Below are positions 1-64,000 of a stretch of DNA of 64,000 nt, piece by piece (within the stretch, counting starts at the first letter, position 1; every line of letters begins with the position of its first letter). Both the position numbers and the translations under genes were made by a program. This DNA comes from Thermoanaerobaculia bacterium (lineage in GTDB: Bacteria; Acidobacteriota; Thermoanaerobaculia; Multivoradales; J023), in assembly GCA_030431255.1 (NCBI GenBank), contig JAUIJL010000020.1, positions 124,001-188,000 on the forward strand, given 5' to 3'. The notes beneath the pieces are model-generated. The model searched no databases. It was given only the letters and a program-made list of their open reading frames with translations, and had not been told where the DNA came from.

Positions 1-1251
1 GAAAACCCGATGACATTCGTCGTCGGTGATGACGTAAGGCGGCAGAAAATAGACCACGTTGCCGAGCGGTCTCAGCAAGATGTCACGGTCCAAGAAGGCC
101 TGCTGCAGTCTCGGCCCGAGCCCATCCAAATAGCCGCCTTGCCCCTCGGGCGAGACATCAAAAGCCGCCATCGGCCCCAACACTCTTCCGTTGAGCACTC
201 GAGGCAGCTCCGCCAATCGCTCCATCCGCCCCTGAAACAGCCGCTCCAGCCGACCAATGCGTGCCAGGCATTGGCTATCGTCAAAGAGCCGTAAGCTTTC
301 CACCGCCACCGCGCAAGCCAAGGTATTCGCTGTATAGCTGTGTCCGTGAAAGAAGGTCTTGGTGCGGTCTCGGGATAGAAAGGCTTCGAAGATTTCCTCG
401 CTCGCCAGGGTGGCGGAAAGGGGTAAATAGCCGCCGGTCAACGCTTTGGAAACACACAGCAGATCCGGCTCGACGCCCGCGTGCTCGCAGGCGAAAAACC
501 GACCGGTGCGGCCAAAACCGGTGAAGATCTCGTCGGCGATCAAGGGAATTCCATGTGCGCGAGTCAGGTCTCGTATGCGTCTTAAATATTCCGCCGAGTG
601 GATGCGCATGCCCGCCGCTCCTTGCAGGATGGGCTCCACCAACACCGCGGCCACGCGATGCCCCTCCCGCTCGAGCAGATGCTCGAGATCCTCACCGTGA
701 TCGTCCCGCCGGCTCGAATCGGGGGTCGCCAACCGACGAACCTCGAAAAAAAGATCCTGGAACATATGGTGAAACACCCCCGAGCCACCGGCGGCCATGG
801 TGCCGAAGGTGTCACCATGGTAAGCATCGTCCAAGGCGACGAAGAGCCGGCGCTCGGTCTCCCCACGGAGCTGCCAAGCCTGGTACGCCATCTTCATAGC
901 CACCTCCACCGCCGTGGATCCGTCGTCCGAATAGAACACCCGCGGCAGATCGCCCGGTGCCCGCGCCACCAGCTCAGAAGCCAATCTGGCCGCGGGCTCG
1001 TGGGTAAATCCGGCGAACATCACGTGCTCGAGCTCGTCGGCTTGCCTGGCCAAAGCCGCGTTCAAGCGCGGATGGCTATGGCCGTGGATATTCACCCACC
1101 AAGACGAGATCCCATCCAGGATCCGTCGGCCGTCGGGGGTGATCAAGTAGACCCCGTCACCCCGAGCAACGGGAATCGGAGGCGGCGAGGTCAACATCTG
1201 GGTGTAGGGGTGCCACAAGTGGCGGCGATCGAGCTCAGTCCAATCCGTCAC
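1..1251 (-). CDS. bioA: Adenosylmethionine-8-amino-7-oxononanoate aminotransferase (BioA), C-terminus beyond window
   Basis: PLP enzyme of biotin synthesis: it transfers the amino group of S-adenosylmethionine to 7-keto-8-aminopelargonate (KAPA) to give 7,8-diaminopelargonate (DAPA). The reverse strand is open from a GTG at 1251 to the window edge, 417 codons without a stop, so only the last few residues are missing (family about 430). Visible hallmarks are the N-terminal LWHPYTQM, the substrate motif SSWWVNIHGHSHP, the cofactor region YSDDGSTAVEVAMKMA, the ADEIFTGFGRTG segment and the PLP lysine in SKALTGGYLPL. The W-W pair near residue 51 is typical of BioA rather than of ornithine or GABA aminotransferases. 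The GTG start is preceded by a GAGG-type ribosome site. Divergent from the pseudouridine synthase gene; no other biotin gene is seen in the window. Confidence 0.93.
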   Translation of the reverse strand, partial: MTDWTELDRRHLWHPYTQMLTSPPPIPVARGDGVYLITPDGRRILDGISSWWVNIHGHSHPRLNAALARQADELEHVMFAGFTHEPAARLASELVARAPGDLPRVFYSDDGSTAVEVAMKMAYQAWQLRGETERRLFVALDDAYHGDTFGTMAAGGSGVFHHMFQDLFFEVRRLATPDSSRRDDHGEDLEHLLEREGHRVAAVLVEPILQGAAGMRIHSAEYLRRIRDLTRAHGIPLIADEIFTGFGRTGRFFACEHAGVEPDLLCVSKALTGGYLPLSATLASEEIFEAFLSRDRTKTFFHGHSYTANTLACAVAVESLRLFDDSQCLARIGRLERLFQGRMERLAELPRVLNGRVLGPMAAFDVSPEGQGGYLDGLGPRLQQAFLDRDILLRPLGNVVYFLPPYVITDDECHRVF

Positions 1252-1336
1252 GATATATCCTCATGCCTCTTTGACGGGGGCGGTATCTTTGTCGGTGCGG
1301 TCGGCTAGTCTACGTCGACCCAGGCCGTGAGAAAGT

Positions 1337-2335
1337 ATGGAAACGATGACAATCCGCTCCGACTCCTCCGCTTCCACCAGGGCAGAGCCCGCCGACCACC
1401 GAGAGATGGCCGCCATCGCGCCTCGCCCTTCCTGGACGGTCTTGCCGGCGGTCGATAGCTGGAATGAGCCCCCCGCCTCTGTGCTCGAATACCTGACGGT
1501 GAAATTCCCCCGCATTTCACCCTCCACGTGGCTGGACCGAATGCGCAGAGGTTTGGTGATCGACCGTGACGGCCGTCCCTTGGATCCCACGGCGCCGTAC
1601 CGTGCCCACCAGAGAGTCGGCTATTTTCGAGAGCTGAAGCGGGAAGAGGTCAATCCTCACCAGGAAAAGATCCTCTTCCAATCGGATCGCCTGTTGGTGG
1701 TCGACAAGCCTCCTTTTCTGCCGGTCACGCCTTCCGGACGTTTCGTCAACGAATGCCTGATCTATCGGGTCGAAAGGCGATTGGGGCTCGAGGGAATCGC
1801 GCCCATTCATCGGTTGGATCGAATGACCTCAGGCTTGGTGTTGCTCTCGAGCTGCCCGTCGGCCCGTGCGGCCTACGGCAGCCTCTTCGAGCAGAATGCC
1901 GTCACCAAGACCTATCAAGCCTGGTGCTCGGCGCCACAGAAGCCGGCGACCGACTCTTGGACGGTGGAGAGCGTGATCGAAAAAGGCGACCCCTGGTTCA
2001 GAATGCGATCCCGTCCATCTGCAGGCCCTGGGGATCCTGCCAACTCCAAAACCCTCGTCCGCTTGCTCGACTGGCAGGACGGAGTCGGCCATTTCGAGAT
2101 GCGACCGGTCACCGGCAAGACCCACCAGCTTCGCGTTCACATGGCCTCCCTCGGATTTCCGATTCTCCGCGACCCCCTCTACCCGAAGCTCAAAGACAAG
2201 GCGCCGGACAACTTCCAGGCACCCATGGCTTTGTGGGCCGGCGCGCTGAGCTTCAAGGACCCCTTCTCCGGCGGGCATGTCCGATTTCAAAGCACTCTCG
2301 ATCTTCTGACCCTGGGTTTTGCCGACCCCCGGTGA
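1337..2335 (+). CDS. RluA-family RNA pseudouridine synthase
   Basis: Isomerises specific uridines in rRNA or tRNA to pseudouridine. The 332-residue protein has an S4-like N-terminal segment (about residues 46-90) and then the catalytic domain: VVDKPPFLPVTPSG (about 121-134) and the family motif HRLDRMTSGLVLL, in which Asp161 is the expected nucleophile. The conserved GKTHQLRVHMA motif near the C-terminus is also present. The target site (RluA-, RluC- or RluD-like) cannot be assigned from sequence alone. The start at 1337 has a purine-rich GAGAAAG upstream, and an ATG three codons later is an alternative. It stands alone, divergent from bioA. Confidence 0.9.
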   Translation: METMTIRSDSSASTRAEPADHREMAAIAPRPSWTVLPAVDSWNEPPASVLEYLTVKFPRISPSTWLDRMRRGLVIDRDGRPLDPTAPYRAHQRVGYFRELKREEVNPHQEKILFQSDRLLVVDKPPFLPVTPSGRFVNECLIYRVERRLGLEGIAPIHRLDRMTSGLVLLSSCPSARAAYGSLFEQNAVTKTYQAWCSAPQKPATDSWTVESVIEKGDPWFRMRSRPSAGPGDPANSKTLVRLLDWQDGVGHFEMRPVTGKTHQLRVHMASLGFPILRDPLYPKLKDKAPDNFQAPMALWAGALSFKDPFSGGHVRFQSTLDLLTLGFADPR

Positions 2336-2760
2336 CCGCCGATGGCCACCTACCCAACCTTCAAAGTGACCGAATTCGGACACATTGAGAAAGAAGTGAC
2401 CGCCGGCAACCACCCCACGGTCCACGGACCACCTACTCCAGCGCCCGGACAGATAACCGTAAAGTCCATGAAATCAGCAGATAGATGACCTAGACGAGGC
2501 TCTTCCAGCTTCACAAAACCCGTGAGGCACCGCCGGCACGAGGATTGCTTATTCTCGTAGGCAGAGAGCGGGCTCCGAGAGAGTGGGGTTCCGCGGAGAC
2601 CAACACACCAAGTCGCCGTCACTTTCTTCCAAGAAATTCAACAAGAAAGACGGCGCCGGAATCGTCACCTCGATCGCCTGGTCTTCCCGGAATCTCATTT
2701 TCTTCGGAGCTTCTTTTTTTGCCCAGACTTCTTGCCCGACCATCCTGCCCGCCCTGAGGC
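2336..2760. other. Gene-free stretch between the pseudouridine synthase and PhzF genes
   Basis: No supported gene on either strand; the short open frames here show no protein-like pattern. A short direct repeat, AAAGTGACCG (2363-2372) and AAGAAGTGACCG (2391-2402), flanks the palindrome CCGAATTCGG (2370-2379). This could be a relic of a mobile-element end, but no transposase fragment is recognisable. No clear rho-independent terminator was found for either converging gene. Confidence 0.5.
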
Positions 2761-3561
2761 TCAGATCGAAAGCTCGCCGCGCAGCACCAGCATCGCGCTG
2801 CCCTCGAGATCGACTCGATCTCCCCGCACCCGGATCCCCACGTAGCCACCGCGCTTGGAAGCCTGGAAGGCTCTCAGCTCCGTCTTTCCCAGACGGTCGC
2901 TCCAATAAGACGCTAGGCAACAATGGGCAGAACCGGTCACTGGATCCTCGTCCACGCCGACAGCCGGACCAAAGAACCTGGACATGAAATCGACACCGGG
3001 TCGTGACGCCTCCGAGGTCACGATGATCCCCCTTGCGTCCGTGGATTGCAGGGCCCGGAAATCCGGTCTCAGATCGCGCACCTGCTCCGGACGTGGGGTG
3101 ACCACCAGGACATCGAACCGGCTACGAAACACGCCGATGACCTCCGAAGGGTCCAGCCCGAGAGCTTCCAACAAGCCCTCGGGAGCCGCCGTCGCCTCCA
3201 CGTCTAGGCGCGGGAAATCCATCCGATAAAGGTCACCGATTTTCTCGACCCTCAGCTCACCGCTACGACAAAAGAAGACCACCGTCTCGCCATCTGCCAG
3301 ACCGCCCAGCAGGCTCAACACGTGGGCGGTCGCCAACGTGGCATGGCCACAGAGATCGACCTCCGCCGCGGGAGTGAACCAACGCAGCCGATAACCTCCC
3401 GTCTCCGGCCAAAAGAAGGCCGTCTCCGACAGGTTCATCTCCTCCGCCAAGCTTTGCATCCAACCGATGTCACGGGGCCCATCGAGTGGGCAGACCGCCG
3501 CCGGATTTCCGGTGAACGGCCGCTCGGCAAAGGCGTCGACTTGAAAGATCTCGGTGGCCAT
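2761..3561 (-). CDS. PhzF-family isomerase/epimerase-like protein
   Basis: Member of the phenazine-biosynthesis PhzF / diaminopimelate-epimerase-fold family; most members are general isomerases of unknown substrate, so phenazine synthesis should not be assumed. The 266 residues match the family length. The N-terminus reads QVDAFAERPFTGNPAAVC, followed by the motif with the catalytic glutamate, MNLSETAFF (about residues 42-50), and by WFTPAAEVDLCGHAT. The second half-domain carries FGPAVGVDEDPVTGSAHC. It lies 36 bp downstream of leuS on the same strand and is probably co-transcribed with it. Confidence 0.9.
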   Translation of the reverse strand: MATEIFQVDAFAERPFTGNPAAVCPLDGPRDIGWMQSLAEEMNLSETAFFWPETGGYRLRWFTPAAEVDLCGHATLATAHVLSLLGGLADGETVVFFCRSGELRVEKIGDLYRMDFPRLDVEATAAPEGLLEALGLDPSEVIGVFRSRFDVLVVTPRPEQVRDLRPDFRALQSTDARGIIVTSEASRPGVDFMSRFFGPAVGVDEDPVTGSAHCCLASYWSDRLGKTELRAFQASKRGGYVGIRVRGDRVDLEGSAMLVLRGELSI

Positions 3562-3597
3562 CGTGTTTTAAATAAACGTGTTCTAGACCAATACGCC

Positions 3598-6150
3598 CTA
3601 AACCACCACGTTGACCAAGCGACCGGGCACGACGATGATTTTCTTGGGAGTCTTGCCCTCGATGAACCGCTGGGCGTTCTCCGACGCCAAGGCCAAGCGT
3701 TCGAGCTCTTGCTTCGGGGTGTCTTTCGGCACCTCGAGACGATCTCGGACTTTACCCATTACCTGCACCACCACGGTCACCATATCCTCGACGCACAAGG
3801 CTTCGTCATGGGCGGGCCAAGGCTCCTGCACAATCAGGCCGGGATCGGTGTCACCGGCCAGGAGATGCCAGGCCTCCTCGGCCAGGTGGGGCGCGTACGG
3901 AGAAAGGACACGCAGGAAGTCCTGAACGATTTCACGGGGCAAGGTGTCGGCCTGGGTCGCGTCGTTGACGAAGACCATCATCTGAGAAATCGCGGTATTG
4001 AACCTCAATCCCTCGGTGTCCTCAAAGACTTTTTTGATCGTCTTGTGCAGAGACTTCCGCAGCTCGGGCTCACTGCCGGCGGGCTCGTGGGTCAGCTTGT
4101 CGGAAAGCTCACCGGTGCGCTCGTCGACCACCAAGCGCCAAGCGCGAGCCAGGAATCGGTAGACCCCTTCGACGCTCTCCATTTGCCACGGCTTGGTTTG
4201 CTCCAGCGGCCCCATGAACAGCTCGTAGAGTCGCACCGAGTCGGCACCATATTCCGCGATCACCTCCATGGGATCGACGCCGTTGAGCTTCGACTTGGCC
4301 ATCTTCTCCACTTGCACCGACAGGGGCTCGGACTGCCCGGGCGCAAAGAACGAGCCGTCCCTGGACTCCACTTGGTCCTTGGGCCAGTATTTGCCGGATT
4401 CGTCCTTATAGCTCGTCGCCAGGATCATGCCCTGGTTGAAGAGCTTCTGGAAAGGTTCCTTCGACTTCACCAAACCGCAGTCGTAGAGCACCTTATGCCA
4501 GAACCGGGCATAGAGCAGGTGCAGCACCGCGTGCTCGACTCCGCCCACGTAGAGATCCACGGGCAACCAATATTCCTCGAGCTCCGGTCGCCAGGCCTGC
4601 TGCTCGTTTCGCGGATCCAGGTAGCGCAGGTAATACCAACAAGAGCCCGCCCACTGGGGCATGGTGTTGGTCTCCCGAACACCCTTGCGACCGTCCGGCA
4701 GCTCGACCATCAGCCAGTCGTCTCCGCCCCGGGCCAATGGCGGCCGGCCGTCGTCCGTGGGTCGGTATTCGTCGATCTGAGGCAGGGTGATCGGCAATTG
4801 ATCCGCGGGCAAGGCCACCACCTCGCCGTCTTCCAAATGCGCAATCGGGAAGGGCTCACCCCAATAACGTTGACGGGAGAAGAGCCAGTCGCGCAGCTTG
4901 TACTGCACTTTCGTCGTGCCCAGGCCCTTCTCCTCCAACCAGGTGATGATCTTCGCCTTGGCCTCCTCGACCTCCAAGCCGTCGAGGAATCCCGAGTTGA
5001 TGGCGGCGCCTTCTCCGGTATAGGCCTTGCCGTCGAAATCCGCCGGCGGCTGCACCGTGCGGATGATGGGCAGGTCGTAAACCTCGGCGAAATCCCAATC
5101 CCGCTGATCCTGGCCCGGCACCGCCATGATCGCGCCGGTGCCGTAGGTCATCAGCACGTAGTCGGCCACCCAAATGGGGATCTTCTGGTCGTTGACGGGA
5201 TTGACGGCATAAGCACCGGTGAACACACCGGACTTCTCCTTGGCCAAATCCGTGCGCATCAAATCCGTCTTCTGTGTGGCTTCCGCCACGTAGGCCCGCA
5301 CGGCGTCGCGCTGCTCGTCGGTGGTGATCGCGTCCACCAGCTCATGCTCCGGAGCCAACACGCAATACGTGGCGCCGAAGAGGGTGTCGGGACGGGTGGT
5401 GAAGACGGTGAATTCGGCGTCGTCCGCTTGATCGGCGATCCGGAAGACCACGTCCGCGCCGGTGGATTTGCCGATCCAATTGCGCTGCATCTCCTTGACC
5501 GATTCCGGCCAATCCACCAGATCCAATTCTTGCAACAGGCGTTCCGCGTAAACAGTAATCTTGAGCATCCACTGGCGCATATTGCGCCGCTCCACCGGAT
5601 CTCCGGTTTCCACGTACTTGCCGTCCTTGACCTCCTCATTGGCCAGAACGGTGCCCAAAGCCGGACACCAATTCACCGGCACCTCGGCGAGGTAAGCCAG
5701 ATCTTTTTCGTAGAGCTGGAGGAAGATCCATTGGGTCCAACGGTAGTAGTCCTCGTTGGAGGTTGAAATCTCACGGCTCCAATCGTAGGAGAAGCCCAAG
5801 CGTTTGATCTGGGTGCGGAAATTGTCCACATTTCGCTTGGTGATGATCGCCGGGTGGATGCCCTCACGGACCGCGGCGCGCTCGGCCGGCAACCCAAAGG
5901 CGTCCCAACCCATGGGGTGCAGCACGTTGTGCCCGGTCATACGCTTGAATCGAGCCACCACATCCGTGGCCGTATATCCTTCCGCGTGTCCGACGTGCAG
6001 ACCCGAGCCGGACGGATAAGGGAACATATCGAGAACGTAGAATTTAGGCTTGGACCGAAGCTCGTCGAGCTCCGTGGGCGTGCGGAAGGCTTCTTCGTCC
6101 TCCCAGGTCTGCTGCCACTTCGGCTCGATCTCTGCTGGGTTGTAGCGCAT
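3598..6150 (-). CDS. leuS: Leucyl-tRNA synthetase
   Basis: Class I aminoacyl-tRNA synthetase charging tRNA-Leu; cytoplasmic, essential. At 850 residues it has normal length. The HIGH motif appears as [12 protein letters not shown] near residue 50. An editing (CP1) domain follows, including [29 protein letters not shown], the KMSKS loop (here KMAKSKLNG) and a C-terminal anticodon-binding domain follow in order. The frame stays open upstream to 6264, but the start at 6150 ([13 protein letters not shown]) is chosen because homologues begin there and GAGGA lies just upstream. The KMAKS variant replaces the first serine of KMSKS. The phzF-like gene follows 36 bp downstream. Confidence 0.97.
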
Positions 6151-6343
6151 GGTTTCGTCCTCGAATGCCTTTCGGATCCCCGAGCGGCTGTGGGCTCGGG
6201 ATCCCTCTATGCGATCCAAGCGGTCGCCGGGGACCGCGCGTGAAATGGGACGGCAGGATAGCAAGGGCCCGGCGAAAGGGACAAGCCTTAGCCGATCGCT
6301 CCGTACCCCGCGGGGGTGCCGTCATTTTTTCTGTCCTCTCAGG

Positions 6344-6369
6344 GGGACGGGGCTCCGTCCCTTTGGGAC
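6344..6369. repeat. Mutually exclusive short hairpins
   Basis: GGGACGG (6344-6350) pairs with CCGTCCC (6355-6361) over a GGCT loop. GTCCC (6357-6361) can instead pair with GGGAC (6365-6369). No T-run follows, so a terminator is unlikely. It may be a REP-like intergenic element. Confidence 0.4.
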
Positions 6370-6581
6370 AGCGCCCAATGCTTCGAGAGCGAGCGACGGC
6401 GATAGAATGGTCGTCTGCTCCTGCTCTGTGTCCTGGTATGAGCCGGCACGCGGCTTGCTTTGAATACCCCTCGTGGAAGAGCGGTCCCGAGCCCGAAACG
6501 CCCTATGCTCCCAAGGATCTACACCTACGCGCTCGGATCTCAGTGAGCCTCGCTCCATCGCTCTTCCGCCCAGTCTTCCAA

Positions 6582-6609
6582 TGTTGTTCCTCGACTGTTG
6601 TTCCTCGAC
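6582..6609. repeat. Perfect 14-bp tandem duplication
   Basis: TGTTGTTCCTCGAC occurs twice head to tail (6582-6595 and 6596-6609), about 20 bp before the proposed start of the first VWFA gene. It resembles a recent slippage duplication and would fall in the 5' untranslated region. Confidence 0.85.
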
Positions 6610-6629
6610 CGACACCGCTTCCAGCCAAT

Positions 6630-8441
6630 ATGAGCCATTCCATTCCACATTCTCCGAGGCATCGATCCACCGTCAGGGAGCCCATGCCGTCGGTTGGGAT
6701 CTGGCTCCCGCTGCTCGCGGCGGCGAGCCTGGTGGCTTTGGTCCTCATTGCCGTCGCGCCCTCGGTCGACGCGCAATCCGGAAAACGGAATGAAAAGCTT
6801 CTGCCACCGCCGGGTTTCGTCGAAACCGTGGATGTGCGGGTGGTCGAGCTGGAGGCGGTCGTCGAGCACAAGGGCAAGAGGATCGAGGGGTTGTCCGCCG
6901 ATGATTTCCAGCTTTGGGTCGACGGTGAGCTTACACCTATCGACTTTTTCTCAGAGATCAGGTCCGGCACTCTGGCCGCCACCCACTCAGCCAATTCAAA
7001 GGTCGAGACTAGGTCGCTGCCGATTCAGCCGTCGCCCAAGCTCAGCGAGCTGAGCGAGTCGGCGGTGGTACCGAATTACTTCTTGGTCTTCATCGACGAC
7101 TACTTCTCATTGCCCACCTATCGGAATCAGGTGCTCTCCAACCTGCGAAAGCAGCTCGACGTGCTGCGGCCCGAGGACCGCATGGCGATCGTCGCCTACA
7201 ACGGCCGGATGGTCGAGATGTTGAGCGATTGGAGCGCGGACCGCAGCCAATTGGAGCGTGCCCTGGATCAAGCTTCCGATCGACCTGCCTACGGGCTTCA
7301 ACGGCGCAGCGAATGGCAACAAGCGCTGAGCCGCATGCACTATCGCAGCCATCGGGTCCCCGGCTCCAGCTTTACCAGCATCGGCTTCTCCGGCGCCGGC
7401 TCCGCAGGCCGTTTCGCGGGATCGGGCCCAACGGTGGTGATCGAGTCGGATATCGCGACCAAGGTCTCGAGGGTGGCCGACGCGGCCGCTTCGAGCCTAC
7501 GCGCCTTTGCCGGGCCCTCCGGCCGTCGCATGTTGGTGCTGCTCTCCGGGGGCCTACCTAGCCTCGGCACCTTCGGCCTACCGACGGACTACCGCGGTTT
7601 GTTCGGCACCCTCGCCCCACTGGCCGCTTCCCAGGACGCCCGCTACCTTTTCAGCCCAGTGGTCGAAGCGGCCAATTTGCTCGGTTTCACGATTTACCCC
7701 GTGGACCTGACTCGCCTCAGCTCTTCCTACGGAGCGGCGGAAGCCGGGTCCCTGAGGGAGGCCGACCTCATTCGCCGCAATGAGCGCGACAGCGAGGCTA
7801 TGGTCCAAGATTCGCTGTACTTCTTGGCCGAGCAAACCGGCGGCATCCCCCTGTTGAAAGGAGCTCGGCGACACAGCCTACGCAAAATCGCCGACGATAC
7901 CCGCTCCTACTATTCGATCGGTTTTTCGCCCAAGTGGCAGGCCAATGACCGCCCGCGGGAGATCCGGCTTCGAACCAAGACGAAAGGACAAAAAGTCCGG
8001 GCTCGCCGGGGGTACGCTGACCTCAGCCGTTCTTCGCTGATGTCGTTCAGGGTGGAAAGCGCCCACCAATTCGACGTCCCCCTACCCCGAGCCGCCGAGC
8101 TCGAGGTCGAATTCGGAACGCCTGCGGATGCCGGCATCGGCAGGGTGCACGTGCCTCTCAAGGTCCGCATTCCCTTGGACGGAATCGCCCTTCTACCGAC
8201 CCGCAAAGGCTTGACCGCCAGTCTCGAGCTGCGAGTCGCGGCCACGGACGACCGTGGACACCGCGCGGACCTCGGGGTGATCCCTGTGGAGCTGTCTTTT
8301 GCCGACGCGGGCGAGGTCGGTCGAGAAGCGATTTGGAAAACCACACTCAAGCTGCGTAAACGTAATCACCGCCTACTTTTAGCACTCTACGACCCGATCG
8401 GTGAGACCCTCCGGGCACGAAGGGTGGAGCTCGAGCTATGA
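6630..8441 (+). CDS. Secreted VWFA-related Acidobacterial domain protein, copy 1
   Basis: First of four tandem paralogues of the 'VWFA-related Acidobacterial domain' family; cellular role unknown, probably periplasmic or extracellular. From ATG 6630 the protein has 603 residues with a signal peptide (hydrophobic run WLPLLAAASLVALVLIAVAP ending SVDA-Q). Then come the shared N-terminal module (VDVRVVELEAVVEHKG, DDFQLWVDGE), the von Willebrand A core (NYFLVFIDDYF, LRPEDRMAIVAYNGRM, MLVLLSGGLPS), FTIYPVDLT, the EQTGG segment, YYSIGFSPKW and a C-terminal beta-rich part. The metal-site DxSxS is replaced by DDYFS. A second possible start at 6684 has a GGGAG just upstream but shortens the n-region. 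The stop overlaps the next start (ATGA). Confidence 0.85.
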   Translation: MSHSIPHSPRHRSTVREPMPSVGIWLPLLAAASLVALVLIAVAPSVDAQSGKRNEKLLPPPGFVETVDVRVVELEAVVEHKGKRIEGLSADDFQLWVDGELTPIDFFSEIRSGTLAATHSANSKVETRSLPIQPSPKLSELSESAVVPNYFLVFIDDYFSLPTYRNQVLSNLRKQLDVLRPEDRMAIVAYNGRMVEMLSDWSADRSQLERALDQASDRPAYGLQRRSEWQQALSRMHYRSHRVPGSSFTSIGFSGAGSAGRFAGSGPTVVIESDIATKVSRVADAAASSLRAFAGPSGRRMLVLLSGGLPSLGTFGLPTDYRGLFGTLAPLAASQDARYLFSPVVEAANLLGFTIYPVDLTRLSSSYGAAEAGSLREADLIRRNERDSEAMVQDSLYFLAEQTGGIPLLKGARRHSLRKIADDTRSYYSIGFSPKWQANDRPREIRLRTKTKGQKVRARRGYADLSRSSLMSFRVESAHQFDVPLPRAAELEVEFGTPADAGIGRVHVPLKVRIPLDGIALLPTRKGLTASLELRVAATDDRGHRADLGVIPVELSFADAGEVGREAIWKTTLKLRKRNHRLLLALYDPIGETLRARRVELEL

Positions 8442-10228
8442 CTTTCGGACCGAAGAATTCACCCTCTAGCAACCCGACCTCCGACCCGCGGCTCGCCCCG
8501 GGAAAGCCGGCTCACCGACGGATCGCTCCGGTGATCAGCCTGCCGGCGAGCAGGCCGGCAGGAACGTTGGCGGGTCTGTTGTTGGCCTTCTCCGCTTGGA
8601 TGGCACCGATTTCACAGGCCCAGGGCACCCACACATTTGGCGACGTCATCGACGTGCGGGTGGTCAACATCGAGGTCGTGGTGGAAGAGGACGGCCAGAA
8701 AGTGCACGGGCTCGACCCGTCGAATTTCGTCCTGGAGGTGGACGGCCAGGAAATCCCGATCGAATATTTCACCGAGGTATTGGGTGGAATCTCGCGAAAA
8801 GTCGACCCAAGCACCGAGGATGAGGGAGCGGTGCCCGCCCTAGCCCCCGGCGAGGCGGTCGGCACCAGCTATCTGATTTTCATCGACGACTATTTTCCGA
8901 TCAAGCAGGATCGCGACCGGGTCTTGGACGGCCTCATCGAGCAGCTTCCGAATCTGCAACCCCAAGACCGGGCGGCGGTGGTCGCATTCGACGGAAAACG
9001 GCTCGAGATGTTGTCGAATTGGAGCCAAAGCCTGCCGGCGCTGACCCGCTCCTTGCAGAAGGCCAAAAGCCGGGACACCCTTGCCCTACAACGCATCGCT
9101 CGGAACCGGGCCTTTGAAACCAATCAGGATCTCGGCGAGCTGGAGCTCGGCTTCGACCTTCGGGACTTGGAGTCCGACGACACCTACGCGACCTTTATCG
9201 CCGGCTACGACGCCGACCTGAACGTAACCGAGGAGCGCTACGCGCGATTGGTCTTCGGCCAGGCCGACCGGGCAATTCGGGCGGCGGCCGCGACCCTTCG
9301 CAGCTTCGCCGGTCCCCCGGGTCGCAAAGTGATGCTGCTGCTTTCCGGAGGCTGGCCCAGCGACCCTTCGTTGTGGGCTACGGGAGATTCCGTGCGCTCC
9401 GCCCGAGGCCGGGGAACCACCCGTGGCCAAGGCTTGCTCGCCCCGCTGATCGAAACCGCCAACCTGCTCAGCTACACGATTTATCCTGTGGATGTGCCTG
9501 GGGTCAGCGCCTCCCTGGTAGACACCTCGCAAACCACGATCGGCTTGAACGCCGACCGCTTCGGCCTGGCCCTCGACCGAGAACACCAAGAAGAAGCGGC
9601 TCTTTTTCAGATCGCCCGGGAAACCGGCGGCAAAGCGCTCTTGAACACCAACCGCATCCGCGCCTTCGAAGCGGTTGTTGCAGATACACGATCTTATTAT
9701 TGGCTCGGTTTCACCCCTTCCTGGAAAGGAGACGATTCCGGCCACCGGGTGGCCGTGCGGCTGCGAGACCGGAACGGCAAGGTCCGCGCCCGACGGAGCT
9801 TTTCGGATCTATCACGCTCGACCGAGGTCAACATGATGGTGGAAAGCACGTTGAGAATCGGCAATCCCCCGAGCGTCGCTCCGCTCCGGGCACAAATAGA
9901 GCGGGGATCCCGGGCTGGAATCGGAAAGCGCAAGGTGCCGATCAAAATTGCCATCCCCCTCGGCCAGCTCACCTTTCTGCCCGCCCAAGAGGGATGGGCC
10001 GCCGACGCCGAGCTGAGGGTCGCCGTGCTCGACCGAAAAGGTATCACTACCGAAATTCCGGTCGTGCCCATGGCCCTGACCGCGAAAACCCAACCCGCTC
10101 CCGATGCGTTCACCGTTTATGAAACTGAAATAAAAATGAGAAACGAGCGTCACGACCTGGTGCTCTCCCTATACGACAAAGCCTCGGGCAAGATTCTCTC
10201 AGCGAAGCTGGAAGTGCCTGCCCTATAA
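8438..10228 (+). CDS. Secreted VWFA-related Acidobacterial domain protein, copy 2
   Basis: 596-residue paralogue translationally coupled to copy 1 by an ATGA overlap. A long basic n-region precedes the hydrophobic signal segment (TLAGLLLAFSAWMAPISQAQ). The shared module IDVRVVNIEVVVEEDGQKV and VDGQEIPIEYFTEV follows. The A-domain contains YLIFIDDYFPIKQDRDRVL, LQPQDRAAVVAFDGKRLEML and VMLLLSGGWPSDP. After YTIYPVDVPGVSA come ARETGGKAL and YYWLGFTPSWKGDD, then LSLYDKASGKIL near the C-terminus. As in the other copies, the MIDAS serines are absent (D-D-Y-F-P). Likely exported; substrate or partner unknown. Confidence 0.88.
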   Translation: MTFGPKNSPSSNPTSDPRLAPGKPAHRRIAPVISLPASRPAGTLAGLLLAFSAWMAPISQAQGTHTFGDVIDVRVVNIEVVVEEDGQKVHGLDPSNFVLEVDGQEIPIEYFTEVLGGISRKVDPSTEDEGAVPALAPGEAVGTSYLIFIDDYFPIKQDRDRVLDGLIEQLPNLQPQDRAAVVAFDGKRLEMLSNWSQSLPALTRSLQKAKSRDTLALQRIARNRAFETNQDLGELELGFDLRDLESDDTYATFIAGYDADLNVTEERYARLVFGQADRAIRAAAATLRSFAGPPGRKVMLLLSGGWPSDPSLWATGDSVRSARGRGTTRGQGLLAPLIETANLLSYTIYPVDVPGVSASLVDTSQTTIGLNADRFGLALDREHQEEAALFQIARETGGKALLNTNRIRAFEAVVADTRSYYWLGFTPSWKGDDSGHRVAVRLRDRNGKVRARRSFSDLSRSTEVNMMVESTLRIGNPPSVAPLRAQIERGSRAGIGKRKVPIKIAIPLGQLTFLPAQEGWAADAELRVAVLDRKGITTEIPVVPMALTAKTQPAPDAFTVYETEIKMRNERHDLVLSLYDKASGKILSAKLEVPAL

Positions 10229-10390
10229 GGCTTTAGCCAAACGACACTCGAAAAATCCGGCCTTGGGAAGCCTGCCGTCCGCGGACGGCTCGGGGGCCCC
10301 TTTGCCCGAAACACTGCCTAAAAAACACGGCCCGAAATCGATTCGCAACACCGAATACCTCAACCGAGGACGCACCCTAGGAGCCAGCCC

Positions 10391-12142
10391 ATGAGATTCA
10401 ACCCACACCCCAACACGCCCACCCGACCCAGCTCGAGGGTCACCGCCCCGACGGCTCTCAGGACCCTCATCGTCACGCTCTTATGGCTCACCGCGGTGGT
10501 CTTGCCGGCCGGCGCGGACGGCTCAGCCCCCGCCGGAGTGGACGATTCTGTGTTCGGCGAAGCTGTAGACGTTCGCGTCGTCAATCTCGAAGTCGTGGTC
10601 GAAGAGCGGGGTGAGCGAGTCCGTGGGCTCACCCCGGACGATTTCGTGCTCGAAATCGACGGTCACGTGATGCCGATCGAATTTTTCACCGAGGTGGCCG
10701 ACGGCACCGCGGTCCAAAGCATCACCGCAGCCGATGCCGCCGGCGCCGCCCCCAAGAGTGGCGAGCAAGTCTCCACCAGCTACCTCGTCTTCATCGATGA
10801 ATTCTTCACCGAGCCGGCGGATCGAGATCGCACCGTCCGGGGACTGGTCAACGAGCTGTCCCTGCTACAACCCACGGATCAGATGGCAGTCGTGGCGTTT
10901 GACGGCCAATCCGTCGATTTGTTGGCGGATTGGAGCAACAACTCCGACGCCCTCGCCACGACCTTGCAGCGGGCCCTCGAGCGACCGGTCCACGGTCTGA
11001 AGTGGCGTCTCGAGGAACGGACCTACGAGACCAATCGCATTCGCCGCTTGCGCGAGGAATCACGCCTCTATCGCCCGGGCCAACGGATCAGCACGCCCCT
11101 GCGCGATTCACTCAATCCCTTAGCTGCCGGCTTGAGTGTCGAGGAGCGTCAATTCGCCAGCCGAATTGAAGACGCCACGGAGCACGCAGCCCGGTCCGCG
11201 GCGGCCGCCCTGCGCGGATTTGCCCAACCGGAGGGTCGCAAGGTGTTGATTCTGCTTTCCGGTGGCTGGCCCAACGAGGCCGCCCGGTGGGTGGTGCCCG
11301 ACCTCGACCGTCGCTTCGAGCGCAACGGCCTGCTGCAAGGGGATCGCATGCTCGATCCGTTGACCGAAACCGCCAACCTTTTGGGCTATTCGATCTACGC
11401 CGTCGACATGCCCGGCATCGACGCCATCACCGTCGACGCCGGGACCGCCACGGTCTACGAATCGGACAGTGTACGCGAGGTCAGCCGGCAGCGGGAGCTG
11501 GAGGAAGAGTTCGGCCTGATCGAGCTCGCCGAACGCACCGGCGGCCAGGCCTTGCTCGACGGTGCCCGCGAGACCGCCTTCTCCCGCGTGGTCGACGACA
11601 CCCGCACCTACTATTGGCTCGGCTTTTCTCCGACGTGGCAACAAAACGACAGCCGTCACAAAGTGAAAGTACGCGTGGCGCGCAAGGGGCATAAAGTCCG
11701 GGCTCGCAGCAGCTTCCTGGATCTTTCGGAGTCCAGCCGTATTTCCATGCTCACGGAAAGCGCTCTGCTGTTCCGAGACACTCCCGATGCCTATCCCTTG
11801 ACCGCCAGCTTCGGCCCCAGCGAGCGCCGGCGTTTCGGCAAGCGAGAGGTCCCGCTGACCGTCGATATTCCCGTCAACGAGGTGACCTTCCTGCCGACCG
11901 CCGAGGGATTCACCTCGGAGCTCGAGCTGAGGGTGGCGGTGGTCGACGAGCACGGCAACCGCGCGGACATCCCGGTGGTCCCCATTACCTACGAAACCGA
12001 GCGCTTGCCGGAAGGCCAGGAAGTGGCGACCTACGAGACCCGGGTCCTTCTGCGCAAGAAGGAGCACAACGTGGTGGTCTCCCTCTACGACCGCCTATCC
12101 GGCAAGCTCCACTCCACGCGACTGACCCTTGCCTCGCTCTAA
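10391..12142 (+). CDS. Secreted VWFA-related Acidobacterial domain protein, copy 3
   Basis: 583-residue paralogue, 162 bp after copy 2. The spacer holds the perfect palindrome GCCGTCCGCGGACGGC (10274-10289). An AGGAG seven bases before ATG 10391 supports the start. There is a signal peptide (LIVTLLWLTAVVLPAGADG), then VDVRVVNLEVVVEERG, VMPIEFFTEV, the A-domain YLVFIDEFFTEPADRDR, LQPTDQMAVVAFDGQSVDLL and VLILLSGGWPNE, then YSIYAVDMPGIDA, ERTGGQAL and YYWLGFSPTWQQND. The expected metal site reads D-E-F-F-T, without the two serines. A strong terminator follows at 12164-12192, so transcription from copies 1-3 probably ends here. Confidence 0.88.
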   Translation: MRFNPHPNTPTRPSSRVTAPTALRTLIVTLLWLTAVVLPAGADGSAPAGVDDSVFGEAVDVRVVNLEVVVEERGERVRGLTPDDFVLEIDGHVMPIEFFTEVADGTAVQSITAADAAGAAPKSGEQVSTSYLVFIDEFFTEPADRDRTVRGLVNELSLLQPTDQMAVVAFDGQSVDLLADWSNNSDALATTLQRALERPVHGLKWRLEERTYETNRIRRLREESRLYRPGQRISTPLRDSLNPLAAGLSVEERQFASRIEDATEHAARSAAAALRGFAQPEGRKVLILLSGGWPNEAARWVVPDLDRRFERNGLLQGDRMLDPLTETANLLGYSIYAVDMPGIDAITVDAGTATVYESDSVREVSRQRELEEEFGLIELAERTGGQALLDGARETAFSRVVDDTRTYYWLGFSPTWQQNDSRHKVKVRVARKGHKVRARSSFLDLSESSRISMLTESALLFRDTPDAYPLTASFGPSERRRFGKREVPLTVDIPVNEVTFLPTAEGFTSELELRVAVVDEHGNRADIPVVPITYETERLPEGQEVATYETRVLLRKKEHNVVVSLYDRLSGKLHSTRLTLASL

Positions 12143-12163
12143 CCGAGACCCTATGTCGGTACC

Positions 12164-12192
12164 ATCCGCGCTCAGGCGAGCGCGGATTTTTT
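12164..12192 (+). terminator. Rho-independent terminator after VWFA copy 3
   Basis: Perfect 10-bp stem ATCCGCGCTC (12164-12173) / GAGCGCGGAT (12178-12187) with an AGGC tetraloop, running into a six-T tract ending at 12192. It separates copy 3 from copy 4, so copy 4 needs its own promoter in 12193-12402. Confidence 0.92.
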
Positions 12193-12402
12193 CGTCCGAC
12201 AACTAGGTTCCATCCAGCTTGGGCGTCTTCGAGGATCCGGAAGGCGCGGCAAATCACTGGTGGCGCGAGCTCGTAGCGACGCGCGCAGAGTGCCGCGCCG
12301 ACCACCGAGACAGCATTTCTGGATAGAAGGCAACTAGACGACAAACTCCGGCATTGTATGCTTGGATCCTCAATCCCTTAGGAGCCCATAGGAGTCATCA
12401 AT

Positions 12403-14097
12403 ATGCGCCGTTTTCCGGCAGCTTCCCATCGCCCGACCAGCACTTACAACAAGCTCTCCATCGTGTCGGCAGCCGTGCTCTGCGCTGTGATCGCGTTCAC
12501 CGCCGGCCCAAGCGCAGCCCAGGAGCCCGAGGTCTTCGGCGAGGTCATCGATGTCCGGGTGGTGAATCTCGAGGTGGTGGTCACCGAAAAGGGTGAACGG
12601 GTCACAGGAATGGGTCCCGATGACTTCGAGCTGTTGGTGGACAAGGAGCCCGTGGCGATCGAATATTTCACCGAGGTCTCCGGCGGCACCGCCGTCGCAC
12701 GGGACGACAGCGGTGAATCCGCCGCTTTACCCGCCCTCGCCCCGGGCGAGCCCGTGGGCACCAGCTATTTGGTATTCATCGACGAGTTTTTCACCCTCGC
12801 CCGCGATCGGGATCGAGTCTTGGACGCCCTATCCGAGCAGCTGCCCAACCTCCAGAACCAGGATCGTATGGCGATCGTCGCCTATGACGGTCGACGGGTG
12901 GATATGCTGGCCAATTGGACCGACAACATTCCCGAGCTCACCCGTGAGCTGAGAAAAGCCAAAGATCGCAAAGCCCGCGGTTTGGAGCGATACTCCGAGC
13001 GCCGTGTCTTCGATACCGGTCGGGAGCTGGAAGCCGGCGTCAACCGTGGACAAACCTATCTCGGCGCCGACACCAGCTTCGGCGCGGAGCAGGAGCAAAT
13101 GGCCCTGCGGATCTCTGGTCAAGTGGAGAACGCCGTGCGGGCGGCCACCGCCACCCTGCGCGGATTCGCCAATCCTCCGGGGCGAAAGGTCATGCTCTTG
13201 CTTTCCGGCGGCTGGCCGGCCGACCCCATGCGCTGGGTCGCTTCCGAGGAAGCCGGATTCTTCGACGACCGAGGCATTCCCCGGGGCAACGACCTCTTGG
13301 GCGACCTGTCGACCACCGCCAACCGGCTGAGCTACACCATCTACCCGGTGGACATGCCCGGAGTCACCTACCAAGCGGTCGACGCGGCGCGGGGCAACGT
13401 TCAAGAAGCCAATCTGTCCCAAGAGTCCAGCCGCGTCCGGGAGCAAGAGGAGGAAGCCGCGTTGCTGCAGCTCGCCCGAGAAACCGGCGGCGAGGCCTTC
13501 TTAAACGGAGTCCGGACGTCGGCCTTTGAGCGGGCCGTGGCCGACACCCGCACCTACTATTGGATCGGCTTTACCCCTTCCTGGCAGGGCAACGACAGCG
13601 AGCATTCCGTAGAAATTCGGGTCAAGCGCAAAGGGCTCAAGGTGAGAACCAGAGACTCGTTCTTAGATCTATCCCGCTCCACCGAGGTCAGCATGATGGT
13701 CGAGAGCGCCCTGCTCTTCGGTGGCGCTCCTGGCGCTACCCCATTGGACATTTCGGTCGGCCGTGGCAAGAGATCCGGCATCGGCAAGAGGGACGTGCCG
13801 TTGAGCATTCAAGTGCCCCTGCACGAGCTGACCTTTTTACCCAGCGCCGAAGGCTTCGCGTCCGAGGTAGAGCTGCGCATAGCCGTGCTCGATTCCGACG
13901 GCAACAGCGCGGAGGAGATCCCGGTCATTCCCTTCGGTTATAAATCACCCCGGGTGCCCGCGCCGGGTGAGGTCGCCTTCATGCCGTTCGAGACCCAGCT
14001 GCGCATGCGCAACAAACCCCACACGTTGGTGGTTTCGCTCTACGACGTGCCTTCCGGCAAGATCCTTACCGGCCGGGCCGAGGTTCAGAAACGCTGA
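12403..14097 (+). CDS. Secreted VWFA-related Acidobacterial domain protein, copy 4
   Basis: 564-residue paralogue after the terminator, so probably a separate transcript. The start is supported by GGAG upstream (ATAGGAGTCATCA). The signal peptide includes LSIVSAAVLCAVIAFTAGPSAAQ. The shared order follows: IDVRVVNLEVVVTEKGERV, PVAIEYFTEVSGG, A-domain YLVFIDEFFTLARDRDRVL, LQNQDRMAIVAYDGRRVDML and VMLLLSGGWPADP, then YTIYPVDMPGV, ARETGGEAF, YYWIGFTPSWQGND, LDLSRSTEVSMMVESAL and the C-terminal VVSLYDVPSGKIL. It is closest by eye to copy 2. MIDAS serines are again missing (D-E-F-F-T). Function unknown. Confidence 0.88.
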   Translation: MRRFPAASHRPTSTYNKLSIVSAAVLCAVIAFTAGPSAAQEPEVFGEVIDVRVVNLEVVVTEKGERVTGMGPDDFELLVDKEPVAIEYFTEVSGGTAVARDDSGESAALPALAPGEPVGTSYLVFIDEFFTLARDRDRVLDALSEQLPNLQNQDRMAIVAYDGRRVDMLANWTDNIPELTRELRKAKDRKARGLERYSERRVFDTGRELEAGVNRGQTYLGADTSFGAEQEQMALRISGQVENAVRAATATLRGFANPPGRKVMLLLSGGWPADPMRWVASEEAGFFDDRGIPRGNDLLGDLSTTANRLSYTIYPVDMPGVTYQAVDAARGNVQEANLSQESSRVREQEEEAALLQLARETGGEAFLNGVRTSAFERAVADTRTYYWIGFTPSWQGNDSEHSVEIRVKRKGLKVRTRDSFLDLSRSTEVSMMVESALLFGGAPGATPLDISVGRGKRSGIGKRDVPLSIQVPLHELTFLPSAEGFASEVELRIAVLDSDGNSAEEIPVIPFGYKSPRVPAPGEVAFMPFETQLRMRNKPHTLVVSLYDVPSGKILTGRAEVQKR

Positions 14098-14136
14098 TCG
14101 AGTTGACATTCGCGACGATATCAACATGAAGAAAAG

Positions 14137-14165
14137 GGGCGTTTCAAGGCCGATCGGTCTATAAT
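14137..14165 (+). promoter_or_regulatory. Possible promoter/leader of the DAHP synthase gene
   Basis: A perfect TATAAT hexamer (14160-14165) lies 80 bp before the start of the class II DAHP synthase gene, but its -35 region is poor. A TTGACA at 14103-14108 is not at a proper distance. The -10 sits inside a potential large hairpin (GGGGCG near 14136 with CGCCCC near 14168, enclosing GGCCGATCGGTC), which could be an operator or a structured leader. Confidence 0.35.
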
Positions 14166-14244
14166 CCCGCCCCTGAGCTTGAGCCCCCGAGGGTTGTCCC
14201 GGCAGGTCGCCGGATGCGCCCATCCCATGCCTAAGGAAACGACC

Positions 14245-15621
14245 ATGTACAGCGATTGGACGCCCGACTCATGGCAAGGCTTCGAAGCCTTGCAGCAGCC
14301 GACCTACGACGACCCCTACGCCCTCGAGGCAGCTGTGGATCGGCTCGCCAAATTGCCGCCCCTGGTGACCTCATGGGAAATCGAATCCTTGAAGAGCCAG
14401 CTGGCGGACGCCTGCACCGGCGGTCGTTTTCTGCTCCAGGGCGGCGACTGTGCCGAGGTCTTTGAAGATTGTGAGTCCAACATCATCGCCAACAAGCTGA
14501 AGATCTTGTTGCAGATGAGCCTGGTCTTGGTGCACAGCGGCAAACGCCGGGTCATTCGCGTCGGTCGATTCGCCGGGCAATACGCCAAACCCCGATCCGC
14601 GGATTTTGAAAAACGGGACGGTCAAAGCCTGCCCAGCTACCGAGGCGATTTGGTCAACGCCCTCGAGTTCGACCCCGAGTCCAGGCGTCCGGATCCCGAA
14701 CGACTCATTCGGGGTTACGAACGGGCGGCGCTGACCCTCAACTTCATCCGCTCGCTGATCGACGGCGGATTCGCCGACCTCCATCATCCGGAATATTGGG
14801 ACCTGGATTTCGTTCGCCATAGCCCTAAAGCCCAGGAATACCGGGAGATTGTAGGCGGCATCGGCGATTCTCTGCGCTTCATGGAGACCCTGGCCGGTCG
14901 GCAAGTGGGCGAGATCGATCGGGTCGATTTTTTCTCCAGCCACGAAGGGCTGCACCTTTTGTACGAGCAGGCGCAGACCCGTCGGGTGCCCCACCGCTCC
15001 GGCTGGTACAACCTGGCCGCCCACATGCCGTGGATCGGCATGCGAACCGCGGATCCCGGCGGCGCCCACGTCGAGTATTTCCGCGGCATCGAAAACCCGA
15101 TCGGCATCAAGATCGGCCCTGCCATGACCTCGGATTGGTTGCTCGATCTGGCCAAGCGAATCAATCCCGACAACGAGCCGGGCCGCCTGGTTCTGATCCA
15201 TCGCTTCGGCCACGAATCGATTGCCGACGGTCTCCCACCACTGATCGAGGCGGTAGAAAAAGCCGAGCAGAAAGTCGTGTGGTGCTGTGATCCCATGCAC
15301 GGCAACACCGTCAAGACCCAAGTCGGGCTCAAAACTCGCCGGTTCGACCACATCATGTCCGAAGTGGAGCAAGCGTTCGACATCCATTCCGAGCTCGGCA
15401 CCTACCTCGGCGGCATCCACATCGAGCTGACCGGCGACGACGTCACGGAATGCACCGGTGGCGCCCGGGGCCTGTCGGACGACGCCCTGCAACAGCGCTA
15501 CAAGACGTTTGTCGATCCGCGCCTCAACTACGAGCAGAGCCTGGAGCTGGCCTTGAGGGTCGGTCAACGCATGGCTCGCGCCAATATTGAAGCCTTGATG
15601 GAAACACCGGTGGTTTTCTGA
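14245..15621 (+). CDS. Class II 3-deoxy-7-phosphoheptulonate (DAHP) synthase
   Basis: First enzyme of the shikimate pathway: phosphoenolpyruvate plus erythrose-4-phosphate to DAHP. The 458 residues match the class II (plant/Mycobacterium-like) family, not the short AroFGH type. Visible hallmarks are FLLQGGDCAEVF with the metal-binding cysteine, RVGRFAGQYAKPRS, the substrate-binding HLPWIGMRT-like segment (HMPWIGMRT), GIKIGPAM, WCCDPMHGNT and HIELTGDDVTECTGG. The start is put at 14245 (MYSDWTPDSW) because AAGGA lies seven bases upstream and homologues start near this tryptophan-containing segment; the frame continues upstream to 14179. With TyrA at 47958 this gives two aromatic amino-acid genes in the window, though far apart. 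Confidence 0.95.
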   Translation: MYSDWTPDSWQGFEALQQPTYDDPYALEAAVDRLAKLPPLVTSWEIESLKSQLADACTGGRFLLQGGDCAEVFEDCESNIIANKLKILLQMSLVLVHSGKRRVIRVGRFAGQYAKPRSADFEKRDGQSLPSYRGDLVNALEFDPESRRPDPERLIRGYERAALTLNFIRSLIDGGFADLHHPEYWDLDFVRHSPKAQEYREIVGGIGDSLRFMETLAGRQVGEIDRVDFFSSHEGLHLLYEQAQTRRVPHRSGWYNLAAHMPWIGMRTADPGGAHVEYFRGIENPIGIKIGPAMTSDWLLDLAKRINPDNEPGRLVLIHRFGHESIADGLPPLIEAVEKAEQKVVWCCDPMHGNTVKTQVGLKTRRFDHIMSEVEQAFDIHSELGTYLGGIHIELTGDDVTECTGGARGLSDDALQQRYKTFVDPRLNYEQSLELALRVGQRMARANIEALMETPVVF

Positions 15622-15658
15622 GGCAACCCAACTTCCCGAGCCGATCCACGGAGATACC

Positions 15659-16351
15659 ATGAGCGACCCCAAGACCATCCTGATCACCGGAGCCACCCGG
15701 GGTCTGGGCAAAGCCCTGGCCGTCCGCTTCGCCGCCGAAGGGCACACCATCATCGGCTGCGGACGCGACCAGAATGCCCTCGAGAGCCTGCGCGACGAGC
15801 TCGGTCCACGGCATCTCTTCGATGCGGTCGATGTGGTCGACGACGACGCTGTCGCCGGCTGGGCCGCCAAGGTGATCGCCGAAAAGGGGGCACCCGACAT
15901 CTTGCTCAACAACGCGGCGCTGATCAACAAACGCGCCCCGCTTTGGGAAGTGCCGGCGGACGAGATGTCGAAAGTGGTCGACGTCAACATCAAGGGCGTG
16001 GTCAACGTCATCCGCCACTTCACCCCGGCGATGATCGAACGAGGCTCCGGCGTCATCCTCAACCTCAGCTCCGGCTGGGGCCAATTCGGCGCCCCTGAGG
16101 TCGCGCCCTATTGCGCGACCAAATTCGCCATCGAGGGCATGACCCAAGCCATGGCCCAGGAGCTGCCCAAAGGCATGGCCGCGATCCCCCTCTCCCCGGG
16201 CATCATCCATACCGAGATGTTGGATCAGGCTTTCGGCGAGGCGGCCTCCCAGCATTGGACACCGGAAGATTGGATCGAGGTCGCGGCGCCGTTCATTCTC
16301 GGCCTAGGCCCCGAGCAGAACGGCGAGTCCATCCGCATTCCCGACGCTTGA
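15659..16351 (+). CDS. Short-chain dehydrogenase/reductase (SDR)
   Basis: NAD(P)-dependent oxidoreductase of the classical SDR type, 230 residues. The cofactor motif TGATRGLGKALA is at residues 10-21, followed by NNAAL, the catalytic serine in NLSSGWG and YCATKFA with the active-site Tyr-x-x-x-Lys. Then comes PLSPGIIHTEM. The gene begins 37 bp after the DAHP synthase stop with a GGAG site and may be co-transcribed, but its substrate cannot be deduced. The C-terminus is short compared with 250-residue SDRs. Confidence 0.9.
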   Translation: MSDPKTILITGATRGLGKALAVRFAAEGHTIIGCGRDQNALESLRDELGPRHLFDAVDVVDDDAVAGWAAKVIAEKGAPDILLNNAALINKRAPLWEVPADEMSKVVDVNIKGVVNVIRHFTPAMIERGSGVILNLSSGWGQFGAPEVAPYCATKFAIEGMTQAMAQELPKGMAAIPLSPGIIHTEMLDQAFGEAASQHWTPEDWIEVAAPFILGLGPEQNGESIRIPDA

Positions 16352-16656
16352 TCCACTGCCCCAGCGGCCAGAATCCGCCTTCACCGCCGATCCAGCCCAC
16401 TGTGATCGCGAAGCTCGAAGTCACGGGATTATCCGAGGCTAGCCCCCTCACCTGCCACCACTGATAGAGTAATGGCTCAGGCCAGATCCGCGGCGAGCCG
16501 CCAACGACTGAGCCTCTCTTTTCTTCATGCTTTGATCGGGCACTCGACCGCGCGCTTGCGCCGGTGCGTCGCTGAGCGCAGTTTTTGAGATCCTAATCTT
16601 TATGGAATCCGTTGTCCGGAATCGGCCGACGGAGCCCATTGCATGGAGGTGGGCCC
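16352..16656. other. Gene-free stretch before the amino-acid dehydrogenase gene
   Basis: About 305 bp with no supported gene and no convincing terminator. It should carry the promoter of the leucine-dehydrogenase-family gene; no hexamer pair stands out. Confidence 0.5.
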
Positions 16657-17745
16657 GTGAAAGACGACATTCTTCCGCTGATCACCGCCTGGGACGGTGA
16701 GGGCATCGTGGTTCGACACGATGCTCCCACCGGAACCTGGATTTTCATTGCCTTGCATTCCAGCCTGCTGGGTTGCCCGACCGGTGGCACCCGCATGAAG
16801 GTCTACCCCGGTCTGCGAGACGCCCTGCGAGATGCCATGCGCTTGGCCGAAGGTATGACCCACAAATGGGCCGGTTTGAATTCCGAGCTCGGCGGTGGAA
16901 AAGCAGTGCTCGCCCTCTCCCGGCCCCTGGATGCCGAGGCCCGTCGGGGCCTGATGCACCGGTACGGCCGGCTTCTCGAATCGCTGAATGGTGCGTTCTG
17001 CACGGGCGCCGACCTCGGTACGGGCCCCGACGACATGCGCCATGTCGCCGAGGTTTCACAATTCGTGCTCGGGGTCGATCAGAAGACCCACGCCTCCACA
17101 GACCCCGGTCCCTTCACCGCTCGCGGAGTGCTCGCGGGTATTCGCTCAGCGGTTCTCCATCGCTTCGGAAAAGAGGGCCTCGATGGAGTGCGGATCCTCA
17201 TCCAAGGCCTCGGGGGAGTCGGCTCACCACTAGCGGGCATGCTCGCGGCGGAAGGGGCTCATCTCCTGCTCTGTGATGCGGATTCGTCACGGGCCCAACG
17301 GATGAGCCAGGACCTACCCAACAGCCACATCGTGCCCATCGACCGGGTTTATACCGAGAAATGCGACGTTTTTTGCCCCTGTGCGGTCGGTGGGATCCTC
17401 AACGAGGACTCGATCACGACCATGGGCTGCAAAATCGTCGCGGGATCTGCCAACAATCAACTACTGGAGGAAGACGACGCGGATCGGCTGCATAAATGGG
17501 GCATCCTCTACGTGCCGGACTACATCGTCAACGCCGGCGGCGCCATGGCGTTGACTCTCATGACCCAAGGCATTTCCGAACGGGAGGTCCTCGAGCAGCG
17601 GGTGGACCGCATCGGCGAGGCGGTCGCGAATATCCTGGAAGAAGCCGCCGCTTCCCAAACCACGCCCTTGAGCACGGCCCGCCGGAGGGTCGACCGATTG
17701 CTGAGCCGAAGCAGGTCGGCCCGCAACCGCTCGACCCAATCGTAG
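16657..17745 (+). CDS. Leu/Phe/Val (Glu-family) dehydrogenase
   Basis: NAD-dependent oxidative deaminase of branched-chain or aromatic amino acids (leucine/valine/phenylalanine dehydrogenase family), 362 residues. The N-terminal dimerisation/catalytic domain has CPTGGTRMKVYPGL and LNSELGGGKAVL with the catalytic lysine, then GADLGTGPDDM. The Rossmann domain has ILIQGLGGVGSPLAGML, followed by PCAVGGILN, GSANNQL and YVPDYIVNAGG. The start is GTG 16657, just after GGAGGTGGG; an open frame extends 15 codons upstream without a better start. It converges on the acyl-CoA reductase-like gene with only 8 bp between stops. Confidence 0.92.
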   Translation: MKDDILPLITAWDGEGIVVRHDAPTGTWIFIALHSSLLGCPTGGTRMKVYPGLRDALRDAMRLAEGMTHKWAGLNSELGGGKAVLALSRPLDAEARRGLMHRYGRLLESLNGAFCTGADLGTGPDDMRHVAEVSQFVLGVDQKTHASTDPGPFTARGVLAGIRSAVLHRFGKEGLDGVRILIQGLGGVGSPLAGMLAAEGAHLLLCDADSSRAQRMSQDLPNSHIVPIDRVYTEKCDVFCPCAVGGILNEDSITTMGCKIVAGSANNQLLEEDDADRLHKWGILYVPDYIVNAGGAMALTLMTQGISEREVLEQRVDRIGEAVANILEEAAASQTTPLSTARRRVDRLLSRSRSARNRSTQS

Positions 17746-17753
17746 GACGACGC

Positions 17754-19634
17754 CTAAGCGTCCAAGCGGACGAAATTCTCGACGTCGAGTCGCTCGCGCA
17801 CGGCCTGCCGGAAGGCTTCGGGATCGATCGCCCCCACGGGACCGCCGGTCTCGGCCTCGAGCTCCATCATGAGATCCCACCAGATCTTCTCTCGGCGAGA
17901 GATCTCGTCCAGGTCCCGGACTTGGCCGAAGCGTTGAACGAAGCGGTTGTGTCGGCACAGCATGCGGAAACAATGCTCTGAATTCGGTCGGCGGTCGTCG
18001 AGGTTGAGGAAACGCACATCGTTGCCCACCTCGTGGATCGGCTGCCCCCATTCGCTGTAGCCGCCGAAGATATTGCCCAGCTTCTCCAGGGCATTCGCCA
18101 AGCGCTCTTGTTTCAAACCCGAGAGCAGCTTGGAAAGCACCGGCAGAGTGACGTTGCGATGGGTAGTGGGATCCGCCAGCCGAACGTCGACCCCGAGCTC
18201 CTCCTTCACGATGTCGCGAATCTTTTCGGAGGTCACTCGATTGTCGGTGGCCAGGTGAACCCGCTCACCCACGGACTCCGGCCGTTTCAGAGCTGCCAGA
18301 ATGCCCTCCACCACTCGGTCCACGGGGATCAAATTGATCTCAGCCGACGGATCTCCGGGAAAGATGCAAGCCATGCGCGCCAACGCCGCGGCACGGGTTC
18401 GGTCGAATACATTGCCCCGCTTGTGGGAAATGGCCTCATGGGCGCGGCCGAAAACATTGACCGGCGCATTGACCACCTTGGTGTCACCCCGGTTGTTGCC
18501 CGCCCGCGACTCACCGATCACGATCGCCGGGCATAGCTGAATCACCCGCAGGTCCCGCTCGAGCATGTATTGCTCGGTTTCGAGGGACGCCATCGCCTTG
18601 GTCAGCTCGTAGTAGTTGTTGTAGTAATTCCGCGGGAAGACCACCTGATCCTCCCGGGCCAAATTGCGGCTTTGGCGACCGTGGATGTAGGAGGTCTCAA
18701 TGGAGAGGTGGGCGACGAAGGGGCTGCCCTCATGCTCTTGCAAAGTACTGGAAAGCTCAAGGGCATTGAGGGTGCCGGCGACGTTGGCCTTGAAGGAGAC
18801 ATCGTACGGATCGTCGAAAGCCACGCTGGCGGCGCAGTGGATGACATGGGTCAGGGTCGTCTTCAGCTCGTCGAAGTCTTCATCGCTGATGCCGAATCTC
18901 GGTTCTTCGATGTCTCCGGCGATGAACCGGAATTTCGACGCCATCTCAGAGTCCAGCCAAAGACGCTGAAGCAAGTCTTGCCCGCGTCGCTCCGGCGACA
19001 GCACTTCTAGGACCTCTCCCGACTTGCGGTCGCGAATGGTCTTCGGACGGATCAGCACCACCATTTCCACCACGTCCGGGTCGTGGGCCGCCTGCCACAT
19101 GATCTCCTGCCCCACGAAACCCGTGCCACCCGTGAGCAAGACCCGCAGATTCAGTCGATCCCCTTGACGCACATCCACCAGCTTCATCAGCGCCCGGCCT
19201 TTCAGCTTAGAAAGCGTCCGTTCGATTTCTTCAGCGGAATGGGGATGCTTGCGATAGCGGAAGAAATACTCTTTCCGCTTGAGACCGAAGAGGGTCTTGG
19301 AAACGGTCTCGGTATCCTTCTTGACGATCTTGCCGATGCGCTCCGAGACCCTATGACCCAGCTCGCGGATTTCCCGCATCCTGGACCGGACCAAGTCCTC
19401 GTCCTGGGTCGAGTCCAGCAGCCGTGACATGAATCGGCGAGCCTGGACGTCCGCGGGATGATAATCCCGATGGTGGCTCACCAAGAGCTGCTCCGGACGT
19501 ATCTCGTCGTCGAGCACCTCCTCGGTGATCAGGCTGACCTTTTCGATATATCGCTCGGGCTGAAAGACCTGGGAACCGGATTCTGCGGCGCTCGGAGCTT
19601 CGGCTTCGGGGGAGGACGAGCTGTGCTCTGACAT
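17754..19634 (-). CDS. Fatty acyl-CoA reductase-like extended SDR
   Basis: 626-residue protein of the NAD_binding_4 (male-sterility/fatty acyl-CoA reductase, thioester reductase) type. The NAD(P) motif LLTGGTGFVGQE lies at residues 167-178. Later come HCAASVAFDDPYDV, the YYELTKAMASLE segment with the active-site Tyr and Lys, LCPAIVIGESRAG and NLIPVDRVV. These enzymes reduce acyl thioesters to aldehydes or alcohols, so wax or ether-lipid precursors are possible products; this is inference. An unusual polar extension of about 160 residues precedes the Rossmann domain, and the C-terminal region (after about 500) does not resemble a carrier or sterile domain by eye. Monocistronic, convergent with the amino-acid dehydrogenase gene. 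Confidence 0.8.
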   Translation of the reverse strand: MSEHSSSSPEAEAPSAAESGSQVFQPERYIEKVSLITEEVLDDEIRPEQLLVSHHRDYHPADVQARRFMSRLLDSTQDEDLVRSRMREIRELGHRVSERIGKIVKKDTETVSKTLFGLKRKEYFFRYRKHPHSAEEIERTLSKLKGRALMKLVDVRQGDRLNLRVLLTGGTGFVGQEIMWQAAHDPDVVEMVVLIRPKTIRDRKSGEVLEVLSPERRGQDLLQRLWLDSEMASKFRFIAGDIEEPRFGISDEDFDELKTTLTHVIHCAASVAFDDPYDVSFKANVAGTLNALELSSTLQEHEGSPFVAHLSIETSYIHGRQSRNLAREDQVVFPRNYYNNYYELTKAMASLETEQYMLERDLRVIQLCPAIVIGESRAGNNRGDTKVVNAPVNVFGRAHEAISHKRGNVFDRTRAAALARMACIFPGDPSAEINLIPVDRVVEGILAALKRPESVGERVHLATDNRVTSEKIRDIVKEELGVDVRLADPTTHRNVTLPVLSKLLSGLKQERLANALEKLGNIFGGYSEWGQPIHEVGNDVRFLNLDDRRPNSEHCFRMLCRHNRFVQRFGQVRDLDEISRREKIWWDLMMELEAETGGPVGAIDPEAFRQAVRERLDVENFVRLDA

Positions 19635-19742
19635 GGAAGACCTCTAGTTGTGATGACGGGAACGCAAAGCTATCCCGCACAGCTGCGGTTGGCAAGGTCC
19701 AGCCAGAGCACAGGCGTCACGCCGGCATGCCGCTCCCGCGGC

Positions 19743-20717
19743 TCACTCCGGACGAGTCAAATGCGCGACCGCCCTGGCGACCACCCGCTCCTGGCGCAAG
19801 ATGCCGTGGTGCCCCAAACCTAGAGACTCGTGGAGCTCGGCCTTGGGCCAAGCGCGTTGAAGCAGCCGGCTGTCCCCGATCGGCACCTCTTCGTCTTCCA
19901 AGTCGTGGAAGATCAGCAGGTCTTGGGACAAGCTCTCCGCCAATGTTTGGGGCTGAACATCCTGCCAACGCAAATCGAGTCGCTTTTCGATCCGCCGACG
20001 CATCCGCCCCACCACCTTCGGGGTGAATCCCGTGAGGTCGGAAAAACGTTTGGCGATGGAGCCGAAATCACTCGCCGGCGCCACGTACACCAGGCGTTCC
20101 GGAGCCAGTTGGAGGCTCTCGGCGGTGCTCGACATAGAGGTGCTCGACATAGAGGTGCCCAGCATCATGGTAGTGGCCGCGGCACCGAAAGAGTGGGCGA
20201 TGATCGCGTCGACACCCCCGAGATAGGTGCACACCTCTTCGATCGCCGCTGCGAATTCCGGCAGCGAGCTTTTGCTCCCCGGGGATCTGCCGTGGCCGGG
20301 GGCGTCGAAGGCCACCACCCGAAAACCGGCCTCTACCAAAGGCGCGGCAAAAGCACCCATCTGAAGACCTCGACCGCCCCAGCCGTGCACCAGAAGCACC
20401 ACCGGCCCAGACCAGCCCCAGCTCCACCCCGCCAAAGCCCGACCACCTTGACGCGGAATGGTGATTTCTTCGGCATCGGTAGCCCACCACTGCTCCCGGA
20501 GCGGTGCCTTCAGCCGAATAGGTTTCAAGAAAATGCTCTCCGCTAACGACGCAGCGGCTCTGGGGGCCATCAAGCTCAGACCTCGGAAGGCTGCCCGAGC
20601 GGTCCCGGGCACGCGGTTTTGGGTCGTACGCGTCAGACCGCTGGAGCCGGAATTAGGACGACCGATCGTGCTTTTTGAAAACGAGCTCTTTCCTGATGAA
20701 AGTGCGCTGGACAACAT
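19743..20717 (-). CDS. Alpha/beta-hydrolase
   Basis: 324-residue alpha/beta-hydrolase fold protein. After an N-terminal region come VVLLVHGWGGRGLQ (oxyanion region), VVAFDAPGHGRSPG and the nucleophile elbow AHSFGA with the catalytic serine. A late aspartate lies in FHDLEDEEVP and a histidine in GLGHHGIL. The start at 20717 is chosen for the AAGGAG six bases upstream; an internal ATG at 20570 (MAPRAAAS) fits homologues but has a weaker site. Just downstream of the nucleophile the sequence TSMSSTSMSST comes from a 15-bp tandem duplication. The gene lies 35 bp after the TetR regulator gene and is probably controlled by it. Substrate unknown. Confidence 0.87.
   Translation of the reverse strand: MLSSALSSGKSSFSKSTIGRPNSGSSGLTRTTQNRVPGTARAAFRGLSLMAPRAAASLAESIFLKPIRLKAPLREQWWATDAEEITIPRQGGRALAGWSWGWSGPVVLLVHGWGGRGLQMGAFAAPLVEAGFRVVAFDAPGHGRSPGSKSSLPEFAAAIEEVCTYLGGVDAIIAHSFGAAATTMMLGTSMSSTSMSSTAESLQLAPERLVYVAPASDFGSIAKRFSDLTGFTPKVVGRMRRRIEKRLDLRWQDVQPQTLAESLSQDLLIFHDLEDEEVPIGDSRLLQRAWPKAELHESLGLGHHGILRQERVVARAVAHLTRPE
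20125..20154. repeat. In-frame 15-bp tandem duplication inside the hydrolase gene
   Basis: GTGCTCGACATAGAG occurs twice head to tail (20125-20139, 20140-20154), giving the repeat (T/S)SMSS on the encoded strand. It adds five residues in a loop after the nucleophile strand. Confidence 0.85.
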
Positions 20718-20752
20718 GGAAGGCTCCTTATGGTTGTCTCGAAATTCGGCGA

Positions 20753-21379
20753 TCAGGAATTGGATCGGCCGAAGTGGGGGATTCTGGATCTTTCCAACAA
20801 GCGATCAAAGGACGCCCGAGCCCGAAAAGCGGCTTTGGGGTCGTCGAGCAGCCGGTGGAAGTGGTGATAGGCCAGGATGATCGAATAGAGATCGTGGGCG
20901 AATTGCTCGACGTCCAGGTCCGCGCGGAAATGCCCTTCGGCGACCGCAATCCGCGCAGCCCGCTCGGCCGTGCTCAAGGCCTCCCTTTGGGTCTTGACCA
21001 AATAGTCGCGAAGCGGACCCGGTCGATCATCCAGCTCCGCCGCCGCGGAAATGAACACACAGCCTCCGGGCAGGTCGGCGGATTCGGCCCAAGCCAGCCA
21101 ATTCTCGAAGAACGCCTTCACCCTGGGCTCGCCGCGGGGCTCCGACAACATGGGCCGGGCCACCCGTTCGATGAAACGCTCTACCGCCGTTTGCAACACC
21201 TGAAGCTGTAAGTCTTCCTTCGATGCGAAGTGCGCGAAAAGGCCGCTCTTCGACATCTCAGCCGACTTCGCCACACTGCCGATGGACAATCCTTCCAAGC
21301 CGACAGCGCTAGCCATAGCAAAAGCCCGCTTCAGAATGAGAGCTCTCGTCTCCTCTCCTTTGGTCGGCGCTTTCCTCAA
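20753..21379 (-). CDS. TetR/AcrR-family transcriptional regulator
   Basis: 208-residue repressor-type protein. The N-terminal helix-turn-helix (about residues 10-58) reads ETRALILKRAFAMAS, LSIGSVAKSAEMSKSGLFAHF and ASKEDL, the standard TetR signature. The C-terminal ligand-binding part contains GGCVFISAAAELDDRPG, a conserved feature of one TetR C-terminal class. It is the first gene of a pair with the alpha/beta-hydrolase (35-bp gap). A candidate operator lies upstream at 21551-21562. The inducing ligand is unknown. Confidence 0.93.
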   Translation of the reverse strand: MRKAPTKGEETRALILKRAFAMASAVGLEGLSIGSVAKSAEMSKSGLFAHFASKEDLQLQVLQTAVERFIERVARPMLSEPRGEPRVKAFFENWLAWAESADLPGGCVFISAAAELDDRPGPLRDYLVKTQREALSTAERAARIAVAEGHFRADLDVEQFAHDLYSIILAYHHFHRLLDDPKAAFRARASFDRLLERSRIPHFGRSNS

Positions 21380-21550
21380 ATGCCACCTCTACGGTTTTCT
21401 TCAGTTCTTCAATGCCTCGACTCCCAAGACCTCGACGGCTTCCGGTGCCACAACTACCCTCTCGTACCCTCTCGGACTCTTCGGCTCCGCGCCGAGGGCC
21501 TCGGCTCGCATCAATCAATCAAGGGTCATCCCCCGCCCAGCCAAAATAGC

Positions 21551-21562
21551 ACGACCGTTCGT
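21551..21562. promoter_or_regulatory. Candidate TetR operator
   Basis: The inverted repeat ACGA-CCGT-TCGT (21551-21562), followed by a T-run, resembles palindromes found upstream of many autoregulated tetR genes. It lies about 170 bp upstream of the regulator start, further than usual, so the assignment is tentative. Confidence 0.4.
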
Positions 21563-21667
21563 TTTTTGCCAGAACATTCGAAAATCGGCAAATCAGGCTA
21601 GCGGAGCATGAAACACGGACCCACCAAGCTCCAGTAGCATATAGCCGATGCTAAATACGTGGAAAAC

Positions 21668-21695
21668 TTGACACTTAAAGCCTTTTCGCTACAAT
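21668..21695 (+). promoter_or_regulatory. Sigma-70-type promoter for the M23 peptidase gene
   Basis: Perfect -35 hexamer TTGACA (21668-21673), 16-bp spacer and -10 TACAAT (21690-21695). Transcription would start near 21702, leaving a long leader before the TTG start at 21877. Confidence 0.7.
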
Positions 21696-21876
21696 CAGCC
21701 CATCTGGCTCAGATGCCTTTTGATGATTTTCCGATTCCGTCTTGGTGGCGCCCTCGGGCTGCCGCTGCTGTTAGTGTCGTATTGAATCTAGTGTCTTGGT
21801 GCAAGCTCTCGTCACCCGAGCCCCATAGATTGACGATGAGCTCCTTCGGAACCCAACTTTCCGGATCCTAGGTGAC

Positions 21877-22740
21877 TTGAAGCACACGATCATTTTTGTC
21901 CCCCACGCCCGCGCGAAATTTCGCAAGTGGCGTTTCTCGTCCACCCAGGCTGCGATCGCTATCAGCAGCTTGGTGCTTTTGACTCTCGGTGGTGTGATCG
22001 CCACCGTCCTTTACTTCGACACGTCCTTCGATCGCCGCCAGCTGGATGAGATCCAGCAGGAAAACGCGGATCTAAGGGCTGTGAACCAGCGCTTCGAGTC
22101 CAGCATTCGCGATCTCGAGACCCAGCTCACCGACTATCAGGATCGGATACATCGGTTGGCCATCGTTGCTGGATTAGCGGAGCTGTCCCCGGCAGCGGGC
22201 CCCGGAATCGGCGGTATCGAGCCGAAGGGTGAGCGGCTCGAAGACGACCTCGGAGCCCTGCAAAAGCAGCTGAAAGGGCTGGTCAACAATATGGACCGCC
22301 TCGAGGTCGGCCTCGACGAACGCCAGATGAAGCTGTCGAGCATGCCTACCATTGCCCCGGTCAAAGGCATCTACACCAGCTCCTTCGGGTATCGAAAAGA
22401 TCCCTTCACCGGCAAGCGAGCCTTCCACCAAGGTATCGACATCACCGCCCCGAAAGGTCGCGCGATCCAAGCTCCAGGTGACGCTGTGGTCATCAAAGCG
22501 GGACGAGCCGCGGGCTACGGCAATGTGGTCTATCTGGCCCACGGCTTCGGCTTGGTGACCCGCTACGGCCACCTCTCCAAGATCGAGGTCAAACCCGGCC
22601 AGAAAGTCCGCCGTGGCGACACCATTGCCCGAGTCGGCAATACCGGCCGCTCGACCGGCACCCATCTTCACTATGAGGTCCGATTGAACGGCCAAGCCGT
22701 CAATCCGCTGGGTTACGTGCTCGACTCGATCCGTCATTAG
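21877..22740 (+). CDS. Membrane-anchored M23 murein peptidase
   Basis: 287-residue cell-envelope peptidase/LytM-type protein. The cytoplasmic start MKHTIIFVPHARAKFRKW is typical of the family and supports the TTG start at 21877; AGGTGA sits immediately upstream. One transmembrane helix (about 26-48, ISSLVLLTLGGVIATVLYF) is followed by a coiled coil (about 50-92) and then the LytM domain. There the zinc ligands appear as FHQGID (H-x3-D) and THLHYEV (H-x-H), so it is probably catalytically active on peptidoglycan cross-links. It has its own promoter and is followed by a hairpin terminator. Confidence 0.92.
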   Translation: MKHTIIFVPHARAKFRKWRFSSTQAAIAISSLVLLTLGGVIATVLYFDTSFDRRQLDEIQQENADLRAVNQRFESSIRDLETQLTDYQDRIHRLAIVAGLAELSPAAGPGIGGIEPKGERLEDDLGALQKQLKGLVNNMDRLEVGLDERQMKLSSMPTIAPVKGIYTSSFGYRKDPFTGKRAFHQGIDITAPKGRAIQAPGDAVVIKAGRAAGYGNVVYLAHGFGLVTRYGHLSKIEVKPGQKVRRGDTIARVGNTGRSTGTHLHYEVRLNGQAVNPLGYVLDSIRH

Positions 22741-22785
22741 CAGACGCCTCGAGAAGCCCACGCCCCGAAGCCCTGAGCTTCGGCC

Positions 22786-22820
22786 GAAACAGACCGGCAA
22801 GAGCCGGTCTGTTTCCGTTT
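22786..22820 (+). terminator. Rho-independent terminator after the M23 gene
   Basis: 13-bp perfect stem GAAACAGACCGGC (22786-22798) / GCCGGTCTGTTTC (22803-22815) with an AAGA loop, followed by a short T-rich tail CGTTTT. Confidence 0.85.
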
Positions 22821-23028
22821 TGAACCGGTCTTCCGACCGAAGCTCGTGCCGCTGGAAACCCGGCGATCAAAATGCCGTTAAAAGAAGAGCCGGTGCCTTC
22901 ACTCGCATTCTCACCCATGGAGGAACCGGCGACCGCACAGGAAGGTTGGCTCGCTGGAGGTGAATCTGATAGAAGACTGGGGAATTTCGGACTCTGGTAA
23001 ACTGTTGGCTCTCATCGAGGGTGCACAC

Positions 23029-23092
23029 AAGGTCCCCTGCACGCAAGGTCCCCTGCACGCAAGGTCCCCAGCACACAACGTTCCCAGCACGA
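23029..23092. repeat. 16-bp tandem repeat array upstream of secA
   Basis: AAGGTCCCCTGCACGC is present in two perfect copies (23029-23044, 23045-23060) and two diverged copies (23061-23076, 23077-23092). The units are head to tail without spacers, so this is a minisatellite and not a CRISPR. It ends about 215 bp before secA. Confidence 0.9.
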
Positions 23093-23307
23093 ACGAGCTC
23101 GAGAGCGTCAACACAGACGAACATTCAAAGACGACGAATTTGCTGCGCGCAAGCCATTCCGGCGTGTCGCAGCTTGGACCGGTGATTCAGCAGCCCAGAA
23201 GCTCGGCCGGCCCTATTCCTATTAAGACAGACCCAGGTGCCCTGCACGGCCTCCCAAAGGTGTGCACCGCCTCGTAGATGAGCCTTTTCGGCGAATTGGA
23301 GCTCTCC

Positions 23308-26013
<2,706 letters not shown>

Positions 26014-26028
26014 TCGGCACGCCGATTC

Positions 26029-26856
26029 ATGAGCTTCTTCGCCGACAAAGTCGTGCTCGTCACCGGCGGTGCCTCGGGCATCGGCCGGGCCTTGGGCACG
26101 GAGCTCGGACGGCGAGGCGCCAGGGTGGTCTTCGCGGATCTGGACGCCGACGGCGCCGAGTCAGCCGCCCGACACAGCCGCGAGCTGGGGGCCGCTGCGG
26201 AATCCATGGCGCTGGACGTGACGGATCTCGAGGCGTTCCAACAACAGGTCGACGGGCTGACAAAATCCCACGGCCGCATCGACATCCTGTTCAACAATGC
26301 CGGTATCGGTGTCACCGGAGAGTTCCGCGACCTGCCCAGCGAGGCTTGGTCGCGGGTCATCGAGGTCAATCTCAAAGGGGTGATTCACGGCATCCAAGCG
26401 GTCTATCCGCACATGCTCCGTCAAGGTCACGGCCACATTGCCAATACCGCCTGCGTGGCGGGATTGGTTCCCTTGCCCATGACCAGCGCCTACTCCGCGA
26501 GCAAGCACGCGGTGGTAGGCCTGTCCGGCTCCATGAGGGCGGAGGCCGCCCGGGAAGGCATCAGGGTCAGCGTGATTTGCCCGGGCATCGTGGACACCGA
26601 CATGTTCGACTCGATCGAGTATTTCGGTGTCGACAAACAGGCGCTCCTCTCTCCGGTCGGGGGCGCCATGATGACCCCCGAGATCTGCGCCCAGAAGATC
26701 TTGCGCGGAGTGGAGAGAAATCGCGCGGTGATCGTCATCGGTTTCCACGCCCGGTTGATGTGGTGGCTCTACCGACTCGCACCTCGGCCCTTCCTGCGCT
26801 TGATAGGCTTGGGCTTTCGCCTATTCCGAAAACAGATCCAACATCGATCGCAGTGA
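26029..26856 (+). CDS. SDR-family oxidoreductase
   Basis: 275-residue classical SDR. The NAD(P) motif VTGGASGIGRALG lies at residues 11-23, with an acidic residue after strand 2 (FADLDADG), suggesting NAD preference. Next come NNAGIGVTGEF, the NTACVAGLVPLP segment (threonine or cysteine near the usual serine position) and YSASKHAVVG with catalytic Tyr/Lys. A hydrophobic or basic C-terminal tail (LMWWLYRLAPRPFLRLIG) suggests membrane association, as in lipid-modifying SDRs. It starts 15 bp after secA, so is probably in the same transcript. Substrate unknown. Confidence 0.9.
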   Translation: MSFFADKVVLVTGGASGIGRALGTELGRRGARVVFADLDADGAESAARHSRELGAAAESMALDVTDLEAFQQQVDGLTKSHGRIDILFNNAGIGVTGEFRDLPSEAWSRVIEVNLKGVIHGIQAVYPHMLRQGHGHIANTACVAGLVPLPMTSAYSASKHAVVGLSGSMRAEAAREGIRVSVICPGIVDTDMFDSIEYFGVDKQALLSPVGGAMMTPEICAQKILRGVERNRAVIVIGFHARLMWWLYRLAPRPFLRLIGLGFRLFRKQIQHRSQ

Positions 26857-26944
26857 TTTCTTAGGCCCGCAGCCTCCCCCGACGCCGCCTCTCGACGCCG
26901 GCCCACTTCTATTGACCCAGAGCTACCTTCTGTCAACCGACTTC

Positions 26945-28099
26945 ATGTCTATCGATTCCATCTCATATCGCGAAATTACAGACCTGGAAGATCTCGCGCG
27001 CTCCTGCGAGCGCTGGCGCACCGCGCCTGCCATCGCCATCGACACGGAGTTTGCCCGGGAACGCACCTTCTACCCCGCCCTGGGCTTGATCCAGCTTTCC
27101 GACGGTCGAGAAAATGTGTTGATCGACCCGCTGGAGATCGATGATCTCACCCCCCTGAGCGATCTCTTGATGGCTCCCGAGGTCACCAAGGTCTTGCATT
27201 CGTGCGGCGAGGATCTGGAAGTCCTACATCACCATCTGGGAATCGTGCCGAAGCCTTTGGTCGACACCCAGCTGGCCGCTTCCATGGCCGGGATCGACCA
27301 CTCCATGGGATACGCGCGTTTGGTGGAGCATTTCTGCGGAGTCGAGCTGCCCAAGGCCCACACCCGCTCCAATTGGCTGCGCCGTCCGCTGACCCACGCC
27401 CAGAAGCGCTACGCCGCCCTCGACGTCGCCTATCTGCTGGAATGCAACGAAGCTCTCTTGGACCGCTTGGCCGAGCTGGATCGCACGGCTTGGCTGGAGG
27501 ATGATTGCGATCGTCTGACGTCTCCGGAGCGTTTCCGTATCGACGACCAAGCCACCTTTCGCAAGCTGGCTCGCGGTCGACGTTTGCGAAAGCCACAGCT
27601 GGTGGTCCTGCACGAGCTCTGCATGTGGCGGGAGCAACAAGCCCGGGAGCGAGACCTCCCCCGCAACTTCGTGATCCGCGAAGCCGCCCTCGCCGCCCTG
27701 GCCCAACGGCGTCCGGCCACTCCGAGCGAGCTCAAGCAGATCAAAGAGCTCGACCGGCGGGACCTCGAGCGGCATGGCAAAACCCTGCTTCGGTTGATCG
27801 CGGCCGCGCGGGGTCGCCCGCCCTCCGAGCAGCCTGAGCCCTTGCCGTCACCGATCGACCTTCGTCCTTACAAAGACGTGGTCCAAGACCTGAGGGAGAC
27901 CGCCCGCGCTTGCGCAGACGACTTGGGGGTCCCGGTCGAGCTGCTGGCGAGCAAAAGGCAAGTCGAGGCCCTTATGCGCCGATACCTGAGCGCCCGGGAT
28001 CCCGTCCTTCCCAAAGACCTTCGGGGCTGGCGAGCCGAGGTCGTCGGCGGGCCCTTGCTGACCCGATTGAAGCAGCAAATCCCGGATCCCGGCTTCTAA
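26945..28099 (+). CDS. rnd: Ribonuclease D
   Basis: 3'-to-5' exoribonuclease acting on tRNA precursors. 384 residues. The DEDD exonuclease domain starts with AIDTEFARERTFYPALGLIQL (Exo I Asp and Glu), continues with LHSCGEDLEVL and DTQLAAS (Exo II) and ends with YAALDVAYLLE (Exo III). An HRDC domain (about residues 205-285: LVVLHELCMWREQQARE, NFVIREAAL) and a further C-terminal helical domain follow, as in E. coli RNase D. The ATG at 26945 is preferred over a TTG 11 codons upstream because the exonuclease domain starts soon after it. Confidence 0.92.
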   Translation: MSIDSISYREITDLEDLARSCERWRTAPAIAIDTEFARERTFYPALGLIQLSDGRENVLIDPLEIDDLTPLSDLLMAPEVTKVLHSCGEDLEVLHHHLGIVPKPLVDTQLAASMAGIDHSMGYARLVEHFCGVELPKAHTRSNWLRRPLTHAQKRYAALDVAYLLECNEALLDRLAELDRTAWLEDDCDRLTSPERFRIDDQATFRKLARGRRLRKPQLVVLHELCMWREQQARERDLPRNFVIREAALAALAQRRPATPSELKQIKELDRRDLERHGKTLLRLIAAARGRPPSEQPEPLPSPIDLRPYKDVVQDLRETARACADDLGVPVELLASKRQVEALMRRYLSARDPVLPKDLRGWRAEVVGGPLLTRLKQQIPDPGF

Positions 28100-28121
28100 T
28101 TCCGAAGGCCGCCATTGCTGG

Positions 28122-28150
28122 TTGCACCTAAGAGCATCATGGTCTATAGT
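28122..28150 (+). promoter_or_regulatory. Sigma-70 promoter of the rimP-nusA-infB operon
   Basis: -35 TTGCAC (28122-28127), exactly 17 bp, -10 TATAGT (28145-28150). Transcription would start near 28157, just before the leader hairpin and about 105 nt before rimP. Confidence 0.75.
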
Positions 28151-28173
28151 CCTGCCACCAGCTTTCTCGTCTG

Positions 28174-28203
28174 GGAGGGTGGGACTACGGCCCCGCCTTT
28201 TTT
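28174..28203 (+). terminator. Leader hairpin with T-run (possible attenuator) before rimP
   Basis: The arms AGGGTGGG (28176-28183) and CCCGCCTT (28192-28199) can form an 8-bp stem (with two G-U pairs) over an 8-nt loop, followed by six Ts (28198-28203). As it lies between the promoter and rimP, it looks like an attenuator rather than the end of rnd. Control of this operon by its own NusA is known in other bacteria; here it is inferred. Confidence 0.6.
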
Positions 28204-28261
28204 AATGGGCACATAAATATGGGCACTTGTTTCCAACATCTAGAAGGATTTGCAGGATTCG

Positions 28262-28738
28262 ATGGACGGCTCGAGCATCGACGAAGATTTACACCGTGAA
28301 GTTGTAGCAATCGCCGAAGATTCCGGCTGTGAGCTGCTGCACATTCGATTCAAGAGCCACCTTCTCCAGATCTTTCTCGACCGGCCCGATGGCGGAGTCA
28401 CCCTCGACGACTGCCAGACAGTGTCGAAGCAAGTTTCGGCCTTCCTCGATGTCCATGACTTCGGCACAAAGAAATACGTCTTGGAGGTCAGCTCCCCCGG
28501 TTTGGATCGGGAGCTATTCGGGCCCAAGGACTACGAGCGATTCTGCGGCGATCTCGTCCGGGTCACCTTCTTCGGTGGTCCAGAGCGTAAAAAGCAGACG
28601 ATAGTCGGCCGTTTGCAAGCTTTCGATCCCGCCGCTGCCGGCGGGGGCCGTGTGACCCTCAGCGAAGAGAGCTCTGAAAAAGAACACGTCATTTCATTGG
28701 ACGACATCAAGATCGCCCGCCTCGAGGTGGAGATCTGA
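28262..28738 (+). CDS. rimP: Ribosome maturation factor RimP
   Basis: Needed for late 30S subunit assembly. 158 residues from ATG 28262, with AGGA four bases upstream; a TTG at 28250 behind AAGGA is an alternative. The N-terminal domain has GCELLHIRFKSHLLQIFLDRP; then come TLDDCQTVSKQVSAFLDV and the family signature YVLEVSSPGLDREL; a C-terminal Sm-like domain ends with VISLDDIKIARLEVEI. It is the first gene of the operon, 52 bp before nusA, as in most bacteria. Confidence 0.95.
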   Translation: MDGSSIDEDLHREVVAIAEDSGCELLHIRFKSHLLQIFLDRPDGGVTLDDCQTVSKQVSAFLDVHDFGTKKYVLEVSSPGLDRELFGPKDYERFCGDLVRVTFFGGPERKKQTIVGRLQAFDPAAAGGGRVTLSEESSEKEHVISLDDIKIARLEVEI

Positions 28739-28790
28739 ACCCCTCGCTCCGAGCCTCTGAACACCGCTGTCGATTAGGAATTCCCGATTC

Positions 28791-30320
28791 ATGCCACCGA
28801 AATCAAAAACTCCCGATGTCGATCTGATCCAAGTTCTCGAGCAGGTCACTCGAGAAAAAAGCATCGACAAAGATCGCTGGATCTCCGCCCTCGAGGATGC
28901 GATGGCCAGCGCCGCGAAAAAACAACACCGCATCAAGGAGCCTGTGCGCGCCGAATTCGACCCTTCCGCGGGTAAATTCCAGGCGTTCGTGGTCCGAACG
29001 GTGGTCGAAGAGGTGGAAGATCCTCTCGCGGAGATCTCCGTTGAGGAAGCGCGCGAGGAGAATCCCGAGCTCAATGCCGGCGACGAAATCCGCCGACCGC
29101 TTTCGACGGACGGCCTCGGCCGCATCGCGGCCCAAAGCGCCAAGCAGGTCCTCTACCAGCGCATTCGCGAGGCCGAGCGGGAGAAGGTCTACAACGAGTT
29201 CATCGACCGCATGGGAGAAATTCTCAACGGCACGGTGAAACGATTCGAGCGCGGCGACATCATCGTCGACCTGGGCCGCACCGAGGCCATCGTGCCGAAG
29301 AGTGAGCAATCCCGTCACGAGCGTTACAGCCAAGGTGAGCGTATCCGCGCGGTGATCGTGGACGTGCACACCCAGCCCAAGGGCCCCCAGATCGTTCTTT
29401 CCCGCACTGATCCGAGGCTGCTGGTCAAGCTCTTCGAAATGGAGGTGCCGGAAATCTACGACGGCACCGTGGTGATCAAAAATGCCGTTCGCGCTCCCGG
29501 CGAGCGAGCTAAAGTCGCAGTCGCCAGCCGCGAGCGCGATGTGGATCCGGTCGGCGCTTGTGTCGGCATGAAGGGCTCCCGCGTGCAGTCGATCATCCGC
29601 GAGCTGCGGGGCGAAAAAATCGACATCATCGAGCACAGTGACGACTTGGTCACGTTCGCCCAGAGCGCTCTGGCTCCGGCCAAGATTACCCGCGTGTCCG
29701 TCACCCATCATGGCGAGACTCCCCATCTCGACGTGATCGTCGAGGACGAGCAGCTCTCCCTGGCGATCGGCAAGCGCGGTCAGAACGTCCGTTTGGCCTC
29801 CGAGCTTATCGGCTCGCGCATCGACATCAAGAGCGAGACCGACGTCAAGGACGAGGTTGCGGACGCGCTGGCGAAAATGCTTCAGGACGCCATGGCGGAA
29901 GCGGATCTGCCCGCCTTTGATTTCGGAGTCAGCGAAGCCTCCGAAATCGATTGGGAATCCGCTCCGGGCATCGGCAGCAATGCCGCCGGCGCCCTCCAAG
30001 AAGCCGGCTACACAACCTACGGCGATTTGCTCAATGCCGATCCCGAAGCGATTGAGGCCTTCGAGGACGTGGGCCCCAAAACCGCGCAAGCTCTGCTCGC
30101 TTGGGCCGGAGACAAGGTATCCTCGGACGCCGAAATCGCCGAAGGCACCTCCGGGGAGGAGGCCGCCGGTGAAGACGAAGAGCCCGAAGGGCTCGGAAAC
30201 GACGACTTCATGGCTGCTCTCAGCCGCGCGTTGGCCGAGAGTGAGCAGAAAAGGTCCGAAAGCTCCGGAATGGAGGACTTGGACGAAACCGCCGGAAGTG
30301 AAGAAGAATCGGAAGCCTGA
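28791..30320 (+). CDS. nusA: Transcription termination/antitermination factor NusA
   Basis: RNA-polymerase-associated factor controlling pausing, termination and antitermination. 509 residues: N-terminal domain (about 1-130; KSIDKDRWISALEDAMASAAKK), S1 domain (ILNGTVKRFERGDIIVDLGRTEAIVP), KH1 and KH2 (CVGMKGSRVQSIIRELRGE; LAIGKRGQNVRLASELIG), then a helix-hairpin-helix segment (GIGSNAAGALQEAGYTTYGDL; VGPKTAQALLAW) and a very acidic tail of about 50 residues. The C-terminal extension is longer than in firmicute NusA. ylxR and an L7Ae-like gene, often found after nusA, are absent here. Confidence 0.97.
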   Translation: MPPKSKTPDVDLIQVLEQVTREKSIDKDRWISALEDAMASAAKKQHRIKEPVRAEFDPSAGKFQAFVVRTVVEEVEDPLAEISVEEAREENPELNAGDEIRRPLSTDGLGRIAAQSAKQVLYQRIREAEREKVYNEFIDRMGEILNGTVKRFERGDIIVDLGRTEAIVPKSEQSRHERYSQGERIRAVIVDVHTQPKGPQIVLSRTDPRLLVKLFEMEVPEIYDGTVVIKNAVRAPGERAKVAVASRERDVDPVGACVGMKGSRVQSIIRELRGEKIDIIEHSDDLVTFAQSALAPAKITRVSVTHHGETPHLDVIVEDEQLSLAIGKRGQNVRLASELIGSRIDIKSETDVKDEVADALAKMLQDAMAEADLPAFDFGVSEASEIDWESAPGIGSNAAGALQEAGYTTYGDLLNADPEAIEAFEDVGPKTAQALLAWAGDKVSSDAEIAEGTSGEEAAGEDEEPEGLGNDDFMAALSRALAESEQKRSESSGMEDLDETAGSEEESEA

Positions 30321-30417
30321 CGTTCCGACGGTTCAAAAGTTACAAAAACGAGAATAAGCTTAGATCACAAGCTTCGAGATATTCATCGCGTCAACGACAG
30401 GAAGCCGCCAAGAACCG

Positions 30418-33114
30418 ATGGGAAAGATTCGTTTGAAAGACCTCGCCCGGACCATGAAGGTGCCGGAGCAGGATCTCATGTTTAAGCTCAAGTCGATCGG
30501 CGTGCGTCTCGAAGGATCCGATCCCGAGATAGACAGCGAGATCATCCAAGCCATTGTCCAAGGCAAACGCCTGCCTCAACCTCGCGAGGTCATCCTCCGC
30601 GACGATTCCGAGGCCACTGGACCTGCTCCCGCCGCCCCGCCGGTTGCACCGCCTCCTCAGCCGAGCTCGACCTCTTCACAGGCGATCCGGCCCGCACGGC
30701 GCAGCATGATCCAAAGGGTCGAAGGCAAAATCAAGGAGCTCGAGGTCAAATCCAAGGACGGCGCACCGGCCGAAGAGGCCGAAAAGGCTGTAGCCTCCCC
30801 GGCCCCCGCCGCGTCCGAAACCCAGACCGCCCCGAGCCCCGCGCCAAAGGCCGCGCCGAAAGAGAAAGCTGAGGCTCCGGCTGCCGAGATCCGAGCAGCT
30901 GAGCCCGAAGCGAAGCCCAAGGCCACATCTGCGAAGGCAGAGAAGCCCGCGGTGGCTCCGGCCAAAAACGATGCAAAACCGGCGGCGAAGGCTCCCGCAC
31001 CCAAAGCGGCTGCACCCTCGAAGCCGACCAAAGCTGCCGAGTCGGCTCCGAAGAAAGAAGAGCCACCCCGCGGATTGCGCAAACGTGCTCGTTTGATTTC
31101 TCGTCCCGAGGACCAAGTCAAACCGGCTCCGCCCCCAGCTTCTGCGGCGCCGCCGCCGAGGCGCAGAGGTCGCAAGGCGGACACCCGGCCTCCCCATCGC
31201 AACCAGCGGCATCAAGGCCGACGCCAACCCTCGGCCCCGTCCGAGCCGCCGCCCGTGCTCAAACCCGCTTCTGCTCGTGGCCATCGCCGCGCCCAGAAAC
31301 GCGAGGAAATGGCAAAAAGCCAAGACATCGGCATTCAATTCAAGGATGCGCGGCCCGACGGCCCGGTGACCATTACCCAAGGCATGACCGTCCGAGACTT
31401 CGCTGAGAAGCTCGGTGTGAAAGCCAAGGATTTGATCAAGACCCTCTTCTCCCAGGGCATGATGGTCACCATCAACCACCAGCTCGACATGGACACCATC
31501 AACAGGCTGGCGGATTCCCTCGGCGTCGAGGTCATGGAGGTCTCGTTCGAAGAAGAAGTGCTGCTGCAACACGAGGAGCAGCAAGACGGAGAGGTGGAGA
31601 AGGAACCCAGAGCGCCCGTCGTCACCGTCATGGGTCACGTCGACCACGGTAAGACCACCCTGCTCGACGCGATCCGTCAAACCAATGTGGCCGAGGGCGA
31701 GGCCGGTGGTATCACCCAGCATATCGGTGCTTACCACGTGGACCTCCAGGGAAAGCGCTTGGTCTTCCTCGACACCCCGGGTCACGAAGCCTTCACACTC
31801 ATGCGCGCCCGCGGCGCCAGTGTCACCGACATCGTGATCCTGGTCGTCGCCGCAGACGACAGCGTCATGCCCCAGACCATTGAGGCGATCTCCCACGCCA
31901 AAGCGGCCAAAGTTCCGCTGGTGGTGGCGATCAACAAGGTCGACAAGGCCAACGCCAACCTCGATCGAGTGCGCAAAGAGCTCGCCGATCACGGCTTGTT
32001 GGTGGAAGATTGGGGCGGCGACGTGGTTTCGGTGCCGGTTTCCGCGCTCAACCGCGAAGGCATCGACGAGCTGCTCGAGATGCTACTCTTGACCGCAGAT
32101 CTGCTGGAGCTGAAAGCCGCTCCTTCCCTACCCGCCCGCGGCGTGGTTTTGGAAGCGCGCAAGGATGTGGGCCGCGGCATCATCGCCAACGTCGTCATCC
32201 AAGACGGTACCCTCAGCCAGGGCGACGTCTTCGTGGCCGGCTCCACTTGGGGACGTGCACGCTCTATGGTCGATGACATGGGCGAGCGGCTGAAGAAATC
32301 CGGTCCTTCCACCGCCATCGAGCTCACCGGCTGGGACGCGGTGCCCACTGCCGGCGACATCCTGCAGGTCTACGAAGACGAATCCAAAGCGCGGGAAATC
32401 GCCAGCTTCAGGCATGCCGAGAACCGCGAGCGCGATCTGGCTCCGCGTGGATCTCGGGTGTCCCTTGAGAACCTCTTCGATCAATTGGGTAAAGAGGAAT
32501 CCAAGACCCTACCGGTGGTGGTCAAAGGCGACGTCCACGGCTCCATCGAGGTTTTGAAAGATACGCTGACCAAGCTGTCGACGGAGAAAGTAAAGCTCGA
32601 GGTCATCCACTCCTCGGTCGGCGCGATCTCCACCAACGATGTGCTGCTGGCTTCCGCTTCCAACGCGATCATCGTCGGCTTCAACGTTCGTCCCGAGCGC
32701 AACGCGTCTCAGCTGGCGGAAAAAGAAGGCGTCGACATCCGCCTGCACACGGTGATCTATGAGCTGTTGGACGAGATCAAGCTGGCGATGGCCGGCCTGC
32801 TCGACCCGACGTTCAAAGAGGTCATCCGAGGCTCCGCCGAGGTACGGGACATCTTCAAGGTTCCCAAAGCGGGCATGGTGGCGGGCTGTCACGTCGTCGA
32901 AGGTGTGATTCCCCGAAACGCCGGTGTCCGCTTGCTGCGCGACAACGTGGTGATCTACGAAGGAAAGCTTGCATCCCTGCGAAGATTCAAGGATGATGTG
33001 GCCGAAGTCCGCCAGGGCTTCGATTGCGGCATCGGCCTTGAAAATTTCCAGGACGTCAAACCTGGAGACTTCATCGAAGCCTACGTCCGCGAGGAGGTGG
33101 CCTCCACCCTCTGA
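30418..33114 (+). CDS. infB: Translation initiation factor IF-2
   Basis: GTPase that brings fMet-tRNA to the 30S subunit. 898 residues. IF2-N module 1 is at the start ([31 protein letters not shown]). A low-complexity Ala/Pro/Lys/Arg linker follows (about 65-300), then a second IF2-N-like module ([23 protein letters not shown]). The G domain has [14 protein letters not shown] (G1, near residue 406), [18 protein letters not shown] and NKVDKANAN. Domains II, III and C2-IV end with [21 protein letters not shown]. The length is typical of a long bacterial IF-2. Confidence 0.97.
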
Positions 33115-33246
33115 GTCGGCTGAGCTCGCTCTCGACGCTGAGCTCGCTCCAAATCAAGACAATTTCGGCCTCGGCTCACAGCCGTTGGCCGTTTCAAAGG
33201 GTCTCGGTCGGCCCTTCCGCTGACCGATGTACCGACACGAGTCGAT

Positions 33247-33540
33247 ATGATCGTTGGATTATCGATCTTCGAGCTGCACCTGCCCCAATCTCGCAGCTTG
33301 AAGCAAAAGCGCAAAGTGGTCAAAGGCCTGGTGGAGCGCATCCACCAGCGCTTCAAAGTGTCGGTCATTGAAAGCGACCACCACGACCTCCACCAGCGCG
33401 CTGAAATCTCCATTGCGCTGGTCGCCCTCCGGGATAGTGAGGCAGAAAGAATCTTCGATTTGATCCGGAATTTGGTGGATCAAGAATTCGAAGCATCTCT
33501 GCTCCACTGGGATCCCCAGCTCATGGATGTATCCTCATGA
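33247..33540 (+). CDS. DUF503 (YlxP-like) small protein
   Basis: 97 residues, the usual length for DUF503. Typical features are MIVGLSIFELHLPQSRSLKQKR at the start, VKGLVERIHQRFKVSVIE and a middle region QRAEISIALVAL. It lies between infB and rbfA as ylxP does in many phyla; a role in ribosome biogenesis is suggested only by that context. The rbfA start overlaps its stop (ATGA). Confidence 0.93.
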   Translation: MIVGLSIFELHLPQSRSLKQKRKVVKGLVERIHQRFKVSVIESDHHDLHQRAEISIALVALRDSEAERIFDLIRNLVDQEFEASLLHWDPQLMDVSS

Positions 33541-33893
33541 ATCAGCGTAGCCAAAGGGTTGCTGAAACCCTTCGCGCCGAAATCGCAACCGTGATTCGGC
33601 GAGAGATGAAAGACCCGCGTGTCCAGCTCGCGACGGTGACCGAGGTCCGGCCTACCCGGGACCTCTCCCATGCCAAGGTGTTGATCAGTGTGTTGGGCGA
33701 CGACGACCAGGCGCGCCGTGAAGCCGTCGAGGTGCTGATCAAGGCCCGCGGGTTCGTGCGCTCCCAGGTCGCCTCTCGGGTCCGATTGCGCACCGTGCCG
33801 GAGCTGCACTTCGAGCTCGATCGTGGCGCGGAGCACAGCCAGCGCATCAATGAAATCTTGGAGAGCCTCGATGTCGGCCAAGAAGATTCCTGA
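33537..33893 (+). CDS. rbfA: Ribosome-binding factor A
   Basis: Small KH-like protein that helps 16S rRNA maturation in the 30S subunit. 118 residues, starting inside the ylxP-like stop (ATGA). Family landmarks are QRSQRVAETLRAEIATVIRRE, MKDPRVQL, TVTEVRPTRDLSHAKVLISVLG and, later, RLRTVPELHFELDRG. The next gene starts 23 bp inside its 3' end, so translation of the operon is tightly coupled here. Confidence 0.95.
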   Translation: MNQRSQRVAETLRAEIATVIRREMKDPRVQLATVTEVRPTRDLSHAKVLISVLGDDDQARREAVEVLIKARGFVRSQVASRVRLRTVPELHFELDRGAEHSQRINEILESLDVGQEDS

Positions 33894-34866
33894 CTCGTTG
33901 CTCGATCGCCTCAGATCCGGCAAGCGATTCCTGCTCACGAGCCACGTGAATCCCGACGGCGACGCCATCGGCTCGGAGCTCGGTTTGGCGCAGGTCCTGG
34001 CCTCTCTGGGCAAGGAAACGCAGGTCTGGAATCGCGACGAAACCCCGGCCGCCTACCTGCCCTTGATCGGCAGCGGCAATATCCACGTCGGCCCAGAGCC
34101 GCCCGAGGGCTTCCCCCACGCATTCGATGCGGCCATCCTGCTGGAATGCCCGAGCCTCGATCGCTGCGGCCTCGAAGAGCACGTGACCCAATTGCCGATG
34201 ATCAATATCGACCATCACTTGGGCAACGATGCATACGGCGTTGAGACCTGGATCGATACCGAGGCACCGGCGGTCGGCGCCATGGTCTATCGCTTGGCCA
34301 ACGCTCTGAATTTGAAAATCGACGCCGACACCGCCACGGCCCTCTATTTGACTTTGGTCACGGATACCGGCGGATTTCGCTTTTCGAACGCCACTGCCGA
34401 GGCCTTTGAATCGGCCGCGGCTTTGGTGCGAGAAGGGGCTCGGCCTGAGCAGGTTTCTCACTGGCTCTACGAATCCACACCCGAGGCCGCGATCCGCCTG
34501 CTGAGTGAGATCATCTCGACGCTCGAGCTCCACCGAAACGGAACCATCGCGACCGCCTGGCTGACCCTCGACATGGTCCGTCGTACCGGAGCCCGTCCCG
34601 GCGACGCCGAAGGCTTGATCGACTACCCCCGCTCCATCGCCGGGGTTGAAACCGTCGCCCTGCTCAAAGAGCTGGACAGCGGCAAGGTCAAGGTCTCGTT
34701 GCGCAGCCGTGGTGAGGTCAGCGTGGAGCGTATCGCCCGTGCTCGCGGAGGAGGCGGCCATCGCAATGCGGCCGGCTTCACCTCGGAAACGTCTACCGGA
34801 TCTGAATTGCAAGCGGAGCTCGTGGCGGCCATGGCGGAAAGCCTGGATGCCGTAGCCGTGGATTAA
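33871..34866 (+). CDS. nrnA: DHH/DHHA1 phosphoesterase, NrnA-like (oligoribonuclease / pAp phosphatase)
   Basis: 331 residues. Family members degrade nano-RNA and can dephosphorylate 3'-phosphoadenosine 5'-phosphate (pAp). The metal-binding DHH domain has LLTSHVNPDGDAIGSE (His25, Asp29, Asp31), AILLECPSLDR, the DHH motif in MINIDHHLGND and VTDTGGFRFSNA. The DHHA1 domain ends with ARGGGGHRNAAGF. The start at 33871 is chosen for the GGAGAG upstream and because homologues start there; the frame is open 16 codons further up inside rbfA. The position between rbfA and truB is common. Confidence 0.93.
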   Translation: MSAKKIPDSLLDRLRSGKRFLLTSHVNPDGDAIGSELGLAQVLASLGKETQVWNRDETPAAYLPLIGSGNIHVGPEPPEGFPHAFDAAILLECPSLDRCGLEEHVTQLPMINIDHHLGNDAYGVETWIDTEAPAVGAMVYRLANALNLKIDADTATALYLTLVTDTGGFRFSNATAEAFESAAALVREGARPEQVSHWLYESTPEAAIRLLSEIISTLELHRNGTIATAWLTLDMVRRTGARPGDAEGLIDYPRSIAGVETVALLKELDSGKVKVSLRSRGEVSVERIARARGGGGHRNAAGFTSETSTGSELQAELVAAMAESLDAVAVD

Positions 34867-34899
34867 ACCCCTAGCCGGCTGCTCCTCTGAGACACTCGA

Positions 34900-35883
34900 A
34901 TGCATACTTTGCTCAAATCGACTCCCGATACCAAGATGATGAACGATACCGCCAAAGCCGACAGCCCTCCCAAGATGCGAGACGGGCTGCTGCTGATCGA
35001 CAAACACGCGGGATGCACCTCCCACGATATTGTGGCCTCGACCCGAAAGATTCTGCGTCAGAAGAAAATTGGCCACTGTGGCACCCTCGACCCTGCGGCC
35101 ACCGGCCTTCTGCTGCTGACCGTAGGCAAAGCGACTCGCCTGACCCGCTTCTTGATTCGAGCCCCGAAGGTCTACGAAGGCTCGGCGAGGCTCGGCGTCG
35201 CCACCGACACCTACGACATCACGGGCACGGTGACCGAGGAAAAGCCGGTGGTCGATGTGACCGAGGCAAAGATTCGCGCGACCATGGACACCTTTGTCGG
35301 CAGCTATATGCAGGCTCCGCCTTCCTATAGCGCCAAGAAGGTCGGCGGTGTGAAGCTCTATGAGCTCGCCCGCCGGGGTGAGGAAGTGCCGGAGATTCGC
35401 AAAGAGGTCACGGTCTACGAGTTTCGCCTGGCTGCTCCGTGGGCCGAGGGTGAGGACGTGCCCTTTGTTCTCGGTTGCTCCTCCGGCACCTACGCCAGGA
35501 GCCTAGCCCATGAGCTGGGCGAGTCGCTCGGCTGCGGAGCCGCCCTGGCCACTTTGCGCAGAACGAAAATCGGCAGCTTCTCCCTCGACAACGCCGTCGA
35601 CCTGGACGCGCTTCGTGCCGCTCGGGACGCGGGAGAGCCGGTCGGCGCCTGGATTCCATTCGATGAGATCGAGCTACCCTTCGGCCAGATCACCACCGAC
35701 CTCCAGCAAGAGAGACGGATTCAACACGGCCAAACTGTGTTGGTGCGCGGTGTCGAGGGCAAAGAAGGGGATTGGGTCATGATCAAGAATGAAAGCCGCA
35801 AGCTGATCGCCGTGGGCGCGGTGGTCGAGCGCATCGGCACCGGAGATATGGGCGTGGTCCAGCCGAAGGTGGTCTTCAGCTGA
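34900..35883 (+). CDS. truB: tRNA pseudouridine-55 synthase TruB
   Basis: Makes pseudouridine 55 in the T-loop of tRNAs. 327 residues if started at 34900; internal ATGs at 34936 and 34975 are alternatives, because the conserved region starts only at DGLLLIDKHAGCTSHDIV. The catalytic motif is IGHCGTLDPAATGLLLL, with the nucleophilic Asp. Further family features are YEGSARLGVATDTYDITG, QAPPSYSAKKVGGVKLYELAR, CSSGTYARSLAHELGE and LRRTKIGSF. A PUA-like C-terminal region follows. Confidence 0.95.
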   Translation: MHTLLKSTPDTKMMNDTAKADSPPKMRDGLLLIDKHAGCTSHDIVASTRKILRQKKIGHCGTLDPAATGLLLLTVGKATRLTRFLIRAPKVYEGSARLGVATDTYDITGTVTEEKPVVDVTEAKIRATMDTFVGSYMQAPPSYSAKKVGGVKLYELARRGEEVPEIRKEVTVYEFRLAAPWAEGEDVPFVLGCSSGTYARSLAHELGESLGCGAALATLRRTKIGSFSLDNAVDLDALRAARDAGEPVGAWIPFDEIELPFGQITTDLQQERRIQHGQTVLVRGVEGKEGDWVMIKNESRKLIAVGAVVERIGTGDMGVVQPKVVFS

Positions 35884-36021
35884 GGCCTCGAGCCCCAGCC
35901 TTAAAAAAATTTGTAGTTATCGAAATTGCGCCGACCCTGCCGAAAGGCGTCGGCCAAAGTTTGAAGCAGAAAGAAAAGAAATGACGGCGGCCGCTGGTCG
36001 CCACACACGAAGGAGAAAACC

Positions 36022-36291
36022 GTGGGACTTTCCACAGAAGCCAAAACGGAAATCATCGAGCAATTCCGCACCCATGAGACGGATGTCGGCTCGCCCGAGG
36101 TCCAAGTCGCCCTCTTGACGAAACGCATCAACGAGCTCACCGAGCACTTCAAGATCCACAAAAAAGACCACCACGGTCGCCGCGGCCTGCTCAAGCTGGT
36201 CGGTCGCCGTCGCCGGATGCTGGCCTACCTCAAGAAAAAGGATCTCGATCGCTACCGCAAGACCATCGAAAGCCTCGGTCTGCGCAAATAA
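36022..36291 (+). CDS. rpsO: 30S ribosomal protein S15
   Basis: 89 residues, the normal length. Binds 16S rRNA early in 30S assembly. Landmarks: [46 protein letters not shown] and [16 protein letters not shown]. The start is a GTG at 36022 after a strong AAGGAG. It precedes pnp, as in most bacteria; the A/T-rich spacer before it (from about 35900) may hold a promoter or autoregulatory site. Confidence 0.98.
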
Positions 36292-36326
36292 GGCCGGTCC
36301 GTGGACCTTACCACGCACCTCGCCGA

Positions 36327-36350
36327 CGACGGGCCCCGCTGGGCCCGTCG
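36327..36350 (+). promoter_or_regulatory. Perfect hairpin between rpsO and pnp
   Basis: 10-bp perfect stem CGACGGGCCC (36327-36336) / GGGCCCGTCG (36341-36350) with a CGCT loop and no T-run. It is more likely an RNA-processing or stability element than a terminator. An RNase III-cut hairpin in the pnp leader controls pnp in enterobacteria; a similar role here is inference. Confidence 0.6.
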
Positions 36351-36399
36351 ATTCAGCATGCTCAAAAAAACAGAAAAATCATTCTTCTAAGGTTATTCA

Positions 36400-38682
36400 A
36401 TGAAGCTTAAACGTGAAATTCAAATCGGTCACAGCACTCTCAGCCTGGAGACCGGTGAAATTGCAAAGCAGGCCAACGGCTCGATCATCAGCCGTTGTGG
36501 AGATACCGTGGTGCTGACCACAGCCTGTATTTCGGGAGATCCCACCGAGCCGCGGCCGTTCTTGCCGCTGACGGTCGAATACCGCGAGAACAGCGCTGCC
36601 GCCGGCCGCATTCCCGGTGGTTTCTTCAAACGTGAGGGACGTCCCTCCGAGAAAGAGATCATCGCCTGCCGCTTGACCGATCGTCCCCTGCGTCCGCTCT
36701 TTCCCAAGGGTTATTTCGCAGAAACCCAGATCATCTCCTTCGTGCTCTCCGCCGACGACGAGAACGATCCCGACGTGATGGCCATCAACGGCGCCTCCGC
36801 GGCGCTGACCCTGTCCGACATCCCGTTCTACGAGCCCGTGGGCGCCGTGCGGGTGGGCATGATCGACGGGGAGCTGGTCTTCAACCCCACCCACAGTGAG
36901 CGCGACGTGTCAGACCTCGACTTGATCGTGGTCGGCACCACCGAGGCGATCACCATGGTGGAAGCGGCCGCCAATCAGCTGCCCGAGGCCACGGTGCTCG
37001 ACGCGATCTTCGCCGGCCATGAGGAGCTGCAGAAAGTCATCCATGCCCAGCACGAGATGTTCCGTGACGGCGGATTCCAAAAGCCCGAGTGGAATCCCCG
37101 TGAAGCCTACTCCCAAGAGCTCTTCCAACAGGTCAGCGACGCCCTGCGGGACGACCTGCGGACGGCGTTGTTCACGGTCGGCAAATTCGAGCGCAAGGAC
37201 GCGGTCGGCAAAGTTGTGGACGCCTACAAGGCCACCCTGGCCGAGGACGACGCTGATCTGCACACCGCCGTCGGCAAGATCATCAACGATCTGGAAGACC
37301 ACCTGCTGGCGGAAGCCGTGCTCGAGGAAGGTCGTCGTTTCGATGGTCGCGCCCTCGACGAGATCCGGTCGATTGCCGTCGACACAGGTGTTCTGCCCCG
37401 TACCCACGGCTCGGCTCTCTTCACCCGTGGCGAAACCCAAGCCCTGGCCACGGCCACTTTGGGAACCCGTCGGGATGCCCAGATCATCGAAGACTACGCC
37501 GGGGACAACCTGCAGAAATTCATCCTGCACTACAACTTCCCGCCGTTCTCGGTCGGTGAGGTGAAGTTCATGCGCGGCCCGAGCCGCCGTGAAATTGGAC
37601 ACGGCATCTTGGCCCGCCGGGCCCTGACGCCGGTGCTGCCCCACGAGGACGATTTCCCGTACACCATTCGCGTGGTGTCCGACATCATGGAATCCAACGG
37701 CTCCTCGTCCATGGCCACGGTCTGCGGTGGCTCCCTCGCCATGTTCGACGTCGGCGTGCCGCTGCTGGCCCCCGTGGCCGGTGTCGCCATGGGCCTGATC
37801 AAACGCGGTGACCGTTTCGCCGTGCTCACTGATATCGCGGGTCAGGAAGACCACCATGGCGATATGGACTTCAAGGTCGCCGGTACCGAGACCGGTATCA
37901 CGGCCTTGCAAATGGACATCAAAATCGCCGGTGTCAGCCGCGAAATCATGGGCCAAGCTCTCGAGCAAGCCAAGGTCGGCCGGATGCACATCCTGGGCAT
38001 CATGGGCGACCACATCCCCGCGCCTCGCGCGGAGATCTCCGATCTGGCTCCGCGCCTGCACACCCTGCACGTCCAACGGGACAAGATCCGCGAGATCATC
38101 GGCCCGGGAGGCAAGACCATCCGCTCGATCCAAGAAGAGACCGGTTGCGAGGTCGAGATCGACGGCGAAGGCAAGGTCACGGTGGCGGCACCGGATGGCC
38201 TCGCAGCCAAGCGTGCGATCGACATCATCGAGTCCCTGACCGAGGTTCCCGAGGTCGGCAAGATCTACGAGGGTGTGATCACCCGCGTGGAATCCTTCGG
38301 CGCCTTCGTGGAGATCCTGCCGGGCACCGAAGGCCTGCTGCACATCAGCGAAATCGCTCCGTTCCGGGTGCGCGAGGTCACCGACATCGTGCGCGAGGGG
38401 GATCAGGTCAAAGTCAAGGTGCTCGAAATCGATCCGGACAAGGGACGCATTCGGCTGTCGAGAAAGGCCGCTCTGCTCGACGATCCCAACTACGATCCCG
38501 AGAACGATCCCCACGCCCACCTGGCAGACACCTCCGGTGGCAGCGATGATCGCAGAGATCGCGGTGATCGCGGTGGCGATCGCGGTGGCGACCGCGGTGG
38601 TCGCGGCGGCCGCGGCGGTCGAGGAGGACGAGACGGCGGTCGAGGAGGACGGGGAGGTCGAGGCCGCGGCGGCAACCGCTGA
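36400..38682 (+). CDS. pnp: Polynucleotide phosphorylase
   Basis: 3'-to-5' phosphorolytic exoribonuclease of the degradosome. 760 residues. First RNase PH domain: CGDTVVLTTACIS, FLPLTVEYRENSAAAGRIPGG, DRPLRPLFPKGY. Helical linker; second RNase PH domain: GRALDEIRSIAVDTGVLPRTHGSALFTRGETQAL, the catalytic region FAVLTDIAGQEDHHGDMDFK. KH domain with REIIGPGGKTIRSIQEETG; S1 domain YEGVITRVESFGAFVEILPG. The last 45 or so residues are almost only Gly, Arg and Asp (RGG/RGD repeats), an unusual tail likely to bind RNA. A terminator follows. Confidence 0.97.
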   Translation: MKLKREIQIGHSTLSLETGEIAKQANGSIISRCGDTVVLTTACISGDPTEPRPFLPLTVEYRENSAAAGRIPGGFFKREGRPSEKEIIACRLTDRPLRPLFPKGYFAETQIISFVLSADDENDPDVMAINGASAALTLSDIPFYEPVGAVRVGMIDGELVFNPTHSERDVSDLDLIVVGTTEAITMVEAAANQLPEATVLDAIFAGHEELQKVIHAQHEMFRDGGFQKPEWNPREAYSQELFQQVSDALRDDLRTALFTVGKFERKDAVGKVVDAYKATLAEDDADLHTAVGKIINDLEDHLLAEAVLEEGRRFDGRALDEIRSIAVDTGVLPRTHGSALFTRGETQALATATLGTRRDAQIIEDYAGDNLQKFILHYNFPPFSVGEVKFMRGPSRREIGHGILARRALTPVLPHEDDFPYTIRVVSDIMESNGSSSMATVCGGSLAMFDVGVPLLAPVAGVAMGLIKRGDRFAVLTDIAGQEDHHGDMDFKVAGTETGITALQMDIKIAGVSREIMGQALEQAKVGRMHILGIMGDHIPAPRAEISDLAPRLHTLHVQRDKIREIIGPGGKTIRSIQEETGCEVEIDGEGKVTVAAPDGLAAKRAIDIIESLTEVPEVGKIYEGVITRVESFGAFVEILPGTEGLLHISEIAPFRVREVTDIVREGDQVKVKVLEIDPDKGRIRLSRKAALLDDPNYDPENDPHAHLADTSGGSDDRRDRGDRGGDRGGDRGGRGGRGGRGGRDGGRGGRGGRGRGGNR

Positions 38683-38699
38683 GGCTCAACGTCGGCTCC

Positions 38700-38738
38700 A
38701 AAAGGCCCGTCCGTCACAGCACGGTACGGGCCTTTTTC
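38700..38738 (+). terminator. Rho-independent terminator after pnp
   Basis: Stem AAAAGGCCCGT (38700-38710) / ACGGGCCTTTT (38726-38736), with a small inner CCGT/ACGG pairing, running into a T-tract. It marks the end of the rimP-pnp superoperon. Confidence 0.9.
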
Positions 38739-38918
38739 TTGACCCCGGATCCGTCTCGCGGATCGCGTCGGAGCCCTTCGCCCCAAGCTCCCGGAGCGGC
38801 TGAGTCGGACTCACTGTGGACGTCGTCCGAGAATCAAATGCGGATATTCCTCTGGCCGGTCTAACTTGGTGTAGAATGCCTTCAGCATTGTTGGTTATTT
38901 GAGTCGCCTGAGAGCAGT

Positions 38919-40025
38919 ATGCAAGAATTCGTCTTGGTGGTTGACGACGAGAGCGCGATCCGCCAGCTCGTAGCGACCCAATTGGGTTTCCTAGGTTATT
39001 CCACCCGCTCCACAGAAGATCATTTAGCAGCCCTGGACTTGGTGGCCAGTGATGAGCCGCCGGCCCTGGTGATGCTCGATATCGAGATGCCCAAGGCATC
39101 CGGTCACGAGGTGCTGGAAAAGATCAAAGCGATCAACGAAGACACCCAAGTGGTCATGATGTCGGGTCTTCACGATCTGGCCACGGTCCGACAATGCCTT
39201 CAGGCCGGCGCCTACGATTACCTCGCCAAACCTTTCGAGCTCGAAGATCTCAGCAACACCGCCGAGCGCGCTCTGGAGCGCCGCCGCTTGCTGCGCCAGA
39301 ATCGGCAATATCAGGAAGATCTCGAGCAAATGGTCCAGGATCAAACGGAAGAGATCCGTCGGACCCGCGATATCGCCTTGCTTACCCTCGCCAAGCTGGC
39401 TGAGAGCCGAGACAGCGAAACCGGCCTGCATCTCGAGCGGATGCAGGAGTACAGCCGAATTCTCGCCGAAGCTCTTCGCGACAGCCCCTACGCCGAGCAC
39501 ATCGACGACGATTTCACCGAGTGGGTCTTCAAGTCGTCGCCGCTCCACGACATCGGGAAAGTCGGCATTCCGGACCATATCTTGCGCAAGAAAGGACCGC
39601 TGACCAACGAAGAATTTGCGGTCATGCGCACCCACTCCACCATCGGCGGCGATACCCTAAAGACTGTGCTCGAGCGCTTTCAGGGCTCTACCTTCCTGCA
39701 CATGGCCATGGATATCGCCTACCACCACCACGAGCGGTGGGACGGCAACGGCTATCCCGCGGGATTGGCCGCCGATGAGATTCCCCTCGCGGCGCGGATC
39801 GTCGCCATCGCCGACGCCTACGACGCCATCACCAGCCGTCGACCTTATAAAGAGCCCATCGACCATGCCGAGGCCGTGCGACGCATTACCGTCGACCGGG
39901 GCAAGCATTTCGACCCCGTATTGGTGGACATTTTCATGACCTGCCAGGACCGCTTCGCCGAGGTCCAGAGCCGGATGGTCGATCAAACCCTCGAGCCGCC
40001 CCTTTCCCGCGCGGCCGGCGACTAA
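38919..40025 (+). CDS. Response regulator with HD-GYP domain (putative cyclic-di-GMP phosphodiesterase)
   Basis: 368 residues. The REC domain (1-120) has VLVVDDESAIRQL with the acidic pocket, the phosphoacceptor Asp in VMLDIEMP, MMSG and YLAKPF. A coiled-coil linker (about 128-165) is followed by the HD-GYP domain: SPLHDIGKVGIPDHIL with the HD pair, KGPLTNEEFAVMRTHSTIG, HHHERWDGNGYP with the GYP triplet and ITSRRPYK. All catalytic motifs are intact, so it probably hydrolyses c-di-GMP in response to an unlinked kinase. A TAGAAT (38872-38877) upstream may be its -10. The Nif3-like gene starts 21 bp downstream. Confidence 0.94.
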   Translation: MQEFVLVVDDESAIRQLVATQLGFLGYSTRSTEDHLAALDLVASDEPPALVMLDIEMPKASGHEVLEKIKAINEDTQVVMMSGLHDLATVRQCLQAGAYDYLAKPFELEDLSNTAERALERRRLLRQNRQYQEDLEQMVQDQTEEIRRTRDIALLTLAKLAESRDSETGLHLERMQEYSRILAEALRDSPYAEHIDDDFTEWVFKSSPLHDIGKVGIPDHILRKKGPLTNEEFAVMRTHSTIGGDTLKTVLERFQGSTFLHMAMDIAYHHHERWDGNGYPAGLAADEIPLAARIVAIADAYDAITSRRPYKEPIDHAEAVRRITVDRGKHFDPVLVDIFMTCQDRFAEVQSRMVDQTLEPPLSRAAGD

Positions 40026-40046
40026 CCCCGACACCGGATCTTCCCC

Positions 40047-40802
40047 GTGAACCGAGACGAGCTGGTTTCCTATCTCGACGAGTATCTCGACGCGTCCCAT
40101 GGTGAGGACTATTGCCCCAATGGCCTTCAGGTGGAGGGCCGCACGGAGATTCGCAGGCTGATCACCGCGGTCTCCTCGTGCGAGCAGCTCTTCGCCATCG
40201 CCAAGGAGAAAGAGGCCGACGCGGTGCTGGTGCACCACGGGCTGTTCTGGAACGGCATGTCCTATTGCCTCACCGGCATGCAATATCGGCGGCTGCGTCA
40301 CCTCTTTGAGGGGCAGATCAATTTGATCGCCTACCATCTACCCCTCGACCGCCACGGTGAGGTGGGCAACAACGTCTTGGCAGCGCGTGCGTTCGGTCTC
40401 GAGAGCGTCGAGCCCTTCGCCGTTCACAAAGGTCTGCCGATCGGCTTCAAAGGACGCTTCCCCACCCCCATCTCAAGCAAAGAGCTGGCGCGACTCACCG
40501 CCGAGATCTACGGCCAGGACCCACTGCATTTCGACTTTGGGCCGGATCCGGTCACCAGCCTCGGCATCGTCTCGGGGGGAGCCCAACGGGATTTCTACAG
40601 TGCCATTTCCGACGGCCTGGACGCCTTCATCACCGGTGAGGTGAGTGAATGGGTGATGAACGTGGCCAAGGAATCCGAGACCCACTATTTGGCGGCGGGT
40701 CATTACGCTACCGAGCGCTTGGGAGTCCGCCGGCTCGGCGAGGACTTGGCCGAGCGATTCGACCTCGAGGTGGAATTCGTCGACTTGCCGAATCCCACCT
40801 AG
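40047..40802 (+). CDS. Nif3/YbgI-like dinuclear metal-center protein
   Basis: 251-residue protein of the Nif3 (DUF34, YbgI) family, which forms hexamers with two metals per subunit; its reaction is not settled. Landmarks are DYCPNGLQVEG, metal ligands in DAVLVHHGLFW, NLIAYHLPLDRH, FGPDPVTSLGIVSGGAQRDF and AFITGEVSEW and, at the end, AAGHYATERLGVRRL. It is the short form without the inserted domain. The start is a GTG at 40047. It may be co-transcribed with the HD-GYP gene. A 14-bp tandem repeat begins right at its stop codon. Confidence 0.92.
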   Translation: MNRDELVSYLDEYLDASHGEDYCPNGLQVEGRTEIRRLITAVSSCEQLFAIAKEKEADAVLVHHGLFWNGMSYCLTGMQYRRLRHLFEGQINLIAYHLPLDRHGEVGNNVLAARAFGLESVEPFAVHKGLPIGFKGRFPTPISSKELARLTAEIYGQDPLHFDFGPDPVTSLGIVSGGAQRDFYSAISDGLDAFITGEVSEWVMNVAKESETHYLAAGHYATERLGVRRLGEDLAERFDLEVEFVDLPNPT

Positions 40803-40877
40803 GTTCTAAATCGCGGGGTTCTAAAGCGCGGGTTCTAAAGCGCGGGTTCTAAAGCGTCCGCAGGATCTAGAGCGTCC
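40802..40877. repeat. 14-bp tandem repeat array between convergent genes
   Basis: Units of GGTTCTAAAGCGCG: 40802-40815 (one change), 40817-40830, 40831-40844, 40845-40858 (diverged end) and a degenerate fifth near 40863-40877. The array covers the whole gap between the Nif3-like gene and the convergent small gene and runs into the latter's last codons. The units contain in-register TCTAAA, so a TAA or TAG stop occurs in several frames. Confidence 0.9.
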
Positions 40878-41382
40878 GCGAGCGCAGGAGCTCGCCGGCA
40901 CGTTGCATATCGACACCCGGGTCCCCGTAGTCGCAAATCACCCGCTCGTGATTGGGCTGACCGAGATCGCGAATCTCGAGGCTAGGATCCGGTCCGAGCT
41001 GAAGCCGGGTGGTGCCGTAATTCGACACCAAGGCCAGCTCCCGACGATCCCGCAGCTGCAAGGCTTCCAAGACCTCCCCGTGCCCATCCACCTCCGCGAC
41101 ATCGCGGCCGTCGACACAGGAGACCACCGGCGAGATCACCAAACGACAGGTGACGGTGGGATATTCGAACACCCGTTCTTGGGTCTGCCACACCGTGTGG
41201 GAGCCGTAACCGATGCGCTCCAAATCAACGGTGTATTGCATCCGCCGCAGGTCCCACATGGCCTCGGATAAGACCCGGGAATCCCGGAGCAGGGTGTCGA
41301 GGGTTTCGAGCCACCGGCGCTTGGCCGCCAGCTCGGTAATTTTCAGATCCAATTGTCTCTTCAGCACGTGTCTATTCGGCAA
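40867..41382 (-). CDS. Hypothetical protein, 171 residues
   Basis: No family recognised. The reading frame has the codon bias of its neighbours and a clear start (41382). The N-terminus is basic and helical (LKRQLDLKITELAAKRRWLETLDTLLRD) and may form a coiled coil. The middle and C-terminal parts look like a beta-rich domain (YPTVTCRLVISPVVSCVDG, RELALVSNYGTTRLQLG). No signal peptide or membrane segment, so a cytoplasmic protein. Its last codons lie in a tandem repeat, so the C-terminal RSRTL may vary among strains. Convergent with the Nif3-like gene and divergent from the TRAP binding-protein gene. Confidence 0.7.
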   Translation of the reverse strand: MPNRHVLKRQLDLKITELAAKRRWLETLDTLLRDSRVLSEAMWDLRRMQYTVDLERIGYGSHTVWQTQERVFEYPTVTCRLVISPVVSCVDGRDVAEVDGHGEVLEALQLRDRRELALVSNYGTTRLQLGPDPSLEIRDLGQPNHERVICDYGDPGVDMQRAGELLRSRTL

Positions 41383-41471
41383 GACTAACGATTGATGGGT
41401 GCCGCTCTCCCGTCCTACGAGCCCACCATTTTAACAGAATCCATCTAACGCCCGAGCTTACGACGACCCCT

Positions 41472-41501
41472 TTCGACGCCACCAAAACCCGGTGTTATGA
41501 T
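41472..41501 (+). promoter_or_regulatory. Possible promoter of the TRAP binding-protein gene
   Basis: TATGAT (41496-41501) as -10, with a weak -35 TTCGAC (41472-41477) 18 bp upstream, 60 bp before the GTG start at 41561. Confidence 0.35.
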
Positions 41502-41560
41502 CCCGCCCTACCAACCCGACATCGCCTCCCTTTGAGACCGTCCGCTGAGGAGCTTCGAGA

Positions 41561-42685
41561 GTGAGCCAAGACCCCATTGCCCGAAGAAAATTTCTACGCC
41601 ACTCCCTGGTCGGCGCGGCCGCAGTCGCCGGCACCACCGCCGCTTGCTCGAAGCCGGAACAAGAGGCTGGCCCCGCGGTCCACACGCAGAAATCCGTCAC
41701 TTGGCGATTGGCCTCCAGCTTCCCGCGCGGCCTCGATACCATTTTCGGTGCCGCCGAGGTGCTCGCTGAGCGGTTGGAAGCCATGTCCGACGGCAAGTTT
41801 CGGATTCGGGTCTATCCCGGCGGAGAGCTGGTTCCCAACCTACAAGTGCTCGACGCCGTGCAACAAGGCACCGTGCAAGTGGGTCACACCGCCAGCTACT
41901 ACTACATCGGCAAGAATCCAGCCCTGGCTTTCGATACCTGCGTGCCTTTCGGTATGACCTCCCGGCAGCAAACCGCCTGGCTCACCGAAGGGGGCGGCCT
42001 CGATCTGATGCGTTCCGTCTTCACCGACTTCGGCATGACCACCTTCCCCGCCGGCAACACCGGCGCGCAGATGGGTGGTTGGTTCAAGCGAGAAATCAGC
42101 GGTCCCGGCGATCTCCAAGGGCTGAAGATGCGCATCCCCGGCTTGGGTGGCCAGGTCATGAGCCGTCTCGGCGCTACCGTGCAAGTGCTCGGCGGCAGCG
42201 ACATTTACCCCGCCCTCGAACGGGGCGCCATCGACGCCACGGAATGGGTCGGCCCCTACGACGACGCCAAGCTCGGATTCCACAAAGTCGCCAAGTACTA
42301 CTACTACCCCGGCTGGTGGGAGCCGGGTCCGTCGCTTTCCTACCTGGTGAATCTCAAGGCTTGGGACGCCCTGCCCAAGAGCTTCCAGGAGATGTTCACC
42401 GCGGCGGCGGCCGAGTCGGCCACGGTCATGCAAGCGCGCTACGACCATCAGAACCCCGCCGCCCTGGCGGAGCTGCTGAAAGAGGGAGTCGAGCTGCGGC
42501 AATTCTCCGACGAGCTCATGGCCGCCGCCCAAAAAAGCTCATTCGAGATGCTCGAGGAACAAGCCGTCCAAGACGCCACGTATCGCAAGATCTTCGACGC
42601 CTGGTCCAAAGCCCGCGAGGATGCCTACCGCTGGCTGTCCACCGCCGAGCTCGCCTACTCTCGATTCGCTTGCGAGAACCTCTAA
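41561..42685 (+). CDS. TRAP transporter solute-binding protein, TakP-like
   Basis: 374-residue periplasmic receptor of a TRAP transporter. The N-terminus carries a twin-arginine signal (IARRKFLRHSLVGAAAVAGT) merging into a lipobox-like TAAC, so it may be a Tat-exported lipoprotein. The mature part has WRLASSFPRGLDTIFGAAEV, VYPGGELVPNLQVLDAVQ, the ligand-region AGNTGAQMGGWF, LKMRIPGLGGQV and ERGAIDATEWVGPYDD. This pattern is that of the DctP-type subgroup containing TakP (2-oxo acids); the substrate is inferred. GTG start behind GAGGAG. Unusually, the two permease genes lie on the opposite strand and converge on this gene. Confidence 0.9.
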   Translation: MSQDPIARRKFLRHSLVGAAAVAGTTAACSKPEQEAGPAVHTQKSVTWRLASSFPRGLDTIFGAAEVLAERLEAMSDGKFRIRVYPGGELVPNLQVLDAVQQGTVQVGHTASYYYIGKNPALAFDTCVPFGMTSRQQTAWLTEGGGLDLMRSVFTDFGMTTFPAGNTGAQMGGWFKREISGPGDLQGLKMRIPGLGGQVMSRLGATVQVLGGSDIYPALERGAIDATEWVGPYDDAKLGFHKVAKYYYYPGWWEPGPSLSYLVNLKAWDALPKSFQEMFTAAAAESATVMQARYDHQNPAALAELLKEGVELRQFSDELMAAAQKSSFEMLEEQAVQDATYRKIFDAWSKAREDAYRWLSTAELAYSRFACENL

Positions 42686-42688
42686 GCC

Positions 42689-42724
42689 GACGCCTCGAAA
42701 TCAGACGACGCCTCGAAATCAGAC
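42689..42724. repeat. Perfect 18-bp tandem duplication
   Basis: GACGCCTCGAAATCAGAC occurs twice (42689-42706, 42707-42724), just after the stop of the TRAP binding-protein gene. Confidence 0.88.
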
Positions 42725-42753
42725 AAAGCTCTTATTTGCATGCAGTTGACGTA

Positions 42754-42775
42754 CGGGAGGGGCGGTCCCCTCCCG
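42754..42775. terminator. Hairpin between convergent TRAP genes
   Basis: 9-bp perfect stem CGGGAGGGG (42754-42762) / CCCCTCCCG (42767-42775), CGGT loop. The T-run is weak, but the position between two convergent genes suggests a terminator working in one or both directions. Confidence 0.5.
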
Positions 42776-42791
42776 CTCTGCTTTAGATACC

Positions 42792-42812
42792 GGGCGAGGG
42801 CAAGCCTCGCCC
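42792..42812. repeat. REP-like hairpin
   Basis: GGGCGAGG (42792-42799) pairs with CCTCGCCC (42805-42812). The wider sequence, with CCCTACG behind it, resembles intergenic REP-like elements dispersed in many GC-rich genomes. It could also help end the permease transcript. Confidence 0.45.
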
Positions 42813-42833
42813 CTACGCCCTGAAGGGCTCGCC

Positions 42834-44155
<1,322 letters not shown>

Positions 44156-44159
<4 letters not shown>

Positions 44160-44815
44160 AGCATCACCCCACCGGTGGAATCAGCCGCCGCCGTGGATCG
44201 GCCTTCGGTCGGACCCGCCGGATCTGCCGCCTTCGAAGGATCCGACGGATCGGACAGATCAGACGGATCCGACGGACCGAATAAGATCACCACCCGCTTC
44301 AGCACCTCCGACAATCCCTGGAGCAGAAGCAGCACGAAAGCCACCAACAGCACGGTCCGAATCGGGTAGCGAGCCAAGCCCCCCGGATCTGGTGACGTCT
44401 CCCAAACCTGCCAAGAGTTGCGCACGGACGGCCACGACACCCAAAGGGCAAAACCGGTGAAGGGCAAAAGCAGCAATAGCCCCCCCACCAAATCGATCCA
44501 AGCCTTGCCCCGTCGGCTCAGGCGGCCGTAGAGCAAATCGACCCTCACATGGGCGTTGTGGCGCAGAGCGTAAGCGGCGCCGAGCAGGAAGACGAGGCTG
44601 AATAGGTACCACTGCAGCTCCAGAAAGGCGTTCGAGCTGAAACGAAATAGCTCCTGTCCTTCCACGCTGTGGCGGCCCCGGTAGCCGTCGATATAACGGG
44701 CCACTGTGTTGTAGCTGCCGATCAGCACCATCAAAAGGGTCAGCCAGGCGGTCAGCCCACCGATTCGGTCCGTCAAACGGTCAATACTCGCAGCAAATCG
44801 CCTACACGCTTCCAT
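44156..44815 (-). CDS. TRAP transporter small permease subunit (DctQ family)
   Basis: 219-residue membrane protein with four predicted helices (GLTAWLTLLMVLIGSYNTVAR; QWYLFSLVFLLGAAYALRH; AWIDLVGGLLLLLPFTGFAL; TVLLVAFVLLLLQGLSEV) and the DctQ feature NAHVRVDLLYGRLS. The C-terminal tail is a Ser-Asp-Pro run (SDPSDLSDPSDPS) produced by 9-bp tandem repeats at 44238-44282, an odd addition for this family. Overlaps the large permease start. Confidence 0.93.
44238..44282. repeat. 9-bp tandem repeats within the DctQ 3' end
   Basis: GGATCCGAC-type units at 44238, 44247 (GGATCGGAC), 44256 (AGATCAGAC), 44265 (GGATCCGAC) and 44274 (GGACCGAAT, diverged). In frame, they encode repeated Ser-Asp-Pro/Leu in the cytoplasmic tail. 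Confidence 0.85.
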
Positions 44816-45026
44816 CGCCTGCTCTCACCTCCGTCGTCCAGCTGCCGTGCCTGGGCGGCAGGCTAGCACGGAAGAACCAGCGGATCGAGCGACAAGCACG
44901 GGCGACCCTGCGACCGAAAACGGGAATTCAGGCGAGCCGGGCGAATAGACCTCACCCCATTGCCGTAGACTGTGCAAGTGCCCGCGATCGGCGGCGTCTC
45001 TAATCCACGGCCCCTCGGAGAGAACC

Positions 45027-45599
45027 ATGGAAGCACTACTTTCTATCGCAGTCGGACTCGGACTGGCCGCGGCATGCGGCTTCAGGATCTTCGTCCCATT
45101 ACTGATTATTTCCATCGCCCACAAGACCGAGCACCTGGTGCTGGCGGATGGATTTGAGTGGATGGGCTCGACGCCGGCTATCGCCACCTTCGCCACCGCG
45201 ACCCTGCTCGAGATCCTGGCCTACTATGTGCCGTTTCTCGACAATCTGCTCGACACCTTGGCCGCCCCGAGCGCGATCATCGCGGGAATCATCGCCACGG
45301 CATCGCAAGTGGGCGGCATGGATCCCTGGATGACCTGGTCGGTGGCGATCATCGGCGGTGGCGGCGCCGCAGGCATGGTCCAAGGTTTGACCACGATCAC
45401 CCGCCAAATCTCCTCACTCGCCACAGCGGGTTTCGGCAATCCCTTGGTATCGACTCTCGAAGCCGGAGCATCCATCTTCCTGACGCTGATGGCCATCGTC
45501 ATGCCGTTGCTGGCGGTCTTCCTGATCCTCGTCGGTTTGGCCTACGGCGCCCGCAAGCTCGTCTTCCGACGCAAGCCCGACGAGGTCGTCGTCACCTGA
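45027..45599 (+). CDS. DUF4126 membrane protein
   Basis: 190 residues, about four to five hydrophobic segments: SIAVGLGLAAACGFRIFVPLL, TPAIATFATATLLEILAYYVP, a glycine-rich AIIGGGGAAGMVQGLTTITR and a last helix LTLMAIVMPLLAVFLILVGLAYG. The GFRIFVPLL start and NPLVSTLEAG fit the DUF4126 family, whose function is unknown. GGAGAG site before ATG 45027. It lies upstream of the amidase-actin pair, about 207 bp away, so linkage to them is possible but not shown. Confidence 0.8.
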   Translation: MEALLSIAVGLGLAAACGFRIFVPLLIISIAHKTEHLVLADGFEWMGSTPAIATFATATLLEILAYYVPFLDNLLDTLAAPSAIIAGIIATASQVGGMDPWMTWSVAIIGGGGAAGMVQGLTTITRQISSLATAGFGNPLVSTLEAGASIFLTLMAIVMPLLAVFLILVGLAYGARKLVFRRKPDEVVVT

Positions 45600-45806
45600 G
45601 GCCACCCGACCAGATCGTCCTGACCGGATCATCCCTAACAGGGTCGTCTCCCGACTGCTTGCCCGCCAAGCCCCCGAGAGCCGATGACGCCTTTGGCGAC
45701 ATCGGCTCTCACCGCGCCAGGACGGCGCTCTCGGCCACCGACCTCTGCTACAATCCCAGCGATGTGTACCGCCCCCCTATCGGCTGGATCCTGATCGGTC
45801 CGTCCC

Positions 45807-46862
45807 GTGTCGACCTCGCCCCCACCTTCCGCGCCGCAGCTGAAGAAACAGCTTTTGCGTCAAGCGGTTGAGGACAACCTGATGACCCGGGCCGGCGAGC
45901 CTGGGGCCCGATCCTCGATCGGCCGAGCGCGAGCACCGGGACGGTCTGCCGCCAAGGCTCCTTGGCTCTCCCTCGGCCTGTGGTTGGCCCCGCTAGCGAT
46001 CGTCGCCCTCATCCTGCCGATGGTACGTTCGGAGCTCGCCGACCACGACGCCACCTCCCAAGCAGAAATCGGTATCGTGCTGCCCGAGCTGCCCGCCGAA
46101 AGCGCATCCGGTTCCGGGCCACAACCGGCGGTCTTTGCCGCGCCCGAGCCCTTCGACCCCTCGGCTATTCCCCTGGCGGTCCGGCGCATCGTCGTGGATC
46201 CGGGCCACGGCGGGCCCGACGACGGCACCACCGGCTTCGGGTTGGACGAAAAAAGCATGACGCTCGACATCGCCCACCGGCTCCAGGATCGGTTGGAGGC
46301 GGACGGTTTCGAGGTCTACCTGACCCGCGAGGACGATCGCACCGTATCCCTGCGAGAACGGGCCCAAACCGCCAACGACCTGCGGGCGGATCTCTTCATT
46401 TCCATCCACATCAACTGGATTGCCGAGCGCTCGGTCCGCGGGCTGGAAACCTATTTTCTCGGCGCCACCGACGACCCCGAGCTCAACGAGCTGGCGCGGC
46501 GGGAAAACCGCGACTCCGGATATTCGCTGGCCGATATGAAGAGCCTCTTGGAGTCGATCTACACCGGTGTTCGACAAGACGAGAGCCGACAGCTGGCGAC
46601 AAGGATCCAAAGATCACTATACTCTTCACTACTGCGTCAAAACCCTGATTTGAAGAATCGGGGGGTCAAAACGGCCCCGTTCGTGGTATTAGTAGCCACC
46701 GAAATGCCGGCCATACTCGCCGAGGTCTCGTGCCTGTCGAATCAGCAAGAGGCCCAGCTTTTGTCGCGTCCGCTGTATCGGGAGCACATCGCCGAGGCGT
46801 TGTCCCGAGGAATTCGAGCATATGCCGACGAAGTCAACCAATCTGAAGCGAAAGGGAGCTGA
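45807..46862 (+). CDS. N-acetylmuramoyl-L-alanine amidase (Amidase_3) with N-terminal membrane anchor
   Basis: Zinc enzyme cutting the bond between MurNAc and the stem peptide, as in cell separation or sporulation. 351 residues from GTG 45807 (an internal ATG at 45882 is an alternative). One membrane helix lies near residues 52-70 (LSLGLWLAPLAIVALILPMV), and the catalytic domain is periplasmic: RIVVDPGHGGPDDGTTG (zinc His), LDEKSMTLDIAHRL (zinc Glu region), FEVYLTREDDR, LFISIHINW (zinc His) and the catalytic glutamate in PAILAEVSCLSN. No AMIN or SPOR domain is seen. Only 3 bp separate it from the MamK-like actin gene, implying a two-gene operon linking a filament to cell-wall cutting. Confidence 0.92.
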   Translation: MSTSPPPSAPQLKKQLLRQAVEDNLMTRAGEPGARSSIGRARAPGRSAAKAPWLSLGLWLAPLAIVALILPMVRSELADHDATSQAEIGIVLPELPAESASGSGPQPAVFAAPEPFDPSAIPLAVRRIVVDPGHGGPDDGTTGFGLDEKSMTLDIAHRLQDRLEADGFEVYLTREDDRTVSLRERAQTANDLRADLFISIHINWIAERSVRGLETYFLGATDDPELNELARRENRDSGYSLADMKSLLESIYTGVRQDESRQLATRIQRSLYSSLLRQNPDLKNRGVKTAPFVVLVATEMPAILAEVSCLSNQQEAQLLSRPLYREHIAEALSRGIRAYADEVNQSEAKGS

Positions 46863-46865
46863 CAG

Positions 46866-47894
46866 ATGAGCGATAGCAACGTCATCAACGTGGGAGTCGA
46901 CCTGGGGACGTCCCGGAGTGTGGTCTCCGCTTCCAACGGTCAACGCCACGTGGTGGAGAGCTACGTCGGCTGGCCGGTGGATATGGTCGCCCGCAAGGTC
47001 TTGAAAAGAGACATGCTGGTCGGCGAAGACGCGGTGAAGAATCGCACCATGGTCGATCTCCACCGTCCATTGGAGCGAGGCCTGATCAAAGAGGGCTCGG
47101 AGAAGGATCTTTCCGCCGTCCGCGCCTTGCTCGAGCACCTGCTCCAGCTGGCGGTGGGCGAGACGAAGAAAGGGCAAAAGAGACCCACCGTTCGCGCGGT
47201 GGTCGGGGTGCCCGCGGCGGCCATGCGGGTCAACAAACAGCAGCTGGCTAAAGTCCTCGAAGGCACGGTCGACGCGCTGATGATCGTCTCCGAGCCCTTC
47301 GCCGTCGCTTATGGGCTCGACGCGCTGCTCCACAGCTTGGTGGTCGACAGCGGCGCAGGCACCACCGACTTCTGCTTGATGCGCGGCCGCTTCCCCACCG
47401 AGGACGATCAAAAGACCTTGACCAAAGCCGGCGACTCCATCGACGAGCACTTGCTCAAGCTTTTCAGCGAGAAACATCCCGAGGCCAAAGTTTCCATCTA
47501 CATGGCCCGGGAGTGGAAAGAGAAGCACGGCTTCGTGGGCAAGGCCCAGGGCAAAGTCGAGGTGACCGCACCGGTGGACGGTCGGCCGACCCAATTCGAC
47601 ATCACCGACATGCTGCGTGCTTCCTGTGAGTCGATTCTGGAGCCGATCACCGAGGCGATGCTCGACCTCTTGCCGCGCATCGAAGCCGAGTTCCAGGAAG
47701 ATGTGCGCAACAACATCATCTTCTCCGGCGGCACCTCGTTGCTGCCCGGGCTGCGGCCGGCGCTCGAGGAGGCCCTGAAAGACCTCGGCGGCGGCAAGAT
47801 CCGCGCAGTCAAAGATCCTGTGTTCTGCGGCGCCGACGGGGGTCTCGCCATCGCTCTGGACGCGCCGGATTCCGATTGGGACAAGCTCAGCTGA
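46866..47894 (+). CDS. Actin-like ATPase, MamK-like
   Basis: 342-residue filament-forming type protein of the actin/Hsp70 ATPase superfamily. Phosphate-1 motif GVDLGTSRSVVSA (residues 10-22), connect region VRAVVGVPAAAMRVNKQQL, VSEPFAVAYGLD, phosphate-2 VVDSGAGTTDFCLM and adenosine motif FSGGTSLLPGL. The segment EDQKTLTKAGDSIDEHL and the motif order are, from memory, close to the magnetosome actin MamK and unlike MreB (no DIGGGTTE) or FtsA. No other magnetosome (mam) gene is seen. It starts 3 bp after the amidase stop (GGGAG upstream). Probably a cytoskeletal protein of a MamK-related group used for something other than magnetosomes. tyrA follows 63 bp on. Confidence 0.82.
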   Translation: MSDSNVINVGVDLGTSRSVVSASNGQRHVVESYVGWPVDMVARKVLKRDMLVGEDAVKNRTMVDLHRPLERGLIKEGSEKDLSAVRALLEHLLQLAVGETKKGQKRPTVRAVVGVPAAAMRVNKQQLAKVLEGTVDALMIVSEPFAVAYGLDALLHSLVVDSGAGTTDFCLMRGRFPTEDDQKTLTKAGDSIDEHLLKLFSEKHPEAKVSIYMAREWKEKHGFVGKAQGKVEVTAPVDGRPTQFDITDMLRASCESILEPITEAMLDLLPRIEAEFQEDVRNNIIFSGGTSLLPGLRPALEEALKDLGGGKIRAVKDPVFCGADGGLAIALDAPDSDWDKLS

Positions 47895-47957
47895 GCTCAG
47901 AAAAGATCAGGCTCGAAAGACCCGGCCTCAAAGCTCAGGCCCCAAAGGGATCTCACC

Positions 47958-49115
47958 ATGGCCCAAGAAAGGGATCAGACCTCGGAAGACGGCGCCGAAG
48001 ACGCTCAGCAAATCGCTGAGAAGCTCTCTCGCCTGCGGGATCAAATCGCCGAGGTCGACCGCTCTCTGATCGAGCTACTGCATCGCCGCATGGAGCTGGC
48101 CGAGGAAGTCGGCCGGGTTAAATTCGACTCCGGCCGACCGATTCTGGTGCCCGAGGTCCACGATCGGGTGCTGATCCGAGCCCGCCAGCACGCGGAAGCC
48201 TGCGGCGTGTCCGAGGACGTCATGGAGTCGATCTTCGACGCCGTCATGCGCGGCTCCGTGGAACGGCAGCATCGCCTCGGGGTCACCCTCAAGGCCACCG
48301 GCGGCAGTCGGGTGCTGATCATCGGCGGCGCCGGCAGCATGGGTCAGTGGTTGCAGAGCTTTGCCCAACGCCTGGGCCACGGGGTCGACATCGTCGATCC
48401 CTCCATGGCTTATCTGCCTCGGGCAGAGGGACGTTTCGGCTCCTTGGACGACCTCGAGCATCTCGACGACTACCAAGCCATCTGGGTTTCCGTGCCCCTG
48501 GGTCGCATGCCCGATGCTTTGACCCAAATCATCGATCGGCGTCCCAAGGGCTTGGTGATCGAAATCGCCTCGATCAAGGATCACCTACGGCCGGTCTTCG
48601 AGCATGCGGACGAGCTCGGCGTACGGGTCGCGTCCCTGCATCCGATGTTCGGTCCGTCAAAGTCGGTCTACGAGACCCTGACCTTCGTGCTCGCTTGCCG
48701 CAACGATCCCCAGGAAGAAAAAGTCGCCATCGAAACCTGGTTACGCCACCCCTACACCCACCTGGTGCCCGTGCAATTCGATCACCATGATCGACTCATG
48801 GGTTGGCTCTTGGGATTGGCCCACCTCTCCGGCATGCTCTTCGGCTGCGCCCTCACCCGCTCCGGCCTCGCGATCTCAGAGCTCGAGGCGTGCGCCTCCA
48901 CCACCTACAATCGCCAAGCGTCCACCGCGGCGTCGGTGCTCGAAGAAGACCCCGACCTCTACTACGACATTCAACAGCTCAATCCGCACCGGGGCGAGGT
49001 CTACAAAGCCGCCCGGGCGGCCCTCGACGAGCTCATCGACGCGGTCCAGGAAAACGACCGCGAAGAATTCCGTCACGTGCTCTCCGACGCCCGCCACCTC
49101 ATGGCCGACCGTTAG
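47958..49115 (+). CDS. tyrA: Bifunctional chorismate mutase / prephenate dehydrogenase
   Basis: 385 residues joining two steps of tyrosine synthesis. The chorismate mutase (AroQ type, about residues 15-100) shows LRDQIAEVDRSLIELLHRRMELAEEVGRVK. The prephenate dehydrogenase part has an NAD fold at VLIIGGAGSMGQWLQSFAQ, then ASIKDHL, ASLHPMFGPS (catalytic histidine region), VQFDHHDRLMGWLLGLAHLS and a dimerisation region. The fusion order matches the E. coli T-protein. Its last 17 bp overlap the 3' end of the convergent histidine kinase gene. Weak linkage to the amidase-actin pair (63-bp gap). Confidence 0.94.
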   Translation: MAQERDQTSEDGAEDAQQIAEKLSRLRDQIAEVDRSLIELLHRRMELAEEVGRVKFDSGRPILVPEVHDRVLIRARQHAEACGVSEDVMESIFDAVMRGSVERQHRLGVTLKATGGSRVLIIGGAGSMGQWLQSFAQRLGHGVDIVDPSMAYLPRAEGRFGSLDDLEHLDDYQAIWVSVPLGRMPDALTQIIDRRPKGLVIEIASIKDHLRPVFEHADELGVRVASLHPMFGPSKSVYETLTFVLACRNDPQEEKVAIETWLRHPYTHLVPVQFDHHDRLMGWLLGLAHLSGMLFGCALTRSGLAISELEACASTTYNRQASTAASVLEEDPDLYYDIQQLNPHRGEVYKAARAALDELIDAVQENDREEFRHVLSDARHLMADR

Positions 49116-51021
49116 TAGTGCTGATCGCATCTCCCGCTTGACTCAGCTCGGTGAGGGCACGCTGCAATCTTTCCAGGGACAGAGGTTTCACCAACACCGA
49201 ATCCATGCCCGCTTGACGGCATTGTTCCTCATCCTCTTTGCGCGCATGGGCAGTCAACGCGAGGATCGCGACTCGACCTTCGCCAGTCTCCTCCTCGTGG
49301 CGGATCTGCCGTGCCGCTTCGAAGCCGTCGAGCACCGGCATCGAGCAATCCATCAGCACCAAGTCCGGACTGTAGGCTCGCCACTCCTTCACGCCTTGGG
49401 CGCCGTTATCCGCCAGGCGGAAGTCACAGCCCAAGACCTCCAACATGGAAGACAGCACCGCTTGGTTGACCGGATTGTCCTCCACCACCAGAACTTTCAA
49501 ACCCCGAAAGGTGGACAGGCCGGACGTCCGAGCCTCATCGAGCGACAGGGCCGGCTCGATTGGAGCCTTCCCAGCTGCCGGCGGCAGGGCGACCTCGAAG
49601 CGCGCTTGGGTGCCCCGACCCACCTCGCTCTCCAGGCTCAGCTCGCCGCCCATCGCCTCCGCCAATTGCCGACAAATGGCTAGACCCAACCCGGAGCCTG
49701 AAACCCGAGCGCTATCCACCACCAGACGGGCAAAGGGTTGGAAAAGATTCTCGATCTCACCGGGTGGAATCCCCCTTCCGGTGTCGCGGACCCAAAAAAC
49801 CACCGCTTGGCCGTCTCCGGGAGACACCTCCAACACGACCCTCCCTTGCATCGTGAATTTGAGCGCATTCGACACCAGGTTGACCAAGACCTGCCGGATG
49901 CGATCCTGGTCCCCCAGACGCCAAAGAACCAGGGAGGGATCCAATCGGACTTCCAGGTCCAACCTGCCCGGATCCGTCCGGACTTGGGTAATCTCGGCGA
50001 CCTCGTGCACCAACCGCTCCAAGCTCAACGGCTCGTGGCTCAGCTCGAGATTCCCCGACTCGATGGTGGATAGATCGAGGATATCGTCCACCAGACGCAG
50101 CAAAGACCGCACCGCGATCTGAATGCCCTCCAATCGCTCGCCGTAGCGCGGACCGGCGCCTTCCACCCGCAACAGGTCCGAATGCCCGACAATCGCATGC
50201 AACGGCGTCCGGATCTCGTGACTGAGATTCGCCATAAACCGGGTCTTCAGATGATCCGCGCGCTCAGCTTCTCGGCGCGCGGCTTGCGCTTCTTCCAACG
50301 AAACGGTGGTCTCGTCCAAGCGGGCGACCATTTCTTCCACCGCCCCCGCCAGGCGGCTCAGCTCCGCCAGAGACGACTTGCGCACCGAAGGCGGCACAGG
50401 CGTGCGCAGCTCCATAGACCCCACGTCCTGCACCCAAGTCACCAATCGATCAAAGGGCCGAGCCGCGCGACGAGCGAGAAAAAACCCGATCCAACAGCCC
50501 ACGAAGGTGACCCACAAGGCCGTTCGCAGGGCGGCCCATCTCAAACGGCTGAGGTCGAGACTCAGCTCCGCGGTGGAAAACTCAAAAGTCGCCACCCCGT
50601 GGGCCACACCGGTGGCATCGACGATCGGGCCGATGAGCAGCCAAGACTCGCCCCTCGTATCCACATGCCATTGCCCGTCCAGACGGACCTGCTCAATCGT
50701 CGCCGCGAGCTCGGGCGGAGGAGTCTCCGAGTCCTGCCAGAACACCGCCCCTTCTCGGTCGACCACATAGCTCTTCACCAGGGACGGATCGGATTCGTAG
50801 AGCAAGTCCAAGTGGCGTTTCACGCCGAAAGCGTCCAATCGATAGACCGGATCCAAGAGCTGTAGGACCGCCTCCCGAGCCGCGGCCTCATAGCGGCTCT
50901 CGTAGGCCTTGCGAAGACTCTGGCTCGAAAGACCGTACATGGCTCCGCCCACCGCGAAGCTGACCCCGCAGGCCAGGGCCACGGAGTAGACTAACGTGAC
51001 GGCTCTCAAGCTGATCTTCAT
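49099..51021 (-). CDS. Hybrid histidine kinase with receiver domain
   Basis: 640-residue membrane sensor. TM1 at about 8-30, an extracytoplasmic region (31-163), TM2 at about 164-183 (ALRTALWVTFVGCWIGFFLA), a HAMP-like linker, then HisKA with the phospho-accepting His268 in NLSHEIRTPLHAIVGH. The ATPase domain has VLVNLVSNALKFTM (N box), DTGRGIPPGE (G1) and GSGLGLAI (G2). A receiver domain (505-640) has VLVVEDN, phosphoacceptor Asp558 in LMDCSMP and VLVKPL. Its start overlaps the stop of the PhnD-like gene (ATGA), so the binding protein is probably its sensory partner. No output regulator lies nearby. Confidence 0.93.
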   Translation of the reverse strand: MKISLRAVTLVYSVALACGVSFAVGGAMYGLSSQSLRKAYESRYEAAAREAVLQLLDPVYRLDAFGVKRHLDLLYESDPSLVKSYVVDREGAVFWQDSETPPPELAATIEQVRLDGQWHVDTRGESWLLIGPIVDATGVAHGVATFEFSTAELSLDLSRLRWAALRTALWVTFVGCWIGFFLARRAARPFDRLVTWVQDVGSMELRTPVPPSVRKSSLAELSRLAGAVEEMVARLDETTVSLEEAQAARREAERADHLKTRFMANLSHEIRTPLHAIVGHSDLLRVEGAGPRYGERLEGIQIAVRSLLRLVDDILDLSTIESGNLELSHEPLSLERLVHEVAEITQVRTDPGRLDLEVRLDPSLVLWRLGDQDRIRQVLVNLVSNALKFTMQGRVVLEVSPGDGQAVVFWVRDTGRGIPPGEIENLFQPFARLVVDSARVSGSGLGLAICRQLAEAMGGELSLESEVGRGTQARFEVALPPAAGKAPIEPALSLDEARTSGLSTFRGLKVLVVEDNPVNQAVLSSMLEVLGCDFRLADNGAQGVKEWRAYSPDLVLMDCSMPVLDGFEAARQIRHEEETGEGRVAILALTAHARKEDEEQCRQAGMDSVLVKPLSLERLQRALTELSQAGDAISTTNGRP

Positions 51022-52016
51022 GGTGCTTCGGCTGGAGAGCTGCTCTCCATGTCTCGCACCATGGCGTCGATTTGTACCACCAGCTCTTGCAGCGGCTCCA
51101 CGCGCTCAAGGAATCGTGGAGGGATCTCGTCGAATCGATCCGTGGCGGAAAAAGCCTCCAACGCTTCGCGTCCGACCGGATCCTCATTCGCCGAAAGCAG
51201 CAACTCTACGACCTTGCGCTCGACTTCCGGATCGAGGTCGGAGCGGACAGCCAGGAGGCCCCGAGGGACTGCCTCGGTGGTGGCGAGAACACGCAGCTGG
51301 TCCTTGTCCTGGCCGGAGAAGCGGTTGAAGTTCCACTCGTTCATCACCCCCGCCGCCACCTTTCCGGCAAGCACCCAATGCATGGTGGTCGAGTCACCAC
51401 CGGAAAAAACCCATGCCGGTCGATCCTCAGGCACTCCAACCCCCACCTCTTCGATGAATACCCCCTCAATCCCCTCATCGAGCAGCAGCCCCATCGGCAG
51501 AAAAAACGACGAGGCGGAATAGCGATCCTCAAACGCCAGAATTCGACCGGAGAGGTCCGACCAATCCCGAATCCCCGAGTCGTCGCGGACAAAAAATACC
51601 GATTGATAGGTAGGAGATCCGAACTTCCATCGACGCAAGATGGGTCGACAACCGCTCAGCGCCCTCGCCAGCAGCACGGGATGGGGCGAATCGACAAAAA
51701 AATCCGCTTCCCCTTCCTTGAGCCAAGACGCCACCTCCGGCACCGTGGCCGCCACCTTGACCGCCAGACGAAGCTCGTCGGCAGCCAACCGCTCATTCAT
51801 CCAGTGGCTGAAAAGCGTCAGCTCCTCAAGGGCCGACGCCGGATACGACGCGACGATCGCCAGCACCAGCTGGTCACCCGAAGCCGCGGCTGACGGCTCG
51901 GCGTCGCCGGCAGCTCGCTCGGTCACCGGTCCTGGTCCACCGCATCCGAGCCCGACCCACAAAACCAAAGCCAAACAGCCGGCTCTTCGAATCCACTCAG
52001 AAGATCTACGGTCCAT
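51018..52016 (-). CDS. PhnD-like periplasmic binding lipoprotein
   Basis: 332 residues from the ATG at 52016 (GAGGA site; the frame is open further upstream without protein-like sequence). Signal peptide with lipobox (CLALVLWVGLGC). The mature part is of the PhnD / phosphate-phosphonate binding type: LVLAIVASYPASALEELTLFSHWMN, VPEVASWLKEGEADFFVDSPHPVLLA, KFGSPTYQSVFFVRDDSGI, LSGRILAFEDRYSASSFFLPM and VAAGVMNEWNFNRF. No ABC permease or ATPase lies nearby; instead a hybrid histidine kinase is translationally coupled. It therefore probably acts as an input receptor, not a transport component. Ligand unknown. Confidence 0.88.
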   Translation of the reverse strand: MDRRSSEWIRRAGCLALVLWVGLGCGGPGPVTERAAGDAEPSAAASGDQLVLAIVASYPASALEELTLFSHWMNERLAADELRLAVKVAATVPEVASWLKEGEADFFVDSPHPVLLARALSGCRPILRRWKFGSPTYQSVFFVRDDSGIRDWSDLSGRILAFEDRYSASSFFLPMGLLLDEGIEGVFIEEVGVGVPEDRPAWVFSGGDSTTMHWVLAGKVAAGVMNEWNFNRFSGQDKDQLRVLATTEAVPRGLLAVRSDLDPEVERKVVELLLSANEDPVGREALEAFSATDRFDEIPPRFLERVEPLQELVVQIDAMVRDMESSSPAEAP

Positions 52017-52365
52017 TGCCGTCCTCACGACCCGATGATCATCAACCGTTCCATCGCTGAAACCTTGACGGTGCCGGCTCGGGATCGCCGCCCGAAACCC
52101 CAAACATCCCAAAACACAATGCATCCCTATTTTCATTCTACAAGCTGCTACCAAACCCTGCCCGAATTCAAGACTCCTACAAACAAACAGACCCATGACC
52201 GGTGGCCAATCTTGACGACCGAGCTTGTGCTCTCTTCTCAGCTTGCCCCAAATAGATGGAAACGGTCGAAGCCCCACTCGACAAAATACCTGGGATTCAC
52301 GGGCCAAATCATCAAGTTGTCTCCGGCAGCTTGTAGCCCTGGTCCCGTTGATAAGCTTTTGCTCC
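52017..52365. other. Divergent intergenic region
   Basis: About 350 bp between the PhnD-like gene and the small plus-strand gene, no supported gene. It should contain both promoters; no good hexamer pair stands out. It is more A/T-rich than the coding DNA around it. Confidence 0.5.
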
Positions 52366-52788
52366 ATGGTCGAGCACAACGAAACCAAGAACGCATCCCT
52401 AACCGTCGACGTATCCCAATGGCCACTGGTAGTGCTGACGACCAACGGCTCTCCCACCGAATCGGAGCTCGAGCAGCATCTCCTCGAAATTGAAAACGAG
52501 GTATTGGGCCGTGGACAAGGTTTCGTGCAGATCATCGATCAACGCCGAGCAGACTCCCTCAACGCCCTTCAACGATCGATCATCGCCGAGCACCAAGAGC
52601 GGATGGATGAGGCCTACACCAGACTCTGCCGAGGTGAGGCTTACGTCACCGACGCGAAGATGAAGGGGGTCATGATCGCCGTGTTCTGGCAGGCCAAACC
52701 GGCCTATCCCTATCGTTTTTTCGACCGCTTCGATGAGGCCCAAGCCTGGGCGAGCCGACTGCTCGACAGTGATCCGCGACGCCCCTGA
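52366..52788 (+). CDS. Hypothetical protein, 140 residues (STAS-like layout)
   Basis: Not recognised with certainty. From the ATG at 52366 (MVEHNETKN) the protein starts with a strand-rich segment (WPLVVLTTNGSPTESELEQHLLEIENEVL), then FVQIIDQRRADSLNALQRSIIAEHQERMDE, AYVTDAKMKGVMIAVFW and FFDRFDEAQAWASRLL. The alternation of strands and helices and the end (RFFDRFDEAQAWAS) resemble SpoIIAA/STAS-like single-domain proteins of unknown function; this is inference. No signal peptide. The frame is open upstream to 52225 without protein-like features. It converges on the large cytochrome gene and is divergent from the PhnD-kinase operon. Confidence 0.65.
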   Translation: MVEHNETKNASLTVDVSQWPLVVLTTNGSPTESELEQHLLEIENEVLGRGQGFVQIIDQRRADSLNALQRSIIAEHQERMDEAYTRLCRGEAYVTDAKMKGVMIAVFWQAKPAYPYRFFDRFDEAQAWASRLLDSDPRRP

Positions 52789-52870
52789 CTCCCCAACCCC
52801 CGCGATTCGCCCCCCATGCGCCCAAGCTGAGCGATCATGGGTAGAGCCCTAGAGTCGGCACCTCTTTACA

Positions 52871-55800
52871 TCAGGGCACATTCGACGACCACACCGAGAT
52901 GTCACCGGACTCGAAGCCATCGGCAAAGAGCACCGTGTCCGGATTGTTTTCCGGCGTGGCGTCGAGCTGGCGCAGGAAAGCCACGAGCGCCGCTTGATCC
53001 GCCGCGGACAGCGAGCCGACCTGCAGATGGGGTGAGGCGGCGGCGACTTCCGCGGAGGTGGCGACCACGATGTCGTCGATCGCGATGTTGGGCCAATTGC
53101 GGGTGGAGATGATCTCCACCGTGTTCGTGGCCCCGGCGGTCCAGCTCACCCCCTCGATCCTCAGAGCATGCCAATTCACGTGTCGCCACTGAGGATTGTT
53201 GCCCGCGTCGGGCACGGCCACATGTTGGGTGACGCCGTTGATGCGAACATCAAAGTCCGTGGCGCCGCTGTTGCTGTAGCGGATTTCCAAAGCTCCCACG
53301 CCCCCGGCACCGCCATCGATACCGCTGAGGGTCAAGGTGGCTCCGATTTGGGTACCGATCTCGACAAAGGCCAGGCCGTGTACCGACGAATCTTGGTTGA
53401 GATCGATGTATTGATCCGAAATCGACGCGCCTCCGGATACCGAGCCCGATTCCGCTTCGACATTCAATCCGCCGGTGACCCGGAAGACGTCTTCCAAGGT
53501 CTCCGCCGAGCCGTTGTGAAAATGGGGAGCGGTATTCCAAGCCCCGAGCAAAGTCGGGGTGTCGATACCCGTCAAACCGGCTCCGAGACGGGCTCCGGAG
53601 CTGGTCCGCAAGGTGCCCACATCGTGCAAATTCGCTGTGCCCAAAGTCGAATCGGTCATGGAGTCTCCGGCATGGCAGCTATTGCACGAGAGCTGGGCGA
53701 AGAGCTGACGCCCGTCCTGCCCTTGCGCGGTCATCGAGCCGTCGGCCTCACGGAACGGGCTTTTGGGCAGGGATTGCCGACCGAGAGACGTCACATACGC
53801 GGCCAGGGCGTCGAGATCCGCCGACAGGCCTGCCTTGGGCGCACCCAAGGTGTCGGAGGTGGCGGCGAAATCCACGTCGGACATGAACCCCGAGCCGCCG
53901 AAACCACCCCGGATATCGTTCTCGAAATCCTGAATCTCATCGAAATTCGCCGTCCAATGCACATTGCCTTGGCCCATGCCCGCGCGACCCCGCAACGTCG
54001 TGGTGTTGCGTAGCCCTTCCCCACGACCGGTGAAATCCCAAGTGCGTCCGTCGTGGGCTCCATCCACATGGCACGTGGCGCAGGACAAATAACCCTCCGC
54101 CGACATGCGCGGATCCCCCGCGTGGTAAAAGATCTGCTTGCCCAGCAGCACCGTGGGATCGAGGCTCTCCGAGGCCGCTGTCGACACCTCGGTCGACGCC
54201 AAGTTTTTGGCGCCGGTGAGGAAGAGCGCCTCGGTTTCGAGGGCGGTCACGCTGCGGCCCATGAAGTTGTGGACGAAGGTCCGGCGGGTCGTCGGATCAC
54301 CACAGAGCCCTTGGGGCGCGCCGCCCGCGCCCACGCGGGTGACGAAACCGCCGAGCCCGTTGGCCTCCGCCACCGCCAGGGCATCGAAGACCACCACCTC
54401 ATTGTTGCCTTGTAGGGTGGCGAAGAAATAATCCCCCAGGGGCGAAAACGCGATCGAGGTCACGGAATCGCTGTTGTCGAGGTCCAAGCTCTCCACCACC
54501 TCACCGGTGGTTAAATCGATGCGGGTCAGGATGTTGCGCACCGTGTTGTCGGTGTCGAGATCCTCGTGAAAATACAGACCGCGGTCCGTATTGGCCTTGG
54601 TCGACGCCACCCACACGCTTTGACCGTCCGGCGAGATCGCCAGCCCCGCCAGGTAGTTGGCGACCCCACGCCCCTCGGCGGTGCCGTCGCGATGGTCGTC
54701 GCCACCGAATTTGCGAATGCGTAAGGTGCGATTGAGGGTCCAAGATCCGGCGTCTACCTCCCACACCTGCCCCTGGGTACGGGTGGAGATGAACCGGCTG
54801 ACCAGCACCCGGCTGCCGTCCGACGACACCGCCACCGCCTTGGGCGTCGGTCCGAGCTCCAGCTCGCCCGTGAGACCCCTGGTAGTGGTGTCGTAGCGCC
54901 ACAGCTCCCCCCGCCCTTCCAACGCCACGTAAGCGGTCGAGCCGTCGGGGGATACCGCCAAGCCGGCCGGAGCGCTGCCCCAGCCCAAGTCGAGCTCGGT
55001 GACCGGCGCGCCGGCGGCGGTCAACACGGCGATGGCGTCACCGTCCCGACAGGTCACCCACAGCTCGTCCGAGCCGGTGAGCGCCACGCTGCGTGGATCG
55101 TCGCAGACGGGCACCTCGAAGAGCACCGCCAGGGAGTCCGCATGCAGGGCCGTCAGGGTATTTTGGTCCGGATTGACCCGATACACCCGCCTGCCGGCAT
55201 CGTCACACCAAACCGGGGTCGAGCGGGCCGGCCTCGGACCCACGGGCGGGGTGAGCACCGTCACCGTGGTGGTTTCCGACGCCACGGAGCCGGCCGTGTC
55301 TCGTGCTTGCACCGTCGCTTTGTAGTGTCCGGGATCGGCGTAGGCATGGACCATCGAGGTGGAGCTCGACCACGGGGTCTTGGGGGAGCCGTCACCGGCA
55401 TCGAAGCGATATTCCAAGGTCTCGAGATCCGGATCCGTGGCCGACACCGTGAGGGTCACGGAGCCACCGGGAGCCACCGGATAAGCCGAAGCGCTCAGGC
55501 TCTGGATCTCCGGCGGCAGATTGCCGCCCACCGCCGAGCCGGTAGAAAAGGTGAAGGAATAACCCACCATGCCGTTGCCGGCCGCGTCTTGAATGCCGCC
55601 CTCGGGGAAGATCACCTCGTAGGTGGTGTCGGCGGCCAGCGGGGCACCAGGGGTGAAGGTCAACACATCGTCGAAGGAGTAAATCAGCTCGCCGGAAATG
55701 GGCGAGCCACCCAACGGACGCACGATGAACGACACGCCGTTGACGATGGTGAAGGTCTCCAAGGTCTCGTGGATCAACACGCTGATCGGCGCGCCCACGG

Positions 55801-57112
55801 GGTAGTGGGTGCGACCGGCCTGGGGAATGTGGAATCCCACCGAAGGCCCGCGCAGATCGGGATCCGCTTGATGGGCCCAAATGGCCATGCCCTCGTTGGG
55901 CCCGATGCCGCCGGTCACCAAGAGATTTCCGATAGGCAACAGAAATTGGCTGGTGTTGATGCCCGTCTCGCCGTCACTGGGTCGCACGGTGTTGGCGCCG
56001 TCCAAATCGAGCACGCTTTGGAAGGTACGCATATCCACCTTGTGGCTACCCATGAAGGCATATTCGTCTTGGAATTGGATGTACATAGACTCATCGCCCG
56101 GCAATGGCGTGTCGGCGATGAATTGCAGGTCCGTGGGATCCGTGGCGTCGACCGCCCGCATGCCGTTGCCGCCGGTGCGATAAGGGAAGACCACGTAGAG
56201 CTTGCCGTCGCCGCCCCAAAGCTCGGGCCAATACCCCCCCGCGCCGCCGGTGGTCAGCACATCCAAGAGCACCGGATTGGTGGGATCCGAGACATCGTAA
56301 GTGGCGACGCCGGTGCGGCTTTGGTCGGACGCGAAGATCAGAAGATCTCCTAGCAAGAACGGATGGCCGACTACCCCGGTGAGTCCGAGGTGATCCCACT
56401 CCGATTGCATCACCCAATCCTTTTGAATGTTGGCCAGGCCGCCGATTTCACCGTAGCTCCAATAGGTTTGGTCAATGAACCACGGGGCGAATAAACACCC
56501 TCGGGTGCCGGCGCACATCAGATCGGGGAATTCCACCCGCGCGGTGACGTCGTCCGCAACCCGTTGAAAAGACCACGGTGCCTCGGGCGGCCAATTGGAG
56601 CCGAGAATCAAATACTCACCGCTCTTGAAATAGCCGTGGGCGTTGATCGGCTGGGGAGTGATGCCCAAGACCTCTACCACCTGGGGATCCGTGGGGTCGG
56701 CGAGGTCCCACGTGCGCACCAGGAAGTCCGCTCCGGGCTGGCTCGACGGCTGCTCGGGCACGGTGTAGAGCAGGCCGTTGTGGTACGCGAGAATCGCCGT
56801 CCGGCCTTGGCCGGGGGCATTGATCCCGCTGAGGATGGCTCCCGCGGTCTGCGCCACGTTGGGAAAACCCGGCGTCACCGTGGGCACGCCGCCTTTGGTT
56901 ACTTTCGGAACCTCCGGGCGATCGGCCTCGGCCTCTGCGCGCTCTTCTACGGCAACCGCCGTGTCGGTCTCGGCGGTATGGGCGAATAGGGTCGGGCAGA
57001 GCCAACACACCCACATCGCAAAGAGAACCCCGATCCACCGACGGGTCGATGGGAACCGCGGGTTGGAACAGACGTCGAGCGGGGACCAGGTGGGGGGATC
57101 GAGTGGGGGCAT
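52871..57112 (-). CDS. Secreted multidomain di-heme cytochrome c with propellers and GFESGD tail
   Basis: 1413 residues from the ATG at 57112 (GAGGAG six bases upstream). Signal peptide (WIGVLFAMWVCWLCPTLFAHT). Approximate order: LVIVD-like propeller (70-417: DVSDPTNPVLLDVL), Ig-like SbsA-type (427-524), PKD-like (537-617: YRFDAGDGS), YVTN-type propeller (627-954: GLAVSPDGSTAYVAL), then two c-type heme sites, SCATCH (near 1010) and SCNSCH (near 1144), as in the cytochrome c peroxidase/MauG-like family. Between HFHNGSAETLEDV and the closing helix LSAADQAALVAFLRQLD sits a beta-sandwich of about 125 residues (IRYSNSGATDFDVRING), apparently inserted. The end, LFADGFESGDISVWS, is a C-terminal motif seen in other exported proteins. 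Probably an extracellular or periplasmic redox protein. Confidence 0.82.
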   Translation of the reverse strand: MPPLDPPTWSPLDVCSNPRFPSTRRWIGVLFAMWVCWLCPTLFAHTAETDTAVAVEERAEAEADRPEVPKVTKGGVPTVTPGFPNVAQTAGAILSGINAPGQGRTAILAYHNGLLYTVPEQPSSQPGADFLVRTWDLADPTDPQVVEVLGITPQPINAHGYFKSGEYLILGSNWPPEAPWSFQRVADDVTARVEFPDLMCAGTRGCLFAPWFIDQTYWSYGEIGGLANIQKDWVMQSEWDHLGLTGVVGHPFLLGDLLIFASDQSRTGVATYDVSDPTNPVLLDVLTTGGAGGYWPELWGGDGKLYVVFPYRTGGNGMRAVDATDPTDLQFIADTPLPGDESMYIQFQDEYAFMGSHKVDMRTFQSVLDLDGANTVRPSDGETGINTSQFLLPIGNLLVTGGIGPNEGMAIWAHQADPDLRGPSVGFHIPQAGRTHYPVGAPISVLIHETLETFTIVNGVSFIVRPLGGSPISGELIYSFDDVLTFTPGAPLAADTTYEVIFPEGGIQDAAGNGMVGYSFTFSTGSAVGGNLPPEIQSLSASAYPVAPGGSVTLTVSATDPDLETLEYRFDAGDGSPKTPWSSSTSMVHAYADPGHYKATVQARDTAGSVASETTTVTVLTPPVGPRPARSTPVWCDDAGRRVYRVNPDQNTLTALHADSLAVLFEVPVCDDPRSVALTGSDELWVTCRDGDAIAVLTAAGAPVTELDLGWGSAPAGLAVSPDGSTAYVALEGRGELWRYDTTTRGLTGELELGPTPKAVAVSSDGSRVLVSRFISTRTQGQVWEVDAGSWTLNRTLRIRKFGGDDHRDGTAEGRGVANYLAGLAISPDGQSVWVASTKANTDRGLYFHEDLDTDNTVRNILTRIDLTTGEVVESLDLDNSDSVTSIAFSPLGDYFFATLQGNNEVVVFDALAVAEANGLGGFVTRVGAGGAPQGLCGDPTTRRTFVHNFMGRSVTALETEALFLTGAKNLASTEVSTAASESLDPTVLLGKQIFYHAGDPRMSAEGYLSCATCHVDGAHDGRTWDFTGRGEGLRNTTTLRGRAGMGQGNVHWTANFDEIQDFENDIRGGFGGSGFMSDVDFAATSDTLGAPKAGLSADLDALAAYVTSLGRQSLPKSPFREADGSMTAQGQDGRQLFAQLSCNSCHAGDSMTDSTLGTANLHDVGTLRTSSGARLGAGLTGIDTPTLLGAWNTAPHFHNGSAETLEDVFRVTGGLNVEAESGSVSGGASISDQYIDLNQDSSVHGLAFVEIGTQIGATLTLSGIDGGAGGVGALEIRYSNSGATDFDVRINGVTQHVAVPDAGNNPQWRHVNWHALRIEGVSWTAGATNTVEIISTRNWPNIAIDDIVVATSAEVAAASPHLQVGSLSAADQAALVAFLRQLDATPENNPDTVLFADGFESGDISVWSSNVP

Positions 57113-57405
57113 GAAATACTCCTCAAGGGCTCGGGGTCGGCGCGGCCTTGCCACGCGCGGTGGGAGCCGAACGAGCTGTGACGGGCTCGTGAAAGCTCGG
57201 GATGGTTCTCGGAATCACACGGATCATCAGCAGTAAGCTCTTTCTCTAAGAGCAAGCTCTGTGCCGGATGGCTTGCTTGGATGAACGACCGAGCCACCCT
57301 GCTTCTACCGTGCTCTACCGTGTTCTTCTTATCCCCGGTCCTGTTGGAGGTACGTTTTCTGTCGGCATACGCGGCACACACTGACATTTATCGACACTTT
57401 GCTAT

Positions 57406-58116
57406 ATGAGCCCTCCCCCAGCTGAGAAGGCGGCGACGCGAGAACCGTGTCCCCTCTGCGAATCCCCTGACACGGATCCCTTTCACCGGGATCGTCGCCG
57501 GAAGTACTGGAGGTGTCCCGCCTGCCGGCTGATCCACGTGCCGTCCACCTTCTTCCTCACCGAAGCCGAAGAGAAAGCCGAATACGACCTGCATGAGAAT
57601 CACCCCGGAGATTCCGGCTACCGACGGTTTTTGAGCCGCCTCCACGACCCGCTGGTGGAGCGCCTGCCGGAGCGGAGCCATGGATTGGATTTCGGCTGCG
57701 GGCCCGGACCGACCCTTTCGGTGATGCTCGAAGAAACGGGGCATCCCATGGCGGTCTACGACCCCTTCTATGCTCCGAGCCGTGAGGTCTTGGAAAGCAC
57801 CTACGATTTCGTCACCGCCACCGAGGTGGTAGAGCACCTCCACCGCCCCAAGGAAGAGCTGAGCCGCATGTGGAGCCTAGTCCGGCCCGGCGGCTGGTTG
57901 GCCTTGATGACCAAGCTCGCGTTGGCTCAAGACCCGGAGCAAGATCGCCAGGCCTTCTCACGCTGGCACTACAAGAACGACCTCACCCACGTGTGTTTCT
58001 TCAGTCGCCCGACTTTCCAATGGCTGGGTAGGCGTCTCGGCAGCCCACCCGTCTTCATCGGCTCGGATGTGATTCTGTTTCAGAAGCCCCGATCGGACGC
58101 CCCACCCAGAAGTTGA
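57406..58116 (+). CDS. Class I SAM-dependent methyltransferase with N-terminal zinc-ribbon-like motif
   Basis: 236 residues. The N-terminus has two CxxC pairs (PCPLCESPD and WRCPACRLIH), probably a zinc site. The Rossmann core has LDFGCGPGPTLSVMLEE (SAM motif I), VYDPFYAP, FVTATEVVEHLHRP and RPGGWLALMTKL. This arrangement is common in methyltransferases acting on sugars or small molecules near polysaccharide genes, but no such cluster is here. Its last 62 bp overlap the 3' end of the hybrid kinase gene on the other strand. Confidence 0.9.
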   Translation: MSPPPAEKAATREPCPLCESPDTDPFHRDRRRKYWRCPACRLIHVPSTFFLTEAEEKAEYDLHENHPGDSGYRRFLSRLHDPLVERLPERSHGLDFGCGPGPTLSVMLEETGHPMAVYDPFYAPSREVLESTYDFVTATEVVEHLHRPKEELSRMWSLVRPGGWLALMTKLALAQDPEQDRQAFSRWHYKNDLTHVCFFSRPTFQWLGRRLGSPPVFIGSDVILFQKPRSDAPPRS

Positions 58117-61100
58117 GCTTTTCCACCAAGGTGCTCAGCGTCAAGGGTTTAGCCAGATAGTCGTCCATGCCGGCAGCCAAACACTGCTCCCGATGGCCGC
58201 GCAAAGCATGGGCGGTGACCGCGATCAGCACCGGGCGGTCTCGGCCGTATTGATCGACGATGCGTCGGGCGGTTTCCAAACCGTCGAGCACCGGCATTTG
58301 CACGTCCAAGAGCACCACATCGTAGGGCTGATCCTTGAGCAAATCGAGCACCTCGACGCCGTTTTCCGCCAGATCCGGGGTCAGCCCCAAGGATTCGACC
58401 ATATCGACCGTGATCGCCTGAACGATCGGATTGTCCTCAGCCACCAGCACCCGGAGCGGCCGGTCACTGGCGAGCCGGAGCGATTCCGCCGGCTTCTCAT
58501 CGGTCTCCGATGGCATTTCGGCCGCGGGCAGCGGCAGGCTGACGTTGAAGACCGAGCCCTCACCATCGATGCTCCGCACCACGATATCCCCGCCCATGGC
58601 CAGAGCCAGCCGGCGACTGATGGCCAGGCCCAAACCGGTTCCCCCGTGCCGCCGGCGGATGGAAGAGTCCACCTGTTGAAACGGCTCGAACAAGGCCTCG
58701 AGGCTTTGCTCCGGGATACCGATGCCGGTGTCACGAATTTCGATCTCCAATCCTTCGGGCGGCTCAGCCCGGGGACGACAGACCAAAGTCACCTCACCGG
58801 AATCGGTGAATTTGACCGCATTGCCCACCAAGTTGGCGATGATCTGCCGAACCCTCGAGCCGTCGCCGATCACCGCTTGGGGCACCGAGGACGCCACCTC
58901 CGCGCTCAGCGCCACCCCTTTCCGCTCCGCCAGAGCCGCGAAAAGAGCGGCGACGTCGTCGATCACCCGCCGGGGTGAGAACGCGTAAGCCTCGATCTCC
59001 AGTCGATCCGCCTCGATGCGGGAGTAATCGAGGATGTCGTCGAGAATCGCCAACAGCGCCTCACCGGAGCGACGCAAGGTCGTGACCTGTTGCTGCTGAT
59101 CGTCGTTGAGGGGCGAGCGTCGCAACAGCTCTACGGAGCCGAGCACACCGGTCATCGGTGTTCGAATCTCATGGCTCATGACCGCTAAGAATTGGGATTT
59201 CGCCCGATTGGCTTCCTCCGCCGATGCCTTTGCCCGGCGCAGCTCCGCCTCCGTCAGCCGGTGCTCGGAAATTTCTTCGCGAAGCCTTCGATTGAAGGCC
59301 TCGAGCTCCCGGGTCCGATCACGGACCTGCCCCTCGAGCAGCCTGGAGCTCCGGCGGGTTGAAAGATGCTGCAACCCGCCGGCGGTGGCCAAGGCCACGG
59401 CCAGGGCCGCCAAGCCGAAAAACCACGGCGCCTTCCAAAACGGGCGACGAATCCGAATCTCCTCGCCCACCAACGGCGGGCTCCAGTCGGCTCCCTTCAC
59501 CCTGGCTCGGACCATGAATCGATATCGACCAGCGGGCAGGTGGGTATAGCTGATCTGACGTCCCAAAGCCCGCTCCGGCGGCAGAAATACTTCGTCGAAG
59601 CCATCGAGCTTCACCGAATACTCCACGCCTTCGTCGCTGAGAAACGACACCGCCCTGAATCGAAAGGTCAGGTTATTTTCATTCCACCGTAGATCCAGGG
59701 GCTCTTCCGCGGGTTGGACCGCTCCACCGGTCTCGACTGCCATCAGCGTCGGCACCGGCTGCTCGGGCCGGTGATCGAAATCCTCATCGAATCTCGAAAC
59801 CCCGAGATCGGTGCCGATCCACACCCGTCCCCGGGAATCCACGACCAAGCCGTCCCGGTTGGTCTCATTGCCCGCCAGCCCCTCGGCACGGCTGTAGTGA
59901 CGCACCTCCCCGTCGTCGAGACGGGCTACGCCATGATCGGTGCCGATCCAGAGCCGTGCCCGTTGATCTTCCGCCAGGCTGTAGACAGGGCGTCCCAAGC
60001 TCACCTCGGCGATCGGGCGGGTCCCACCCTGAAGCACCTTCAGCAGCCCCTCCGAGGAGCCGAGCCATACCTGCCCCGCTCTGTCTTGCAGCACGGAAAA
60101 GAGGCTCACCCCTCCGCCGGATTGCACAAAGGTTCGCCACCCCTCTTGATCGCGGACCAAAAGGCCACCGCGGGAAGTTGCCAAATACATGGCTCCATTC
60201 CTGCCGACATGGAGCCGACGCACCAGCGAGCTCGTCTGCTCGACGCCCGGCATGTCTTGCCGCACAAAGTGATCCCCTTCGAGACGGAAGAGATGTTTGC
60301 CCACCACCCAGAGACGTCCATCCTGGTCGAATCCCAGACCGGCCAAGGGGCCTTCCAGACCTGAATCCGAGTGGAAACGCCGAGGGTTCCGGAGCCCCTC
60401 GGGATCCAGACGCCAGACCCCTTTGCGATTGGTCACCGCCCAGACCTTTCCCTCCGGGCCTTGCTCCAAATCCATCACCCGATTGTGGTTGAGAGGCTCC
60501 TCCGGCCCGGCGGGGAAGGGCATTCGCGCTTCGACCTCCCCGTCGCTCATCAAGCTCAGGCCCTGGTTGTGGCCGAAGACCATGGCCCCGGACCTGAGCT
60601 CGACGATCGCCGTGACCTCGTCGTCCAAAAGGCCGTGGGTTTGGTTGAAGCTGACCAACCGACGGCTGACGATTTTGGTGACTCCCCGCGCTCCCGCGAG
60701 CCACAGGACGTCGTCGCGGCCGCGAAACACGGCGGTCGCTCCATTGGAAGCCATGCCCGAGCCCATGCCCAAACGGGCCACCGAGCCGTCCCGCCGCACG
60801 TGGTAGCTCATGGACCGGTCCACCACATAGGCCCCGGATCGTCCGTCCGGCTCCAGACGAGCCCAGCCCGGAGCGCTCGACAGCTCCGGCATCTGGACGT
60901 TCAGGGGCTGCCAGGTCCCGTCACGAATGACGCCCAACCAATGGGACCCGGCAATCCAAAGGTCTCCCTTCTCCGATGCGGCTACAGCGATCACGTCCGA
61001 ATCGGGCAGAGAATCGCTGATGGGGTCGCGTTCCAACGTGCCGGGAGCCGACGGCTCGTCGTTCAATATGAGTCTGAAGAGACCCTGGGACGTGCCCACC

Positions 61101-61708
61101 CACAGGGTTTCGCCCACCACCTGCAGGCTCCGTAGCTCGCCGTCGAAACCAGAGTCCGACCGCCACCACCTATTGCCGAGCCAGATGAAGAGCCCGTGGC
61201 TGGTCGCCATGACCGGCAGCGCCCCGCCCGAATGCCCGATCACCGCGAAGTCGACGAAGTCCTCGGCATACCACCGCTCCCCCCAAAGCCGAGGCAGGGG
61301 TGCCCAGCGCGTGCCGTCGAATCGGAAAACTCCGCCGCCCATGTCGGTGGCCGCCCACACCGTGCCGTCGTCCTCAATGCCCAGTCGGAAAAAATTGGTG
61401 CTGGGAAGCCCGCTCTCCGGACCGAACGTCCGCCATACCACCCCATCGAAGACCGACACCCCGGCGCGGGTGGCGAACCACATCCGGCGGTCCGGCCCCT
61501 GCCCGACGTCGTAGACCTTCGAGCTGGCCAAACCATCGCTCTCGGTGTAGATCCGGGTCGCATATTGCTGAGCCCACACCGGCGCGACCGCAGCCAATAA
61601 AGCCACCGCGGCCAGCAGACCGAAGGGGACCCAGCGAGCCGGCGGAATGCCTCTGAGCCGATCACGGAGCCACAAACCAACGCTCCAACCCAGCCCGACA
61701 AGCTTCAT
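58055..61708 (-). CDS. One-protein hybrid two-component system (reg_prop propeller, Y_Y_Y, kinase, receiver)
   Basis: 1217 residues from ATG 61708 (upstream ATG at 61747 also possible; neither has a strong ribosome site). Signal/anchor segment VPFGLLAAVALLAAVAPVWA, then a large propeller of reg_prop repeats (about 45-640; GLASSKVYDVGQGPDRRMWF, GLVVDSRGRVWIGTDLGVSRF), a Y_Y_Y domain (YSVKLDGFDEVFLPPE, YTHLPAGRYRFMVRAR), a helix FFGLAALAVALATAGGLQHL, a coiled coil, HisKA with His846 (VMSHEIRTP), ATPase boxes (NLVGNAVKFT, DTGIGIPE, GTGLGLAI) and a receiver with Asp1135 (VLLDVQMP). It lacks the AraC-type HTH of Bacteroides hybrids. The ligand may be a glycan as in relatives; not shown. Confidence 0.92.
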   Translation of the reverse strand: MKLVGLGWSVGLWLRDRLRGIPPARWVPFGLLAAVALLAAVAPVWAQQYATRIYTESDGLASSKVYDVGQGPDRRMWFATRAGVSVFDGVVWRTFGPESGLPSTNFFRLGIEDDGTVWAATDMGGGVFRFDGTRWAPLPRLWGERWYAEDFVDFAVIGHSGGALPVMATSHGLFIWLGNRWWRSDSGFDGELRSLQVVGETLWVGTSQGLFRLILNDEPSAPGTLERDPISDSLPDSDVIAVAASEKGDLWIAGSHWLGVIRDGTWQPLNVQMPELSSAPGWARLEPDGRSGAYVVDRSMSYHVRRDGSVARLGMGSGMASNGATAVFRGRDDVLWLAGARGVTKIVSRRLVSFNQTHGLLDDEVTAIVELRSGAMVFGHNQGLSLMSDGEVEARMPFPAGPEEPLNHNRVMDLEQGPEGKVWAVTNRKGVWRLDPEGLRNPRRFHSDSGLEGPLAGLGFDQDGRLWVVGKHLFRLEGDHFVRQDMPGVEQTSSLVRRLHVGRNGAMYLATSRGGLLVRDQEGWRTFVQSGGGVSLFSVLQDRAGQVWLGSSEGLLKVLQGGTRPIAEVSLGRPVYSLAEDQRARLWIGTDHGVARLDDGEVRHYSRAEGLAGNETNRDGLVVDSRGRVWIGTDLGVSRFDEDFDHRPEQPVPTLMAVETGGAVQPAEEPLDLRWNENNLTFRFRAVSFLSDEGVEYSVKLDGFDEVFLPPERALGRQISYTHLPAGRYRFMVRARVKGADWSPPLVGEEIRIRRPFWKAPWFFGLAALAVALATAGGLQHLSTRRSSRLLEGQVRDRTRELEAFNRRLREEISEHRLTEAELRRAKASAEEANRAKSQFLAVMSHEIRTPMTGVLGSVELLRRSPLNDDQQQQVTTLRRSGEALLAILDDILDYSRIEADRLEIEAYAFSPRRVIDDVAALFAALAERKGVALSAEVASSVPQAVIGDGSRVRQIIANLVGNAVKFTDSGEVTLVCRPRAEPPEGLEIEIRDTGIGIPEQSLEALFEPFQQVDSSIRRRHGGTGLGLAISRRLALAMGGDIVVRSIDGEGSVFNVSLPLPAAEMPSETDEKPAESLRLASDRPLRVLVAEDNPIVQAITVDMVESLGLTPDLAENGVEVLDLLKDQPYDVVLLDVQMPVLDGLETARRIVDQYGRDRPVLIAVTAHALRGHREQCLAAGMDDYLAKPLTLSTLVEKLNFWVGRPIGASETESHPSR

Positions 61709-62093
61709 GCTCGCGCGGCTCGGCTCGGCTTCGGTGAAAAATCCCATCCAGCAACTATAGCAACGGACCCACCACGGCGGCTCACGATTTGGGATCAGAT
61801 TCCAGGCGTGTCGGGGGCGTCGACAAGCTTCGAGAATCATGTCTGCCGCGCGGCGGGTGTCTGTCGGCCGCCATGGAGCCCGCACTCCATCCCTCTGCCC
61901 GTGCTCCAAGAGCTCGGCCACTATGTTGTCTTCGGTGGCAAGGCCGATCGCAGCTCGCGGGCCATCGGTAGAGCCGTTAGGGTTGGAGCTGTGGGAGAGT
62001 TAGCAAAGAGCCCTTCCGTACCGATTTATCCGAAACTCTGACGGGCTGGGGTATGCTAGCGGCGTCTTCAAAAGCCTGGAGCCCGGAAAAGCG
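61709..62093. other. Divergent intergenic region before the HTH/TPR gene
   Basis: About 385 bp with no supported gene. On the minus strand, TATAGT at 61753-61758 could be a -10 for the kinase gene. On the plus strand, TATGCT (62052-62057) could be the -10 of the HTH/TPR gene; neither has a good -35. Confidence 0.4.
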
Positions 62094-64000
62094 ATGGACG
62101 CCCAACTCATCCTGGATCGACTGCGCCGAGATCTGCGGCGGCTGGATCGAGCTACCTTTGAGCAACTGCATCAAAGATTGGGGAGGAACGTCCGTTTTCT
62201 GCAAAGAGTAGAAACCGACAATTTCAAGCTCCAAGAGTTCTTTGCCTTGGGCCGAATGCTCGGTTACCGGCCCAGCGAGTTTCTTTATCGTTTTGGGCGA
62301 TTGGGTTCATGGAATCCTCAAGGAGCAGTCGCCTTTTTTAGGGCCCGCGGTTCCGCAAGCGCCCACAAGCCTCGACCCCTGCTGGACCAGTTTCTGGAGT
62401 GGGGTTATGCCGTTTTGGTGGATGAGGATGGACAGAAGCCGACGATCGAATTCGCCGAATATTTTCGCTTGTCGGGTAAGGGCCTGCCCAGCACCGATTC
62501 CTTGGAGTTCGTAGATTTGGTGTGCTCGTACTATGCCGACGAGCACGGATCCGAGGTACTCCGTCCCGAAAGCGCGTTAGATCTGATTGGTTCTTTGATA
62601 CTGATGATCGGCATTCTTTGCGAGCGGGATCGGCCGATCGAAGCGCACGCCCTCCTGGCCTTGGCGTTGCAATTGGAGCAGCAAATTCAGACCGTAGAAT
62701 TGCGATGCCGGCTCTTCGAGCTGGGCGCGAAGCTCTGCTTCGATTTCGGCGAGCCCTTGGACGGAATCTGGTGTTTGCGCGAAGCGGGTTTTGCAGCCCT
62801 CCTTATTCCAGATTTCGACCGCGCCCGAAGCTTGCACGCCGAAGCTACTTCGAGGTCTGAGGAAAAAGGCATCGGCAGTAGCCGAGCCCTGTGGAACCGC
62901 TCGCCTTCCGATACCATTGCGGACGGTGATGCCGATCTGAACAAACTTCTCCAATTAATGGCTTCTGACCGCCGGGCCGCTTCGATTCCGGCGGCTGAGC
63001 TGGATCGCCATTTAGGTGCCCAGAAGGCATTTTCCATGGCACTGAAAGGCCGCGCGCCCATGAGTCTTGGCCGATGGGGGCGATTCTTGGAGGCCCTGGA
63101 TACGAGCCTAGGCCTCCAAGCACGCCGCCTGGAGATGGTGGACCTGAGCTTTCCCTCTCCGGAGCCTTGGATTCAGCAATTGAAAAACAGGCAGTCCGAG
63201 CCGCCGAAGGCTCTTTGGCAGAGCGAGATTCCTAAATGGGCCCTGGAAGTGGAGATTTCGGATTTGGCTCCCGATTTGGACATATTCAATCGCTCGTGCT
63301 GGACGACGAAAACAGAAGCTGCCTACTTGGAAATCTGCGAGGGTTTCGATGAGCTCCGCATCGGCTTGCCAGACCGACTCAGCCCACGAAATGGCGCCCG
63401 GCTGCATGGAGGCCTTGTCCTGACTGCGCACATACTACGCGAAAAGGACCTTCTCCAAGTCTCTTCCGATTTCTTAGCTGTTTCTTTTAGGCTCGTACGG
63501 CAGTTGGGCCCAAGTCTTGAGGCGTCTCAGTTGGCGTGGGCCTATCGCACTACGAGCGTTCTGGCTCTCCATTCTGGATCGGTCGACTTAGCGGCTATGG
63601 CGTTGAAGCGAGCAAAAATGGCAGATTCGGTCTCTTGGAATCTACAGGGACTCACTTTGTCGTCCTACCTCGAAGCCGTCCTATCGAAGACAATAGGGCG
63701 ATACAAGCGATCGGTTGAGTTGCACCAGCAGTGCCTCAGAACTGCCAAACAGTTAGGGTTGCTGCCTGTTGAGACGGTCCTCATCTCATTGGCCCGGACT
63801 CATCTAGCCTCAGGGAACGTTGAGGGGGCATTCGATGCTTTCAGAGCTGCAGAGCCTCTCATCGGTCCGGCCCACAGCTACCTTGCGGATTTCTTGTGGA
63901 TTAAAGCTGAGACTCTTTCCGTTGCAGGCGATTCAGCGGCTCCGATTCCACTTCTGGAACAATCGGCTGAAATCTTTCGGCAAGGTGGAAGAGTAACCGA
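62094..64000 (+). CDS. Large HTH-like/TPR protein, C-terminus beyond window
   Basis: Open from ATG 62094 (GGAG and GGAAAAG upstream) to the window end, over 635 residues without a stop. Residues about 20-62 (FEQLHQRLGRNVRFLQRVE, then LQEFFALGRMLGYRPSEFLY) have the layout of an XRE-type helix-turn-helix. A second, similar stretch lies around 292-340 (IPAAELDRHLGAQKAFSMAL, then RFLEALDTSLGLQ). The rest is helical, with pairs of helices of TPR kind, e.g. ETVLISLARTHLASGNVEGAFDAFRAAE and IKAETLSVAGDSAAPIPLLEQ. A possible regulator or signalling scaffold; function unknown. It uses more A/T-ending codons (TTG, CTT, TTT) than its neighbours, a hint of foreign origin or low expression. Confidence 0.7.
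   Translation, partial: MDAQLILDRLRRDLRRLDRATFEQLHQRLGRNVRFLQRVETDNFKLQEFFALGRMLGYRPSEFLYRFGRLGSWNPQGAVAFFRARGSASAHKPRPLLDQFLEWGYAVLVDEDGQKPTIEFAEYFRLSGKGLPSTDSLEFVDLVCSYYADEHGSEVLRPESALDLIGSLILMIGILCERDRPIEAHALLALALQLEQQIQTVELRCRLFELGAKLCFDFGEPLDGIWCLREAGFAALLIPDFDRARSLHAEATSRSEEKGIGSSRALWNRSPSDTIADGDADLNKLLQLMASDRRAASIPAAELDRHLGAQKAFSMALKGRAPMSLGRWGRFLEALDTSLGLQARRLEMVDLSFPSPEPWIQQLKNRQSEPPKALWQSEIPKWALEVEISDLAPDLDIFNRSCWTTKTEAAYLEICEGFDELRIGLPDRLSPRNGARLHGGLVLTAHILREKDLLQVSSDFLAVSFRLVRQLGPSLEASQLAWAYRTTSVLALHSGSVDLAAMALKRAKMADSVSWNLQGLTLSSYLEAVLSKTIGRYKRSVELHQQCLRTAKQLGLLPVETVLISLARTHLASGNVEGAFDAFRAAEPLIGPAHSYLADFLWIKAETLSVAGDSAAPIPLLEQSAEIFRQGGRVT

Follow-up and report, generated by a model that had tools for sequence, protein, structure and literature searches.

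A MamK-class actin gene paired with a gene for a tailed cell-wall amidase in Thermoanaerobaculia

Gene content of the locus

The window, by which we mean the whole stretch of 64,000 nucleotides that was analysed, contains a two-gene, operon-like module in which an amidase gene is followed by a gene for an actin of the MamK class (Table 1). The upstream gene had gone unmentioned in the original prediction, which dealt with the actin.

Table 1. Features of the amidase-actin module in the window
Feature	Coordinates	Strand	Remarks
Amidase_3 gene, 351 aa; predicted topology: tail in the cytoplasm, a single TM helix, amidase domain in the periplasm	45807..46862	+	GTG start; PF01520, AF2
Residues 13-30 of the tail (KKQLLRQAVEDNLMTRAG), conserved; candidate motif for actin binding	45843..45896	+	conservation; predicted helix 9-28
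Single TM helix, residues 54-73	45966..46025	+	hydropathy and AF2 helix
Amidase_3 catalytic domain, residues 128-337	46188..46817	+	PF01520; H134, E148, H201, E306 invariant
MamK-class actin, 342 aa	46866..47894	+	ATG start; 3 nt after the amidase stop

The catalytic domain of the amidase is recovered by PF01520 with an E-value of 6.2e-51 and a score of 173.3 bits, passing the cut-off of 27 bits, and no Pfam domain other than Amidase_3 was found in the protein. Its AF2 model (mean pLDDT 83.0) has the AmiA, AmiC and AmiB proteins of E. coli among its nearest folds. The four catalytic-domain residues listed in Table 1, which we take to be the zinc and catalytic ligands of the enzyme, are conserved in 59 of 59 amidases. 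The predicted membrane-spanning segment is marked by a hydropathy peak of 2.22 at residues 55-73 and by an AF2 helix whose pLDDT is only about 53-70. On the 3' side of the actin, at 47958-49115, lies a gene that combines a chorismate mutase domain with one of prephenate dehydrogenase. This order recurs in L007-L011, the closest kin of the window, and with the window counted it is present at 6 of the 65 loci.

Affinities of the actin

The ATPase motifs quoted in the original prediction are all present in the translation of the actin gene, the single departure being a phrase given there as EDQKTLTKAGDSIDEHL, which in the actual protein reads EDDQKTLTKAGDSIDEHL. Among NCBIfam models the best match is MamK (NF040964; 9.2e-111), with a score of 370.1 bits that lies below the curated cut-off of 400 bits. 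The second-best model, BeeR, gives 193.7 bits against a cut-off of 530, and the MreB models give 66.3, 50.9 and 49.8 bits against cut-offs of 293, 365.75 and 515 respectively, all of them falling short; the looser cut-off of the Pfam MreB_Mbl model is passed (74.5 against 27 bits). A sequence search of the PDB ranked MamK first at 250.8 bits, then BeeR at 136, Arp2 at about 45 and MreB at 42.8. The protein is 38% identical to MamK and 32.5% identical to BeeR, and it is less close both to BeeR and to the MreB encoded in its own genome than to MamK. The canonical MreB is the product of a separate gene (L001, 490 bits) in this genome of 10.19 Mb (98.83% complete), in which the window actin is present as a single copy. 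BeeR is described in its paper as carrying an N-terminal extension of 30-50 residues (PMC11929497); this trait is absent from the window actin, in which the model match begins at residue 8.

Profile scores rule out membership of the FtsA and DnaK families, and the Alp7A_like_C model reaches 15.4 bits against a cut-off of 22. The actin family FcmB, newly described from filamentous cyanobacteria, was also considered and set aside, since its own paper relates it to AlfA (PMC12645912). Seven plasmid records and four phage records gave matches to the window actin, all of them only 23.7-28.1% identical, and six of the seven plasmid matches are annotated as rod-shape or MreB proteins.

Structural comparisons agree with the profiles. 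The AF2 model of the actin (mean pLDDT 93.5, pTM 0.89) finds as its top match the MamK filament 5ljv (Z 43.2, rmsd 1.5 over 325 residues), followed by BeeR at Z 40.5 and MreB at Z of about 34.

A constant amidase partner

We compared 65 loci with distinct actins and found the amidase gene directly upstream of the actin, on the same strand, in 64; the remaining locus (L037) starts at a contig end. The gap between the two genes has a median of 4 nt, is at most 20 nt in 53 of the 64 pairs and amounts to -4 nt in ten, while in five it is 67-222 nt, given a rule-based choice of starts. No other gene consistently accompanies the pair among the 65 loci. Clusters of neighbouring ORFs that are clear of the pair cover 12 loci at most, and the four clusters that span 26-63 loci consist mostly of shadow ORFs lying on the pair itself (144 of 158, 41 of 66, 28 of 42 and 26 of 26), their remaining ORFs having been chained in by the clustering. 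ORFs that looked like amidase-actin fusions (L045, L024 and L030) proved to have as their upstream part another frame read through the amidase, the actin having its own start.

In these amidases the single hydrophobic helix comes after a tail of some 35-60 residues, or more in sequences whose start codon is uncertain. The tail carries the motif [KR]xx[LIMV][LIVF]xxA[VI]x[ED]N, or a close variant of it, at all 61 readable N-termini, of which 59 were recognised by pattern and two (L059 and L089) by inspection; L009, L024 and L038, in which a contig end truncates the N-terminus, stand outside the count. The variant in L059 is KALREAVAEN, and L089 retains the tail, its frameshifted amidase being described in pieces. 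This amidase, of genome G237, is split by the frameshift at about 8389-9490 of L089, with the tail and the actin kept, through either assembly error or decay. In an alignment of 38 amidases N24 is the sole invariant residue outside the catalytic domain. Selection of the 59 amidases in the conservation table relied on a pattern with N as its last position, which in part builds in the N seen in 59 of 59; the unselected count for the motif is the 61 of 61. Codons vary synonymously at the conserved tail positions N24, A20 and K13, which suggests that the constraint acts on the protein. The AF2 helix in the tail has a pLDDT of about 70-86. The tail could bind a partner other than the actin, or could serve topology or turnover.

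Phyletic distribution and joint presence

In 396 genomes drawn evenly from the window's phylum, with a threshold of more than 340 bits, a MamK-class match was detected in 41. They comprise all 23 genomes of the window's order (among them those of its own genus and family), 15 of 24 from other orders of its class and only 3 of 349 from the rest of the phylum (G037, G196 and G237). The closest public records are mostly metagenome-assembled genomes of Acidobacteriota and Thermoanaerobaculia. As the actin is missing from most of the drawn genomes of the phylum, it is not generally needed there.

Two sets of Acidobacteriota genomes (25 and 80) were searched with a tailed-amidase model, counting as tailed any match that starts at model position 1-6. 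All 13 actin-positive genomes (6 in the first set and 7 in the second) have the tailed form, the amidase of G237 being recovered in two pieces because of its frameshift. It is found in none of the 92 actin-negative genomes (19 and 73), which include incomplete assemblies. Nine of the 92 belong to the same class and six to genus g60, the others being mostly one per family; eleven gave no match to the model at 1e-30. Direct reading of the sequence ahead of the catalytic site showed no tail motif in 18 actin-negative amidases (in a nineteenth, G007, the site is unreadable), nor in four more whose matches start earliest or are similar (those of G023, G376, G062 and G028, the match of G023 starting at model position 18); the remaining actin-negative amidases of the 80-genome set were assigned by match position alone. 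The second amidases of five actin-positive genomes are likewise devoid of the motif, save for a chance-like match in L131.

In genus g60 the actin occurs in 2 of the 10 genomes of the phylum draw (G037 and G196), and the six others that were tested (G085, G113, G122, G180, G250 and G258) have no tailed amidase, a pattern that suggests transfer or loss of the module as a unit. This patchiness outside the order, together with the variability of the genes beyond the pair, would suit a mobile or conflict-type cassette, acting for example in controlled lysis and having no housekeeping role. We regard such a cassette as highly improbable, given that the actin is present in every drawn genome of the window's order, as expected of a core gene, and that no third gene travels with the pair.

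A second phylum and other contexts of MamK-class actins

Four of the loci (L022, L031, L038 and L044) carried the names of other phyla. L031 lies in genome G397, and among 297 genomes drawn from the phylum of that genome 242 had some match and 11 had one over the MamK cut-off; from this pattern of matches we infer that the phylum differs from that of the window. The amidase-actin module occurs in this second phylum in L031 and in genome G595, and G595 is the only one of the 12 second-phylum loci fetched to have a relative of the amidase beside the actin.

Three amidase-linked actins pass the MamK cut-off, namely those of G196 (415 bits), G037 (408 bits) and G595 (422 bits), and visual inspection of the ORFs surrounding them (loci L048, L049 and L193, respectively) revealed no magnetosome gene. 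Automatic naming will thus label some amidase-linked actins MamK in genomes without magnetosome context.

The other contexts are of several kinds. In G613 the actin has MamA-, MamB- and MamP/MamT-like neighbours and in G408 MamB- and MamE-like ones, all below the model cut-offs (MamA in G613 at 192.3 of 200 bits); by context we consider both loci to be of the magnetosome type, and the locus of G445 resembles that of G408 by its ORFs. L195 and L186 are magnetosome-type loci that hold a MamK-class actin. The second-phylum loci of this type that were examined lack the amidase module. Tandem MamK-class actins, scoring 376-494 bits, were observed in G548, G598 and G643 (L185 8708-11373, L188 8881-11734 and L189 8736-11545), with no nearby amidase by BLAST and no magnetosome gene among the few neighbours scanned; the pair of G548 flanks a 160-residue ORF that combines a hydrophobic stretch at the N-terminus with coiled-coil-like sequence. 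In four genomes (L190 9745-13088, L191 6907-10214, L192 4785-8128 and L196 169-3334) a charged, coiled-coil-like ORF of 117 residues and an ORF of 603-663 residues precede the actin, and neither type of ORF, as represented in L190, has a Pfam match.

Phylogeny of the actins

A tree of 54 rows was built, comprising 35 amidase-linked actins (34 of the 63 complete rows, the window included, and G595), 5 from magnetosome contexts, 10 from other contexts, BeeR and 3 MreBs. All 35 amidase-linked actins fall into a single clade (96/99; recovered in 99% of 200 bootstrap trees), and together with the MamKs they group to the exclusion of BeeR and MreB (99/92). The amidase-linked clade was recovered in all three trees that hold second-phylum rows, with an SH-aLRT value that is unstable (0 without BeeR and G613, 99 without MreB), and there is no firm branching order within the joint group of MamKs and amidase-linked actins. 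A single clade of the five magnetosome-context rows is rejected (p-AU 0.002), with long branches in play. The tree thus neither favours nor opposes the idea in the original prediction that magnetosome actins derive from this class. An earlier tree of 68 rows, from which L037 and L043 were excluded as incomplete, also placed BeeR outside (94/92), and the single MamK in it was not placeable.

Profiles, fold and tree thus uphold the proposal that the actin is closer to MamK than to MreB: in the searches that had been suggested, the NCBIfam MreB models stay below their cut-offs, the tree excludes MreB and the modelled structure matches the MamK filament best. An MreB identity is ruled out by the profile scores and the tree. 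Judged from its sequence, the window ORF is a member of a MamK-related class of its own.

Search for a magnetosome context

The source genome was searched with MamQ and MamP, the two mam models that were informative for it. The best MamQ match scores 94.5 against a cut-off of 250 bits and the best MamP match 27.9 against 300, so that none passes; we read both as the level expected of LemA and PDZ domains. The magnetochrome model PF18509 had no match in this genome or anywhere else, and hence was not counted. A magnetosome cluster elsewhere in the genome is accordingly ruled out as far as MamQ and MamP are concerned, and the expectation that the actin lacks a magnetosome context holds at this level too.

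The original prediction had coupled its MamK-related class with a general job in organising cells or organelles. The class stands, and the organelle-organising job finds no support, the sole constant partner of the actin being a cell-wall amidase. A form of this idea in which the actin organises an organelle or vesicle in the manner of MamK, the amidase being merely a co-transcribed neighbour, could draw on MamK as the closest characterised family and on the magnetosome-type loci of L195 and L186. Such a role appears improbable in view of the sub-threshold MamQ and MamP scores, and of an only constant neighbour whose tailed form is present or absent together with the actin.

A proposed role in positioning wall hydrolysis

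The constant operon-like adjacency, the joint presence and absence, the conserved tail and the conserved active sites lead us to propose that a cytoplasmic MamK-class filament probably binds the tail of the amidase and positions peptidoglycan hydrolysis, by analogy with bactofilin and LmdC. The first gene would supply a bitopic N-acetylmuramoyl-L-alanine amidase with a predicted topology of short cytoplasmic tail, TM helix and periplasmic catalytic domain, and the second an actin that would polymerise with ATP in the cytoplasm. The helix of the tail would bind the filament, which would in turn determine where hydrolysis takes place, be it the septum or some other site of growth; the division site as the target is a guess drawn from the kin of the amidase.

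The residues of the actin are compatible with such a filament. The nucleotide-site positions D12, G14, T15, D161, G163, G165, T166 and D168 are kept in 64 of 64 amidase-linked actins and E143 in 63 of 64. Seven further positions (R67, G77, V85, R121, R128, W217 and P260) are at least 95% conserved among the amidase-linked actins, whereas of the 15 other MamK-class actins no more than one shares any given position; they are candidates for the site that would bind the tail. The two proteins could also be co-transcribed without touching.

The tail, the TM helix and the adjacency would fit equally well if the direction were reversed, with the amidase tail acting as a membrane anchor or regulator of the filament, or with the filament switching amidase activity across the membrane. 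RodZ and MreC are membrane anchors or regulators of this kind for MreB. We consider the reversed direction rather unlikely, as the retention of all four active-site residues throughout the 59 amidases speaks against a mere anchor. In its favour, the binding of LmdC in R. rubrum also affects the placement of BacA (PMC10945521).

If the filament does position the amidase through its tail, the actin-amidase pair would join the bactofilin-endopeptidase pair as a case of a cytoplasmic polymer steering wall hydrolysis. The data suggest that MamK-class actins may position wall hydrolases too, beyond magnetosomes, and for the job of these actins outside magnetotactic bacteria one lineage now offers a concrete, testable partner, a peptidoglycan amidase whose cytoplasmic segment is nearly invariant. 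More tentatively, and with some doubt on our part, MamK-class actins could be seen as a cytoskeletal class that extends over two phyla or more. One of its main lineages would be dedicated to a transmembrane cell-wall amidase, for which it would act as track or scaffold, and the alignment of magnetosomes would then be one specialisation of a class that tethers membrane proteins via short cytoplasmic tails.

Comparison with known systems

In the open-licence literature searched we found no joint mention of MamK with an amidase or of MamK with Acidobacteriota, and texts that combine Thermoanaerobaculia with actin appear to concern other topics. With MamK itself (NF040964; PDB 5ljv and 5jyg) the window actin shares profile, fold, position in the tree and nucleotide-site residues; it differs in having no magnetosome genes found by the MamQ and MamP searches, in its regular amidase partner, and in belonging to a separate clade of unstable support with a score of 370 of 400 bits. 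BeeR of Verrucomicrobiota (PDB 8r2n), the second-best model and fold, is presented in its paper as a MamK relative of non-magnetotactic bacteria that polymerises and whose function is not known (PMC11929497). Unlike the window actin it branches outside the group of MamKs and amidase-linked actins (99/92) and bears its N-terminal extension.

The nearest parallel for the proposed mechanism is the BacA-LmdC system. Its paper reports that the LmdC of H. neptunium, a bitopic peptidase, binds bactofilin in vitro through its cytoplasmic N-terminus, that the two genes overlap in a putative bicistronic operon, and that in R. rubrum the localisation of LmdC depends on bactofilin (PMC10945521). Both systems have a bitopic wall hydrolase with a short cytoplasmic N-terminus in operon-like pairing with a polymer gene. 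They differ in that the polymer is bactofilin and not actin, the hydrolase (an M23 peptidase) is an endopeptidase and not an amidase, and the LmdC tail is a beta-hairpin whereas a helical tail is predicted here; we claim no homology between them. With AmiA, AmiB and AmiC the window amidase has in common the fold of the catalytic domain and the conserved active-site residues, but it is predicted to be TM-anchored behind a conserved cytoplasmic tail. Taken against these systems, the module presents an actin class that is already known, in a regular partnership with an amidase that is new to the open-licence literature searched.
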